Shown piece by piece: positions 1 through 64,000 of a DNA stretch of 64,000 bases. Numbering within the stretch: position 1 is the first letter of the stretch; each line of letters starts with the position of its first letter. Below the pieces are notes generated by a model. The model saw only the letters and a program-made list of their open reading frames with translations, did no database searches and was not told the DNA's origin. The stretch covers positions 22,069,001-22,133,000 of the forward strand of contig CM073321.1 of the NCBI GenBank assembly GCA_037043015.1, in the 5' to 3' direction. The stretch comes from Bryum argenteum. Taxonomy: Eukaryota; Streptophyta; Bryopsida; Bryales; Bryaceae. The translations under genes were made by a program, and so were the position numbers.

Positions 1-376
1 CCTGGAGTCTGTCATTGTAGTAAGTGTGATAGGGTAACCAGGACGGCCTGCGTGACCTGCTAGTTCGGACGGCTAGGACGGATTAGTTGTGATGACGTAA
101 TGTGTGCCTTAGTGTGTATGTGTATGGGAAGAGTCTAAGTGTGGAAGTTTCCGCCACGGTGAATATAAGGGAAAGAGTCTTTGTGCATCCCCTCTTGCAA
201 AGGGATACCCTTGCCATGCAAGGCTAAAACATAAGTTGGGACTAGAAACGTTTGGAGGTTTGGTTGTTTTAGCAGTACCTGTCTTGGTCACTTCACAGAA
301 TCCCTGGAAGGATACACAAGTCACCTAAACACGGGTTTTACACCAATAAACGTGTAAGGGAAGATAGAGTGAATAC
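1..376. other. Unclassified sequence upstream of chromovirus remnant
   Basis: I see no convincing coding region or RNA gene here. The RNase H-like reading frame of a Ty3/gypsy element begins right after it, so this probably belongs to the same decayed element, which enters the window from the left. The part coding for reverse transcriptase is not recognisable. Confidence 0.4.
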
Positions 377-1303
377 ATGGCATCCGACACAACGCATGAA
401 AAGGAGATGGTTGCCATGGTGCATTGTTTGAAGACATGGCAACATTACCTTGGTCTCTATGAGATCAAGGTATTCACCAATAATGTTTCATTTAAGTACT
501 TTGAAACACAAGCCAAAGTTACACCCAAGCAATTGAGGTGGTATGTTACCTTAGTGCTCATAAATGTGGAGTTGATTCACAAGCCGGGCCGAGTGAATGG
601 GCACCGGAGGCACTAGGTTGGAAGGATGAACATAAGTCAAATACCATGCAAGTCTTGAGAGTGATGTATGCAAGAGAAGGTGATTTGGCAAAACGGATAA
701 GGGAGGCGTATATAAAAGACTTCGAGGCTCAAAAGTTCTTAGATGAACTTAGGTGTGGCATGATGCCCAAAGGTATCTGGCTTCATCAATCTATGATCAA
801 GTTAGAGCAAAATAGGGTGTGTGTTCCAATGGGCATGTGGAGGTTGAGTGTGCTCAATGAGGAGCATGACAACCGCTTGGCCGGGCATAGGGGGGAGAAG
901 TCCACCATATGTTTGGTTTCAAAGAGATTCTATTGGCCCGAAATGAAAGAAGACATTGCCCATTATGTGAAGACTTGTATCACTTGAATGTGAAGCCAAT
1001 CGGACGTCATATCAAAAGCAAGTGGGTTTGTTACGGCCTTTGCCTATCCGGGATGGTCCATGGAAGTGTGTCTCCATGGATTTCATTACAAGCCTTCCGG
1101 AGTCACGAGGAAGTGACGCCATCTTTGTAGTGGTGGATAGGTTTTGTAAGTTGGCAAGGATGGAGCCAACAAAAGGGATGGCGACCGCCTTTGACAAGGT
1201 GGTGCTGCTTTTCAGCGTTTGGTGGCGGCATCATGGGTTGCCGAAGACCAAAGTGATTGGAGTGATTACTTGGGTTAGGGGGTTGGTAGCTATAATGCAT
1301 TGA
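377..1303 (+). pseudogene. Gypsy RNase H and integrase remnant
   Basis: The first piece (377-616) resembles the C-terminal half of the gypsy RNase H domain: an EKEMVAMVHCLKTWQHYLG stretch, a TNNVSFKYFE stretch where families usually have TDN, and a terminal HKPGRVN. A shift leads into 538-987, which has the integrase HHCC finger (HDNRLAGH, then a cysteine in YVKTC) and the FYWPEM motif before it. A further shift leads to 1022-1303, with the start of the integrase core (WKCVSMDFITSLP and VVVDRFCKLA). The remainder of the core, including the glutamate region, is missing. The order and spacing identify the family. The shifts and deletion make it non-functional. Confidence 0.8.
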
Positions 1304-1494
1304 GGCATGGTGCTATGAGTCAATTGCCGCGTAAGGTGGCTTATGTGTGAAGCCACTTATGCCTAACGACCTAGCTTTTGAATGGATTGCAATCGGAGAT
1401 GGAACAAAGCCAAGGTGCAAAAGACTTGGTAGTCATGAGATAACAACTTATTGGAAAGGACCAAGAAAAACCTATACAAGGCCCAAAGAGGTGT

Positions 1495-1986
1495 GTGAAA
1501 CAAGTTAACAAAGGGCGCCGCCATGAGGAGTATGAGGAGAGCCAAAAGGTGTGGTTGTATGTGAAGAACTTCACCTTACCGGATGGCTTGACTTCCATAT
1601 CCATGGCAAAGTATGTGAGTCCATTTGTCATTGCAAAACGGTTGTTTGAGGATGTGTATAAGTTGGGCTTACCACCGGAGACCAAGATTCATCCCACCTT
1701 CCATGTCTCATTGCTCAAGGCATATCACAAAGATAAGGTGAGGCCGGAACGCAAGCAAGTGTTGCGGCCTCCACATGAACTACGTGGTGATCACTTGGAG
1801 TTTGGAGTAAAAGGCATTATGAACTGCCGGATCACCAAAAAAAAGGGCAAAGAATACTTGGTGAAGAGGCGGGGGTACCATGAGAAGGACGCAACATGGG
1901 TTGAGGCCAAGTCCATGGCCAATGCAAAGGAGATGGTGGAAAGGTATGAAAGCCAACGGAGATCCAAGACACCGAGAAAGCATTGA
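1495..1986 (+). pseudogene. Integrase C-terminus with chromodomain
   Basis: The translated frame carries the gypsy integrase C-terminal module (VWLYVKNF, a GPFVI-like stretch, then HPTFHVSLLKAYH) followed by a chromodomain: a KGIMNCRI strand, KEYLVKRRGY, then the aromatic DATWVEAKSM, and a terminal helix ending in ERYE. In chromoviruses this domain is thought to guide integration to marked chromatin. The first part (1380-1495) is out of frame, so no intact protein is made. The chromodomain itself looks uninterrupted and ends at a stop at 1984-1986. Confidence 0.85.
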
Positions 1987-2015
1987 TGAGGACATCAACC
2001 TTTGAAGTGGGGGTG

Positions 2016-2591
2016 AATCACCACACTTGTGTACACTTGGCCTAAGTTTTGTCTAGCATTTGGTGCAAATGACACATATTGTAATACTTAGTTGACAATA
2101 AAGTTGCTGGCAAGTTCCTTGATTGCATGTTGGAAGTGAGATGAGTTCTAATCTCATTTTGGATTGCTAGGTTGGTTAGAAGAGGTTGAAGGATACGCGA
2201 AGCCAATACTTGGAATGCTGCAAAACAGGGACCTTGGCTTGGGAGTTGTGAGTGGGTGAACCCCCACGATTCTTAAGCTTAGGACTTACTCGGGCGGGAG
2301 CAAGGTAGTGGCACGGGCTCATAAAAGTGCCCTTTGCGGGTTGACCATCGTCAACACGTGGCTTGATCACCCATGTCTCGGTAGAATAAAGCAAAGGCTA
2401 CGTCGGGCGGGACTTAGCATTACCCCTAGGCGAGCAAAGTTTACCACTTGAGAGCCTAAGTGTTTGAAAAGAGGGCTTGGTGTTGCGACCAAGAAAGTGT
2501 TGGTTAGCCTTGAATTCAATCCTAAGTCATGTGAGTATGATGGTATTGATTCAACCTTGACTCTAGGCCGGGAAGACACACCGGGCTCTTG
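2016..2591. other. Non-coding stretch, possible chromovirus 3' LTR
   Basis: There is no convincing gene. The sequence starts directly after the chromodomain frame, with a purine-rich tract followed by TG, as expected at a 3' LTR boundary. Without a matching 5' LTR the end cannot be placed. Confidence 0.35.
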
Positions 2592-3447
2592 TGGTCCAAT
2601 TAGTATGAATGGATCCACCTCGTCTTTTTTTTGTTTAGGCAAGTTTGGCGCCTTTGAGGAGTTGAAGAACTTGACCTCCAAAGTAGCGTCTGGGTCGTCC
2701 TTCGATGCGTTCCACTTTCCCTTCCTCAACCAGGAATCGTACTTCCCTGATTGAATTGCGTGCTGAGCCGGCGAAGCAACTCTGACCTCCATCGCCTCCG
2801 CCTCCTCGTCTTCTTCGTCACCATCGTTGTCTCCACCGTCAACGGAACTATCGAACGTTGTTCCTTCTCGAGGCAATCGTTTCAAGCCCTAAAACAAGTT
2901 CGTTGTCAGAGTCATAGCCAACAACGTAGTCCTCTACGTTCTTAGGAAGCGTTTCTTGACAAATTGCCTCTTCGTTGGACTCGTTCTCAATGAGCTCCTC
3001 CATGACTGTATCACCTTCAGGAGCATCACTTGGCTCGACTCGAGCTAAGTCCACCACTGATATTTGCTCCTCCATAATTGCATCACCCCCATGAGCATTA
3101 CTTAGCTCGACTCAAGCTAAGTCCACCACCGGTGTCTGCTCAGGTTGAGTGGCACAACCACCAGAACGCCTTGACGATCAACGACCCAAACGAACACCGT
3201 GTGCTGCCGATGGAGAGCGACGAGCTGCACGCCGCTGAAATAGACACTCTCCACTTGTAGAAGGAACTTGGACGATTGTCCAGTTGATAACTGGTGAGGC
3301 GGGTACATATAGCTCGGGAGATTGGCTACCTCGATGGGGCGTTGAAAGGTGCTTGTCGTCTTCATCCCCAGATGTGAGTGAGTCGTCATCATCGTCGGAC
3401 TGATCAGAGGATTCGCTTCGCACAGGCTTCTTGGACCTGGGCACCAT
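2592..3447 (-). pseudogene. Remnant of acidic protein gene, function unknown
   Basis: On the minus strand a chain of frames reads as low-complexity acidic protein. 3447 starts MVPRSKKPVRSESSDQSD and runs into a DDDDDSLTSGDEDD patch. 3075 starts MEEQISVVDLARVEPSD. 2885 begins MKRLPREGT and holds another acidic patch before a KYDSWLRKGKW stretch. The pieces overlap in different frames, so either introns or frameshifts separate them. I do not recognise the family. Acidic tails of this kind occur in transposon-related plant proteins but also elsewhere. Confidence 0.35.
2994..3137. repeat. Two-copy 72-bp tandem duplication
   Basis: The segment beginning GCTCCTCCAT at 2994 recurs at 3066 with a few substitutions. 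Both copies end with CTCGACTC(G/A)AGCTAAGTCCACCAC. The duplication lies in the minus-strand acidic protein remnant and keeps its frame (72 is a multiple of 3), so it would repeat 24 residues. Confidence 0.75.
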
Positions 3448-3568
3448 TGCCTTCTGCAGGCTCGGTCTTGGTCCGGGATCGGCATACGGATTAACGTACT
3501 GTCACGGGATGTGGCGTCGAAACACGTAGTGTTTTTGTAGATTAGTTGTTTCTAATCTACGTTAGTTA

Positions 3569-3660
3569 GTGGCGTGCGTCCGTTGCACACCGTTCATCCC
3601 CAACGGATGAAATTTCATCCGTTAGGGCTGTTAGGGCGTGTGTATAGCGACGCACACCAC
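3569..3660. repeat. 92-bp foldback, MITE-like sequence
   Basis: Terminal inverted repeats of 12 bp (GTGGCGTGCGTC and, inverted, GTGGTGTGCGTC; 11 of 12 match) enclose a perfect 22-bp palindrome at 3602-3623 that starts AACGGATGAAA. The whole could fold into a hairpin. No target duplication can be assigned because the right end coincides with the target site of the copia element. Confidence 0.55.
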
Positions 3661-3843
3661 TGTTAAGAGAGTTGGATGAGCTGGATAAGCACATTCATCC
3701 GAGGATGTAAATCCTCCGAGGATTATGGCGGCTAGTGCCGCCTACCAAAATGTTCCCCTCCCTCTCTGATAAAACTGGCTCCTCACGAAGCCACCTTCCT
3801 GTCTTGTCAAACTATTGTTTATGCTTTCTTCACACTCGTAACA
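3661..3843 (+). repeat. Copia 5' LTR (183 bp)
   Basis: It begins TGTTAAGAGA and ends CGTAACA. It matches 9159-9341 except for four transitions. The internal region starts with CGTTATCAGCAC, a common copia-type primer binding region. Confidence 0.95.
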
Positions 3844-4007
3844 CGTTATCAGCACTTTTGCTCACTACTTCATTTTTCTCTCTCCCTTTTCAATCGTTGA
3901 TCAATCGTAAAAGCAGGGAGTACAAACCGTGAGAGACAGCGGCCGAACGAGTAGATAGAAGTCTGAGCGACCAGAACCTGAGCCGGAAGAGAGACGTATG
4001 AGCGCCT

Positions 4008-4167
4008 AGAAGCTGAAGCATTTGTTGGAGTTCATCGTTAGAAGCTGAAGCATTTGTTGGAGTTCATCGTTAGAAGCTAAAGCATTTGTTGGAGTTCATC
4101 GTTAGAAGCTGAAGCATTTGTTGGAGTTCATCGTTAGAAGCTGAAGCATTTGTTGGAGTTCATCGTT
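4008..4167 (+). repeat. Five 32-bp tandem repeats in copia leader
   Basis: Five head-to-tail copies of a 32-bp unit start at 4008, each containing AAGCATTTGTTGGAGTTC. Only one substitution (GAAGCTAAAG in copy three) is visible. They lie in the untranslated leader between the 5' LTR and gag. Confidence 0.92.
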
Positions 4168-4366
4168 ATGTGGCGATTGTGTGCTACTGGAGCTCTTTCC
4201 ATTCCTGAGCTCTGAAGAACCTTGAAGGCGGACTTTCTTTCTTAATTTTACCGCTACCACGCGTGCTACAGTTCTGCCTTGGTGTTCATTCTGTGTCTGG
4301 TGTCGATGCTTTGTCGATGCTAGCCAGCATTTGAAACCGCATTTCCGGTTCAGTCCGACCCATTTG

Positions 4367-4400
<34 letters not shown>
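4367..4400. repeat. Poly-A tract in copia leader
   Basis: A run of 34 A residues is followed directly by TTTTT. It lies in the untranslated leader about 370 bp before the gag start and is probably a slippage-expanded homopolymer. Confidence 0.9.
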
Positions 4401-4404
<4 letters not shown>

Positions 4405-4767
4405 TCTGCTGCCAGCATCTTTACTACTTTCTCGTCCTCAAGTTCAGTTCCAGTACAGACTCTGCTGCAACAGTGATGTGAGCATTCGGGTCCTCCTGAG
4501 GGGATTTTGGTGTCTGGAAGAAATGTTTCGACGGTGCGCGGGTAAGGAATCCCAGGCTACTAGCCAGCATCTATACTGCCTCGACGTCCCCTGCTTGCAT
4601 TCCGAGTCTGGACCCGTGCTGCTCTCACCTGGACAGAAGATCACTAGTTCACCAGCTGATCGGCTGCTCCTCTTACCTTCAGTAAGTGAAGACCCAGTAA
4701 GTTTGCAGCCTGTTCCCACGTGCTCCTCCTTCTCCCCTCTCCTTTTCAGGTCAAACAACATTAAACA

Positions 4768-5709
4768 ATGGTGATGTCGTCGATTGCGAAACCGATGAAG
4801 GAGTCACGCACCGCACCTTTGATTTTTGATCAGTTGGAGGAAGATGGCACAAACTACACCGATTGGAACTTCAACATACGCGCGACCCTGGCTGCAGATG
4901 AGATCGACCCGGCGTTGAACCTGCACCCACAAGAAGAAATACCGACACCGCATCGTTGGCAAGCAATGATGATGAAGCGCAGGCACATGGCGCCAGCGCT
5001 CCGCATGCAGTATATCGCCGAAAAAAACCCCGCCAGACTCTGGGCGGACCTCGAAGCGCGTTTTAAACATGAAGAAACAATTTTTCTCCCGCGCGCTCAG
5101 GGCGATTGGAGTGCACTGCGAGTTCTCGACTTTCCGAACTTCTCGACATACGACTCTGAGCTTCATCGCATCACTGCCCAGCTCAAGCTTTGCGGCATCA
5201 CGGTCACGGACTCCGAGCTTATCAATAAGAAACTAAAATCTTTTCCTCCCGCATGTGCTATTTTATCTCAGCAGTACCGAAACATGAAATTCACACGTTA
5301 CTCAGAGCTTATGAAATATCTGCATGTTGGAGAACAACAGCAACAAATTCTCCTCCAAAATGCAGAGAAACGACCGGCTCGTGAAATTCACTCTACTGAG
5401 AAGACATCAGCTACCACCAGAACTACAACCACACCAACCTCGGCATCAAAAGCCAGCAATTCGGGACGCGAAACTCACACTTCTGAAGCACCCACGCGAC
5501 CCCTGAAAGGCGGTTCTGTGAAGCCAAAAAACCATTGGAGCAAGCCTTACAAGAACACGCGCTATTCACCAGGTCAGAAATCTGGAACCTCAAGCAATCC
5601 TCCTGCACGTCAAGTCAAGGGGAACTGCCACAAATGTGGTAGATTTGGGCATTACGCCCGGGAGTGCAGAGCATCCGAACACATTGTAAATATGTACAAG
5701 GAGCTCTAG
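4768..5709 (+). CDS. Copia gag protein with zinc knuckle
   Basis: A 313-residue frame starts at ATG 4768 in a good context (AACAATGG). The N-terminal half has the UBN2-like copia gag pattern (FDQLEEDGTNYTDWNFNIRA, later LWADLEARF). The middle is basic and rich in Thr and Ser. A CCHC knuckle CHKCGRFGHYAREC (C-X2-C-X4-H-X4-C) lies close to the C-terminus. Gag packages the element RNA into cytoplasmic particles. The frame ends at TAG 5707-5709. The same frame continues into protease, so this stop is most likely a mutated glutamine codon and not a designed gag end. Confidence 0.88.
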   Translation: MVMSSIAKPMKESRTAPLIFDQLEEDGTNYTDWNFNIRATLAADEIDPALNLHPQEEIPTPHRWQAMMMKRRHMAPALRMQYIAEKNPARLWADLEARFKHEETIFLPRAQGDWSALRVLDFPNFSTYDSELHRITAQLKLCGITVTDSELINKKLKSFPPACAILSQQYRNMKFTRYSELMKYLHVGEQQQQILLQNAEKRPAREIHSTEKTSATTRTTTTPTSASKASNSGRETHTSEAPTRPLKGGSVKPKNHWSKPYKNTRYSPGQKSGTSSNPPARQVKGNCHKCGRFGHYARECRASEHIVNMYKEL

Positions 5710-7032
5710 GCACTCAAAGGTTCGAAAAGAGAGGCTCACACGTTAGATGCCCCCTCTTTATCGGACCTTGATCCAGAGTACTACATGGTGGATTGCGGAT
5801 CCACTACTGATAAGGCCAACATTGCCTTACTCAATAGTGCCTCCACTCACACCATACTCCAAGACCAAGCATTATTCGAGTTCAAAACTCAGAATGAGCC
5901 TTGGCAAACTTGTGATCTAATCACAATCGTAGGGAAACAAAGTTTCCGCTTTCGTGAGGGCCGGGCACACGTAGTGTTACCCGGGGGAGCCCCCCTCATC
6001 TGCAAATGAGCAATGTATGCTCCTGGCGCTCCCCGTAGCCTGATCAGCTACAGGGACCTAAGGGCCAGTAATATTCACATCTCCACAGCCCATGGGAAGG
6101 GAGGAGAAGTGTTGGAATTGCGGAGCAGGCATAGCCTGTTGGCCACAGCACGAGCGGGTGCTAGCAAACTTTATGAGCTCCAAATCCGAGGAGGAGTTCC
6201 AACTCCTTGCAACTCGAGTCCCAGCGCTCCCAAGAGCAATGGACAGGCCTCCTTCCTGAGGACAGTTAGAAGGGCGGATCTCTGGCACCATCGATTGGGA
6301 CATCATGGCACAACGATGATGAGGAGGATGATACCAATTCTAAGCGGCCACGAGTTGAGCACCCAAAACGCGGAACACACCTCTGAGTGCCAGGAATGCA
6401 CCCAAGGCAAGCTAATTCGGCAGCCTGCAAAGTGGAAGCTTCCGAACGAGATGCCAGCACCCCTCTTTCGCCTCCAAGGCGATTGGTACGACCCCATCTC
6501 GCTTGAATCAGGTCAGTTCAAATACTTCTTTGTGTTAGCTGATGCGTCGGGGAGACATACGGAAGTATCACTTCTCACGACCAGAAACATGGTATTCCTC
6601 AAAACCTTAGCCATGCTCATTAGATACAAAAACCACTACCCAGAATTCCCTATATGTCATCTTAGAATGGACAACGCTTCAGAATTCAAATCCCATGCAT
6701 TTGAGGATTTTTGTGTAGCTTCAGGGATCGAGCTTTCCTATTCTGTGCCATATGAGCATGTACAAAATGGCCTTGCAGAAGCTGTAATAAAGAAAATTCA
6801 GTTGATAGTTCGACCATTGCTATTTCACGCCAACCTCCCCTCCCAGTTTTGGGGACATGCGGTGCTACATGCTGCAACTTTCCTAAAACTGAGACCGACT
6901 CTTCTACATACTCAAACCCCGTTAGAACTAGCATCAGAAATAACACCTCACATAGCTCACCTCAGAACGTTTGGTTGCGAGGTCTGGGTACCAGTCTCGG
7001 AACCAAAACAAAAGACTATGGAACCTCATTGA
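5710..7032 (+). pseudogene. Copia protease and integrase region
   Basis: This continues the gag frame. The protease region shows LLNSASTHTIL where copia proteases have an Asp-Ser-Gly/Ala active site, so the catalytic Asp is Asn here. After TGA 6007-6009 comes the GAG-pre-integrase zinc region (LWHHRLGHHG, then CQECTQGK). The integrase core follows with an Asp in GDWYDP, an Asp in RMDNASEF and a Glu in VQNGLAEAVIKK, the expected D,D,E set. TGA 7030-7032 interrupts just before the KGVYLGFD motif that usually follows. Both stops fit CGA-to-TGA changes. Protein order and spacing are normal for copia. Confidence 0.88.
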
Positions 7033-9090
7033 GTCAAAGGTGTCTACTTAGGATTCGACTCGCCGAGTATTATACGATATAAACTTCCCAACCGGGACGA
7101 TGTATACAAAGTTAGATTTCAGAATTGCAAGTTCGTAGAATCTCGCTTCCCCGAAACTCAGAGCGTCAACAAACCTGCTGTTACACTAAACTTTCGTGAT
7201 TCAGAAACCCTTACTCTCAATCCAGATTTTAGAACCTCACTCACAGATAGTGAATGCTAGAAACTCCTCAATCTTTAGCAGCTAGCCGAAAAGATTCCGG
7301 ACGGATTCCACTCTGGTCCCAGAATCATACGCATTCCATTACCAGGCTCAGGGAACCCCGTTCCGGTAGCAATTCCAAGTAAGAAACGCAAAGTCCGAAC
7401 CACTCTCCTAACAAACCAGTCTCTCGAGGTTGACAACCCATCATGGGACGACCCCGAAGCTTTTGTGTCTAGTTTATCCAACATTGATTCTGATCCCCAA
7501 ACTCTAGAACAGGCAAAGAAACGAGTAGATTGGCCTCAATGGCACGAAGCTTTACAAGCAGAATATAACTCGTTACGCAAACGCGAAGTTTTTGGAGAAT
7601 TGGTCCACAATCTTAGCTCACCGCCTATTAGACACAAAATTTTGTTTACTAGGAAAAGGGATGAACAAGGACAAATCCTACGCTATAAAATTCGCCTTGT
7701 AGCCTAGGGGTATGCTCAGAAACCCGGGATAGATTTTGAGCAAACACACTCTCCCGTGATGGATAGTACATCCTTTCGCTACTTGCTTAGCTTGGCAACT
7801 CAGCATGCACTAGAAACGAGACTAATGGATGTAGTAACAGCGTATCTATACGGAAACTTAGATACCGAGCTGTACATAAAACCTCCCTCAGACTTCTTGC
7901 CTCCTTCACGCCCACCTCCGGCTGGGAAATTCTCCGGATTTCGTATCCAAGAAGCCTTATACGGACTTAAGCAAGCAGGAAGAGCATGGTATCACCATCT
8001 CAAAACCTACCTTATGGCTCATGGTTTTTCAAACCACCCTGCCTTACCTTGTGTCTTTGTGCTCAAAGAAGCCACTGCATTTGTCATCCTTGCTGTATAT
8101 GTTGATGACTTGAATTCAATTGGCACCCCGGAGTTATCCAGAAAAGTCGAATCGATACTGACAAAACAGTTTGAAATGAAACTACTAGGACGCACAACCT
8201 TTTGCCTTAGCCTCCAAATCAAGCATTGTGCAGATGGAAGTTTGCTACTTCACCAACAAACATACACCAAGAAGCTCCTTCGCACCTTCAACATGGAGAC
8301 TGCCAATGCGCTCACTGCGCCCATGATCGGGAAGTCCAAGAACGAGGATGACCCCTACCGCCCAGCCAAAGAAATTGAGGAGGAGATTGAGAAGCGCCAA
8401 TACCTCGCAGCAGTTGGAGCGCTACTCTATTTAGCCACCAACACCTGCCCCGACATCAGCTTTGCAGTTAGTGTACTGGCACGCCACAGCCAACGACCTA
8501 CCACACGTCACTGGCAAGGTATCAAACATCTGATGCGATACCTACGTGGCACCGAGGACCTCGGCCTTCACTTCAAGCCGGGCCACAGCGAGATTATTAG
8601 CTACGCCGACGCTGGTTACAAGACCGATCCCACTTCCGGTAAGTCCCAAACCGGTTGGATTTTTCTGAAAAATGGAGCCCCGATCTCATGGCGATCGTCC
8701 AAGCAAACAAAAACCGCTACATCAACGAATCATGCCGAACTACTTGCGTTCCATGAGGCAGCAAGGGAATCTGTATGGTTGCGGACCATGCAATCTGCAA
8801 TCGGCGACATGACCGGCCTTCCCACCGTTACGAAGGCCACGCTTATTTTGGAGGACAACGCCGCCTGCATCGAACAAGTCTCGACCGGATTCATTAAGTC
8901 CGACAGGGTTAAGCATATTCGCCCGCAGTTGTTCGGCTACACCTAGGAACTCACGAGCACAGGCCAGATTGAAATACGGAAAGTTGCCTCAGCGGAGAAC
9001 ATCGCGGATCTCCTCACAAAGGCACTTCCAGCTCTGCAGCATCGCAAGCTCATACAACTGGCAGGAATGTATAGCTCATCCGAACTGTAA
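7033..9090 (+). pseudogene. Copia reverse transcriptase and RNase H region
   Basis: The frame of gag continues. In-frame stops lie at 7258, 7276, 7705 and 8944, and the true end is TAA 9088-9090. Reverse transcriptase shows WPQWHEALQAEYNSL, RLVA-stop-GYAQKPGIDF, then the catalytic AVYVDDLNS. RNase H shows SYADAGYKTD, the QTGWIFLKNGAPISW stretch and the SSKQTKTATSTNHAELLA motif. The end reads ENIADLLTKALP, the canonical copia C-terminus. The stops at 7705 and 8944 fall where family members have Gln (VAQGYA and YTQEL), so they are clearly CAG-to-TAG changes. No frameshift is present. Confidence 0.92.
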
Positions 9091-9150
9091 GCTCCGAGGG
9101 CGTCATCACTCTTTTCTCCACTGGAGTTTTTAACGAGGATGACACCCTCG

Positions 9151-9158
9151 AGGAGGAG
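9151..9158 (+). promoter_or_regulatory. Copia polypurine tract
   Basis: AGGAGGAG directly abuts the TG of the 3' LTR, the usual site that primes plus-strand DNA synthesis. Confidence 0.8.
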
Positions 9159-9341
9159 TGTTAAGAGAGTTGGATGAGCTGGATAAGCACATTCATCCGA
9201 GGATGTAGATCCTCCGAGGATTATGGCGGCTAGTGCCGCCTACCAAAATGTTCCCCTCCCTCTCTGATAAAGCTGGCTCCTCACGAAGCCACCTTCCTGT
9301 TTTGTCAAACTGTTGTTTATGCTTTCTTCACACTCGTAACA
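9159..9341 (+). repeat. Copia 3' LTR (183 bp)
   Basis: It matches 3661-3843 except for four transitions. The target duplication ACCAC follows at 9342-9346. Confidence 0.95.
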
Positions 9342-9660
9342 ACCACCTTGACTTGACATCTTTGTCAAGTCAAGCTTTGTAAGTGAGTTTAGAGTGTATT
9401 TAGTGAGTTCTTTGCTTATAAGTGATGGTTTATCATTAGTAAAGGCTCCGCATACTCTACTTCTGCTCGCACTTGTTGATTCTCCCCTTGTGGAGTGCGA
9501 GACGCTTGACTACTCTTGTGATTTGCAATACATTCACTTGACAAAGATCTTCCCATGTTTTCTTTCTTGAATTCTCAAATTTGAGCTTGAGTGAGTAGAA
9601 ATTTTTAGTGGGTACTGAGATGGATGCCGTAGAGTGCAAATAAACAAAAAATTTGCAACA
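9342..9660 (+). repeat. 5' LTR (partial) of methyltransferase-bearing gypsy element
   Basis: The first 194 bp match 51463-51656. They contain an inverted pair (CTTGACTTGACA, then GTCAAGTCAAG) and a CTCGCACTTGTT segment. The sequence from 9536 to about 9660 has no partner because the right copy is cut short. A sequence CGGCGCCGG at 9663-9671 right after a CA end could be the primer binding site, which would place the LTR end near 9660. The LTR start is not resolved. Confidence 0.6.
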
Positions 9661-9844
9661 AACGGCGCCGGATTCCGACGATTTTTGAAGAAGTTGTGGG
9701 CGGCGCAAGGGTTGGAGCTTGGAGGGAGGAGTTGCTGGAGTGATCCTGTGATTTTTCATCCACGCTTATTTTTCATCCAATCCCGAGTTTTCATCCGTTG
9801 TCAACTTTTCATCCACTGCTACCTCACGCACCATATATACCCGT

Positions 9845-10349
9845 TTGGCGCGGTTGGCGGCGGAGGCCGGTGATGTGTACGCGGAGCGTCAGTTGGTGAA
9901 GATTTTTATCTCCAAGCTAGACAAGCGGATGGTTGAGCTTATCAGTCCGCATCTCCTCTTCCGGTACCACGGCAACGCCACTCTGGTGCAAGCCTTTGCC
10001 GGGGTAGAGGCCCTTGATAGAGCATTGGGCGTGAGTGAGGCCACAGACTTGGTGACGTCACTCATGGATGCTCCCAAGCCCAAGAAGCTTGCCACGGTCA
10101 CCGGTAGCTTGGCTGAGGCACAACCTGAAAAGGTTGTGCATTGTTGGGCATGTGGAGAGGCTGGCCTCACCAAGGGTGACCCCAACTGCCCTAAAAAGAA
10201 GGGGGCAAACCCTAGGAAGGCCAAGCCCTAGACCGAGGTGGCCAAGCCTGCAGAGAAGGCTTGGGCAAAGGGAAGAAAACTTTGACATGTTTTCAGTGTG
10301 GCAAGTTTGGCCACAGTAAGGAGAACTGTTTTTCTCTTCAATTGGAGAA
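9845..10349 (+). pseudogene. Gypsy gag, first part, cut by CACTA element
   Basis: The frame from 9845 has gag-like helices (AERQLVKIFISKLDKRM, later LVQAFAGVEALDRALG) and a degenerate first knuckle CWACGEAG. It stops at 10229, and a shift leads to an intact CCHC knuckle CFQCGKFGHSKENC at 10288-10329. The CACTA element inserted 20 bp later, after a Glu codon. Reading across the element through one copy of the GAA duplication keeps the frame and continues at 26122. The frame also appears open for some distance upstream of 9845, so the true start is uncertain. Confidence 0.75.
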
Positions 10350-10570
10350 CACTACTAGAAAAGGGTGTCAATTCTGACCGGGTTTTTTGACTCAAAATCG
10401 ACGTCTGACTGCACCTGACGGCACTACATGTAGTCAGCCAACTAGTCGAGTACCTAGTCAGATCGGACACCCTTTTGGGATGACTACAGGCGTTCCCATA
10501 GGCTCGTTCCCGATGGAGTTTTTGAGACCTCGTTTGGAGGCTGCCCAGGCAGAGTGACGTGGCATAGTCA

Positions 10571-10731
10571 TCTGACTACAGACAGTCATAAGGCCACGTC
10601 AGCAGTGACCATGTGAGGTGACGTGGAAATATGGCCACGTCAGCAGTGACCAAATGAGGTGACATGGAAATATGGCCACGTCAGCAGTGACCATGTGAGG
10701 TGACGTGGACATATGACTGTCTGTAGTCAGA
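10571..10731. repeat. Three 41-bp tandem repeats framed by a 20-bp inverted repeat
   Basis: Copies begin at 10592, 10633 and 10674 with GGCCACGTCAGCAGTGACC and contain CCACGTCA and TGACGTGG, which are G-box-like. They are enclosed by TCTGACTACAGACAGTCATA at 10571-10590 and its exact reverse complement at 10712-10731. The structure lies near the left CACTA end and could fold as a stem. Confidence 0.9.
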
Positions 10732-11660
10732 TTGCCTAGAATTGCGACATGACTACTATTAGTCATAATATGTTGACCGTGTGTGACTAACCATAGTCAC
10801 AAGATAATATGCAACTGACTACATAGAGTCATCTTTGGTACGTATTCATTGAAACGATAGTCATGGGACTGACATACTCTAGTCTCCACTTCGCATGTGA
10901 GGACTACTCATAGTCCACAGGATGACAATCTTTAGTCATCTTCTTGTGAACTATGTTGTGGTTCCACGAATACCTGATGAGGTCTTTGATGACTTCAATG
11001 ACTATAAATAGTCGTGAATGTACATCTCAATAGTCAGTTAGTGAAGTACTGCTAGTCAGTACTACGGGATGCTTAACTAGTAATTTGATTACATCTAGCA
11101 CACAGCACGACTACAGTTAGTCATTTGACCGGTTCCAACTGTAGCTTAAAAGTTATCTTTTCGGAGCGAGAGTTGTGTCGCTGATGACTACGTGTAGACA
11201 GAGAGTTTCTAAATACTCTACACAGGCTCACTACGAATAGTCATGTCTTCCAAAACATCTCTACAAATCCTGACTACGTACAGTCATGGCAATGAAACAA
11301 TGTATGCTTCATGACTACATATAGTTATTCTCTCTCAATACAGTCACTACGAATAGTCATGCATTCAACAACGGCACCAGCGTAATAAATATACCAAAAC
11401 CATTATTTTTGTGGAAATGTTTGTGGACATTGACTAAGCATAGTCATATCTACGAACACGAGACTACGTCATATGACTACAAATTGTCATATGCCTACAT
11501 ATACTGACTATGGTTAGTCATGGTTTGCAAATATTGAGCTAGATAGGATGACTACATGTCGTCACCGTTTCCGATTACAGTACTAGAGAGGATGACTATA
11601 GTCTACTAGTGATAGTCCGGTAAAATGGCTAGATATACGCCTGCGCACCTACGACTACAT
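10732..11660. repeat. Left subterminal TGACTA/TAGTCA repeats of CACTA element
   Basis: The hexamers TGACTA and TAGTCA recur in both orientations every few tens of bases, often as a pair separated by a few bases (TGACTAC...TAGTCAT). Subterminal repeats of this kind are the binding sites of TNPA-type proteins in En/Spm. No gene is seen. Confidence 0.88.
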
Positions 11661-12046
11661 GAGAGCGTCACGCCAGTTCGACAGCCTGGTTGAGGAATTC
11701 CAGAGGCCACAATATGTAGTTGTTTACTGCCTGCCCCATGTTTGTGATTGGAGGGTCGTCCATATTCACCGGTTCACAGAGCAGGTACGCATCGTTGTAG
11801 CTCTTTGTCACCTCCACGGTGGCCATTCCCTCCGGGATAGCCACACCATGGAAATTGGATCCTTCCAGGTTAATAACCTTTCCAAAGCCGACTACTATAG
11901 CCTCTTCCCCTTCACCAACACCCTTGATTTCTACAACAGAGCCTCTGGTAATCCTCTCTCACTGTGATGGAGCTTCCTCTTTTTGCCCGTCTGCCTGCAT
12001 TCCATACAAACGTGATTACATATCATTAGACAAACATGGACGATGA
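11661..12046. other. Non-coding or unassigned CACTA sequence
   Basis: It holds a short open frame without recognisable features and a few TAGTCA motifs near 12050. On the minus strand it lies downstream of the TNPA-like exons, so it may be their 3' untranslated region. Confidence 0.35.
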
Positions 12047-12562
12047 CTAAAGGTAGTCATACCGTCTCAAAACATGACTAGAGACCATCACATTCCAGAG
12101 TCGCACATGACGTTTGACAAATGCAAACCTCATTACCACTGCTGTGCCCTTCTCGTCATGGGGCAGGACTTTCCACATCTCCGCCTCGGTACTGTCTTTC
12201 GCCACAATAGCTGGGTTCTTGAATCTCTTGGGCTTACTCCCCTTCTGTCGTGGCTGTTTCTCGAGGCCAACATCGGACCCCTTCTCTGTCGTCACCACCT
12301 GTTGCGCAGCAGCGGACGCCTTCTCCTTCCTTGTGTAAACTACCTTCTCTTTCTGTGAACGGTTCGTCTTGTGTTCACCCCCGCTAGTTTCGATTAGCTT
12401 TTGGACCTCGGTAGCCCTCTTCCTCTTCTCAGCGGCTGGACGAGTCTTCGGCGGAGAATTGGCAGTGTCGTCTGCTACCACTTCCTTCCCTTTCCTTCCT
12501 TTAGTCTCGAGGACGTCGTCACTGTCTCCAGATTCCTGCTCATATCGGAAGAAAATAACCAC
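12047..12562 (-). CDS. Lys-rich exon of CACTA accessory (TNPA-like) protein
   Basis: The minus-strand frame encodes a very basic, low-complexity protein (KGRKGKEVVADD, PAAEKRKRATEVQ, KQPRQKGSKPKRFKN). The first residues overlap a good splice acceptor (GATATGAGCAG before GAATCTGG, near 12552), and the preceding exon of the neighbouring gene ends at a matching donor at 13011. I therefore read it as a downstream exon and not a separate gene. An acidic stretch on the minus strand around 12730-12850 (HVAEEDTKMVEDIGQDDKDD) could be another exon in between. Stop at 12047. Function is unknown beyond the likely link with DNA binding. Confidence 0.5.
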   Translation of the reverse strand: MVIFFRYEQESGDSDDVLETKGRKGKEVVADDTANSPPKTRPAAEKRKRATEVQKLIETSGGEHKTNRSQKEKVVYTRKEKASAAAQQVVTTEKGSDVGLEKQPRQKGSKPKRFKNPAIVAKDSTEAEMWKVLPHDEKGTAVVMRFAFVKRHVRLWNVMVSSHVLRRYDYL

Positions 12563-12959
12563 ATTGACTGTTGATAATCGAGAGGGGGGAGGGACATGTA
12601 AACTAAGTTACTCATACTACGTCAAGTTGGTGACTGAAAATTGTCATTCAATGTGCGTGTATGACTACGATTAGTTATATCCCAAAAGTTTACCTCAAAG
12701 TTATTTCGTTCCTCCGGTTGTTGTGTACTCAGCATCCCGCGGCGTGGCGTGGCGATGTCGTCGTCCTTGTCGTCCTGACCAATATCTTCTACCATTTTTG
12801 TGTCCTCCTCTGCGACATGCTCCTATTCCCCCACACCGCCCAAGCACACAAACCATGTTAGGGCAATCAGAAAGGAATAACATAAGTTCAACCTTCGTCA
12901 CTTCTTCTTCACAAAATTCAATGGTAATATTAGAGTACTATGACTATGACTACTTAGTG

Positions 12960-14114
12960 CTACAGATGACTACGGATGACTATCCATAATCCTATGATGA
13001 CTGTAGATACCTTCTCCGCGTCCGGTGCTAGAGTAGGCATGGCACTGAGTCCCTGCTGTAGAAGTGGAGGATCTGCAGATGCAACACTTGGAACCTTCAA
13101 ATGTTCTAAGATCAATTTCAGGTTCGCCTCCATACCCTCCATCCGTGTCTCGATGTCCGGGTTACTTTGCTGCGCCACCTTTGACTGCTTCGAAGATGAA
13201 GAGCGATGTCTGCACATGCTTCCCATCTGGTCAGTTAGTTCGGGAGCCAAAGACTCCGAGTACGCCGCCTTCTTCGACGCCGCACGATTTCCCTTCAGCT
13301 TCTCCGCTTGCTTGATCTTTCCCTCTTCAGCAATCATCGTGGAGAGGTTGGCCCAATGCTCACTAGATATGTGCTGTGGCTTGCCCGTCCCCTTAAGCAA
13401 TAATTTCTTCAATTCGTATCGCTTCGTCTTCAACTGAGACCTCAGTACTTGGTGAAAAGACTCCTCCGTGACATACCCAAGACCTCCCTCGTAATCAAAG
13501 GTGGAGTCCACCTTTTTCTTGATGGCAAGTAGCATCCGGGTGCTGTGATGGTTGTAGTTGTCGACTGAGAAGTCCACATGCTGGGAATGGCCTCGCAGGC
13601 AATCCAACCATTTCTTCCGGTGCTGACCGCAAGGCATGCCCTTCATGTCCACCTCGACTAGGTAGCGACGGCCACCATGGTCCTCTCGTTCGCGTGCCTC
13701 CTCCTCACAAGCTCGCTCTGCTGCCCGCCTCTTCTTGCGGTCCTGCGAACTGGCCTTCGGGCGCTTACCGCTGAGGACTGCTTTCTGCTTCGCCTTCAGC
13801 TTCTTGATCTTCTGCGCAATGGCCAGTGCTACCATGTTGGGGTCCTCATCTTCGGAGTCAAAGTTTGATGAAGACCGATTGGATACATTGGATGACGATG
13901 GCGGCGGAAAATGTGGTACAGGCTCCAACCAGTTGTGCTCCTCCCCATCATCATAAATCATTGCTGCCCGACTCATCTTCTTAGTTGCAGCAAGTGGATC
14001 GTCACGGGTTTTCTTCTTGCTGCCGCCCTTGGGGACCTTGAACCTCTTCGGAGATTCTGTATGCCGTTTCCCTTTCACCTGCCAGTGAATGGGGTCCGTG
14101 GACTTCACCTTTTC
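12960..14114 (-). CDS. TNPA-like En/Spm protein, main exon
   Basis: A minus-strand exon of about 385 codons starts after an acceptor (CTACTAG before GAAAAG) at 14114. It is basic at the N-terminus, with a Ser/Pro/acid segment, then a KKLKAKQKAVLSGKRPK region and a coiled-coil-like RRAAERACEEEARERED. Near residue 260 it has SSEHWANLSTMIAEE followed by AEKLKGNRAASKK, the pattern of plant transposase family 24 (Ptta/En/Spm), where a Trp-Leu segment precedes a KNxxNRxK motif. Such proteins bind subterminal repeats. A donor GAGAAG/GTATCT at 13011-13009 suggests the frame is spliced onward, so the stop at 12960 may be read only in unspliced RNA. Confidence 0.68.
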   Translation of the reverse strand, partial: EKVKSTDPIHWQVKGKRHTESPKRFKVPKGGSKKKTRDDPLAATKKMSRAAMIYDDGEEHNWLEPVPHFPPPSSSNVSNRSSSNFDSEDEDPNMVALAIAQKIKKLKAKQKAVLSGKRPKASSQDRKKRRAAERACEEEAREREDHGGRRYLVEVDMKGMPCGQHRKKWLDCLRGHSQHVDFSVDNYNHHSTRMLLAIKKKVDSTFDYEGGLGYVTEESFHQVLRSQLKTKRYELKKLLLKGTGKPQHISSEHWANLSTMIAEEGKIKQAEKLKGNRAASKKAAYSESLAPELTDQMGSMCRHRSSSSKQSKVAQQSNPDIETRMEGMEANLKLILEHLKVPSVASADPPLLQQGLSAMPTLAPDAEKVSTVIIGLWIVIRSHL

Positions 14115-14227
14115 CTAGTAGAGCATGACTAGCATTAGTGAGATTTTGTAAAAGGAATACTACAATTACTCACATTCTAGATTGGGAAAAGTGGCCTTTT
14201 CTGGATGTAGGATACATATGTACGAAC

Positions 14228-14377
14228 CTTCGATTTTCGTTTCGAAGGGGCTGGACCTGCTGTTGCGTCGTCCAGCGCCTGTGTTGGTGCGGATTTCGGG
14301 GGAGGAGGACCCTTGGCGCTGGATTTCTGCATCTCTCCGCAGAAAATCAGTAATGGCGTCTGTGCAACGGCAAACAT
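14228..14377 (-). CDS. Upstream exon of TNPA-like gene
   Basis: The minus-strand frame starts at 14377 and ends at a donor after AAATCGAAG (14228). Joining to 14114 through a 113-bp intron keeps the frame (phase 0). It is rich in Pro, Ala and Lys and ends PAPSKRKSK. The exon at 16148 ends with the similar PAPSKPSSK before an equivalent donor, which suggests exon duplication. The start could also be an internal acceptor (TTGCACAG near 14360). Confidence 0.5.
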
Positions 14378-14405
14378 TCTGCCATGGCCATAGAAGGCTT
14401 CGCAA

Positions 14406-14990
14406 TGGTTGCCACCCCAGCTGCGGATGCGACTGTCTAAAGTTCTAGAGATAGTTCGTATACTACCTCTTAAGACATATAATGTGTTAAATGCCTATTA
14501 CTAGTCAGATGCTTCGTAGAGATGACTAAATGTAGTAATTCTACGGGAATCTATGACTGAACATAGTCATATGTGTAGCCTCACAGGACTGATTCGAGTA
14601 CAAAATGGTTAGTATATGACTTTACTTAGTCATATAGAGAGAGTGATGACTAGAGGTAGTCCAATATTGAAAAGAAATTGCTCTCAATAGTCACGTTGGC
14701 AGGGTAGACAACTAAAGATAAAACAAGTCTAATGTGACTATACAATATCAGCTCGTAAAGAGACGTTAGTAAAGCCTTGTCACAGAGTTATTAAAAACAA
14801 CAAGCACGTATACGACAAGGCATGAGGGTATGTGATTGGAAACACGGATTGTGCTGAAGTCAGAATAGGCAGGAAATCTGAGTAGTGATGGTCGGGTGTT
14901 AGGTCTAAAGTTAGGTTTTTGCAATATCGACGTTAGGACTAGAAATTGTCATATGCGCGTTGTACATGACTGACGTAGTCACGAATTAAA
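14406..14990. other. Non-coding CACTA spacer with TAGTCA motifs
   Basis: No gene is seen. The stretch is dotted with TGACTA and TAGTCA motifs in both orientations and separates two minus-strand genes. Confidence 0.6.
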
Positions 14991-15965
14991 CTATTTCAAG
15001 ACATCCGTGAGAGTGTTATCCTCCAACACAAGCCGACATTCCTCCTGCAGTTGAGCAGCCTTTTTCTGGATAGCAACGGACACTTCTAGCATTTCATGGA
15101 GCATGAACTGAATCTTAAAAATATTTATGTCTTTCTTTACTGCCCTCATTTCCTCATCTACATTTGGCCCCATGTTACGTACCTTAGGTTTTGAGGGCGC
15201 TCTCTTTGCTGCTTGGACTGACTCTTTCTCGTCCACGTAGGAGTCAGATGACGCCTCGTCCTCCGAGAAGAACTCTGCCTCCGTCTCCACTTCTTCAAGC
15301 TCGGATTCGGACGCGTCCTTCTTGGACTCCCGATTCCTTCGAGCAGTACTTGTCGGCTGCTTCGATGTGATGCGACTAGACCTCCTCTGTGGACTTACAG
15401 CCTCCCTGGACTCTTGAAAAATGTCCGTTAATACTTTAGCCATCTCATGCAAGGCTACACCAGTGATTTGTGGCATTCTACCAATTCCTTGAAAAACCTC
15501 TTCTACGCAATTGTCAGGTAAATTTGCTACCATCCTCATTATCTTTTCTACCGAGGCACTATATTCAATGGTCATTGTTCCCGGAATTAGGCAAATATTA
15601 CTATTTACGTACGGGGAAGTAGTCTTCGGAGGAGATGTGGTGATTTCGGCAGCCGTAGTGAGGTTCTGAATACCCAACGACTTCAAAACGCGCTGGTTGA
15701 ACTCCACATTCTTATCGCGCGCGAGCTCGTACGGGTTTGGAGAGGGCGCCTTCTCCTTCTTTGTCTTCCCTCGCGCCTTCCTACGCTTTGCTGCAGAGTC
15801 GTTGTCGCTATCGGACAGGGACAGAATCTCCTCCTCCAGTGGCAGCGGAGTTTTTGAGCGGGAGGGCCTGACTGATAGCAGCACGCCAGGGACGACCTCC
15901 TTCTCCTTCGTTGCCGACCGCGTGGCTGGACGCCGTATCGGGTGCGTTTCGAGCGCCTTCTTCTT
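14991..15965 (-). CDS. CACTA accessory protein, second exon
   Basis: A minus-strand exon of 325 codons begins after an acceptor (CATTTTACAG) and ends at TAG 14991-14993. It has a basic N-terminus (KKKALETHPIRRPATRSATK), a short acidic patch (LSLSDSDNDSAAKRRKARGK), a PNPYELARDKNVEFNQRVLK stretch of the type seen in plant transposon accessory proteins, a structured middle, an acidic SELEEVETEAEFFSEDEASSD segment and a C-terminal helix. Splicing from 16148 keeps phase 0. I do not assign a family. Confidence 0.55.
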   Translation of the reverse strand, partial: KKKALETHPIRRPATRSATKEKEVVPGVLLSVRPSRSKTPLPLEEEILSLSDSDNDSAAKRRKARGKTKKEKAPSPNPYELARDKNVEFNQRVLKSLGIQNLTTAAEITTSPPKTTSPYVNSNICLIPGTMTIEYSASVEKIMRMVANLPDNCVEEVFQGIGRMPQITGVALHEMAKVLTDIFQESREAVSPQRRSSRITSKQPTSTARRNRESKKDASESELEEVETEAEFFSEDEASSDSYVDEKESVQAAKRAPSKPKVRNMGPNVDEEMRAVKKDINIFKIQFMLHEMLEVSVAIQKKAAQLQEECRLVLEDNTLTDVLK

Positions 15966-16147
15966 CTGTAAAATGAAAAAATTAGTCACATTCTAGATTG
16001 GGATGACTAACATTAGTCATACAAATACAAGCACATGGCTATGACGGGAAAGTACTTCGTGATCATTCAAACCCTAGGAGTACTTGAACTGTTCGGCGGG
16101 CAAAATTGTGGGCGGCCGGCGATGCAGGTTACACAGGTTACACGAAC

Positions 16148-16723
16148 CTTTGAACTAGGCTTCGAAGGGGCTGGATGCGGTGCTGCTTCCTCGGCGCCGC
16201 TTGCTTCCTTCTCCGCGCCGCTAGATTCCTCCTCCGACCCGCTTGCTTCCTTCTCCGGGCTTACTGCCTTCTCATTCGACGTGCCCTTGCCTTCCTCCTC
16301 CGCCGCCTCTCCGTCGGATGCCTCCTCTTTGGACGCCTCCTCCTCCGACGCTACCTTCTCTTCGGACCCCTCCGCTGAAGTAGCGTTTTCTGACGTTGCG
16401 TTCTCTTCGGACTCCTCTCCCGACTGCTCCTTCGCCTCGTCCTCCTCATCCGATCCTTCCTCCGAGGCTGAGTTCTCCGATCCTTCCTCACTGGCTAACT
16501 TCTCCGATACCCCTTCCTCCGAGCTATCGTCCGATCGTTCCTCCGCCTCGCTCTCCTTGTCCGACCCTTCTACCGATGCTGCCACCTCCGCGCCCTCTGC
16601 CACCTCCTTCCCCGTGTTGTTCCTCTTGTCACTCTTATCTTCCTCACTATCAGTACTCTCAATCTCTCGATCAGGTAGTGAAGGAAGGAGAGCAGACTTC
16701 CTAGGCGCCATAGCTCCACACAA
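16148..16723 (-). CDS. CACTA accessory protein, highly acidic first exon
   Basis: The minus-strand frame starts at 16723, or more likely at the second Met (APRKSALLPSLPDRE) at 16711. Most of it is a Glu/Ser/Asp-rich tract made of near-repeats such as SEEGS and SEEEAS. It ends PAPSKPSSK at a donor (CAAAG/GTTCGTG). A 182-bp intron (15966-16147) that contains TAGTCA motifs leads in phase to the exon at 15965, giving about 516 residues in all. The start lies upstream of the non-coding region shared with the transposase gene, so transcription is divergent. Confidence 0.55.
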
Positions 16724-18100
16724 GAGCTCTACAAATTACAGCAATTGAACAAGGGAGAATAGAAAACTGATCGGAGGCCATTTTGTCAACTTCGGGTTCT
16801 TCAAGGTATGTGGGTGGAGAGCTATCATGAATTTCCAACTTGATTGAGAGAGAGTGGCCTCGGTGATGCACAGGAGTGGAGGGGTTGTGCAATTGAGTGA
16901 GATATCATTTCGGACATGAAATTCAAAATTTGGCGGCTGGGTGCAATAAATGATCACCGCCGCCGTTTACTAGTCAGTCAATTTCTACTCATGACTAGTC
17001 CTAGTCATATCTTTGTCCAGATTTTTTCAATTGCTTTTTCTATTACTAAATATTTTATGTCATCATCTCCTGGACAGCCATGTGACCGCTTATTTGCATC
17101 AAATCGAACAGGTGGAGTCCTTCACCTACGAGCAATTAAAAGACATTCTTCACTACTAGATTCAATCTTCAAGTGTCCGTGCTTTCTCAGGTAAACGCAT
17201 AATTGGTCCTTTTAGAATTTTGTCCGACCATTCATACCCATCTGCGTTTTTTTGTGATTGTATCAGATATGAATTTTCTTTCTCATTCGTGATAGAGGTC
17301 ATAAGCAAAACTGAACACATGGTTGGTTTTTTTAGTCATGCTCTTTCAGGACAAGACTAATATTATCATAGAATATACGTAACTTCGTAATCCATTTCGA
17401 TGTCCCAGAAATTTTGATAGCTTTGGATTTCTATACTGTTCACAATGTGAGAGGCCGAATACTTCTGCGAGTCTGATGCTGGAATGAAGTACAGGTAGAA
17501 GGTCAAACTCTGGCGCACGTTTCTATATTGTAGACCAATAGGTTTGTTGTTATTCAAATGCAATTTTCTTTGTACATTCATGGTACAATTTTATTATATC
17601 TTAAAACACATGCGAGAATTTTTGGATTTAATAATTTCTAATATGATTGCATGTGAAACTGAATTGCATAAGTTGCTATGATCAAGAGTGGCCTCGGTGA
17701 TGCACAGTCTGCGGCCTCGGTGATGCAAAGAAGCAAAGTTTCTTACTTACAGCTGATTCGCCCATATGTATAGCTTTCACCCATATGAATATCACGCATT
17801 AACCTCCTCTAACGAACCGGATATATGACTTACTATAGTCGTCACGTTTTTGTGCAAGACTATGGGTAGTCGATAATGACTACGAATGGTCCTATGCTAC
17901 ACGGATACGTCGACTATAGTCGAAGGATGCGAGACATTACTAAGTATAGTCACATGTTACTTGCAGATGACAGCCGCGGACTTAGATGCTTCGATGACAT
18001 TCTTCCACTTCTTATGTTTTGTGTTCAGATTCTTTCACTACAATTACTGAGGTACGAAAAATATGTATGCATGCAGTATAGGCGGAGATCGCAAGTTAAT
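16724..18100. promoter_or_regulatory. Divergent promoter region of CACTA element
   Basis: This 1.4-kb stretch lies between the minus-strand accessory gene and the plus-strand transposase gene. I find no good gene in it. A segment GAGTGGCCTCGGTGATGCACA occurs near 16852 and again near 17690, the second followed by a third partial copy (GCGGCCTCGGTGATGCA). TAGTCA motifs are dense at 16970-17010 and 17825-17955. Promoter function is inferred from position only. Confidence 0.5.
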
Positions 18101-18298
18101 ATGGATCCAGCATCGCGTGAAGATCTTCTGCACTTGCAGTTGTGGGACATCGAAGAGAGAGAAGCGGACCTACGTGGTCTAGAAAGTTACCGTTGCCCAT
18201 GTAAGAAATGCATGGGTGTAAGAGTGGTTTTTAGAAAAACCATCCGAAGACACCTACGGAAGTACAAGCGCGATCCAGTTTTTAAGACATCCATTCTG
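18101..18298 (+). CDS. CACTA transposase exon 1, Transpos_assoc-like zinc region
   Basis: Starting at ATG 18101, the frame reads MDPASREDLLHLQLWDI and then YRCPCKKCMG, followed about 15 residues later by IRRHLRKYKRD. CPCxxC followed by a V/I-xx-HL helix is the pattern of the transposase-associated domain at the N-terminus of plant TNP2 proteins, thought to bind DNA through zinc. A donor (ATTCTG/GTACGG) at 18298 and an acceptor (CGTGTAG) before 18391 give a 92-bp intron and leave the frame in phase 0. The frame also extends upstream of 18101, so the first exon may be longer. Confidence 0.7.
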
Positions 18299-18390
18299 GT
18301 ACGGTACTCATGACTGTTCTCAATCGATGTTGGTGTCAAATGTGTGGAGATCCATAATGATTGCATTACTCTTTTGATACGTTCGTGTAG

Positions 18391-18987
18391 GAAATACAAA
18401 GACCTGTTGTATTGGCCGCAGCAATTGCTGCATTAAAGTTCATAATTTCGAATCCTCTCCCGCTTGCAACGAGCGGACAAGGTACTTCGTCTCCCAAGAA
18501 CAAAGAGACTCGTCATATTGGTGGCACAGATGGAGCCACTGTGCAATTGAGCACAGGCCCCATCCCAAAGCTCCACGTCTTCACATTCTGGAAGAGGAAG
18601 TGGCAGGTGAGAGTGTCAACACATCCGCACATGGGATGGGGCCTGTATGCTATGGAGCCAGCAAAATTAGGCGAAGAGTTGTTGCCTTTTGTTGGGAATG
18701 TTTTCTCAGAGGCCGAGGTCCTTCAAAAGTGTGAGCAGGACCCGCGATTTCTGAAATACGTAATACGCATGAAGAAAAACACGTACCTCGATGGAGATGT
18801 GTTGAAAGGAAATGTAGCAGGATTTATAAACAGTTCAATTGGACGAGAGCATATACAGAATGTGATTTGGGAATATGTATCCTTGCCTACCCCATGGAAT
18901 CCGTATACTTGGGGGTATATCATGACTGTAGCAGCGCGTGATATTGAAGTGGGGGAGGAACTTTTCACATCTTACCCTGTAAACTGA
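18391..18987 (+). CDS. SET-domain exon within CACTA transposase gene
   Basis: The frame has a linker (EIQRPVVLAAAIAALK to about residue 60) and then a SET fold: HPHMGWGLYAMEPAKLGEEL (first strands), PFVGNVFSEAE, YVIRMKKNTYLDGDVLKGN, then AGFINSSIGREHIQNVIWEY in place of the usual RFINHSCxPN, and finally AARDIEVGEELFTSYP, the conserved GEEL-x-x-x-Y end. SET domains transfer methyl groups to lysines of histones or other proteins using S-adenosylmethionine. Here NH is NS, so activity is uncertain. The exon ends either at TGA 18985-18987 or at a donor CCT/GTAAAC (18978) that keeps phase 0 with the TNP2 exon at 19470. No stop interrupts it. Confidence 0.82.
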   Translation, partial: EIQRPVVLAAAIAALKFIISNPLPLATSGQGTSSPKNKETRHIGGTDGATVQLSTGPIPKLHVFTFWKRKWQVRVSTHPHMGWGLYAMEPAKLGEELLPFVGNVFSEAEVLQKCEQDPRFLKYVIRMKKNTYLDGDVLKGNVAGFINSSIGREHIQNVIWEYVSLPTPWNPYTWGYIMTVAARDIEVGEELFTSYPVN

Positions 18988-19469
18988 TATGTCTTTCAGA
19001 GGTTGTTAATGAATAGGGTATCAGCACAGGAATTTGTACTCTTATACATCGTTTGATGACTCCTGATATTGATAACACCTGAGTGAGTGAATGCACTCAT
19101 ATGTTTTGTACATCTGACCAGTCTCACAATGGTCATGTTTGTGATCTAAGTGTGCAACCACCACTTTTCTCGTCGATGACTACTTGTAGTCCTCCTTTTC
19201 ATACATATGACTAAATTTAGTCATACTGCCTTAGACATCTGGACCGTTTGCCGACTAGGAATATTCAGTTGTTTATCATGTATGGCGTGGTTATGTTCTG
19301 CCCAAACCGATAAAATATAAGTCACGTTCGTAAGTGATGGGGAACAATTCCTCTACTCGAATCCAAGGCTTTAACCATTACATCTGTTCCGAACAGCAGT
19401 AGATCTTTTTTACATCGATATATGTATGCCTTACAAACTCATTCGAGTGTCTAAGTTTTTATTGTGCAG

Positions 19470-20384
19470 TCCAGTGCTACAGGCGAGAGTGACGATGATT
19501 GTGAAGACCTTCACGAACCAAACGAAACTCACGAGGGCAACACAGCAATGCCAACTGCTTCAGAACATTTCGACGTTGCCAGGATGATTACGGAGTGCCT
19601 TGGCAGATAAGATTGTGTCCCTCCACCTGATGACGACTCTGCGGATGAGGACGAAGTTGACGTTGCTGTTGATGACGACAACCTCCCTGACATATACCCA
19701 GATGACTTCAATCACATATCAAGTGTTTCACTTTACGAAGGATGTGAGACGAAGCTATTGGTGGCGGTGCTCCTAATTTTCAATTGCTTCACATTACACG
19801 GTGTATCAAACACGTGTGCAGATGAACTATTGAACATTATCAGCGAACTTCTCCCAAAGGGCAACAAACTTCCCAAATCGCACTTGAAAGGGAATAAACT
19901 CATACGGACACTAGGGTTGAATTACAAGCTAATCCATGCTTGCCGAAACTGTTGTTGTTTGTTCCGAGGGGACTTGGCCGAGGCGTTGACGTGCCCACTA
20001 TGTGGACAACAGCGATACGCATCGGAGAATAGTGGGCGGCCGGTGAAGATTTTGAGGCACTTCCCACTTATACCCCGACTCATGCGAATGTATCGATGTA
20101 AGGAGATAGCGAGTTGAACAAGTGGCACACAACACGGAAAGACATACATGGCAGTATGGAGTGTGTACCGGACTCAAAAGCTTGGAAACACATCAACGCT
20201 TTATATCCGGAATTCGCAGCTGACGAGAGGAATGTACGATTAGCTCTGGCCACAGATGGAGTGAATCCTTTTTCAAACCAGTCACTCAGCCACTCAACGT
20301 GGCCAGTGATACTATTAAATTACAACCTACCTCCTTGGCTAGTAACGAAACGGTTCTTTCTAATGCTAGCTCTCCTCATCCCAG
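19470..20384 (+). pseudogene. CACTA transposase TNP2 exon, first part
   Basis: After an acceptor (TTATTGTGCAG) the frame reads an acidic lead, then the TNP2 signature: SLYEGCETKLLVAVLLIFNC, LPKGNKLPKSHLKGNKLI, YKLIHACRNCCCLFRG and CPLCGQQRY. A shift near 20113 leads to SKAWKHINALYPEFAADE, LALATDGVNPF and YNLPPWLVTKRFFLMLALLIPG, again typical. The stop TAA at 19608-19610 and the shift break the frame. The exon ends at CCCAG/GTAAAT. TNP2 is the catalytic protein that cuts CACTA ends. Confidence 0.9.
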
Positions 20385-20787
20385 GTAAATAGTTGTCATG
20401 TCACTCCGACCACGCTGTTATTCACACTTCTGCAGTTAGACGTATGGTGAAGTCAATTGATTTACATTAGTCGTACTCTTGAAACATATGCCTACGATTA
20501 GTCATATCTAGAATGACAGTGACTAATAGTTGGTCATACCCTGAAACTATAGTGACGACAAAATGTCATTTCCTGAAAGACCATGAGTGAAAGTAGTTAT
20601 ACTCTGATTTAAGTTCCCCAACATTAGTTATATCTAGAAATAACAAGACCAGCCGCAATAGGATTATAACACATCAGGACAAATGTTACACTTGTTCTTA
20701 AAGCAGTGGACAAACATTAGCAATTTTCTTAAAGCCGCAGGTTTTCTCTTTCACTAAAGTTTATGATGCTTGCTTTCCTCATTCCAG
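20385..20787 (+). other. Intron of TNP2 gene filled with TAGTCA motifs
   Basis: The intron is bounded by GT at 20385 and AG at 20786-20787 (CATTCCAG before GGAAGG). Joining restores LIPGKESV in frame. Several degenerate TAGTCA and TGACTA motifs lie inside, like the subterminal regions. Confidence 0.7.
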
Positions 20788-21306
20788 GGAAGGAGAGTGT
20801 GACGTCATCGAATATAGATGTGTATCTGGCCCCTCTTATCGAAGAGCTGCAGCAACTTTGGGAGGGTGTAAATGCCGTGGATGTCTCCGCCGACAGTCAG
20901 AACACCAATTTCACACTCAGAGCAATGTTGATGTGGTGCATCCACGATTACCCAGCATACGGTCTTGTTTCCGGGCAAGTAACAAAGGGGTACAAAGGCT
21001 GTCTTGAATGCGGCCCTAACGTTAGTACTCGTTGATCAGCTTCACTGGGAAAGAATGTTTACCTCGGACATCGGAGGTACTTGCAGAGGAATCATCCGTA
21101 TCGGCGACTGAGAAGAGCATTTGATGGCACGGAGGAAATAAGAGCACCCCCAAGGTCTCTGAATGGACGAGATATTGTGCGCCATGCTAAAGCTAGGCAG
21201 AGGTGGCTAGCAGCCAGTGATGAAAATAGAGAAGGAGGCGAGAGTGATCCAAAGCACCGGCGGAGTGAAGAGGCTATCGATTCTTTCTGATCTTCCATAT
21301 TGGCAA
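20788..21306 (+). pseudogene. TNP2 exon, middle part
   Basis: It reads NIDVYLAPLIEELQQLWEGV, then LRAMLMWCIHDYPAYGLVSG and GCLECGPN, followed by NVYLGHRRYLQRNHPYRR, all landmarks of TNP2. TGA 21033-21035 interrupts in frame, as expected from a CGA codon. A shift near 21270 brings in ILSDLPYWQ, which ends exactly at a donor CAA/GTAAGC (21306). This matches the usual LPYW end before the next conserved block. Confidence 0.88.
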
Positions 21307-21603
21307 GTAAGCATGCTTACGCTGTAAACCACGTTTCTGTTGTTACTCATGATATGAAAATGTTTTTTCGTAGGGTAGTCAGATTTTGAGAACACAACGA
21401 CTACCTGTTGTCATGTACTGATAGATCGTGACTAACAGTAGTCATACATTGAGACCATAGGACTAACAGCAGTCATATGCGGAGAACGCATGAGTAGGAC
21501 TCCTCATTCTCAGCGAAAGCAGGACTAACAGTGGTCTTATTTTGGAACATGCATGTTAGTAATATTAGTTATGTTCTGACGTAGGATGTGTTCTTCATCT
21601 CAG

Positions 21604-22440
21604 ACTCTCATAATCAGGCATGTGCTGGATCCCATGCACTGCGAAAAGAATCTCTGCGAAAACATCATGAGGACAATATGGGGATTGAAAGACACACTCA
21701 AAGTCCGTCTAGACATGAAAGAGGCCAATATACGCCCCGAACTGCACCCTCAACACGTCGGGAGTGATACCATTGTACTACCGGCTGCTCCTTACGTTCT
21801 TACGAAGGTGGAAAAGGTGACATTCATCAACACTATCCGGAACTTAAAGACTCCCAGCCATTACGTAGGGCAGTTATCGAAGAGGATCACCTCTGATGGA
21901 GACCTTCGTGGGCTTAAGTCACATGACTACCACATCATGATGCAACAGGTCCTCCCTTTGTGTCTCCGGACATTACTAACAAAAGACGTTCGGGCAGCCA
22001 TCATTCGGATATGCAGGGTGTTTGTGCGACTATGTGAGAAGTCTGTGGATCCGTCAACAATGTCCGATTTGGTGGAGGAAACAGCTGTGACCATGTGCAT
22101 GATGGAAAAAGTATTTCCACCGTCATTTTTCGATGTCATGTCACATCTTCCAATCCACCTAGTGCAACAATTAGCCATTTGTGGCCCGGTGCATACACGT
22201 TGGATGTACCCCGTGGAACGGTACCTCAAAACCTTAAAGGGATATGTACGGCAACGAGCGAAACCGGAGGGCCCGATGGCACGAGGGTATATCATGGAGG
22301 AGACGCTCGGATTCTGTACGGAGTACATGAAGAATTGGAGCATGACGACACGGCGTGTGTGGGACGACAAAGAGGAGCCTACTATGAATGATGAAGTTCT
22401 AGAGGGGAACGAGACGGCGCTTACTCTTTTTTAATCTGCA
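21604..22440 (+). pseudogene. TNP2 exon with DUF4218-like region
   Basis: After a 297-bp intron (21307-21603, acceptor CATCTCAG) the frame reads TLIIRHVLDPMHCEKNLCEN, a hallmark of TNP2, then the DUF4218 block: LKSHDYHIMMQQVLPLCLR, FPPSFFDVMSHLPIHLVQQL, GPVHTRWMYPVERYLKTLKG and YIMEETLGFCTEYM. It ends at a stop at 22432-22434 in a run of T, probably a slippage frameshift. The following bases continue coding-like sequence for about 130 bp. Confidence 0.88.
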
Positions 22441-22559
22441 AAGAATGGATCCATGATTTTGTGATGAACAACGCTGAAATCATCGTAGACTACAGAGAGT
22501 ATGCACCAAATCCTCTCTTGGAACTGCATGGAACTTGCGCTCAGAGTACGGAAACAATT

Positions 22560-22806
22560 CTGTACAGGTTATCGTGCAAAAGATGACTACGCGTAGTCAT
22601 TACTTGAAGGGGAACATCCATGCGTAGTCGTATTAGCCCCTAGTTTTATTTTGGAATGTGGTCATGCGTCGGCTAAGGAGTATGTCTGCACATAGTCATT
22701 CTTCCGCTGCGGAATGACTACGCATAGTCATAGGCCATCTGTAAGGGCCTACAAATAGTCATAGGCCATATGAAAGGGCCTACAAATAGTGGTCATTGTA
22801 AAAACA
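22560..22806 (+). other. Likely intron with TAGTCA motifs
   Basis: This non-coding stretch between two TNP2 coding blocks has many TAGTCA and TGACTA motifs and a near-duplicate ATAGGCCAT(C/A)TG(T/A)AAGGGCCTACAAATAGT. Exact splice sites were not fixed. Confidence 0.55.
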
Positions 22807-22832
22807 GGCTAATGTGAAATAACGTAGTCGAA

Positions 22833-23689
22833 GTGCTGGCTTGCTACAGGCGTTACGCATGTGAAATGAAGCGACGAGAGGACGCCCGCAACATATTTCG
22901 TCGACATCAAAGGAAGAAACGTGTAGATTACCCCACCGACATACAGCACCAGCAATTGAATCAATGGTTTCACGATGCTGTATCCAACGATATGGCGACG
23001 GGGACAGATGTCTCCGCGGACATCCAAGCGTTGCTGACCCCCCCTTCAGTCCAGGCAAAGGGATACAAGTCGATGTACGCATATGGAAATCATATCCGTG
23101 TACGTGGAATAGAAGCTGATATGGCCACATGTGACAGCGCAGTAGCAGCTACGTTCCTCCAATCTTGTCGCGCTAGTTCGCATGACCGCAATCTGAAGAC
23201 AACAAATCTGGAGTACGTGGGGTGGGTGGACGAAATTCTCAGCGTGGACTACGGGAAATTTGAAGTTGTGGTGTTGTACTGTACGTGGGCACAAGCAAAT
23301 AGAAGGGGAGCTCGTGCTACAATGAAAACCGACGAATATGGATTCACATTGTTCAGATTTGATCGGTTGGTTCCATACTCAGCGGACTCCTTCGCATTTC
23401 CCCTTCACGTACAACAAGTATTTTTCTCATGATGAGAAGAAAAAAAAGTGGATGGAAGGTCGTTTTACGCCGACAGCCACGTGGTGCAAGAGTGGAGTCA
23501 AGAGCTGCGGAAAGACCGGAATTGCAGAGTCTACGGTTAGGTAGAGACGAAGAGTATGAGGGCCTGAGACCTCTCTACATACTTCCGGAAGCAGTATACA
23601 AACTCATGATCACGGCAATCGCTAGAAGATTGACCACAGAGGAAGCCCAACAGAACTTGCTGGATTCCGAGGAGGATGCAGATGAGTGA
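22833..23689 (+). pseudogene. TNP2 C-terminal exon (DUF4216-like)
   Basis: The frame 22833-23432 has the C-terminal region of plant CACTA transposases: WFHDAVSN, then GTDVSADIQALLTPPS, followed by SCRASSHDRNLKTTNLEYVG and YCTWAQANRRGARATMKTDE. Near 23430 a run of A leads into another frame (23429-23689) ending ARRLTTEEAQQNLLDSEEDADE. The gene end is therefore near 23689. The run of eight A residues (GAAAAAAAAG) is a plausible slippage frameshift. Confidence 0.8.
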
Positions 23690-23869
23690 TAGGAAGCGTT
23701 GTCGATATATACAATCGTGTAGTACGCGTAGTGTGAGAGATAGTGTGGACGAGTACCTGATGAGAATCAGCTACATGTTGATTTTTGTCGTATGAACGAC
23801 TTACTCCTAATTATAGTCATATTTGTTGAACCAGTGAGTGCATAAAAAAACCCTTGGGTTGACTAAATT

Positions 23870-25760
23870 ATGAGTACCGTAGTCATAAGACAGGTAGGAA
23901 TTTAGTGTAGACAAAAAATTAGTTTTATTAGCGGAGATGAAAAAAATTTTAAAAACAAAAAAACAACTAACTGCCTTTTGACTAAGTACTGACTACGACA
24001 ATCATAAGGCACGTAGGAATTTAGTGTAGACAAGAAATTAGTCTTATTAGCGGAGATGTAGAAAAAATAAAAAAAAATAAAAAAAACTAATTGCCCTTTG
24101 ACTAAGTTCTGACTACAAGAGTCGTAAGGCAGGTAGGAATTTAGTGTAGACAAGAAATTAGTCTTAATAGCGGAGATGAAAAAAATTTTAAAAAAAAAAC
24201 TAACTGCCTTTTGACTAAGTTCTGACTACGACAGTCATAAGGCAGGTAGGAATTTAGTGTAGACAAGAATTAGTCTTATTAGCAAAGATGGAAAAAAAAA
24301 AAAAAAAAAAAAAAAAAATAACTGCCTTTTGACTAAGTTCGACTACGACAACCATAAAAGCGGTAGGAAATTAGTGTAGACAAGAAATTAGTCTTATTAG
24401 CGAAGATGAAAAAAATTTTAATAAAAACACAACTAACTGCCTTTTGACTAAGTTCTGACTACGACAGTCATAAGGCAGGTAGGAATTTAGTGTAGACAAG
24501 AAATTAGCCTTATTAGCGGAGATGAAAAAATTAAAATAAAAAAAAACTCGCTTTTGACTAAGTTCGACTACGACGGTCATAAGGCGGTAGGAAATTAGTG
24601 TAGACAAGAAATTAGTCTTATTAGCGAAGATGAAAAAATTTTTAATAAAAACACAAACTAATCGCTTTTGACTAAGTTCGACTACGACGATCGTAAGGCG
24701 TAGGAATTTAGTGTAGACAAGAAATTAGCCTTATTAGCGGAGATGAAAAAAATTAAAATAAAAAAAACTAACTGCCTTTTGACTAAGTTCTGACTACGAC
24801 AGTCATAAGGCACGTAGGAATTTAGTGTAGACAAGAAATTAGCCTTATTAGCGGAGATGTAGAAAAAATAAAAAAAAATAAAAAAAACTAATTGCCCTTT
24901 GACTAAGTTCTGACTACAAGAGTCGTAAGGCAGGTAGGAATTTAGTGTAGACAAGAAATTAGTCTTAATAGCGGAGATGAAAAAAATTTTAAAAAAAAAA
25001 CTAACTGCCTTTTGACTAAGTTCGACTACGATATCATAAAGGTAGTAGGAATTTAGTGTAGACAAGAATTAGTCTTATTAGCAAAGATGGAAAAAAAAAA
25101 AAAAAAAAATTTAAAAAAATAACTGCCTTTTGACTAAGTTCTGACTACGACAGTCATAAGGCAGGTAGGAAATTAGTGTAGACAAGAAATTAGTCTTATT
25201 AGCGAAGATGAAAAAATTTTTAATAAAAACACAACTAACTGCCTTTTGACTAAGTTCTGACTACGACAGTCATAAGGCAGGTAGGAATTTAGTGTAGACA
25301 AGAAATTAGCCTTATTAGCGGAGATGAAAAAAATTAAAATAAAAAAAACTAACTGCCTTTTGACTAAGTTCTGACTACGACAGTCATAAGGCACGTAGGA
25401 ATTTAGTGTAGACAAGAAATTAGTCTTATGAGTGGTCAAAAACAGAATAAAAAAAAAAAAAACTGCCTTTGACTAAATTCTGACTACAGCAGTCATAAGG
25501 CAGGTGGGAATTTAGTGTAGACACTAAATTAGTCTTATGGGTGGTCGAAACCACTTATTATAAAACTACTCTGATGACTAAGTTATGACTACGGTAGTCA
25601 TATGGGAGGTGTGAAATAGTGTACATAGTAAATTAGTATATAGAATGGTAGAAAATGAAATAAAACATACGGATGTGGTGACTAAGGGATGACTACAGTA
25701 GTCATAAGACAGGTAGGAATTTAGTGTAATCACGAAATTAGTCTTATGAGTGGTCGGAAC
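23870..25760. repeat. Minisatellite, about 16 copies of a 110-120-bp unit
   Basis: Each unit contains GTAGGAATTTAGTGTAGACA, AATTAGTCTTATTAGCGGAG, an A-rich run and CTGCCTTTTGACTAAGT followed by a TGACTACGACAGTCATAAG motif. Starts are spaced 108-120 bp apart. The A run varies most. The last copies (from about 25500) diverge. The unit includes the TGACTA motif of the subterminal repeats, so the array seems grown from them. Apparent short minus-strand proteins here are only translated repeats. Confidence 0.93.
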
Positions 25761-26121
25761 CAAAATAAAAAAACCATTGTGGTAGTCAGATGACTACAAG
25801 AAAATCATGCATAGTCATATTGCTGCCCGAAACCGTAGTCAAGACAATGACTACTCTAGTCATATGCCTGCCCGGACGTAAATAACCACGTTCTCGGCGT
25901 TCCCCAACCGTAAAATCATCGAGGTGCCTAAAAATTCTGACTCCGAATAGTCGTATGACTACAAACATGACTAAAATATGACTAAAATATGACTAAAATT
26001 TTTACTCCCCCCTTAGCTGACTAAGTTTTTCCAATCTGAATACGCATTTGACTAGCCAGAGTCAGAATTGACACCATAGTCATTCGCGACTAGTCAGAAT
26101 TGACACCCTTTTCTATTAGTG
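25761..26121. repeat. Right subterminal repeats and terminal inverted repeat of CACTA element
   Basis: It has dense TGACTA and TAGTCA motifs, including three tandem TGACTAAAATA units at about 25966-25997, and ends with the inverted copy of the left terminal repeat. The last base is G 26121, followed by the target duplication GAA. Confidence 0.92.
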
Positions 26122-26863
26122 GAAGCGCCCAAGCTCTTCAGCTGCTAGATCGGATGTGGTAAAGACTCTTCAGGCCGAAATTGCGGAGTTGAAGAAGCAG
26201 ATGAGCACCATGGCTTCTTTAGGGCAAGTGCCAGACATACAGCCTCCAGTAAGGGGCGAGGGCTCTTCCTCAACCTTGGATCGCTACTTGTATGGCGCCT
26301 CAGGGGAAGTTGTGGCAGTTGTGGCTACTCGTACTCAGACTATCGCACAGACAATGGCACCTTCTCCGCTTGTGTCGAGTAGTGGTAGACGTCCGCGCCA
26401 TGCGGGTTTGCCAGACCACATTGGCCAGTCCCGACTACCGCTATCGTTCAGTATTGCGGAGGCGGCTACATCTGGTGTCGTTCCCACTCCGAGCTTAGTC
26501 CCACCGGTTTCTTCCACTCATGGAGATGCCACACACACATTGGTTTATAAGGCGTTGCAGTTGCTGGTGTTTGCCGGTGTGAACTTTCTGACACCGGATT
26601 TTCATCCATCCAATGTGTTCCACTTGGCGGGTAGTATGTTGGAGGACAAGGTTTCCATGCCATCGTTGGAGGTGTCACAGGCAGTGACGACTCCATCTAC
26701 AATGGAGGATTTGGTGACGATGCGGGCCAAGTTGGCGGCGGAGGCTATTTCTACGTTTGAGGCCAATGCCACTTTCTCACCTACGGAGCAATCCTCTAGG
26801 GATCATTCATTGATCTCAGGGGTGCCTTATTTGTATGACGTTTTGGCCCGGTCAGCTCGAGAG
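26122..26863 (+). pseudogene. Gypsy gag, second part, between CACTA and hAT insertions
   Basis: The frame from 26123 continues the zinc knuckle protein across the CACTA element. It begins basic, then KTLQAEIAELKKQMSTMAS (coiled-coil-like), followed by a Pro/Ser-rich linker, and ends at the hAT insertion after a Glu codon. Its length and composition fit the linker between gag and protease of a gypsy polyprotein. The protease resumes at 47214 in another frame. No stop occurs within this piece. Confidence 0.7.
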
Positions 26864-26884
26864 CAAGGATGTCAATCCAGACGT

Positions 26885-26946
26885 CTTTTGGGTTTTTTAG
26901 GTCGGACGGACGTCCGTCCAGGACCGTCCGGACGTCCGTCCGGGGG
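26885..26946. repeat. Left subterminal GGACGTCCG repeats of hAT element
   Basis: Several overlapping palindromic GGACGTCC and ACGTCCG motifs lie within 80 bp of the left end. A matching cluster occurs at 47155-47190 next to the right end. Such repeats are the usual binding sites of hAT transposase. Confidence 0.8.
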
Positions 26947-27059
26947 GTAAATCGGAATTACTATGCATGTAGTAAATTTTTTAACCGTCAGATCGTATTG
27001 AAAGTCGCATCGTAGCCGTTCAAATAGTGTTGTGTGTGTAGGTGATTACCATTGGATTG

Positions 27060-27616
27060 AATCGGGCGGCCCAGGACCGTCCGATTGGCCCTGGCCGACC
27101 GACAGGTCGACGGCGTCGGATCGGTCGCAGCCGACGAATCGGTCGCTTGATCGGTCGCAGGCCGTCCGATCGGTCGCGGTTTCAATCGGCCGTCAGATGG
27201 GGCGCGGTCGGCGTCGGCCGTCCGATTGGTCGCGGTCGGCGTCGGCCGTCCGATCGGTCGCGGTCTCCGTCGGCCGTCCGATCGGTCGCGGTCTCCGTGG
27301 GCCGTCCCATCGGTCGCGACCGGCCGGTCGGCACCGGCCGTCTGATCGACGGGCGGGTCGGCCGCGCGGTGATCGGTCGGGTCGGCCGACGGATCGGTCG
27401 GTCGGGCGACGACGGTCGGGGCCGAACGCCGCCGTCCGACGGTTGCGCGACCGGCCGGTCGGCTTCGGCCGTCCGATCGGTCGGCCGATTGGTCGGGTCG
27501 GCCGCGGCTGATCGGTCGGGCCGGTCGGCGCCGGCCGTCAGATCGGTCGGGCCGCTCGGCCATCCGCCGTCCAATTTGGGTCGCCGGTCGGCCATGCGAC
27601 CGCGGCCTACATAAGG
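27060..27616. promoter_or_regulatory. GC-rich CGGTCGG array upstream of kinase-like gene
   Basis: About 550 bp are made almost only of variants of CGGTCGG, GGCCGTCCGATCGGTCGC and their complements. The array ends in TACATAAGGCC (27608) and a pyrimidine-rich leader (CTCCTCACTTC). Similar arrays precede the RING and transposase genes of the same element. Long open frames on both strands here are a by-product of the low stop-codon content. Confidence 0.65.
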
Positions 27617-27678
27617 CCGACCGGTCCTCCACTCTCCTCACTTCTTTCCTTCCTTTTCAGGGTGCGGAGTGGGTATAG

Positions 27679-29271
27679 ATTGGAAATTTTTTTAATTTTC
27701 ATCCACTGGCTCCTTATCCTGGGGAGGAAAGAAGTCTTTCCGTTTGTAAGGGGGGAGATTTTGCTTTTACTTTTCACAAAGATGCCCAAACATGGGGCTG
27801 GAGGCAGAGGGGGAATCGAGGCCGGAGACCAAGGCCTGTTAGACATCTTGAGAAGTGGGAGCACCCATTCAATAAGTGCAAGAACTTTCTTCGGGAGAAT
27901 GTAATCGTGCGATTTTATGAGGCTAACAGTCTTTCACGTTTGTTCAGCAAATACGTGAGATACAAAGAGGAAGCTCAGGCCAAATTCAAGGACGACATGA
28001 TGGACCTCATGATGGAAGCGCTCCAAGATCCGGTGTGGAGACCGGAGACCGATAAGCGTGGCTTTACGGATTGGATGGAGGATAGATTAATTGATGCTCT
28101 CTGGAACGCTGTCGACATATTGAAGAGGTATGAGAGAACGAATCGAGCGGGTGATGAGGAGTTTAGGGATGTGGTATTGAGGGCAGCGGCTTTTCAAGAA
28201 GCGATGAGGCCGGATTCCAATAATAAAAACCGGGTCGGCTCCATAGGATGGTGGCACACGGATCAAGGAAGGTTAATGGAGCTGGGTCGCATGAATAATT
28301 TGATAGTAATTCCTGTCACGGCCCGTATCATCGAGCTTGAGAAGAGGACTCTAAGGGGAGGATACGGCACAATTTCCAAAGTTCACATAAGAGGGGTTGT
28401 GGCCATTGAAGAGTACTGGGAATTTGCTGCAAAGACTCCCATCCATGCTGTGACACGACCAGACTTGGCCAAGGTGGAGCATCAGAATGAGGCGTTTGCT
28501 GTGAGGATACAACATCCAGGTGTTATTCGTTTTATAGCCATTCATGCAAATAAATTCCAAGGCTATACGTATTGGTGGAATGGCAGCACGATTCGATCGA
28601 TGTTGGCCCTTGATGCAAGCTATGGAGATAATGCTAATGGAGAGATCGGACTCACACCTCATTCCGATGATGAGCGTATTCGAGCTTGGCAGTTGGTCCG
28701 GTTTCGCAAAAAACGAACAAAGCTTGCTTGGGCTTTAGTGCATATCATGTGTGAAGTCCACCGGTTGAACTACCTCCACAACGATGTGTCTCCAGACAAC
28801 ATACTTCTTCACTTCCCTCAAGATGAATCACGAGTGTATATTGGAGTATGCGATTGGGGGCTAACCACGAGCATGGATGATAAAATGAGGTCCTTTTATA
28901 CGTTCACAAAACCCCAAGAGAGAATTGATATTCTACAAGCACGATATTGGGTAGATCCTCGGGTGGCGTACTTGTACAAACGGAGTGATGACATTCACGT
29001 TATTCCCCTTCTTGATTGCGCTTCGGAGGAGTTTGCTACGGCACGAATAGCACAACAAATCCTCAAGAAGAGCATGTCGAAGGCCTACGAGAACTGCCAA
29101 AGTACATCGGGGCCTGACCGGTGGTCCAATTAAGATTTGGCAAATGCTTTTGACCAATACTTGGAGATGGTCGCTGATGCAAAGTATACGCTGACCCACG
29201 TTGTCAACCGCTTCATGGAATCATTCCATTGGCCGGTGCCAAATGATCATTATCGCACCAAGTATGATTAG
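27679..29271 (+). pseudogene. Protein-kinase-like gene carried by hAT element
   Basis: An open frame runs from 27679 to TAA 29131-29133 and continues in frame to TAG 29269-29271 (DLANAFDQYLEMVADAKY). It has an N-terminal helical region (about 150 residues), then a kinase fold: LRGGYGTISKVHIRG (glycine loop), EFAAKTP (possible Ala-x-Lys), VEHQNEAFAVRIQHPGVIRF (helix C region), LNYLHNDVSPDNILLHF (catalytic Asp and Asn) and GVCDWGL (metal-binding Asp). The catalytic residues are kept. No ATG is seen in the first 318 bases of the frame, so an upstream exon is likely. The stop at 29131 fits a CAA-to-TAA change. Substrate unknown. Confidence 0.75.
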
Positions 29272-30255
29272 CAAATTAGTTATGCGCATTTCTTTTAGTA
29301 CTTGCGGCTTTATTAGATTTTTAGATTCTTCACTGAAGTTCTCATGTAGATGTAGGCAAATTTTTTGTAGTAAAATGTATTACATGCCTTCTATATGTAG
29401 CGGCTTCAAGTACATTCTTGTTTATATATACCTTGCAATGATTCTAATGAATGACTTCTTCTCCATTGTTTGTTATTTGATTTTATTACTTCATACTTTC
29501 AATAGAAATATCTCCAAATCTTCATGAACAGTATTTGAGAATATATATGAATTGTGGAACTTCTTCATTACATCAACCTTGTGTAGTTGCGATATTGATG
29601 GTTTGCCCGAAGTCAAGTCAAGCATAATATGACTTTTCTTACATATGCCTTTTTTTATATGAATTGATGAACATATCATATGTTAAGTGAGAGTGTGAGA
29701 CTGTGGAAAAAGGCTTAAAGCCAAACAAAAGAAATTATTACCACCAAGTGAACTCATAGTAAAAATACAAGACATCGCGATAAAATGCCTTGAAATAACA
29801 AATTGCATAATATATTAATATATGATATAGTCATGTATTCGGATAATCCATTCATAAACAAAATATGGATTTCAGGATCTTCAAAAATTGGCCCCTAGCA
29901 AGGCGATAATAGTGTAGACATTATCCGTTGCAAAAAACAACATAACCTTCACTACAATGACACTATGTATGATGATTTGTCATTCTTAATCCGATTCTTC
30001 ATCATCATGGGTCAACACTGTTTGGGTCACTCCATGCTTCCCAATCCATTTTTGGAGGGTCGCCCTTTGGTCGTGGAGACTTGGCCTCGCCCCTCGAACG
30101 TGAAAACTTCAGCGCCATTCCCAGTAGCGACAAGTATGCGCAGTGTGGGCGTGGGTGACCCACGCGGACTCTGAGTAACGCAGTCGATGCAGCTTTAAAA
30201 AGAGCCGCAACGTACAACCCGTTCACCAGAGTGAGGGACAATGAGCCCCTCCCCT
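29272..30255. other. Non-coding hAT spacer
   Basis: It is AT-rich with no gene I can support. Near 30005-30240 a minus-strand frame without an ATG follows a TATA-like ATAAATAGG (minus, 30256-30265). It could be the first exon of a minus-strand transcript driven from the GC-rich array at 30261-30660, but nothing in its product is recognisable. Confidence 0.4.
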
Positions 30256-30260
30256 CCTAT

Positions 30261-30660
30261 TTATGCCGACCGGGATTGGTCGCCATTGGCCAGCTGGCAC
30301 TCGCCGTCCGATCCCGGCCGACAGCCGTAAAATCGGCGATCCGGCGGCCGGCGGCGACCAAGCAAGACGACCGATCGGGTCGCACACCGTCGGTCGATTA
30401 AAGCCGCCGATGATGGCGCGGCCGATCGGTCGATCGGGGCCGCCGATCCCGACCGACCGATCCGGCCGACCGGCGACCGGTCCGCCGACCGGCCTCGCGA
30501 CCGGCGACCGGCGACCGGCCATGCGACCGGCGACCGGCCATGCGACCGGCGACCGGCGACCGGCCTCGCGACCGGCGACCGGCGACCGGCCATGCGACCG
30601 GCGACCGGCGACCGGCCATGCGACCGGGCTGGCGACCGATTACGTCCCCCGGGCGACCGA
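30261..30660. repeat. GC-rich CGACCGGC array in hAT element
   Basis: It is built of GCGACCGGC and GACCGGCCATGC units, strongly periodic from 30480 to 30640. The right flank (30661-30830) is similar to the segments at 33520-33745 and 34595-34820, which shows it is a dispersed copy of the 1.07-kb module described below. Confidence 0.85.
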
Positions 30661-30830
30661 TCGGTCGCTCGTCCCGCGTCCCCCTTTCCCCTCCTCCTCT
30701 TGCCTCTCCCCAACACCCCCGTTTGCACAACTTTGATCACTTCCTCGCATTGCAAACCTGCATTTTCAAAATTACTATATTTAGCCTGTTTGGTCCATGT
30801 GGCGTCTAAATATGGACAGGGAATGTTCTG

Positions 30831-32659
30831 ACAAGGGAATGTCGGGAATACCTTTTCGTCATAATCGGGAATGTTTTATGACAAAGATACTATCGGCTTT
30901 AAATATATCTATAATAAGGGACTCTTTGCAAGAGGAGTGAAGGCCAACAAATCTCCAAGCCAATTCACTCACTTTTTGAGTTATGTTGCCCAATTAGCTT
31001 GAATTGGACAATACATTTAACAATCAATATAGTGGGGCCAATTTTCCCATTCGTGAAGTCCTTCGGAGTTGATGCCCATCTCTAGAAGGAGAGCCAAGGC
31101 CATGGGGCCAATACTTATTATTAACTAGAGTCCATGTTTTTTATTTGTACACATTTATTTTTTATTTTTTATGTTTTTGAATTATTCTTCCCTAACACCT
31201 TAACAACCATGGCCACCATTTCGTCTTTTATCGTCACGGCCAAAAATTGTTTCATATTCAACTTCAAATGTTATGATCTCGCATCTAGTGATGATCCAAC
31301 GGTTGAAGATTTCACACTACTACATATGGTAGTCTACTCAAGATCCTATGTTTGAAATTATAAAATATATCCAAAAATATTGGACATAGCCCCTTTATGG
31401 TGAAACCACCTATTCTCGTACACTTAAGGAAAATTGAGGGAATCTATATACTTGGTGTGAGAAAGGAGTGGGTTACTATTTTTCACGGATAGGGAATAGA
31501 AAAAGACAAGCTAACCCTATTTATGTGCTTTTTTAAAGCACACACATAAAGAAATACAAATTTTATAAGGAGAAGCCTAAAGGCGGGCATCCTAAACATG
31601 TACGCATGAGGTACATGCAAGGGAGGTGAGATCTTTATAAAGGCAAGAATCTTGGCTGCCCGACTTTAGGTGGTTTCACCATAGTTCATAGTGGTGAGTG
31701 CTAGTATTGCAAGCTCCGATGGATTCACATTCATTTCTTCTATCTCCCAACTTTTGTCAAAAGTTATCCATTCTCACTAGGAGATTTTGCCATGTTTTGG
31801 CCCCCATTCATGGCTTGCCCCCTACTGTATACCCTGAGGTGGCCCTAAATCCTCTCTGATTACATTCCATAAATTTTACCTATTCCTTGGTGAGAGTATA
31901 TTGATGTCTAGCATTGGAGAGATCCAAGTATATATGAAATGAAGGTGACCATGTGTGAGTATTTACTTTTCATAACTTTGGTCTTACTGAGTTTGTCAAT
32001 ATTTAGACTTACTATTTGGGCCTTAACTTTTCCACATTGTATGGTCTATATTAATTGATGGGTATTTGGAAATTACTCCATCGTTGTGTATCTAATTTAG
32101 TAGTACTTATTATAAAAAATACGGTGCATAAACAATTATTTCTATTATTCGCTATTTTTTGTCTGACAACCTTCAACTAACCTAGGAGTATATATATAAT
32201 CTAGTACATATAATTGTAACTCATTTGCACATATAATTTTTTAAAAATTAATTGTAGCATTATTCTTATTGTATGGATTTGAATAGTTACTTATTTCCCT
32301 CGTACAAAGGTAATCGAAATAATTTTTCATTGTTACTATTTTTGCAATCATAAAATAAGAGAAATAAATTGGGAGACAAATAAATTTTAAAAAATATCCC
32401 ACCCTATAAGTGTTTAACATATGGCAATAATGGCATCAACTTCTAAAATTTTAATCATATTTGATATTGTACACGTATAGTACATTAGTACTAAGATTAG
32501 ATGTTATATAAAGTTGATTATTCGTATACTATGATTGATTGATTTTGGAATAGAATATTTTGAAGAGCCATCACTTCTTCATTTACAGTATGTAATGGAT
32601 ACATTCTCTTGTGGATAAAATTTACGTTCTTGGTTAAAGATGTATAAATTACTATGTAG
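30831..32659. other. AT-rich non-coding hAT sequence
   Basis: Short frames only, without recognisable features. I see nothing that suggests a gene or RNA. Confidence 0.5.
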
Positions 32660-32672
32660 GCCTCTAAGGTAT

Positions 32673-32707
32673 AGGGTTTAGGGTTTAGGGTTTAGGGTTT
32701 AGGGTTT
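32673..32707. repeat. Interstitial plant telomere-type repeat (TTTAGGG)5
   Basis: Five perfect AGGGTTT units at the start of the first 1.07-kb module. Degenerate remains (GGTTTACGG, GGTTTAGGG) lie at the matching place of the second and third copies. Confidence 0.9.
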
Positions 32708-35609
32708 ATGGTCTTGAGGATTTGGGGTGGATTTCATTTTAATCCTAGTTTTTGTGTTGCAAAGCTTTGCAAACACAATTGTGTGAGGATGAAAAATAAT
32801 GGATTACTGTATGTATGGTGTAGTTCTCAATTATATTTTACATGGATACAAGTTGCACTTCTCTACATCGCATAGTTAATGTGTTCAAAATAATCTATTT
32901 TGTATTTATCATTTTTGATTGAAGATGTTATTGACATGGAATAAATCACACATTTATTGCAAGGAATATATAGGTACAATATTCAACATTGAAGATAGGA
33001 TTTAAGATTCGAGAGTCTTCAATCTCATAGCCTTTTTTTAACCAATATTGGAATAGAGTATCGTTGTAGGTCATGTGGCTCAAAGTTTAATTCATGAAGC
33101 CTCATAGATCATAACGTATGAGTACTGAAGTAGTATGTGTACGAAACATCTTTGAATTCGTGAAGCTCTATACTTTTATGGAGTCCACTCGAAATGGTTA
33201 TGAACTTAAAATTTAAAGATCAGATGTATCCGTGAAAAAAGAATACTTAGCATTTCAGAAATCAACATAGGATTCCTTTTTTCATTGTGTAGTAATTACT
33301 GAAAATCGAGTAACAGAAATATTTGAGGAACAAAAAATGGATCCTATGCAATTTTATTAGATTTTAGTTATATATTTAAGGAAGAAAAAATTTTAAAAAA
33401 AATAAAAAAAAAACTGTGCAGCGGCCGCCCATATCGGTCGGCAGCCATCGGGCGGGCGTTCGACCGGCCCGGCGACCGGCGACCGGCGACCGACCACGTC
33501 CCCCGGGCGACCGGTCGGTCGCTCGTTCCGCGTCCCCCCTTCCCCCTCCTCCTCTTACCTCTCCCCAACACTCCCGTTTGCACAACTGATTATTTCCCGT
33601 TGCATACCGCATTTTCAAAACTACCATATTTAGCCTGTATGATCCACGTGGCGTTCAAATATAGACAGGGAATGTTCTGACAAGAGAATGTCGGGAATAT
33701 CTCTTTGTCCCAAACGAGAATGTTTTATGACAAAGATACTCTCTCTATAGTACAGGGTTTACGGATTACGGTTTAGGGTCTTGGGATTTTGGGATAGATT
33801 TCATTTTAATCCTAGTTTTGGTGTTGCAAAGCTTTGCTAACACCATTGTGTGTGGAAGGGAAATATTGGACTCGTGTATGTATGGTGTAGTTCTAAGTTA
33901 TATTTTAAATGGATAACAATTGTAGTACTGTACATCGCATACTTACTATGTGCAAAATAATCTATTTTGTATTTATCATTTTTGATGAAGATGTTATTGA
34001 CATGGAATAAATCACACATTTATTGCAAGGAATATATAGGTACAATATTCAACATTGAAGATAGGATTTAAGATTCGAGAGTCTTCAATCTCATAGCCTT
34101 TTTTTAACCAATATTGGAATAGAGTATCGTTGTAGGTCATGTGGCTCAAAGTTTAATTCATGAAGCCTCATAGATCATAACGTATGAGTACTGAAGTAGT
34201 ATGTGTACGAAACATCTTTGAATTCGTGAAGCTCTATACTTTTATGGAGTCCACTCGAAATGGTTATGAACTTAAAATTTAAAGATCAGATGTATCCGTG
34301 AAAAAAGAATACTTAGCATTTCAGAAATCAACATAGGATTCCTTTTTTCATTGTGTAGTAATTACTGAAAATCGAGTAACAGAAATATTTGAGGAACAAA
34401 AAATGGATCCTATGCAATTTTATTAGATTTTAGTTATATATTTAAGGAAGAAAAAATTTTAAAAAAAATAAAAAAAAAACTGTGCAGCGGCCGCCCATAT
34501 CGGTCGGCAGCCATCGGGCGGGCGTTCGACCGGCCCGGCGACCGGCGACCGGCGACCGACCACGTCCCCCGGGCGACCGGTCGGTCGCTCGTTCCGCGTC
34601 CCCCCTTCCCCCTCCTCCTCTTACCTCTCCCCAACACTCCCCGTTTGCACAACTTCGATTACTTCCCCGCGTTGCATACCTGCATTTTCAAAACTACCAT
34701 ATTTAGCCTGTATGATCCACGTGGCGTTCAAATATAGACAGGGAATGTTCTGACAAGAGAATGTCGGGAATATCTCTTTGTCCCAAACGAGAATGTTTTA
34801 TGACAAAGATACTCTCTCTATAGTACAGGGTTTACGGATTACGGTTTAGGGTCTTGGGATTTTGGGATAGATTTCATTTTAATCCTAGTTTTGGTGTTGC
34901 AAAGCTTTGCTAACACCATTGTGTGTGGAAGGGAAATATTGGACTCGTGTATGTATGGTGTAGTTCTAAGTTATATTTTAAATGGATAACAATTGTAGTA
35001 CTGTACATCGCATACTTACTATGTGCAAAATAATCTATTTTGTATTTATCATTTTTGATGAAGATGTTATTGACATGGAATAAATCACACATTTATTGCA
35101 AGGAATATATAGGTACAATATTCAACATTGAAGATAGGATTTAAGATTCGAGAGTCTTCAATCTCATAGCCTATTTTTAACCAAATAACGTTGTTCCAAA
35201 ATAAGTGTCCTACATTAAAATGAGGATACTCCAATTGACATTCTCAACCATGCAATATGGGAATAGAGTTACTGTTGTAGGTTATGTGGTTCAAAGTTTG
35301 ATTCATGAAGCCAATGGTCAATTAATTAACAAAAGGAAAATAGAGAAGAAAGATATTGATTCGAAACCAAATGAATGCCTTATGTTTGAAACATCTATGA
35401 ATTTGTGAAGATTTACACTTTAAAGAGTCCACTCAAAATGGTTATGAACTTAAAATTTAGAGTTAAGATGTATCCGTGAAAAATAATATATTGCATTTCA
35501 GAAATCAACATAGGATTCCTTTTTTCAGTGTGTAATAATCACTGAGAATCAAATAACCAAAATCTTTGCGAAATAAAAAAGGATCCTATACAATTTTGTA
35601 AGATCTACG

Positions 35610-35611
<2 letters not shown>

Positions 35612-35678
<67 letters not shown>

Positions 35679-35790
35679 TATATACATATATATATACATA
35701 TATATATACATATATATATACATATATATATATATATATTTATATATATACTTATATATATATATACATATATATATACATATATATATA
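35612..35790. repeat. TA dinucleotide repeat
   Basis: Nearly pure (TA)n with interspersed TACATATA variants. It is followed by T-rich and A-rich runs and lies within the third 1.07-kb module. Confidence 0.95.
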
Positions 35791-35854
35791 TTAGTTTTTT
35801 ATTTTTTTAATTTTTTTTATTTTTTTAATAGAAAAAAAAATTTAAAAAAAACCT

Positions 35855-36100
35855 GCATCGGCCGCCCAGATCGGTCGGCCGCCTTGGTCGACCGGCATCG
35901 GTCGGCCGACATCGAGCGGCCACGATCGGCCGGCCACATCGGTCGGTTGTAATCGGTCGGCGGATCGACCGGCTACGATCAGTCGGCCGGACCGGCCGAC
36001 CAGCATCGGTCGCGGCCGTGATTGGCCGAGCGACCGGTCTCTAGGGTTGGGAAGGAGGGGGGATAAAAGGCCTTTGGGGCCTCATTTCCCCTCACTTCTC
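35855..36100 (+). promoter_or_regulatory. GC-rich array and TATA box of RING gene
   Basis: CGGTCGG-type repeats (35855-36045) are followed by a G-rich stretch and ATAAAAGG at 36063-36070, then a pyrimidine-rich leader (CCTCACTTCTCC). The first ATG downstream (36264) opens the RING gene frame. This matches the layout before the kinase-like gene. Confidence 0.6.
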
Positions 36101-36263
36101 CTTGTATTCATCCATCTCAATTGAGCTGCAATCGTGGGCATTAGCTTCTTGTGTGCTGCATTTGTGGTGGCGGGGGGAAGTCAGCGTGATACTTGCGGCT
36201 GCTGCATCGAATTTTTGCTTACTTGGAATATCTTCGGGGTATTTTAAATACTCCCTATTCTTC

Positions 36264-36274
36264 ATGGCGACGGA
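36264..36274 (+). pseudogene. First codons of RING gene, cut by CACTA insertion
   Basis: ATG GCG ACG followed by GA, where the second CACTA element interrupts. Reading across it through one copy of the GGA duplication gives a fourth codon GAT and continues in frame through ATC GAT AAC ACG AAC into ATG 39986. The insertion thus lies in codon four. Confidence 0.82.
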
Positions 36275-36616
36275 CACTATAAGAAACCTGCGTTTTTAAT
36301 GATGTTGTAAATGATGTCTAAAAAGACATCGTAGACATTAATTCGGATGTCTTATAGACCATAAGACATCCTAAACATGACTGATGTCTAAGCAGACGTC
36401 TAAAAAGACAGGAAAATGTCTTAAGATCGAAGATGTCTTAAGGTAATTTTCGAACGGTAAAAAGTGTGCCACGTGGGTGCCACGTAGATGACACATCAGC
36501 TTGAAGTGGACGGGCAGTGCCACATGGGGATGAAATTCATCATGATGTGGAATTTACATGGTCCCACGAAAGATGACATGGCGGCGCCAGAATCCCACGT
36601 GGACCCGAGAAAATCC

Positions 36617-36740
36617 GACATGGCACCTGGGAAAATTTGACGTGGCACCCGGGAAAATCCGACGTGGCACCCGGGAGTATCCGACGTGGCATGCGGGAAA
36701 ACTTGACGTGGACTTGGGAAAATGACATGGCATGCCACGT
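36617..36740. repeat. 22-bp tandem repeats near left end of second CACTA element
   Basis: About five units of GACGTGGCACCCGGGAAAAT with variation follow one another. The shared word GACGTGG also occurs in the 41-bp repeats near the left end of the larger CACTA element. Confidence 0.8.
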
Positions 36741-37729
36741 GAGCAGATTGCGGAGGTTTTATGCTTCTATCATGATAGTTTTAGACATCAGTTAAGACGA
36801 CTTAAATGTCTTGCAAGACATTTTAGATGTTGTACAAGATGTCACGCAAGACGTATGCAATGTCTTACAAAATATCTTAGAAGACAATTTTTATGTCTTA
36901 TAAGATGTTTCCAGTGCGTAGAATGATGTTTACGTTGATGTCCTTATTAAGTTTGTGATGTTTGCTCGGATGTTTGTAGCGACATCCCCTAGGACATCAA
37001 TGTGAACGTTTTGTGTTAAACATGATGTTTGCAACAGTGTTACTATTGATGTTTTTTGGGCATATGAAAGGACATCTAGGATGACATTTTTAGATGTTTA
37101 TATAGTCATCAGATCCGTAATCCACAGACGTCTCACATAACATCAACTGTAAACACTGTCACATCAAAAAGTATGAATCAAACATATATTGCTTAGGTCA
37201 TTAAAACCTCAGATAACACAAACTAGAATATTTACTAATACGCCTGTCAACAACTACGATATACTACGCACCCACAATTTGAACTCCGTAAGTCTCTCCA
37301 CTTCCATCACTTGCTGTCGATATCCGTATGGTCATGTGCATGTCCCACCGCTACACATGTTCAATAAGCCAATATCAGCTGCATTTAAAGAAGGGTTTGT
37401 AAATGTAAAAAAATTCTGATATAATTCCATTTAATTGCACTATCTAGTTTGAGATGGTTTACTTCCTAACCTCAAGATATCGACACAGTTAGACATTCTT
37501 GCAAACATCTGCTTAGATATTTCTTCAGACATCCTTCTAGACATCATTAAAAACAGCGTTATAGACATCTATACATACATCTGTTCCACTCACCTACAAG
37601 CACGCATGTCGCTTCGCGGCCTCAGATCGAGCTCGCTGCCCCGACCCCTTATGTCCCACCTTCCAAAACAGAATTCCATCAACAAATTTAGACATCTTCA
37701 TAGACATGCTCTAAGACATCTTGCAGACA

Positions 37730-38540
37730 TCATCGTAGACATCTTCTACAACAAATCATATTCTACAAGTCCTAGGGTTTCCTTCACAACAAATCAAATT
37801 CTACAAGTCCTAGGGTTTTTTGTACAAAATGCTTTTGAAATCCAGTACCTCTTAAGTAGCAAATCTTAGCAACATGAAGAAGAAAACCTACTCTTGAGAG
37901 CTATTGGATTTCTACAAATACTATTCTCTTATTGTAGTTAACAATCATTCTGAAACTGAATGGAAACAATTTCGAAATCCTCTATACTTTAAACACAAAC
38001 TCTATGGAAAAACTAAGGCAAAAATGAGCTTTGTAATTCCATTGAAGATCTCATGACTTAACTATGGCAGCGGCAACAAAGCCTAGCCACATGAAGAAGC
38101 AAACCTTAGCCTCTACACTCCAAACACTAACTCTTTGAAAAAATGAAGGCAAAAATGAGCTTCGTGCGGCCTCTAATTCTACTTAAAGGTCTCATGACCT
38201 AACTATGGCGGCGGCAGCAAACTCTAGCCGCCTCTGTTCATCCATTGAAGTCAATGAAAATCATCCCTGTAGATAGTTCTGGATGCTATCATAGATGTCA
38301 TCTTCGACATCTTCATAGACATCATGTTAGACATTTTCATGAACGTCATCTTAGACATCCCTGCAAACAATATCATAGACATCTGATGACATCTTCAGGG
38401 TTTCAACCACAACATATTAACTATAAAAGGTTTTTTGTTTTCCCTCACAACAAATCAAATACCAGATGCTTTAAAGTTCTTTCCACAACAAAGCACATAT
38501 TGTAAGTCTTAGAGTTTCTTCCACAACAAATCAAATAATC
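37730..38540. other. Non-coding interior of second CACTA element
   Basis: It has a short direct duplication (CTACAAGTCCTAGGGTTT at about 37768 and 37801) and AGACATC motifs. Frames are short and consist mostly of the motif. I see no gene here or in the AT-rich part up to 39550. Confidence 0.6.
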
Positions 38541-39966
38541 TTTATTGATAGAAAAAGTGTGGAATTACAATCATGAGACTATTTATAGTCTTCCATGGTG
38601 ATAGGCTCTCTTTTAAACTCTCAACTACCTTTTATTTCTATCCTAACTAACTTTCCAACTAACTTTCTTAATACTAATTCTATTCTAGAATTTTGTCTCC
38701 TAAACTGTATTAAATAGCTACTTTCATAAATTCATATTTCTTGTAAATTTGCTTTAATTTGTATAATATTGGTTGTTAATGATAGAGTAATGTATAGTCT
38801 TGCCATTAGACTATATAAATCTAATCTATAAGTAATCAATAATATCTAATTCCTTCTTGAAGTAAGCCAAAAAACACTGTTTATTGTTTTTATTTTCTCT
38901 TTATATTTTCTTTAAGTATTTGAGGATTACTCCAATCAGAGACCCGCGCCAATGGAGGACAAGCAGTAAGAGAAAAAGTTGATATTATTCTAAAAATACT
39001 CTTAAGTACTGCCGCTTTTTAGGAAATGACGTTTAGGAGGATGTCGTGCAAAACATCTTCATAAACATGCAAGTAGATGTCTATGCGGACATTCATGCCT
39101 GACTGTAGTTATGGTAAGTTGGACATCGTGTTAGACATCCGACTAGATGTTGAATCACTTGTCAACTGGTCTGACGTGGAGTTTTTGTTGCCATGTAGAT
39201 AAAGCGCTGTAAATAACTTTATTAATCTATGTCCACGTGTTTTTTGAGGATTAAATATCCACGAAATTACTTTTACTTTTTTTTTTGCACCATTGTTATC
39301 TTATAGATATTATATTTTATATATAATATATTTTAAATATTTAAATATTTTTAAATCATAAAAAATTACAGAATTATAATATTCTAATTTATTTGAATAT
39401 AATAAAAATTTACAAAATATATTTTTTATTGAAATATAATTATATATTTTAATATTTTTTCTTTAAAAATAGACCAATAGACCAATATTTTTTTTTTAAA
39501 TAGTGAGAATAGCCTGAAATTAGTATTTTCAGTATTGCCACGTCACATAATGATTTCGCCAAAAAAAAAAAAAAAAAAAAAAAAACAACTAAAGTGTGAT
39601 GTTTTTTTTTCTACTTTTGAAAACCATTGCCCATTCACCTACTCTTTTAACATTAGAAATGCTTTTTACCCTGTCCACCAGTAAATTTTGGTCGTTTTTA
39701 CCTTGCTGGTCCAAAATCCCTTGCCAACGTGGCAGTTTGATATCTATCAAGATGTCTTCAAAGACATCCATGTCTTCAGAGACATCCATGTCTTCACCAA
39801 CATCTTTTTGTTTGGTGATGTCTTCATGCCCCCTCAATCCAAAATGTGCCCGTTAGACGTACAGACATCCTCCCGTCTTCGAAGACATCTTTTAAGACAG
39901 TAAGACATCACAAAATACATTAGACATTACACAAGACATCACAAAAAACAGGGTTTTCTTATAGTG

Positions 39967-41044
39967 GGATATCGATAACACGAACATGGAGGCTGATTCT
40001 AAACAGACCTTGAGGTCACCTGCGACAGAAAACACAAACGCAGGATTGGTGGGGACTGAGTTGGTTCTACATGAGACACCGTCAAAGAGAGTGAAACCAA
40101 AAGGAGCGAGACATGAGTTGCACTACGAGATCTTGGATAATGAGGCCATCAAAGCTGAGAGCGGTTGGGCCAATGAAACAGAGGAATACTGGAGAATGGC
40201 GACGTGCAAGAAATATGTGAAGATGTATCACATTGGGAAACTTTGGCCTCGAGAATGTCATAAAGTTAATACCAATAATTTTACTTGCAACCCACAAGCA
40301 TGCAAGGATGATCACTTTCTTCATCGTGCTGAAGAAGTGTGGGTGGCATTGTTTGAAACTCGTCCCAAGAGCAAGGGTTATTTTTCCTATACGCTCTTGA
40401 GCATGGTGTATGCTGAGCTCATATTGAAGCGCAAGGTGAACTGGAGCACATTCACGGCGAGTAGTGCATATCCTCTTCGAATCGGGAGAAATCAAAAGGA
40501 TATCCCTGATATGTTTGATCCAGAATCAAACTCTACAAAGGCCTTATTGCAGCACTTGAGGAGGAAAACTCATGAGACGGCGGTGAAGGAATCTCCTCCA
40601 ACAACCACGACACATCAGGAGGATGGAAGAAATATGGTTGCCACGAATGCCCCAATCGTAGAACCAACTATAATTGATAGGCTCGAAGGTGCAAACGTAG
40701 TTGAAGAACCTCATGTAACCTTGGTACCAACATCAGAGGAGGCAGGGCCAAGTGAACCACGGGAAACCAGAGCACCAACTTATGCCATGGATGACATGGA
40801 TCTCGATTCGGGTGCGGCGCCAAAGTTAGAGAGATATATGCGTTATCAAGTACAGGATAACACATTGGATGAGTGGATGAAAAAAGCAAAAAGTTTGGCA
40901 GATTGGTGCAATGAGGTAGATAAAGAGGAAGGTTTGCTAGGGAATCATTGGGGAGATACTACGGGTGAAGGAATACTTAATCTAGGGTTCAACTTGAAGA
41001 TGGGGTCAGAAATACTTGCGGATATGGCTCCTCGTTTTGTGTAG
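39967..41044 (+). pseudogene. RING gene, N-terminal part (unknown domain)
   Basis: After the CACTA element the frame runs to TAG 41042-41044. The product has a polar lead, then a compact region rich in aromatic residues and Cys: ESGWANETEEYWRMATCKK, HIGKLWPRECHKVN and WVALFETRPKSKGYFSYTLL. A disordered Thr/Glu/Pro stretch and a short C-terminal helix follow. I do not recognise the compact domain. The TAG is followed directly by ATG in the same frame, and the downstream frame keeps the same character, so I read this stop as a mutated codon (CAG to TAG) inside one long gene. Confidence 0.6.
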
Positions 41045-42205
41045 ATGGCTCACAGTTTTGCAGGTGTCATGCCCAACGTTCTACTAGCTGCTATAAATTT
41101 TGAGGCACTCGTAGATCGGTTTGAACCTCTACTCAAGGACCGAGTGAAGACTGAGCTAATCATTGTGAAACTGGAGAAACAACAGCAAATTACGCAATGT
41201 CTCCTTGACGAGTTTTACAGGGAATTGCGGTTGTTTGGCGAAGGTCCTGCTAGCGAGTATGTCGCAAAGTACCAAGAAGCAATGTGCCAAAGGGATGCGT
41301 TAGAAGACTTAGAAGATAAACGATTCAACTTTGTTCCATTACAGAATGACACTCAGGGGGCTTCATGTAGTCATGTTGTTCCAGAATGTGATGCGGGTGG
41401 TAAAGACGATGGTAAAGAGGATGGTGAAAAGGATGGTAATAAAGATAAGGGGAAGACCATTATCGGGACTTCACATAGTCTTTTTCTTTCACAAATTGAA
41501 TCGGGTGGTAAAGAGGATGGTGAAGAAGATAAGAGAAAGACGTATATCAGGGATTTATCTCCTCTCAGAGAGGTTGGTGAAGAGGATGGTAAAGAAGATA
41601 AGGGAAAAACCATTATCGAAATAGACGATGATGACGATGATGAAATTCCGGGGGAATTGAAGTTAATATCACAAAAGGAGATAGATGATGCACAGATTGA
41701 GCGACAACGAGCATGGGCGATGAAGTTTGCGGCAGCGAAGAAGGAGAGAGATGTTACAGTTGCAAAATTGGAGGAGGAAGCAAAAGCATGCTCAATGAAG
41801 TTGGAGGCTACAAGTAAAGAGAGAGATGAGGCAGTCGCTGAATTGGAGGCATTACGGAAAACCTTCAAAACGGTAGATTCTACAAAGGCAACAATCCACC
41901 TACGCATACTACCATGGTTGGGATGGGTTCATCAACTTCAAGATAGGAGGAGCTTGGTTTTGAGGGCAAAAGAAGATCTGAAATCGATTGCATCTACATC
42001 AAAAGAATCACGTGAAGTTGTAGATGCTTCATTGGAGAAGTTCTGTACAAACACATCGAAAAAACGATATGACTTCGTAGAGGTCACTTTTTGGGGGGAT
42101 ATTGAAGAGATGATGGAGCGTACAAACTACTCTAAGATGGGACGAAACAATGATGTTGATTGGACTATGGCAATAGAGGAAGGATGGGCGCCGTATAGTA
42201 GATTC
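41045..42205 (+). pseudogene. RING gene, central coiled-coil and acidic region
   Basis: The same frame as the N-terminal part continues for about 390 codons. It has an amphipathic segment (EALVDRFEPLLKDRVKTE), three KEDG(E/K)-type acidic-basic repeats (each followed by K(G/R)KT and a hydrophobic patch), an acidic DDDDDDE run, and a long coiled coil (KKERDVTVAKLEEEAKAC, then KERDEAVAELEALRKTF). The reading frame is lost close to 42205. In the next frame the sequence HLQESARIVINTC joins smoothly into the RING finger, so a one-base frameshift is likely. Confidence 0.6.
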
Positions 42206-43268
42206 TCACCTACAAGAGTCAGCTCGCATTGTAATCAACACATGCGACCCTCCTCCCGCAATACTTAAAGACAAATGTGCGGTGTGCCTACATCATTTTG
42301 GTCTACAGGGCCCATACACGTTGGGCCAATGTGGCCATAACTTCCATGTTACTTGCATATGCCGATATGCGATGACAAAATCGGTATGTCCGGTATGTCG
42401 CTCCCCATTTAGCACAAGATTCCACGAGATGATGGGCATACGAGATCTGATGCCACCAGCGCACGAGTTCAACCGATGGAATCTTCCATTGGATCAATAC
42501 CCAAAGAAATTTCTAAACTACTCTGATTGGGGAAATGCACTTAACTGGAGTACGCCCGAATCAAAACACCAACTAGCCATTCAATTTGGTGGGGAGCATG
42601 AACAGTTATTTTGGATGACACGAGATTACGAAATAGAGATAAGGGCGAGGAATATTGAAGGTGATGAGCAACGAGAGTTGTTTTGTCCTTACTTTGGAGG
42701 GCATTGGAGCGTCGAACACAACCGTTTCTTTCGATTTCCTCCAAAGAGAGTGGAAAAGGGAGAAGATGGTTTGTGGCACGAAATAACCGATTCAACCAGC
42801 TTTGGTGAGGAGTACAAGAAGTACGATTATACTCCAATTAGAAGAGCTATGGTCCTTGCGAAATTGGAGGAGGCCGCAATATACCGGACTTCGATACCGG
42901 AAAATTCTTTTGAAGATGTGGAGGTCTGTTATTGGGATGCGGTGAAGAAGTTTGATGTGCGTATCGATGACGCCATTTCAATTTGGAGAGAATGTCTTTT
43001 AAACCCAAAAGACACACAACTTCTATTATTGGATGAGTTCGAAGGTGTTGTACATGATGTCGTTACAAAGATCGAGAAGGCCATGGAAATTTTACCTAAC
43101 AAACAAGTGGATCCTAGCAAAAAGCGGAAGAGGCAATCGGGCGAAGATGGGGAGAATAGTTGGCAGGCGGAGATGAGAGGCGAAATCGCAGCCGTGGATC
43201 GAGAGTATGAAGAGGGCGGTCGAATTGCCCGTCCAAGTCAAAGACCGCGTACTCGTAGTATAGCATAG
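42206..43268 (+). pseudogene. RING-H2 finger protein, C-terminal part
   Basis: The frame reads KDKCAVCLHHFG, then LGQCGHNFHVTCICRY, and VCPVCRSPF: C-X2-C, C-X-H-X2-H-X2-C and C-X2-C, a RING-H2 pattern that usually binds an E2 enzyme and transfers ubiquitin. A region of about 250 residues follows, with Trp-rich motifs (FNRWNLPLDQYPKKF and FWMTRDYEIEIRA) and a basic C-terminal tail (KKRKRQSGED). The stop is at 43266-43268. The finger is intact. The whole gene is broken by the CACTA insertion, one stop and the upstream shift. Confidence 0.75.
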
Positions 43269-43335
43269 ATTGGCCAATCGGATGGATGTTCAGTTTGAAG
43301 TTAGAACGGATGTTGGACCTTGATTTGCACGTATA

Positions 43336-43404
<69 letters not shown>

Positions 43405-43730
43405 TTTTTTTAAGGTTGTATGGTCATTGTTTTAAAAATGATGAAAATGCCACCATTGATCCATGGGGCCTTATTTTTGAAGTAAAGGGTTACAATCTTT
43501 TTGATTTAATGTGCATTTCTTCTGTATGCTTGAGAGTGAAGACTATCGTACGACAAGTATATAAAAATATATGTAATATTTTTCAACACATTAAATGTAG
43601 TCATGTAGACAATAGAATCTCCAAATGCATTTGGAGTATAACAATAAAGTACTACAGTAAACTATAGCTACAATTTCTATAATAAGTATAAGTCCTATGA
43701 AACTATACTACATAAAGATGCCAAATTCAA
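43269..43730. other. Intergenic spacer with TA repeat, between RING and transposase genes
   Basis: An (AT)n repeat occupies about 43338-43402. The remainder is AT-rich and non-coding. The RING gene (plus) and transposase gene (minus) converge here, so it holds both 3' ends. Confidence 0.75.
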
Positions 43731-46634
43731 CTACTCATCAGGACCAGAGGATTGCTCATAATCGCTATCTCCCTTCACTTCAGCTCCACTAGACCCCGTA
43801 GGATCATATTCATAATCGCTTGGAACCTCTTCTTTGATCTTGGGTTTATTCTCTGGACATTGTATATTCCCATATTTATGCCAAGTATAAAACTCGGGGA
43901 GATTAACAGGGATCTTTGGTTTTTTAGGCGGAACAATTGGAACCGTTGCAGATTTTTGTTTATGCGACTTGGAAGTGCCAAGCATGTGTTGTAACCCCGA
44001 GGCAGTACGATGGACATTGGCATTATTTTAATACTTGCCCAAAGGTACATCAGAGTCACTAGAGATGCTGCCATATTTGGCTCTTGAAAGGGATACTAAA
44101 TCCATAGAGGATTTCTCCAAGGTTGTCGTAACGCTTGCAGTAGAGGGTTGAAATAAAGCGCGGGGAGTAGCATATTGTAAAGATACTTGATCCTTAATAC
44201 CGGATGCGATATTCTTCGCGACCAGATCAAAGCTCATAGTGCCCGCAGTAGTATTGCACGCAGTGGTCTTTACATCTATCACCTCCTTTTCCAACCGTAA
44301 ACCACTAGCGATAACAGGTAGGACGTTATTCGATTTGCCCATGCCGCCTTGTGTCATTAACCGTGCTAACGGCTGCTCATCATCTAGATCATCCGCCGAA
44401 ACACCATGAGCGATAAAATCACCCTTAGCATCCTGAACATTTGGAGCATCTTCATCATTTGAAGCGGGGAAGAAAGTCATATCATCATCTTCATCACCAA
44501 ATTCAAAAACATCATTGTCATCAGACTCTGATTCATCCTCGACAGCTTCCTCATCATTCTCATGTACTTGGTCTTCCTCTAAATCCAAGTTCTCTCCATA
44601 CCATCGCCCATCGTCACTCAACTTATCATTCGCAAGCAATTTCGAGTTGGAATATATGTAGACCAAGTCATCAGCTCTGCCCGGTAGTAACCGATTCCGT
44701 TTCTTGTCGTGAGCATAAGGGTAGCTACTCCAGTTGCGTTCGCAAGCCGGCAAGGACACGGTCTGTGCTAGTATTCGCTTTGCAATTGGAGAGAGGAGCT
44801 TAGCACAAGCACCCTCAAACTTCCACCATGCATGTGGAGCTAGTTTTTGAGTATTAGGCTCCCGCATGTCATGAAATGGTGGACCCCTTACTCAAAACGC
44901 AAGAAATTCACTCACCACGTCTGCATAATCCTCCGCGGGACATAGTTTTTGTAAAACACGCTTGCAAGCTATTGGAAGATCGCGATCGTCAGCTAACTCT
45001 TGGTCTTGTAGTAAATAAGGATTTAAAAGTGCAGCCGCGCCATGTAAATCAGTTGTCATGAGCCGTTTCCAATGGTAAAACTCCTCTTTTGTGGTGGCCA
45101 CCTCAAGTGGTTCCAATGAGATTGGCGGTGCATGCAAAGTATGGACATGTCTCTCAAGATCACGCATGATATGCCAAACCTTGTCCGTACTAGGAGCCTT
45201 GCCGTCGAATTCTCTCAGAGCGTACACTACTGGAGCAACCATATCCCGTAGTCTTTTGCATTGCTCCCAAAAGTCATCGCTCAACACCACCTTCTTGACC
45301 TTACGGGAGAATATAAGCTTATCTCTAGCGGATACCGTCTTCTTCAAGGCATAGGCTGTGAACATAGGGTCGACAACAACTTGCTCCAATGATTCCTTGA
45401 CCTCCAACAAGCGATCTATTATTATGAATCGAGTAGCAAATCTTGTTTTCCCAGGCATCAGTAGGCTGAATTTCGCCTCGTGTTTACGAAACACAGCTAG
45501 GGGCATTTGTCGCCTCTTGATAAACTTGACCATTCTCTTCGCCATGACCAAAGTATTTGTCATCCATCCAGCCTTTCTCCAATCCTCCAACAACAAGTCC
45601 ATTGCATGTGTCGCACACCCTTGCATGAAAATGTGCGGATATTTCTCAAGGACTATTCTTGAGGCATCGAGCATTACAGAAGCATTGTCTGTGCATACTT
45701 GAACAATGTTCTCTGGTCCAACTTGTTCTATATACTTCAATATGAGAGATGACATATACACCGCTGTCTTTTCTATGCCAGTAGTATCCACAGCTCCTAG
45801 AACAAGCTCTCCAGCTTGAGTCACGAGCATCGCATTCACCAAAGGGCGACTAGTCACAGATGACCATCCATCCATAGTCAAAGTTCCTCCAAACTTCCGA
45901 AGGCTCTGCGAGAGTCTACTATCTAGTTTCTTTTGTAACTCCGTCTTTACTTCTCCTAACAACCTTGTCCGAATGTCATGGTAGGATGGTGGAGCATAGG
46001 ATTTTTGAAATCCAGCAGTCTTCATCACGGCAGCTTTGAACGCATCATTCCGGGCTACTGAGAATGGTATATTTGCTTCGTAAAAAAATTTCGCCCAGAG
46101 TTTATCCAACTCCCGCCTATCCGCTTCTGCAAAAGTAGCTTCAAATGAAGATTGCTTGGTTTGCTTCATAGATCCAAACATCGGGCGAGTATCGTTAATT
46201 CCCCTCATAAGCATGGAAGAAGCAGAGGTTGACCCTACCAAAAGATTTGTTGAATTCATGGGGGTGCCTAGCGAGGACCCTACACAAGAGTCACTCCTAG
46301 GGGTTTCAGGAATGTCATGTTTTGAAGCACATGAAACGTCCTTGGATGGAGTGAGAGAACATTCAACGAGAAATACGTCCAATTCTCCGTTATATGGAGA
46401 GAACTCCCCACCACATCTTAAAAATAACTGCCTAATTTCCCTAGGCAGCTTTGGACAAAGGGCAGAACTCGAATCCCTATGTCCAGGAATCTTCTCGTAC
46501 CGATAATGACTCAAATTCCGACTCTTCTTCTTAGAAACTATTACATGACATAGTGAGCACTGTAGGAAGGACCCAGACGCTTTGCCTTCCTTCTCGATGT
46601 CTCTAAACCAAGGCTCATATGGAGCAGGGCCCAT
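43731..46634 (-). pseudogene. hAT transposase, about 968 codons, two in-frame stops
   Basis: Read on the minus strand from ATG 46634. It starts with a BED-like finger (FLQCSLCHVIV, then RNLSHYRYEKIPGH). The DUF659 and catalytic region shows GGTLTMDGWSS, VQVCTDNASVMLDA, FMQGCATHAMDLLLEDW and PGKTRFATRFI. The C-terminal hAT dimerisation domain reads APHAWWKFEGA, LPACERNWSSYPYAHDKKRNRL and DLVYIYSN. Stops at 44892-44894 (TGA, as from CGA) and 44028-44030 (TAA) keep the same frame on both sides. An acidic stretch (ESESDDNDVFEFGDEDDDM) and a tail to 43731 follow. Such proteins cut and rejoin element ends in the nucleus. This copy would make truncated product. Confidence 0.92.
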
Positions 46635-46833
46635 TTTGATAAATAGGACGCCTCAAAGTCATAAACAGTGGTGAGACCGTGACGAGGAAAAAATGGCAAG
46701 AGTTCCTTACGGAAATCCTCACTTCCGAACTCAATACCTACCAAGCAATGTACACATAAAATGAATTATGCAGCTCAAAGCCCTTGGAAAGTGTTCAAAA
46801 TTCGGAATTGAAATGAGACTCAATGTCTCATCT

Positions 46834-46843
46834 CTTATATACC
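46834..46843 (-). promoter_or_regulatory. TATA-like box of hAT transposase gene
   Basis: On the minus strand the sequence GGTATATAAG lies about 200 bp before the transposase ATG, with a GC-rich array upstream of it. The spacing suits a start site near 46805. Confidence 0.6.
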
Positions 46844-46904
46844 ATCCAACTCTGAATATGACCGTTGTAATTTGAAATTGAAATGCTCCTAAACCGTTGG
46901 ATGC

Positions 46905-47205
46905 TCAAAGGGGCCATCTGGCCATAGGCGATCGCCGGATGCAAGGGCCAGTCGCAGTGGCCGACAGCCAGTCGCCCGGGCCGACGGCCGGACCGAAGGC
47001 CGGTCACCCGGGACCGACGGCCGGTCGCCCGGGCCGACGGCAAGCTCGGGGACCGGTCGACGGGGTGGTTCGACCAATGAACGTACCCCGTTGGTCATTT
47101 ACCCTTAGTAAAACGACCAGAATCTCTAAGTCACGGACGATCCCCGGACCCCAACCGGACGTCCGACGGACGTTCGCCGGACGTCCGGACGCTGTGACAT
47201 CCCTG
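46905..47205. repeat. GC-rich array and right subterminal repeats of hAT element
   Basis: CCGACGGCCGGTCGCCCGGG-type units (46940-47075) resemble the arrays before the other hAT genes. From 47150 to the end come GGACGTCCG motifs and the terminal repeat. Confidence 0.75.
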
Positions 47206-47213
47206 CTCGAGAG

Positions 47214-47970
47214 CAATGTAGTGTTCGACAGGGGTTATTCGCTTGGTCAATGACAAGAGGGTCTTGGTGGTTGGCCGTACGGACGGCAACCCCACCCGAG
47301 CTACCCTCGTACGCGTTATGTTGGATTCCGGAGCTCAGCCATTGAAGATTGGCAAGCAGTTAGCCCTGGATTCGGGTCTAGGTGCTTCAGACCTCGAGCC
47401 TTGCCCATTTACGATTGTTACATTGGTTGGAGGCATGGAGAAGGCCATGGGGTACACTCGACATCCATTATAGTTGATGTTTGGCGTGGGATCTGGACCC
47501 TTGTTCTCTCACGTATCTCTCCAATGTGCTGTGACTGGTGCCACCAACTATGATATTTTAGTGCACCAACAAGCACTTTATCCTCTTGGTTTTGGAGTAG
47601 ATAACTGGACTGAGGAGGCTTGGATTAGGCCTGGGTGGTCTGCCGGTGATGGCAGAAAGGAGCTCATTCCTGTTGTCTTCGCAGCTAGCGCCATGACTTC
47701 TACAGCGGACGCTATGTTTGGATGCAGTGCTCTAGCATCTAATTTGCCATGTGCTTCTACGCTTTTGGAGGAGACATGCATTCATGTCGGGGGTAGCGGA
47801 GACACATGAGCATGCACCAGTGGAGATCCGTGCACGTCATTGCAAGGATCCTTCTCCCACTTGGGGTACTCCGTTGGAGCTCATTCGGCGTTTTCGAGAG
47901 ATTGTGGAGGCTTTTATTGCTTCACAGAGCTCCATGGATCCTTCTGCTCCGTTGTTGGCACAGCCTATTT
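47214..47970 (+). pseudogene. Gypsy aspartic protease region
   Basis: The frame around 47243 reads LVRVMLDSGAQPLKIGKQL, the Asp-Ser-Gly active site of a retroviral-type protease, in a fold of normal length. A TAG at 47471-47473 interrupts in frame. The following frame reads FGVGSGPLFSHVSLQCAVTG and YDILVHQQALYPLGFGVD (the expected ILG-like part is changed to DILV). Several shifts follow before the methyltransferase. The protein would cut gag from pol. Confidence 0.75.
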
Positions 47971-47990
47971 AGTGGCATCCAGCGGAGGAG

Positions 47991-48990
47991 GGTATTACAC
48001 TTGTGGAGTTGTTTGCGAGGATTAGCACCGGGCTAGCGGCTGTGTTAGAGGCAGGGCTCAAGGTGCGGCAGTATATCCATGTGAACAGTGGTTTTGCCGC
48101 CACCCGTGCCGCTCGCCATCACGTGCAGCGTTTATTCGGCTTGTATCTAGAGCAGTTGCCACTATATGCGATTTGTGGGTGCTTTGGAAAGCTCCCATGT
48201 GATGTCACATTGATTAGTGAGGATGATTTTTGCCGTTTGGGTCATGTTGACTTGATCATTGCGGGCTGGCCTTGCCAAGGTCATTCACGGGCAGGCAGTG
48301 GTCGTGGATTGGATGATCCACATTCGGAACTCTTTGCAGATTTGCTCCGGCTCATCCAGTGGTGGTCTACCGACCAATCTACGCCACCGGGGTACATTTT
48401 TGAGAATGCACCTCCATTGGGAGAGACACGCACCAAGGTGCGTGAGGATAGTGCTTATATCCATCATCTCCTTGGTCCTCCCACTTTTGTGGATGTCGCC
48501 GCCATGGGCTCTTATGCCCATCAACCTCGTTGGATTTAGACCAATTTGGTGTCTTCGGCGCTTCTTAGCTTGGCACTTGCTCAAGTGCAGAGGCCTTTTC
48601 ATCGGAGAGTCACGAACATCTTGGGTGATCATTGTATTACACCGATGGTAACCAAGGATGATGAGCCACCATTAGCAGTGGTGAACCGGGCAGGCCATGA
48701 TTGAGCGGCCTTCACGACCTTGATGTGTTATCCGGGATTCTTTGCTTTTCGTGCACAAGGTCCGCGCATGGTTTGAGATTGATGTTTTCCAAGCTTATGA
48801 GGAGCCTTCTGCCCATGAGAGAAAGTGGACTATGGGCTTTCACACTGGCACTACTGCCGCTCCAGGTCTTTCGGAGGAGCAACGTCGTTTCTTGTTGGGT
48901 CAAGCCATTGACCTCAACACTCTTATTTGGATCTGTGGCCTTTCTTTTGCCGTTCAGCGCCATCTTTGTGACAATCTACGTGAGCTGGGG
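47991..48990 (+). pseudogene. C5 DNA cytosine methyltransferase domain in gypsy pol
   Basis: Motifs follow the order of cytosine-5 methyltransferases. Motif I: TLVELFARISTGLAAVLEAG. Motif IV: LIIAGWPCQGHSRAGSGRGL with the catalytic Cys at 48273-48275. Motif VI: GYIFENAPP. Motif VIII: HQPRWI, a TAG, then TNL. Motifs IX and X: EEPSAHERKWTMGF, LSEEQRRFLLGQAIDLNTL. Stops at 48537 (TAG) and 48702 (TGA) and a shift near 48770 break it. Motifs I-VI lie in one open frame. The enzyme would add methyl groups to cytosine in DNA. It sits between protease and reverse transcriptase, with no sign of host-type regulatory domains. Motif VI has ENA where most enzymes have ENV. Confidence 0.88.
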
Positions 48991-49044
48991 GCAACTACTG
49001 ATGGTCAGGGGGCAACGGAGCCTCATCTTAGACATGTAGTCTGA

Positions 49045-50135
49045 AGAATCAGCGTTACTTTATCGCTTAGAGAGTCATGCAGCAGAGGAGCTTCGTGCTC
49101 AGCGTGTCTTTGCCGCCTTGGCTCATGATTTTAGAGCAGCAGATGCTCGAGAGATCTTTTCTCGAGTTTATTTCGAGGATGCAGGAGTTTCTATGGATTC
49201 CGTGGGTGAGGAGGCTGGGGGGATGAATGCCCTCTCTGCTACCAAGTAGCAGTTACCGGTTGTGCCGGCACGTGGTGGTTTTCCAACGGTGGAGAAGGAG
49301 ACCACGGAGTTTGATGACTGTCCTTTGGAATTGGGGCCACATCTCACCGGTGTCGAGGCACGAAGGGTGCGGGCGTTCATAAGTTTGTATCGAAGTTGTT
49401 TTGCCTTCAGCCTTCACGATTTGGAAGATTATAGAGGCAAACCTATTCATATTCAGTTGGAGGATAATCACCCCATCTTCCGGCGACCGTACAAGCTCAG
49501 TCTTTTAGAAAAAGTTGGTGTTCAGACTCGGTGTCAGGAGTTGTTGGCTGCCAGCTTGATTAAGCTCTCCAATGGCAAGTACGCTTGTGCCACTGTTATG
49601 CCATCGAAGAAGGATATATTTGGCAGCTGGATAGAGAAGCGCATGTGTGGGGATTACCAACCGGTTAATCGCAAGACTAAATCGGATCGGTATCCTATGC
49701 CCACGCCATAGGAGTTGTTTGATACAGTGGAGCATTCTAGAGTATTTAGTACTCTAGATTTGAGGTCTGGTTATCATCAGTTATCGTTGATGGTGGAGGA
49801 CCGAGTGAAGACTGCATTTTGGGGAGTTGATCAGGATGGGAGAGATCAACTTTACCATCGGAAGTTTCTCCCATTTGGCCTCAGGAACGCACTTGCAGAG
49901 TTTCAGAGGGTGATGGATCGGGTGTTGACCGGTTTTATTACCATTTACTCGATGCTACATTGATGATGTTAGCATCTTCAGTAGTAGCCCACAAGAGCAT
50001 GTGAGGCACTTGCAGGCCGTGTTTGAGAGGTTACGGCAGTGGGGATTGCGCTTGCATTATGGCAAGTGCAAGTTCTTCCACAATCGGTTACCATACTTGG
50101 AACATATGATTGTTCCAAGAGGTCTTGGCGTTCAA
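49045..50135 (+). pseudogene. Gypsy reverse transcriptase, N-terminal and catalytic part
   Basis: A linker (EELRAQRVFAALAHDFRAAD) leads to the reverse transcriptase: LEDNHPIFRRPYKLS, LLAASLIKLSNGKYACA, MCGDYQPVNRKTKSDRYPMP, then STLDLRSGYHQL, FLPFGLRNALAEFQRVMD and, in a shifted frame, YIDDVSIFSS (catalytic Asp pair at 49962-49967). In-frame TAG codons at 49247 and 49709 fall where CAG would fit; the second one sits in the family motif PTPQELFD. The usual LYAWLVMPFGL block is well kept. The polymerase would copy element RNA into DNA. Confidence 0.88.
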
Positions 50136-50335
50136 ATAGTTAAATGAAAAAATATTTTTTTATATCATTTAACTATTTGAAGTTAATTTAATTAATAAAA
50201 AGTTTGTTACAATAAAGTTTTAATATAATATCAAACATTTATTTTTACGAGTTCAAAAAAGAAATTTAAATAAAAGAAAATTTACTTTACTCTTTTATAA
50301 ATATAAAATTGAATTAGGATAAATTCCGGCCAAGG
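50136..50335. repeat. 200-bp AT-rich insertion in reverse transcriptase gene
   Basis: It interrupts coding sequence between RGLGVQ and PAKVDALQKI, which are contiguous in relatives. It begins ATAGTTAAATGA, and the inverted copy of this word occurs at 50165-50176, so the left end can fold. Base composition is about 80% A+T, in contrast to its surroundings. No clear target duplication is seen. It does not have GT-AG ends. Confidence 0.8.
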
Positions 50336-50952
50336 TGGATGCTCTACAGAAGATTCCGGCCCCAACCGACGTGTCAAGGCTTCGAGCTTTTCTTGGCTTG
50401 GCAAATTATTATCGCCGGTTTGTCAAGAACTTTGGCTTGATAGCTAAGCCGTTGACTATACTTACGGGGAAGGATCAACGGTGGACATGGGGACGAAAGC
50501 AAGAGCAGGCATTTGTTACTTTGAAGTTGAAGCTCGTCTTAGCGCTAGTTTTGCGAAGTCCGGATGCCACACGATCCTTCCAGTTGCACACTGATTGGAG
50601 TATTGTAGGATTGAGAGCAGTTTTGACTCAGAAAGATGAGGAAGGACGGAAGTATGTTGTTGCTTTTGCTTCTAGAAGCAACAACAATGCAGAGTCTAAC
50701 TATTCATCTTATAAGGGAGAGGCATTGGCAGCGGTATGGGCTATAGCACATTTTAGGCCCTACTTGTATGGCCAACGTTTTACCTTCGTGACCAACCACC
50801 AGCCTTTGAAGTGGCTTATGGAGTCTGACAAGCTTACTGGAAAGCTCGCCAGGTGGGCTTTGTTGCTTCAGGAGTATGACTTTGAGGTTGTACATCGGGC
50901 CGGCATCACGAACTTGGATGCGGATGGGCTATCTCGCAATCCAAGTCCATAA
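50336..50952 (+). pseudogene. Gypsy reverse transcriptase thumb and RNase H
   Basis: The frame reads IPAPTDVSRLRAFLGLANYYRRFV, then TLLTGKD-like LTILTGKDQRW and the RNase H domain: FQLHTDWSIVGLRAVLTQ (first Asp), SKGE-like SSYKGEALAAVWAI (Glu), and TNHQPLKWLM where most relatives have TDH, so one catalytic Asp is Asn. It ends TNLDADGLSRNPSP with a stop at 50950. The family match is strong. Confidence 0.9.
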
Positions 50953-51462
50953 GAGGAGGATTTGACTGGTGCCAGGTAGCATGGGGATTGCGATAGGGAG
51001 GCAGTTCTGAGGAGGCATGCAGCAACCTATCTCACTTTGATGTTTGGCTCCGCATGTACATTGTCTGATATGCCAACATATAAGGAACCGGACAGAGCCC
51101 AGGTTGTTAGTGATGTGTGAGAAGACATTCTCGTCTTGCACAAGCTACAACATGGGATGCTTACACCTGCTCTTTCGGCGATGGAGCATGATAGAGTTGG
51201 ACCTAGGATAGCGAGGTTCCATTGGAAGAACGGCCTTCTGTTTCGTGTGTGGCCAGATGGGACTAGGCGCATAGTTTCCAGCCCATATCAGAGGGCTTCG
51301 TTGGTGTGGCACGTATACGAGGACCTTGAGCATTTTGGTGTGCGACGGACTCATGTGATGTTATGCAGCCAGTATTGGTGGACCGGCATGTATCAGCAGG
51401 TTCCAGGTATGTTTCATGGTGTGAAGTCTGTGATCGGGTTAGATCCAGCTTCAACACCTTAT
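50953..51462 (+). pseudogene. Gypsy integrase N-terminal finger, core deleted
   Basis: In frame with TAG 50977 and TGA 51118, the sequence leads into EDILVLHKLQHGML, WPDGTRRIV and WHVYEDLEHFGVRRTHVML, which fits the HHCC finger start and the YWWTGMYQQV motif. The catalytic core that should follow is absent. Within about 60 bp the sequence meets the LTR-like repeat. A deletion therefore removed the core and the 3' end of the internal region. Confidence 0.75.
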
Positions 51463-51656
51463 CACCACCTTGACTTGACATCTTTGTTAAGTCAAGCTTT
51501 GGGAGTGAGTTTAGAGTATATTTAGTGATTTTTTTGCTTGTAAGTGATGGTTTATCATTAGTAAAGGCTCCGCATACTCTACTTCCGCTCGCACTTGTTA
51601 ATTCTCCCCTGTGGAGTGCGAGACGCTTGACTACTCTTGTGATTTGCAATACATTC
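51463..51656 (+). repeat. 3' LTR fragment of methyltransferase-bearing gypsy element
   Basis: It matches 9342-9535 closely in the same orientation and lacks the rest of the left copy from 9536 on. The inverted pair is kept with one change (TTTGTTAAGTC). Confidence 0.75.
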
Positions 51657-51739
51657 CTTGAGGGTCTACTATGTATGCTTAGTTTAGTATATGATTTTCT
51701 TTTATTTGATGTTGGTTGTGGCTCACGGTCTGATGGGAT

Positions 51740-54007
51740 TTAGCGATCTTTGTTTACAGGACACCATGCCTCCACACTAAAATCATCGTAGTCGAGATCA
51801 ACATAATGATTTGCGGCGGATACAAAGGCTTCCTTATCTCCCATATGCAGGATTGTGTTTGCATCCAGGCCGCAAATCTGTGCAAACAAAAACAATGGCG
51901 AGTGAGAGCTTGGCCAATATAAACCTGAAATGAGTTTTAAGATCAAGTCGAGCTAAATAACCATCTGATCGCAATATGCAGATTTAGACAGTTCGGCACA
52001 AAAAAAAAAAAAAACTTGAATCGAGCTAACGACAGAGTAGATAATGGGTTGCAATGAACTTACAACTCCAGAGAGCGTTGGCTTAACACCAGCCAAAATC
52101 ATCAAAACTCTGCGCTTTGTAGGTGCAAACATCTTAAGCACTTTGCAGTAGAATTCAAGGCGGAGTTCGCTTGAATGAATGAGCAGGGAGTGCTCCTTGT
52201 ACATTCCCGGTCTCGTATAGAGGGGCAAGTTTGGTGCCTTATATGTTTCCGGGATGCTCTGGAGTAAGTTGAAAGCGCGGCTGCTCTTCTAGACAAGAAA
52301 CAACAGCGTAACTTGGTGCTTCTCCAAGACCTTCCCCTCAGCGATGCCGTTGAAGCGCTCGTTGCTGCACAACATGTTGTTGGACGACTTCATGGCGTAA
52401 ACGTCTTTCATGTGCGTTGTTGCATACGCCATGGCTTGGGCATATCGAGCAGTGCTCTCCGTGATCCAAAGCCATACATCCGGACAATCAAATTTGGGGT
52501 CTTTCACCATGCCCCGGTACTTGTCAAGGAACTCTTTGAAGTAGGGGTTGTTGGTGGTCGGATGTACTCATGAAGAACTCGGTCGCGTACTCCGAAATCT
52601 CCTCCAAGGTTTTATTTTTCGTCTTCTTCTGCCTGTAGTTGTAGAAGAAGGTATTGTCCGGAATAGTGAGGAGCATCGCCATTGTTTGGCGCGTCACCTT
52701 CAAATCTGTCTTGAACTTCTTCCAGTTCTTGACATTGAATCTCTTCTTGGAGTCGAACAACCCAAGCGAAGGCCGGAGGTTCTTAAACTCCATTGCGACG
52801 GTGTGCTTCCTCTTCCTGTACTCCACCCACTACTTAGCAGAGATGCAGTGGAAATAGTTCTTGCTTGACTTCTTCACACTCACTTTCGGGAACGATATAG
52901 CGCGATTGGGAGTCTCTTGAGAAGGTGAAGAGCCAGTTTCTTCAAGTCGTACTCCTCTAGCTGACCCATTGTTTTAAAGAATTCTTGAGTGAGGACGAAA
53001 TGCTTTGATTTAGCATTCCAATCGGGAGCAAGCCTGAAGGACAGCTTAGTGTCAGGGTCAATAGTCTCTCCAAGGCCATAGTTCAAGAAGAACTTCGATC
53101 ACAGCTGGTAGACTTCTTCGGGGGCTGTGATTATGAGCAACTCGTTCCGAAGGTCGGATGGCTTTATAATCGAGTCCTTGGTGTTCGTGTTGATGCTCAC
53201 GAAGCGCTTGACCATGGCAGCAGCAATTGGCTACAATCTAATATGTGAGATAAAATAGAGGATATTTAAGCTTGAGTCGAGCTAAACCGAGAGCATTATG
53301 CCCAATATTTCATTTGAAAAGAGAATGATACTATATAGAAAATGGTGGATGTTTTAACTCGAGTCAAGCTAAACCAACTTACGTCGTATCTCTTGCGCAC
53401 TTTCATGTTCTTCTTCTACTCCTTCCGGTTTGGCTTCTTCATCTTGACTGGGTAGCCGCAAGCCTTCCCCACACTACGGGCGCCCATAATGTTTGTAGCC
53501 AAGGAGTGAATGTTCCAGCGTTGTTCGTCTTGTTCGTCATGGCTGACACGTCCATGATCACCTTGGGGTCCTTGTGCCATACAACGTGTGCCTTTCAGTT
53601 TCTAAGGGCCTCAAGTTTCTTCGCGTCAATTTGTAATTGCGAACGAATTCCTTTGCAGCCTGAATATGGTGTTGCCCATCGATGATCCGGAACGTGCAGG
53701 TTGAAACAAGAGTCTCCCACTTCCATTTATCCAATGGCTCATAAAATATGGGCATAATGACGATGGTCGGCCTGGAACTGACGTCGATAGAGTTCGTCAG
53801 GATGTTCTTGTAGTGCTTTATCTCAAACGTCTCAAGCGAACGCACGACAAACCTAGTCAATGAGATTTCAAGGAGGTCTATATCCACATCAATTGGGTCA
53901 GTCTTGACGCCGAGGACGTAACAGTTGGCGCACCTCTCCCAGCTCTCCGCCAGTGTCTTCTTGGCCTCCTCATAATCTATTTCTTTGTGGAACACAGTTG
54001 CCTTCAT
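51740..54007 (-). pseudogene. Decayed intron-bearing gene with ParB-like motif
   Basis: The minus-strand frame from 54007 reads ATVFHKEIDYEEAKKTLAE, a middle domain and CTFRIIDGQHHIQAAKEF, the pattern of ParB-like/DGQHR domains. After a frameshift (about 53590) HKDPKVIMDVSAMTNKTNN follows up to a clean donor. Introns 53231-53382 (GTAAGTTGG...ATTGTAG) and 51925-52063 (GTAAGTTC...TTTCAG) have good borders. Later exon-like pieces include 52880-53086, 52524-52826 and 52289-52510 (WLWITESTARYAQAMAYATTH). No transposon signature is seen, so a decayed host gene is possible. Function unknown. Confidence 0.6.
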
Positions 54008-54016
54008 GGTAGAAGA

Positions 54017-54422
54017 TCACAGCTCCAAGATCCGACCAAAAATATGGCATAGTAGAGCCGAACTCGCCTTCGACATCAGGTGCTCTTGAATGACCTCGTG
54101 GTTGTACCTCACTTTGTTAGGCGGAAAGATGATTATGAAGACATAGTCAATGCCAGCGCAAGCCTTGAGCTTCACAAGGAGATACGCCTCGAGCTTCACA
54201 AGGAGATATGCAGGCGTCTACGCATATTGGATGATATGTAGCCTGGGAACCCGATTGCTCGTAGAATAGGAAGAACGGCGAGTTCTCCATCGGCATAAGT
54301 GACCACCCCAGAATCGAGTGCTCCTTTGGTATCCATAGTGTCCCCCATAGGTTGGTCTTTGCTCCCAGTTCCGTAAGCTCGGGAATTGGGAGATCGATAA
54401 ATTTTTTTACCATATTTTTCAT
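54017..54422 (-). pseudogene. Fragments of the same minus-strand gene
   Basis: Two overlapping frames (54147-54422 and 54017-54199) have gene-like composition, for example LPIPELTELGAKTNLWGTLW and YVFIIIFPPNKVRYNHEVIQEH. A 21-bp unit (GAGCTTCACAAGGAGATA) is tandemly duplicated at about 54169-54207 and probably caused the frame break between them. They lie in line with the neighbouring exons. Confidence 0.45.
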
Positions 54423-54585
54423 ACTATGTAAGTCTCTATTCTAAAATTCTCAAGAACCATTTCACTCCCTATTTGCTTATATATCTTTATTCACTTAGTT
54501 GCCTCAAATCCTGTCGGTTTAAATATTCTCAGCTCAAGCACATAGATTCTATTCTCTTCTGATTTTATTAGCACTTCTATCACAT
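54423..54585. other. Probable intron or spacer of minus-strand gene
   Basis: It is AT-rich and non-coding, between two exon-like pieces on the minus strand. Splice sites are not resolved. Confidence 0.4.
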
Positions 54586-55272
54586 TCATAGGTCCTTATT
54601 AGCTACTTCAAATGTTAAAATCACCTCATCACCCCTTCTATGCTCTATTTCCTTATTATTCAAAGTTCTCGTGAATGCATGGTATTGTTTCAACTCCACA
54701 CGCAAGTTTTGGTCTACAAGCATTTCCCAATTAATCTTTGCGCCGGCCTCGGTCAGCAACAGGATGTCCAATGTCTGCGCCGGCACATTGTTGCAATTGA
54801 GCCGGAAGAATACATGGCTGGGTATCCCACGGAGCCTAACGTACCATGGTTCTGGGAGTATGGCGCCCACCTGCCGCACATCGTATCCCTTGGTTGGATC
54901 GAAATGTGCGTTTGGAAACCTTGCGCGTAAGTCGGGTTTTGAGTACCCACTGTCTATCATCCACCGCATGAGCTCTGTTCCATCCCACCCATACTGCTGA
55001 AACAAGTAGTAGGGCGAGAATTGCACCTCTATGCCATCTACGGTGCCTGTGGGGAACACATTGGCGTCGGTGTGCTTCCCCATGCTCTCGATGAACTGCC
55101 GGCAACAACCGATGTCGAGCTGCCAGTGATGCATATCATCGCGGTAGCGGTAAATACCCGCCTCTGCTGCCCCTAAGTTGTCAATGCACGTAATCCAGTT
55201 TGTCAAGTTTGTCGGTATGTGAAACGGAGGCAACAGTGGAAGTCGTTGTATGTTTCCCTGACGTTGCGCCAT
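54586..55272 (-). CDS. N-terminal exon of minus-strand gene, unknown function
   Basis: The minus-strand frame starts at ATG 55272 (MAQRQGNIQRLPLLPPF), in line with a CT-rich leader upstream. It codes 229 residues with mixed composition: LTNWITCIDNLGAAEAGIY, RDDMHHWQLDIGCCRQFIES, PYYLFQQYGWDGTELMRW, EPWYVRLRGIPSHVFFRLN, and a final LTFEVANKDL. No stop interrupts until 54586. It lies in line with the ParB-like pieces and has the same strand, so it may be the first exon of that gene. I do not recognise a domain. Confidence 0.5.
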   Translation of the reverse strand: MAQRQGNIQRLPLLPPFHIPTNLTNWITCIDNLGAAEAGIYRYRDDMHHWQLDIGCCRQFIESMGKHTDANVFPTGTVDGIEVQFSPYYLFQQYGWDGTELMRWMIDSGYSKPDLRARFPNAHFDPTKGYDVRQVGAILPEPWYVRLRGIPSHVFFRLNCNNVPAQTLDILLLTEAGAKINWEMLVDQNLRVELKQYHAFTRTLNNKEIEHRRGDEVILTFEVANKDL

Positions 55273-55721
55273 TGTCACCGTAGAGGAACGAAAACTACGG
55301 AGTCGCAACGGTGAGAGGAGAGAGAGAAGCGCCGACTGAGTGCGAAGGCAGAATGGGAGAGTGAGTGGAGGGAGAGAGCAACGAGAGTGAGCGAAAGTCG
55401 GCCTGGCGCAAAAAGGAGGCACTGACTTCTAGTGCTCCCCCTTAAGTAGCCTCTGATGCCCGAAATGATGGCTGTCATTGGCGGCGGAGAGTTGCCCAAT
55501 GGATATGAGTTTGTAGGGGTGAGTTTGGCGGCGTGAGTAGGCTTTTGAATGCCTAGTACCGTTGGCGGCCGGTTGTCCATCATGGGGTGATCATGGTTAT
55601 TCATTATGGCCCAATCCTCTGGACATTGATGTTGGCTTTGATGGTTGTACCCCTCATTATATGGAGCATCATGGACAACATGGATGTGGTTAATGTATGC
55701 CACCATGGGTGCATCCCCCCC
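55273..55721. other. Leader of minus-strand gene and junction with gypsy element
   Basis: CT-rich sequence on the minus strand (55280-55400) fits a 5' leader or promoter. The remainder up to about 55710 is without recognisable features. A purine run (AAGGGGGGG on the minus strand, near 55715) could be the polypurine tract of the gypsy element, yet no matching 3' LTR follows. Confidence 0.4.
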
Positions 55722-56925
55722 TTATTTGTTGCCTTCGTTCGGCCTCCCTAATTGACAACCCTCTGTGGCGAAGCGTTGAGCCTCGGGGACTAAGTTGTCA
55801 TGGCCTTTGTTGCCTTCGGTCGGCCTCTCCGATTGTCTATCCTCTGTGGCCAACTTTTGAGCCTCGCTGACTAAGTTGTCATGGAGTTGTCCTAGACTCA
55901 GTGCGGGCTTCGCTCCATTGTCCTGACTGTGGTAGTGTTTGAGTTTAGTTGCGTTGACAATGGTGGCCTGTGTATCATAGTTGTCCTCGTTGACGAGCAA
56001 CACTGAGTTATTTGGTAGCGCTAACTGGACTCGGTATGGCCCGTGCCACTCAGATTCAAACTTTGATTTGCGCAACTTTGGATCTTGTGGACACCAGAGA
56101 ACTTGGTCGCCCTTGTAAAACACGTAAAGAGGTTGTGACCCTTGAAAGTATTACGCTGAGTGTGTATTTATGCAGAATGTTTTTGTAGGCATCATTTCGG
56201 AGTTCTTCCAATTTATGCAGATCCTCCATTTTGGCTGCCAACACTCGATGCGGTGCAAAGTCTTTTGGTTGGAGTGATCTGAAGGTCGGCACCAGGTATT
56301 CTGTTGGCAACGGGGGTTGTGTGCCATAAACTAGCTCGAAGGGGCTGGCCTGAGTGGCCAACTTCGTGGCGACACGGTATGCCCATAGAGCTGCAGGTAA
56401 GCAATCATCCCAGTCGCCAAAGTTGGCCTGCGTAAACTTACGCAACATGTTGATGATTGTTTTGTTCGTGGATTCGGCCTAGCCGTTCTCCTGTGGGTAG
56501 TATACTGTGCTTGTTCTTTGCTTGATGAGATGTTTCTCCATCAGCTCTTTGATGACAGAGTTGACGAAATGCGTTCCTTGGTCAGAAACGATTTCCAGAG
56601 GGCATCCGATTCTCGTAATGATGTTATCATAGATAAATGTTGTCGTTACGACGGCAGTGTTGTTTCTCAACGATTTTGTTTCTACCCATTTCATTGTGTA
56701 GGCAGTCGCAACTAGTATGTATTTGTAGCCTTGTTTAGTCAGCGGTTGAATGGGGTCAACGAAGTCCATTCCCCATCTCTGGAATGGTCCTAACGGAGGT
56801 ATGAGTTTCAGTGGCACCTTTCCTTGGTATTGGAAGTTGGTGGCTGCCGTTTGACAGGCATGACAATTTTTGACGTAGGCAAAGGTGTCTTTGTACAGCG
56901 TTGGCCACCAATACTTTGCTGCCAA
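55722..56925 (-). pseudogene. Gypsy integrase core and C-terminal domain
   Basis: The minus-strand frame from 56925 reads [21 protein letters not shown] (end of HHCC finger), then the core: [14 protein letters not shown] (Asp), [14 protein letters not shown] (Asp), YYPQENG. A TAG at 56479 sits where relatives have Gln (ENGQAE, the catalytic Glu region). The next piece (56056-56448) reads WDDCLPAALWAYRVA and ASPFELVYGTQPPLP. A shift leads to 55722-56123 with KGDQVLWCPQDPK and SEWHGPYRVQLAL, the C-terminal module. Confidence 0.88.
55728..55885. repeat. Two-copy 78-bp tandem repeat at end of gypsy pol
   Basis: TTGCCTTCG(T/G)TCGGCCTC is followed each time by AAC/ACC variants and ends ACTAAGTTGTCATGG. 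In the minus-strand frame it gives two similar stretches (HDNLVSEAQKLATED and HDNLVPEAQRFATEG) after the integrase C-terminus. Confidence 0.85.
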
Positions 56926-56949
56926 TATTTTCTTGATCGCTGTCTCCGG

Positions 56950-57868
56950 TCATTGATGCCCTCCTGCTGGTCCATCATGCAAGTGCGATATAATAGTTTG
57001 TTGCTGATGAGATGGTACGCACAGGCGGACCTTGTAGTCCAGTCCCTTGCGATATAGTTGTCCTTGCACGATTGTATATGGCAACGTTGTGCGCACAAAC
57101 TTGATCCTTTGTGTCCTTGTTGCGTCAGCGGGTACTGTTCCGCGGGTTAAGTATTCCATGATGTGTTGCCTCTAGTCGTTGGCATCCAATGACTCCCTTG
57201 GCTGTATTGGTGCCGCTTGTATGGCATCTGATGACTCGGTTGGCTGTATCGATGTTGTTTGTATGTATGGTTTGTTGAATGAGTCGTCGATGCCTTCTTC
57301 AGTTGTGTTGGTGTCTTGTAATAAGTAATCTGCTACAATGTGTCTTTTGCCTCGAATGTTTACCACTTCGAAATCATACTCCATAAGAATCATAATCCAT
57401 CTCGCCACTCTCCAAATAATCAATGGTTGATTCACGAGATAAGTCAGACTATGATGATCTATCATAAACCTAAATTTGTTTCCAAGTAAGTAATGTTAAC
57501 TTCTTCACAGCATATATCATGGCGAGTGCTTCTCTTTCTGTGGTTGAATAATTTCTTTCTGCCTGGTTGAGTAGTCTGCTAGCGTAAGCGACAGGTTGAT
57601 CATAATTGCCATCCACATTTTGGGCTAACATGACCCCCACAGCAATCTGAGAGGCATCTATATAAACGTGGAATTGTTTTGTCCAATCCCATGCCAATAG
57701 TATGGGTGCCTTTGAGTAGGCTTGATTGGTTTTTTCTAAGGCAGCTTGGGCTTCTGGCGTCCAATCACGTAGGTAAGTGTAGCCAACGTGGTTCAACTTT
57801 GTTATTGGAGCTGTAATGTGAGCCAGCTTCCCGATGTACATCCCATCAAACTGTGATAAATCCAACAA
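56950..57868 (-). pseudogene. Gypsy RNase H and integrase finger
   Basis: From 57868: WTPEAQAALEKTNQAYSKAP, then KQFHVYIDASQIAVGVMLAQ (RNase H first Asp), NYSTTEREALAMIYAVKK (Glu). A shift near 57490 leads to MIDHHSLTYLVNQP (TDH-like, with Ile-Asp-His) and RGKRHIVADYLLQ. After a linker and TAG near 57160 comes the integrase N-terminal finger (VPSHQQQTIISHLHDGPAGGH). Order and content are typical of gypsy. Confidence 0.85.
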
Positions 57869-57871
57869 TCT

Positions 57872-58543
57872 TTAGACACCCTTCTGATCAGTAGGAGGCG
57901 TCATGTCCATGATGTCTTGGATCTTGGCTGGATCTGGGAGTTCGCCATATTTGCACACTATATATCCTAGGATAACTCCTGCAAAGAATAAAAACATACA
58001 CTTGTCGGCAATGAGGCTTACTTCATTGCGTCGACAAGCCTGGAATATTTGTCGTAACTGGTCAACGTGGTCTTTCATTCGTCCATATAATGTCCCGTCA
58101 TCCAGGTAAATACAAAAAAACCTTTTTAAGTTAGGACGGAATATTAATTCCATGAGTCTCTGGAATGTCATCGGTGCATTTTTGGCTCCGAATGACATCC
58201 TTTCGAACTGATAAGGTTCTCACTCTGTAGAAAAAGCCGTTTTATTTTTGTCTTGTTCGGCCATGGCAACTTGGTAATACCCTGAAAAGCAATCCAGGAA
58301 TGAATACATTTCATGTCCAGCGAATTCATCACTGATCTCTTCCATATGTGGCAATGGATAGTGATCTTTCTTCGTGGCGGCGTTTAGTTTTTGAAAGTCT
58401 ACGCAGATACGCAAGGCACCATACTTTTTAGGTATGATAACCATGGGAGACAACCAGGGAACGGCATCGAATGGTGATATGAATTTTGCACTGAGCAATT
58501 TCTCAAGCTCTGTCTTTACTTTAGCAACGTAGTTTAGGTTCAT
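57872..58543 (-). pseudogene. Gypsy reverse transcriptase
   Basis: From 58543: MNLNYVAKVKTELEKLL, ISPFDAVPWLSPMVIIPKK, RICVDFQKLNAATKKDHYPLP, then DCFSGYYQVAM. A TGA at 58218-58220 sits where relatives have Trp. The next piece shows ERMSFGAKNAPMTFQRLME, FFCIYLDDGTLYG (catalytic YLDD) and VSLIADKCMFLFF. The stop at 57872 (TAA) fits a CAA codon before RLLDL. Confidence 0.9.
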
Positions 58544-59611
58544 TCAGTACCTTCGCTGTTGCACTGGTTGTGCGTTAGGCTTCAAGTCGATGGTGTGCTC
58601 GGCTATGTTTTGAGGTATGCCCTTGAGGTCTTCATGTGTCCAGGCAAATATATTCCGAAATTCTTTGAATAGTGCAACCGTTGCCTGCTTGATGGCATCA
58701 GGTGCGTCAGCGTTGATTTTTACATACCTGGGTTCTTCATCGCTGCCCAGGTTGACTAACTCGATCTTCTCTTTGGCATTGTTAGTCCATACATTAACAA
58801 CTTTTTCTTCCAGTGCCTTTGTGGCCGGGGTAGCATTCACCGTGATGTCTTCTTGGAGTTCTTTTGTAAAGCGCGATGGTATGTCTAATGTTTCCTCCTG
58901 GGGTACAATGCTTGCCACATGTATCTCGGCAACAGGGATCAACGAGGGGTCTGCGTGGAAGACTAAGGCTTCCTGTTCATGTGTTAGGCCTTTAGCCCAA
59001 TCTGTTTTGGCTCTAATGCAAATTTGGTCAACTTTAACCTTGGTAATACATCTGTCCACAGGAATCACTACCAATCTGCCATGGTGGTATAATCTAATTT
59101 GATTTCGGGCCCAATCATGCACGGCATTCGTATCTCGCAGCCATGGTCTACCAAGTATGAGAGGAAAATTGGTAGTATGTGGCATGTCAATGGCGACAAA
59201 GGTTGCCGGTGTTGATACGCCATGCGTGGTGATGGCGACAGTAGCCAAAATTCCAAAGGGTGTAACCAGAGCATTGTTGGCCATCTTTAGTATAAACTGA
59301 GCCATTTTGGGGGATGGTAAGCCGAGCTGTCGTCGATGACCATCACTCATTACGTTGACACCGGAGCCTCCGTTTACTAAGACGTTGGACAACTTGTGTG
59401 AGCCTAACCTTAGATGTATTGCAGCGGCGTCTGGATCAATGGTGGTGACATTGTTGTCTACAATCATCAGCGCTGTCGACGTGTCTGGTAAGGCTGTCTG
59501 TTGCAAGTATTTTTGCAATTCGGGACTAATTTTCAACAAACTAGTAAGTGTGATGCTTACAATTGTGTTGTCCAATACTTGTTGTAAATTGGCCCCTGAC
59601 GGCGACTCCAA
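58544..59611 (-). CDS. Gypsy protease and linker region
   Basis: A 355-codon minus-strand frame without stops. It contains SHKLSNVLVNGGSGVNVMSD, in which the usual protease motif VDGGSG has Asn in place of the catalytic Asp, and later FPLILGRPWLRDTNAVHDW, the conserved second half. The C-terminal 150 residues form a linker before reverse transcriptase and end with the NIAEHTIDLKPNAQPVQQRR block. The TGA that ends it (58544-58546) falls in a motif RRYRMN of relatives, so it is a mutated Arg codon. Confidence 0.85.
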   Translation of the reverse strand: MESPSGANLQQVLDNTIVSITLTSLLKISPELQKYLQQTALPDTSTALMIVDNNVTTIDPDAAAIHLRLGSHKLSNVLVNGGSGVNVMSDGHRRQLGLPSPKMAQFILKMANNALVTPFGILATVAITTHGVSTPATFVAIDMPHTTNFPLILGRPWLRDTNAVHDWARNQIRLYHHGRLVVIPVDRCITKVKVDQICIRAKTDWAKGLTHEQEALVFHADPSLIPVAEIHVASIVPQEETLDIPSRFTKELQEDITVNATPATKALEEKVVNVWTNNAKEKIELVNLGSDEEPRYVKINADAPDAIKQATVALFKEFRNIFAWTHEDLKGIPQNIAEHTIDLKPNAQPVQQRRY

Positions 59612-59855
59612 GTGCTGTTGAATGTTGAATGTTGTGTAGGCATTCCTAGTATTGTTCTGAGAATGGCTTGCGATGTTTTATCACGTGTTTCGGTGCGGCG
59701 GCCTTAGACCTCGTGGTGACAACGGCGGTGGTAATTGTGGAGACATTGGTTTCGATTCCATGAACCTCTGTCAACGTCACTCCCCCCCCCCGCCTATTCG
59801 GGCTTGGTCTTTGGTTGTCCAAGGGCGTCGTGGTGTTGTTGTTTGTTTCCGATAT
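59612..59855. other. Linker between gag knuckle and protease of gypsy element
   Basis: No clean frame on the minus strand bridges gag and protease, probably because of a frameshift in the C-rich run (CCCCCCCCCC, near 59781-59790). Confidence 0.45.
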
Positions 59856-60452
59856 CTAGCGACTTTGCGACCATCGTTGTTTTAGAACAGGGCATTGGCC
59901 TCGCTGATGGTGCAAGGAACCACACTTCCAACAGCCATCACTGCTGTCGGGTTGGAATGCGTCTACATGGACTTCCTCTAGATATATGGCGGCAGAGGTG
60001 GGCCGGGGTCGCCTTGTGTCGTCATTGCGATTGTTGCCTGAGGCGAACCAACAACGCCCATCGTGAGCTTTTCCACATGTCGTGCACAACGTTAGCGTTA
60101 TGCGGGCATCATTCCATTGACCTTGACTGGGTAAAGGCAACAAAAGAGCTTGGGTTTTATTAAGTAGCCTGAGCTCTCTACTGATGTCATTGGCGGCTGT
60201 TAAGATGTCAGGTAAGGTTTTTATTCGTCTAATGACGATACCTTGCTGGATCCACCGTAACAGCGTCTTTTTGAACCATTCGCACAAGTAGTCATCTGTT
60301 AGCCTTTGGTTCAACCTATGAGCCAACTGTTTGAATCTGTAGTAGAATGTATCCACAGTTTCTCCCTTATCCTGAGTAATGTTTGCCAAGGCGCGGAGAA
60401 TTCCGGAAGACGTCTTTAGTTTACGAAATTTCTGCAGGAAACTTCTTTCCAT
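59856..60452 (-). pseudogene. Gypsy gag, second part with zinc knuckle
   Basis: The minus-strand frame from 60452 has the gag core: FLQKFRKLKTSSGILRALAN, VDTFYYRFKQLAHRL, and CEWFKKTLLRWIQQGI. Near the C-terminus a first Cys-rich motif (CTTCGKAHDGRC) and a CCHC knuckle CWKCGSLHHQRGQC follow. The frame is the same as the upstream piece (60459-60962) with one TAG between (60459-60461). Confidence 0.88.
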
Positions 60453-60458
60453 TTTGTC

Positions 60459-60962
60459 CTAGGTAGGATTGGCATGTTCGGCTTCAAAGACAATATACGA
60501 GTTGATATGGTTCCCTTGTAATGTGGTACCAAAGATGTTCTGTAAGTCAGCAGTGGTGGAGGCTCTATTAGTTCTGGCTATAACCATAATGCGTCGAATA
60601 TGCCAATCAGGGTCAGCATTGTCGTCAAACACCGGGTATGGTATCTTTGGTAACTTAATAAGCCTATCTCTTTCTCCTGCATCCATCGACGTAGCTACTG
60701 TGGGGTTTATAGGAGGCACCAATGTTGACGATGAGGGCATTGCTACTATCTCAAGACTGGGTATGGCAGCTGAAGTGGCCGTGACTTGCAAATGCTGGTA
60801 TAGGTGACTAAGCATCTCCGATTTGGCATTGGTGGCGTCATTTTTGGAAACACGGTCCGTCATTTGTTGCTTCATCCATTGTAAGAATTTCCTCGTAGCA
60901 TTAGGGTCGTCAGTAGGTGAGACTACCTCTGGCTCTTTGTCTTTCTGCTGCCGAGGCGGCAT
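60459..60962 (-). CDS. Gypsy gag, N-terminal part
   Basis: It starts with MPPRQQKDKEPEVVSP at 60962, about 70 bp inside the primer-binding-like site. An acidic/Ser-rich lead and a helix precede LIKLPKIPYPVFDDNADPDW, RIMVIARTNRAST and INSYIVFEAEHANPT, the start of the retrotransposon gag domain. It ends at TAG in frame with the second part. This is the best candidate start of the polyprotein. Confidence 0.85.
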   Translation of the reverse strand: MPPRQQKDKEPEVVSPTDDPNATRKFLQWMKQQMTDRVSKNDATNAKSEMLSHLYQHLQVTATSAAIPSLEIVAMPSSSTLVPPINPTVATSMDAGERDRLIKLPKIPYPVFDDNADPDWHIRRIMVIARTNRASTTADLQNIFGTTLQGNHINSYIVFEAEHANPT

Positions 60963-61032
60963 TTCGTTTGCATAGGGCTTCTACTCGACTTCTGAGTATC
61001 TCAACACTCCATCCGGAGCATGGTCGCCAAAA

Positions 61033-61771
61033 TGTTAGCCGGGTATGTATAGAAGTGCTTTACGAGACTACCTAAGTCGACCACTGTTCGTATTTTAGAG
61101 GCAACGTAGAGTATTTTGGCAGAGTAGTGGGAGAAGGGGGAGTATAGTCGGTGTAAAGAAACACTTTGAGGGTCAGACTGGACCAACCCGCGACAACGTT
61201 AACTGCTTCGTTGACTAACAATAAACTTAGACGGTAACTCAACGGTGGTTGCAGTTGTCTACAGGTTACTACAAGAAGGGAACTCCTGGCGCCAGCTTTG
61301 TAGTCTAAGGTTGACGTTGAGCGAGAGGCTTTTCTAACACTTAGTCGGCGAAGGAACACTTGAGAGAGGGAGGGGCAAAGAGAATAGACGAAGGAGCTAT
61401 TGTGGTTGGCGTTGTCTAACGTTGCCTAACACTTAGGCAACGAAGAGGGTGAAGAACGTCCTTCCCAACAGAGCTCACGGTCTACAAAGGAGTTGGAGGC
61501 AGCAAGGTCTTTCAGCAAGAAGAGGCAGCATTCAAGAAGTGTAGAAACAGAGGGTTAGGAATTTGAACAATAGCTAGCTTAAGGGAACTCAAGTGTAGAG
61601 AGAAGACTGGCCATGGCCGTGTATTGATAATGGAAATGAGTACACATGTTCTCACTCCTAATCTCCTGTCTCAATGCCTATCCAAAAACCGGTCCCTACT
61701 GTGCATCTACTACGCTCTATTCTCCAGACTTGGCCGTGATCTCCCTGTTGGCAACGTTGGCTACGGTAACA
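61033..61771 (-). repeat. Putative 5' LTR of minus-strand gypsy element
   Basis: On the plus strand it starts TGTTAGCCGGG, and a matching end GGCTACGGTAACA lies at 61771, so the LTR would be 739 bp. The inner border is well supported by the primer-binding-like site at 61022-61029. The outer border is a guess from the TG...CA rule and the similar tips. Confidence 0.55.
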
Positions 61772-64000
61772 ATCGTTTATATTTCAGTAGCTCTTGTATG
61801 TGCTATACGTAATTTTTGTTTGTATTTGATTACAAAATATAACATCAATCTTAAAAAGTCCATTGAAAAATTTAGCGTTGAATCCTTGAATAGTTTGACT
61901 AATTTGTAGCAAAAAATACATTCTCCAAAGAAATGTCATAATTGAATACATAGTTTAGTTTTTCAAATTTGTACCATATTATTTTGTAATAGACATATTG
62001 CACATTTTCTAGGTGAGAATCTAGAAGCTTTTGGAATGGAAAAATCATCATTTACAAACATCTTTATCTCCATCTCATCGAAACTTTTCTCTTAACCCCT
62101 AAATGGTTTGACTCATTTGTAGTAAAATGAACACATCCTCAAAAGCATTGTCATAGGTGGAGGTAAAAGTGTGTTATCCAAATCTCAACCGTACAATCTT
62201 GTCGTAGACATATTGAACATCATGTGGGTCAATTTTTGAGTCATGAGGCTTCATAGATTGCGAGATCATAATGTATTAATACTCAAAAATGATCACATAA
62301 TTTCATCATTTTCACTTTAAAGTGAAAATGCTACCATTAGACTTATTGCAATGAAAAAGTCACCAATTAGAATGTTGTTCACCTTCATCTCAGTAGCATC
62401 CTTGAACAAAAAAAAACCATGAGAAAAATTTCTTTGTGCAAATTATGGCCTTGCAATGGTGAAAACTGCCCTAAATTTTACAAAGGAAAAAATGTCTAAA
62501 ACTAGGCTGCTGTCACTGAAATGCATGCCATTAATTCATACTTCATTGTATGGGTCTGAGATTTTCATTACATAAACTAGACTTGATTTGGGACCCAACC
62601 CAAGTGATTTCGTCCAAAACGGAGTCCGGATGAAGAAGTTATGGCTCTCCAAAGTTGGTGTCATCCAAAATGTCGTTTTTCGACATTCGGCCCGCTTAAG
62701 GGTTAAGAAACTCATAAATTCTTACCACAAATATTAGTCTTCTAATGTTGAAAATTGCCACAAAATAAAAATGATCCATAACTACATCTCTTTTGTCCAA
62801 AAGCAAGCTATGTCTTTGTACACTTTAGATGGAATCAAGCTTTAATGCCACTACAACTAGACTAAGTTGAATTGAATTTCTAAAAGTGAAATCCAGTAGT
62901 GGAAGAAAAAGAATTAGCTTCATGGAATCCATGTATTTAGAAAAAATCATGAGTATAAGAACATCAATTTGTCATATTTTACCAGCCAAAGTATGTCCTA
63001 GAATCACCCATTTCAACAGTAGAAAGGAATAATTTAGGCTAGTTTCCAAATAACCATCCACAAAAATTCTCTGAAGTGAAAGGACGTCCCTTCTATATTT
63101 GCAACCGGTTACTAACTACAACAACCGGACCAAAGACAATTATAGAGACTTAAATCCTACTCTTCAACAACCCTCAATCTCTTAGTGCTTCCTTGATCAA
63201 AGTTAGTCTAGTTACGCAACGACACCTACACTCATCCGATTAGGTTCCGACCTTGATTATCTTTTCGGGTGACCGTCTGTGCTCAAACAAAGTCTACAGA
63301 GCGATAATTTTAGCTACAGATTTTGTTTTAGCTCTGAAATTTGTCAAGAGAATCCTTCCTTATTATTTATAGAGTGCAAAATTAGCTCACTTTCTACCAG
63401 ATGATGACAGTGATCAGATTTTTACCTTCAATTCCTCATTCCTCTCTTTTTCTTCTATAAAGAGAACCTCCTTTATAACCGCTTCTACTATCCAACTTTC
63501 TCCACCAATAGAACACGTCACTAAACAGCTTTCTAGTTCTCCCAGGCATGACTCATTCCTCCGGAGAATGATTAAGAAATTTTTATCCCTAAGTCAGCAA
63601 GTTCCACAACTTTATCCATCTACCCTATCTGGTCGTAGCAGCTAGCAAGTTACACTAGTCGAGAAACCTCAACCGGACATTCCATCCAGGAGGTAGAAAT
63701 CCGGTCTAGCTTCACTCACTGTGTGGATTCTTCCCTTTTCTAGAAACAAGCCTACTTCATACTACTTCAGACTATTTACACTTGGAAACCGAGACATTCA
63801 ATAAGACCCTTCCCGACTACATTCATACGATGCTTGCCAGCAATCGACAATTTTAAACAATGGAGGGCAAGGGACTCTTGCTAACACATGCGGTTCAGAC
63901 CAAGCTCTAAATACAAACACCAAAAGTGCAACAATACAAGAAAGAAGTAGGATCAAAGCTAAAACTTTAGTTAGGATGGCTGGTACATAGAGAGACCCGG
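61772..64000. other. AT-rich non-coding sequence
   Basis: No gene longer than about 90 codons and no recognisable RNA gene, repeat or LTR pair. Several GTAG(C/T)AAAA-type words and AT-rich runs give no clear structure. The final 600 bp are somewhat less AT-rich but also without features I can assign. Confidence 0.5.

Follow-up and report, generated by a model that had tools for sequence, protein, structure and literature searches.

A SET-domain exon inside a clade of CACTA transposons in Bryum argenteum, a likely alternative last exon of the transposase gene

Transposons are usually viewed as targets of histone methyltransferases, whereas the transposon clade described here has a SET domain of its own. 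SETMAR (Metnase), a mariner fusion in primates, is one domesticated host gene in which the two parts are fused. Capture of SET genes by DNA transposons is already known: the part of PMC12730594 available to us ascribes it to several lineages, among which a Repbase EnSpm entry may fall, and mentions SET histone-methyltransferase genes in HarbingerS and MuDR elements of oomycetes (Kojima and Jurka, 2014, as cited there). The same excerpt reports TET/JBP genes in fungal EnSpm and other DNA transposons, and classes VANDAL elements as MuDR-type. In Arabidopsis, the noncoding DNA of VANDAL elements, introns included, holds a short motif that is both scattered and tandemly amplified and is bound by VANC anti-silencing proteins (PMC5735166, in the passages available). 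A single En/Spm unit yields two products through alternative splicing, and its tnpD open reading frame lies in the region of intron 1 (PMC2613891, likewise in excerpt). A SET-bearing CACTA element is apparently undescribed in the open-access literature searched: no such case stood among the matches listed, a scope outside which Repbase entries and subscription papers lie, and none appears in the accessible parts of PMC8616336, PMC12477816, and PMC4158355. This agrees with the preliminary description of the locus, which knew of no CACTA example.

The window analyzed here, a 64,000-nucleotide stretch of B. argenteum DNA, contains a single complete CACTA element of 15,772 bp (10350–26121) that encloses zinc, SET, and tnp2 exons. 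It is bounded by terminal inverted repeats that start with CACTA, the left one (CACTACTAGAAAAGGGTGTCAATTCTGAC, 10350–10378, forward strand) matching the inverted right one (26093–26121, reverse strand, ending in TTTTCTATTAGTG) at 28 of 29 positions. The same 3 bp, GAA, flank both ends as a target-site duplication (10347–10349, where the flank reads ...GGAGAA before CACTA, and 26122–26124), in the only copy with both ends in hand. The transposase is of the tnp2 type (PF02992, E = 4e-32 and 8e-27), and repeated subterminal motifs are present: both ends are rich in TAGTCA, and a right subterminal tandem array (23859–25538) holds about 14.6 copies of a 120-bp unit with TGACTA/TAGTCA motifs. Three reverse-strand open frames at 12960–16735 (12960–14114, 14991–15992, and 16067–16735; 384, 333, and 222 residues, partly acidic or low-complexity) may form a second gene of the element; none has a Pfam match over the cut-off, and the two nearer SET (14991–16735) fall within DNA that close copies, L009 and L012 among them, match at about 96%. 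Elsewhere in the window, the region 26988–29133 holds a GC-rich repetitive stretch with several frames open on both strands (about 27.0–27.6 kb), followed by a 484-residue frame (27679–29133) with what we take to be kinase-like motifs.

All of the exons discussed below lie on the forward strand. The zinc exon (18101–18298), which begins with an ATG at 18101, carries a CPCxxC motif, and is the 5′ exon common to both products in our model, is a partial match to Transpos_assoc (E = 1.4e-4, under the curated Pfam cut-off). The transposase exons are T0–T2 (19470–20384), which opens at a phase-0 acceptor and encodes the N-terminal part of tnp2; T3–T4 (tnp2, 20788–21303, end approximate); T5 (DUF4218, E = 4e-39, 21613–22434, ends approximate); and T6 (22836–23690, ends approximate), a weak DUF4216 match (E = 0.005, under the cut-off). 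The two E-values given above for tnp2 are those of these downstream frames against Transposase_21/tnp2. Between the zinc and tnp2 exons, where the preliminary description had placed a SET-like frame, lies the SET exon (18391–18987), an open frame of 198 codons that includes a catalytic-type Tyr195 and ends in TGA (18985–18987). The profile search that the description called for bears the assignment out, with a match to Pfam SET (PF00856) at E = 5.7e-10 and 40 bits over a cut-off of 22.4; copies from four divergent families also exceed the cut-off, and the exon is predicted to adopt a SET fold. The SET frame of this copy is intact, as first described, whereas a stop and small indels interrupt its transposase frame; in T0–T2 these are the stop and one small indel.

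In SET proteins, the GxG motif binds the cofactor and a C-terminal tyrosine is of catalytic type. Both are conserved here in a protein alignment that used 33 of 47 metagenome hits: G82 in 32 of 34 sequences, W83 and G84 in all 34, and Y195 in 32 of 33. Classical SET histone methyltransferases are marked by an NHxC motif, and here Asn147 is invariant (34/34) with Ser at each of the next two residues in 32 of 34. Methyltransferase activity is not assured because this motif reads NSS, and we think it fairly probable that the product is an active methyltransferase. Codon comparisons across copies, another check proposed earlier, place the SET domain under purifying selection. Two values weigh against the explanation favored below: a pooled dN/dS of 0.57 over 21 close copies, decayed ones included, and the weak constraint on residues 1–52 of the exon (2 synonymous and 12 nonsynonymous changes between the window copy and L016, dN/dS 2.0).

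At least 24 DNA matches to the SET exon were found in the genome, the window included, 23 of them at 91–100% identity (some partial) and one, L031, at 78%. Protein searches gave 92 matches, many at 46–65% identity, which merge into 73 loci; 27 of the 92 are free of stops across an alignment of 180 residues or more. At 61 of the 73 loci a zinc-exon match stands in the same orientation no more than 1 kb upstream (the best 150 of 213 candidates were scored; of 100 rows, 77 were used and weak rows left out), and at 51 a tnp2 T2 exon in the same orientation follows no more than 6 kb downstream, at a distance of 770–1231 bp in 47 of these (from the best 150 of 389 candidates). All DNA matches but the window copy (23/24) were examined with 9.5 kb of sequence, and nine divergent loci were read (L031–L039, L031 being in both sets), which represent four further families with SET 46–65% identical. 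The order zinc, SET, tnp2 is kept in all nine; the preliminary description had suggested a search for further CACTA copies with the same order. Because of the 24 DNA and 92 protein matches and this constant order, the arrangement is not a chance one, and the SET exon almost certainly sits inside a mobile CACTA clade.

Proximity of SET falls with T2 identity to the window copy: among the best 150 of 389 T2 candidates, SET is nearby in 44 of 51 at 66% identity or more, in 4 of 16 at 60–65%, and in 2 of 83 below 60%. SET thus appears to be characteristic of a single CACTA clade, which has had it long enough for divergence to about 46% identity. SET and transposase distances correlate across 21 elements (r = 0.90, matched by 0 of 2000 permutations, a test made generous by the relatedness of the elements). 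Copies without SET, which the preliminary description had regarded as counting against its proposal, do exist: in a tree of 24 sequences rooted on the SET-less L042, the SET-less L040 and L041 nest within the SET-bearing clade (modest support, 0.70 and 0.89). Because of this nesting, SET was likely lost in the L040/L041 pair and seems dispensable for mobility.

A zinc or T2 match lies close to 67 of the 73 SET loci. The other six comprise a short fragment (C1:32214782) and five deletion derivatives (L023–L026 and L028), in which most of the SET exon is kept but the zinc exon is missing, as is almost the whole of tnp2. A junction at 19454/22970 is common to four of these derivatives, and that of L028 is 19454/23268; the DNA past their right ends differs. 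These derivatives suggest that SET-bearing copies moved as units, and their SET is probably not expressed as a zinc–SET protein. Metagenome protein relatives (P0001–P0047, from several public sources) are 39–89% identical to the window SET, which makes it probable that the family extends beyond the B. argenteum genome.

A host donor of SET was not found with two SET families as queries (92 and 94 matches in the genome), the same 67 of 73 loci of the first family lying near zinc or T2. Neither a viral nor a prokaryotic origin was borne out, as none of the 53 pattern stretches from viral contigs or of the 86 from GTDB contigs could be confirmed. A PF00856 profile search of the genome, in which 150 of 330 candidates were scored, returned many other SETs. 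Among them is a second, larger multi-copy SET family of about 70 places on contigs C1–C11, each about 354 bp, mostly covering profile positions 1–102 at about 50–69 bits and with most frames open. One example that was read, L043 (G000:C3:24115050-24116040), is not close to the element's SET and has a weak Pre-SET match and a VARFVNHRC motif. Of 71 places of this family, a single one has a tnp2 T2 place, among the 96 listed, no more than 15 kb away.

The predicted intron between zinc and SET (18299–18390) is 92 nt long, runs from GTACGG to GTGTAG, and is in phase 0. The rest of transposase intron 1 (18988–19469, predicted) ends in TTGTGCAG and holds TAGTCA motifs. Dinucleotides are present at every splice site named in the preliminary description, all consistent with phase 0: GT at 18299–18300, AG at 18389–18390, GT at 18979–18980, and AG at 19468–19469. 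In the window and all nine divergent copies GT directly follows the zinc match, and zinc–SET introns measure 71–124 nt where the SET start is intact; the SET exon of L038 is frameshifted near its end, and those of L037 and L039 have no in-frame start. Elements L040, L041, and L042, which have no SET, show an intron of 84–94 nt between the zinc and tnp2 exons, predicted phase 0 to phase 0, so that zinc can be spliced directly to tnp2. In the five SET-bearing copies measured (window, L031, L032, L033, and L037), a phase-0 tnp2 acceptor lies 874–1171 nt past the zinc donor, and L039 likewise has one. Because SET-less relatives have this direct intron and SET-bearing copies keep the acceptor, SET sits within what seems to be an ancestral intron 1, with zinc–SET and zinc–tnp2 both in frame. 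Donor, both acceptors, and phases are compatible with a shared 5′ exon and alternative splicing in the window, L031, L032, and L033.

How the SET frame begins and ends bears on the competing gene models. A TAG codon that overlaps the acceptor AG stands before the SET exon in eight sequences (window, L031–L036, and L038), and the frame must therefore be entered by splicing or from an internal start. In the window, L032, and L034 families the first Met does not come before residue 81, inside the domain, which rejects an independent SET gene with its own ATG; because of this and the preceding in-frame TAG, the window SET needs the zinc exon. In L031 and L036, an in-frame Met close to residue 13 makes a start inside the SET exon possible. 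The preliminary description had proposed instead a single zinc–SET–tnp2 protein, a CACTA counterpart of SETMAR, made through the 18298–18391 and 18978–19470 junctions. Every junction is indeed in phase 0, and a phase-0 GT matching 4–5 of 8 donor consensus positions lies near the SET end in four of five families (window, L032, L034, and L036 types). However, in all five families read a stop follows soon after the catalytic-type Tyr (tails YPVN, YDLNSAPI, YHVNQ, YSLQQGNIDKRVNVMKD, and YRVGK), and the GT at 18979–18980, in codon 197, is not kept across relatives: L031, the nearest divergent family (78% DNA identity), has none at this site, the GTs of L034 lie further downstream, and the best-matching GT of L036 has phase 2 and shares bases with the stop. 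Of the 33 sequences that cover these positions (the window and 32 metagenome relatives), 31 have Asn at residue 198; at residue 197, 16 have Val, 15 Leu, 1 Ile, and 1 Gly. The Leu codons lose the donor GT while Asn198 is retained: residues 197–198 are conserved as amino acids and not as a splice donor. The fused protein is thus probably wrong and we consider it unlikely, though it may coexist as a minor isoform. The description's other reading, a separate SET gene using its own TGA, holds up better as to the stop and fails as to independence. An alternative last exon is the likely arrangement.

Sharing of the zinc exon is a separate matter, since zinc–SET could be the element's own gene, with translation of the transposase beginning at an internal ATG. 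Several families have a candidate for such a start, a Met within a VxRMIxECLGRY-like stretch of the tnp2 exon, but zinc and tnp2 join in phase 0 across the short intron of SET-less relatives, and the window, L031, L032, L033, L037, and L039 keep the phase-0 tnp2 acceptor despite carrying SET; we regard an unshared zinc exon as quite improbable. The SET exon might also be a functionless passenger, a captured gene fragment of the Pack-TE kind, as CACTA elements are known to carry pieces of host genes (PMC8616336, in the part available). That the exon is absent from L040 and L041 and broken in 6 of the 15 close copies that hold it in full would fit passive carriage. Purifying selection on the domain, catalytic-type residues conserved in 34 aligned sequences, exon ends alike in five old families, and the 27 long stop-free protein matches all speak against it, and we hold a passenger to be very unlikely.

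The noncoding DNA of the element is marked by a short motif. TAGTCA/TGACTA occurs 117 times in the 15.8-kb element versus 19 times in the other 48.2 kb of the window, and exact TAGTCATA occurs 27 times in the window, always inside the element, where shuffling predicts 1.84 for the whole window. At the element ends its density is 19.3 per kb on the right and 12.9 per kb on the left, and 16 copies (4.2 per kb) lie across the block of reverse-strand frames. The motif is absent from the zinc, SET, T0–T2, T3–T4, and T6 exons and from the short zinc–SET intron; T5 has one copy and the four later introns have 2–6 each, with the motif in a small tandem repeat in intron DNA at 22724–22790. Among relatives, its core is the top 7-mer of L031 noncoding DNA and is also seen in L032. 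Its density drops to 3.1 per kb in L034 and to 2.1 in L037, a close relative of L032, and in L036 (1.5) it falls outside the top 7-mers. This distribution suggests a self-targeted chromatin modifier, and the zinc module may be what reads TAGTCA.

We therefore hypothesize, on the layout described above, that a CACTA (En/Spm-type) clade captured a SET methyltransferase exon into intron 1 of its transposase gene and kept it through diversification. Splicing of zinc to SET, ending at the SET stop, would give a zinc–SET protein of about 264 residues, and skipping of SET, with zinc spliced to tnp2, would give the transposase. Because both products would share the zinc module, the layout would give writer and transposase the same DNA-reading module, and zinc–SET would be directed to the same DNA as the transposase, plausibly TAGTCA motifs in the noncoding DNA of the element, where it would methylate histones or another protein. 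As a whole, a captured SET serving as an alternative last exon behind a shared zinc exon, with the chromatin of the element as its target, seems to us probable. The joined protein (residues 1–130 scored) was matched by 0 of 363 protein-database candidates at E ≤ 0.001, in a database of unspliced open reading frames that might miss it. Keeping the chromatin of the element open (anti-silencing) would be the most likely purpose, a direction of effect that we rate as somewhat less likely than not, and self-restraint is the other option. The fuller proposal, in which a methyltransferase from an alternatively spliced transposase gene is guided by the zinc module to TAGTCA in introns and ends and its mark counters silencing, is tentative and rather doubtful. 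If active, the product would be a small methyltransferase of natural origin that is guided by sequence, and with it one could test directly whether histone marks counter the silencing of transposons; if motif-guided reading is true, a plant-type DNA transposon would encode a chromatin writer that targets the element itself.

Set beside known systems, the locus resembles SETMAR in having a SET domain beside transposase sequence, and differs in that its transposase is tnp2/CACTA rather than mariner, its copies are multiple and mobile, and SET is most likely not fused, the evidence leaning against SET and transposase in one polypeptide. It shares with the oomycete HarbingerS and MuDR elements, known to us by mention only, a SET gene within a DNA transposon, in other transposase superfamilies and other hosts. 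Fungal EnSpm elements with TET/JBP genes, to the extent that the excerpted source describes them, offer a parallel in which a chromatin or DNA-methylation enzyme was captured by a CACTA-superfamily transposon, and differ in enzyme, host kingdom, and gene layout. The layout of the TAGTCA motif in noncoding DNA is like that in VANDAL elements, as far as the available passages go, fitting in the window and unevenly across the other families; motif binding is putative here, and VANC is not known to be a SET protein. Compared with En/Spm and its tnpA and tnpD products, the present element would make a SET protein as its second product instead of a TNPA-type DNA-binding protein, by splicing that we infer.
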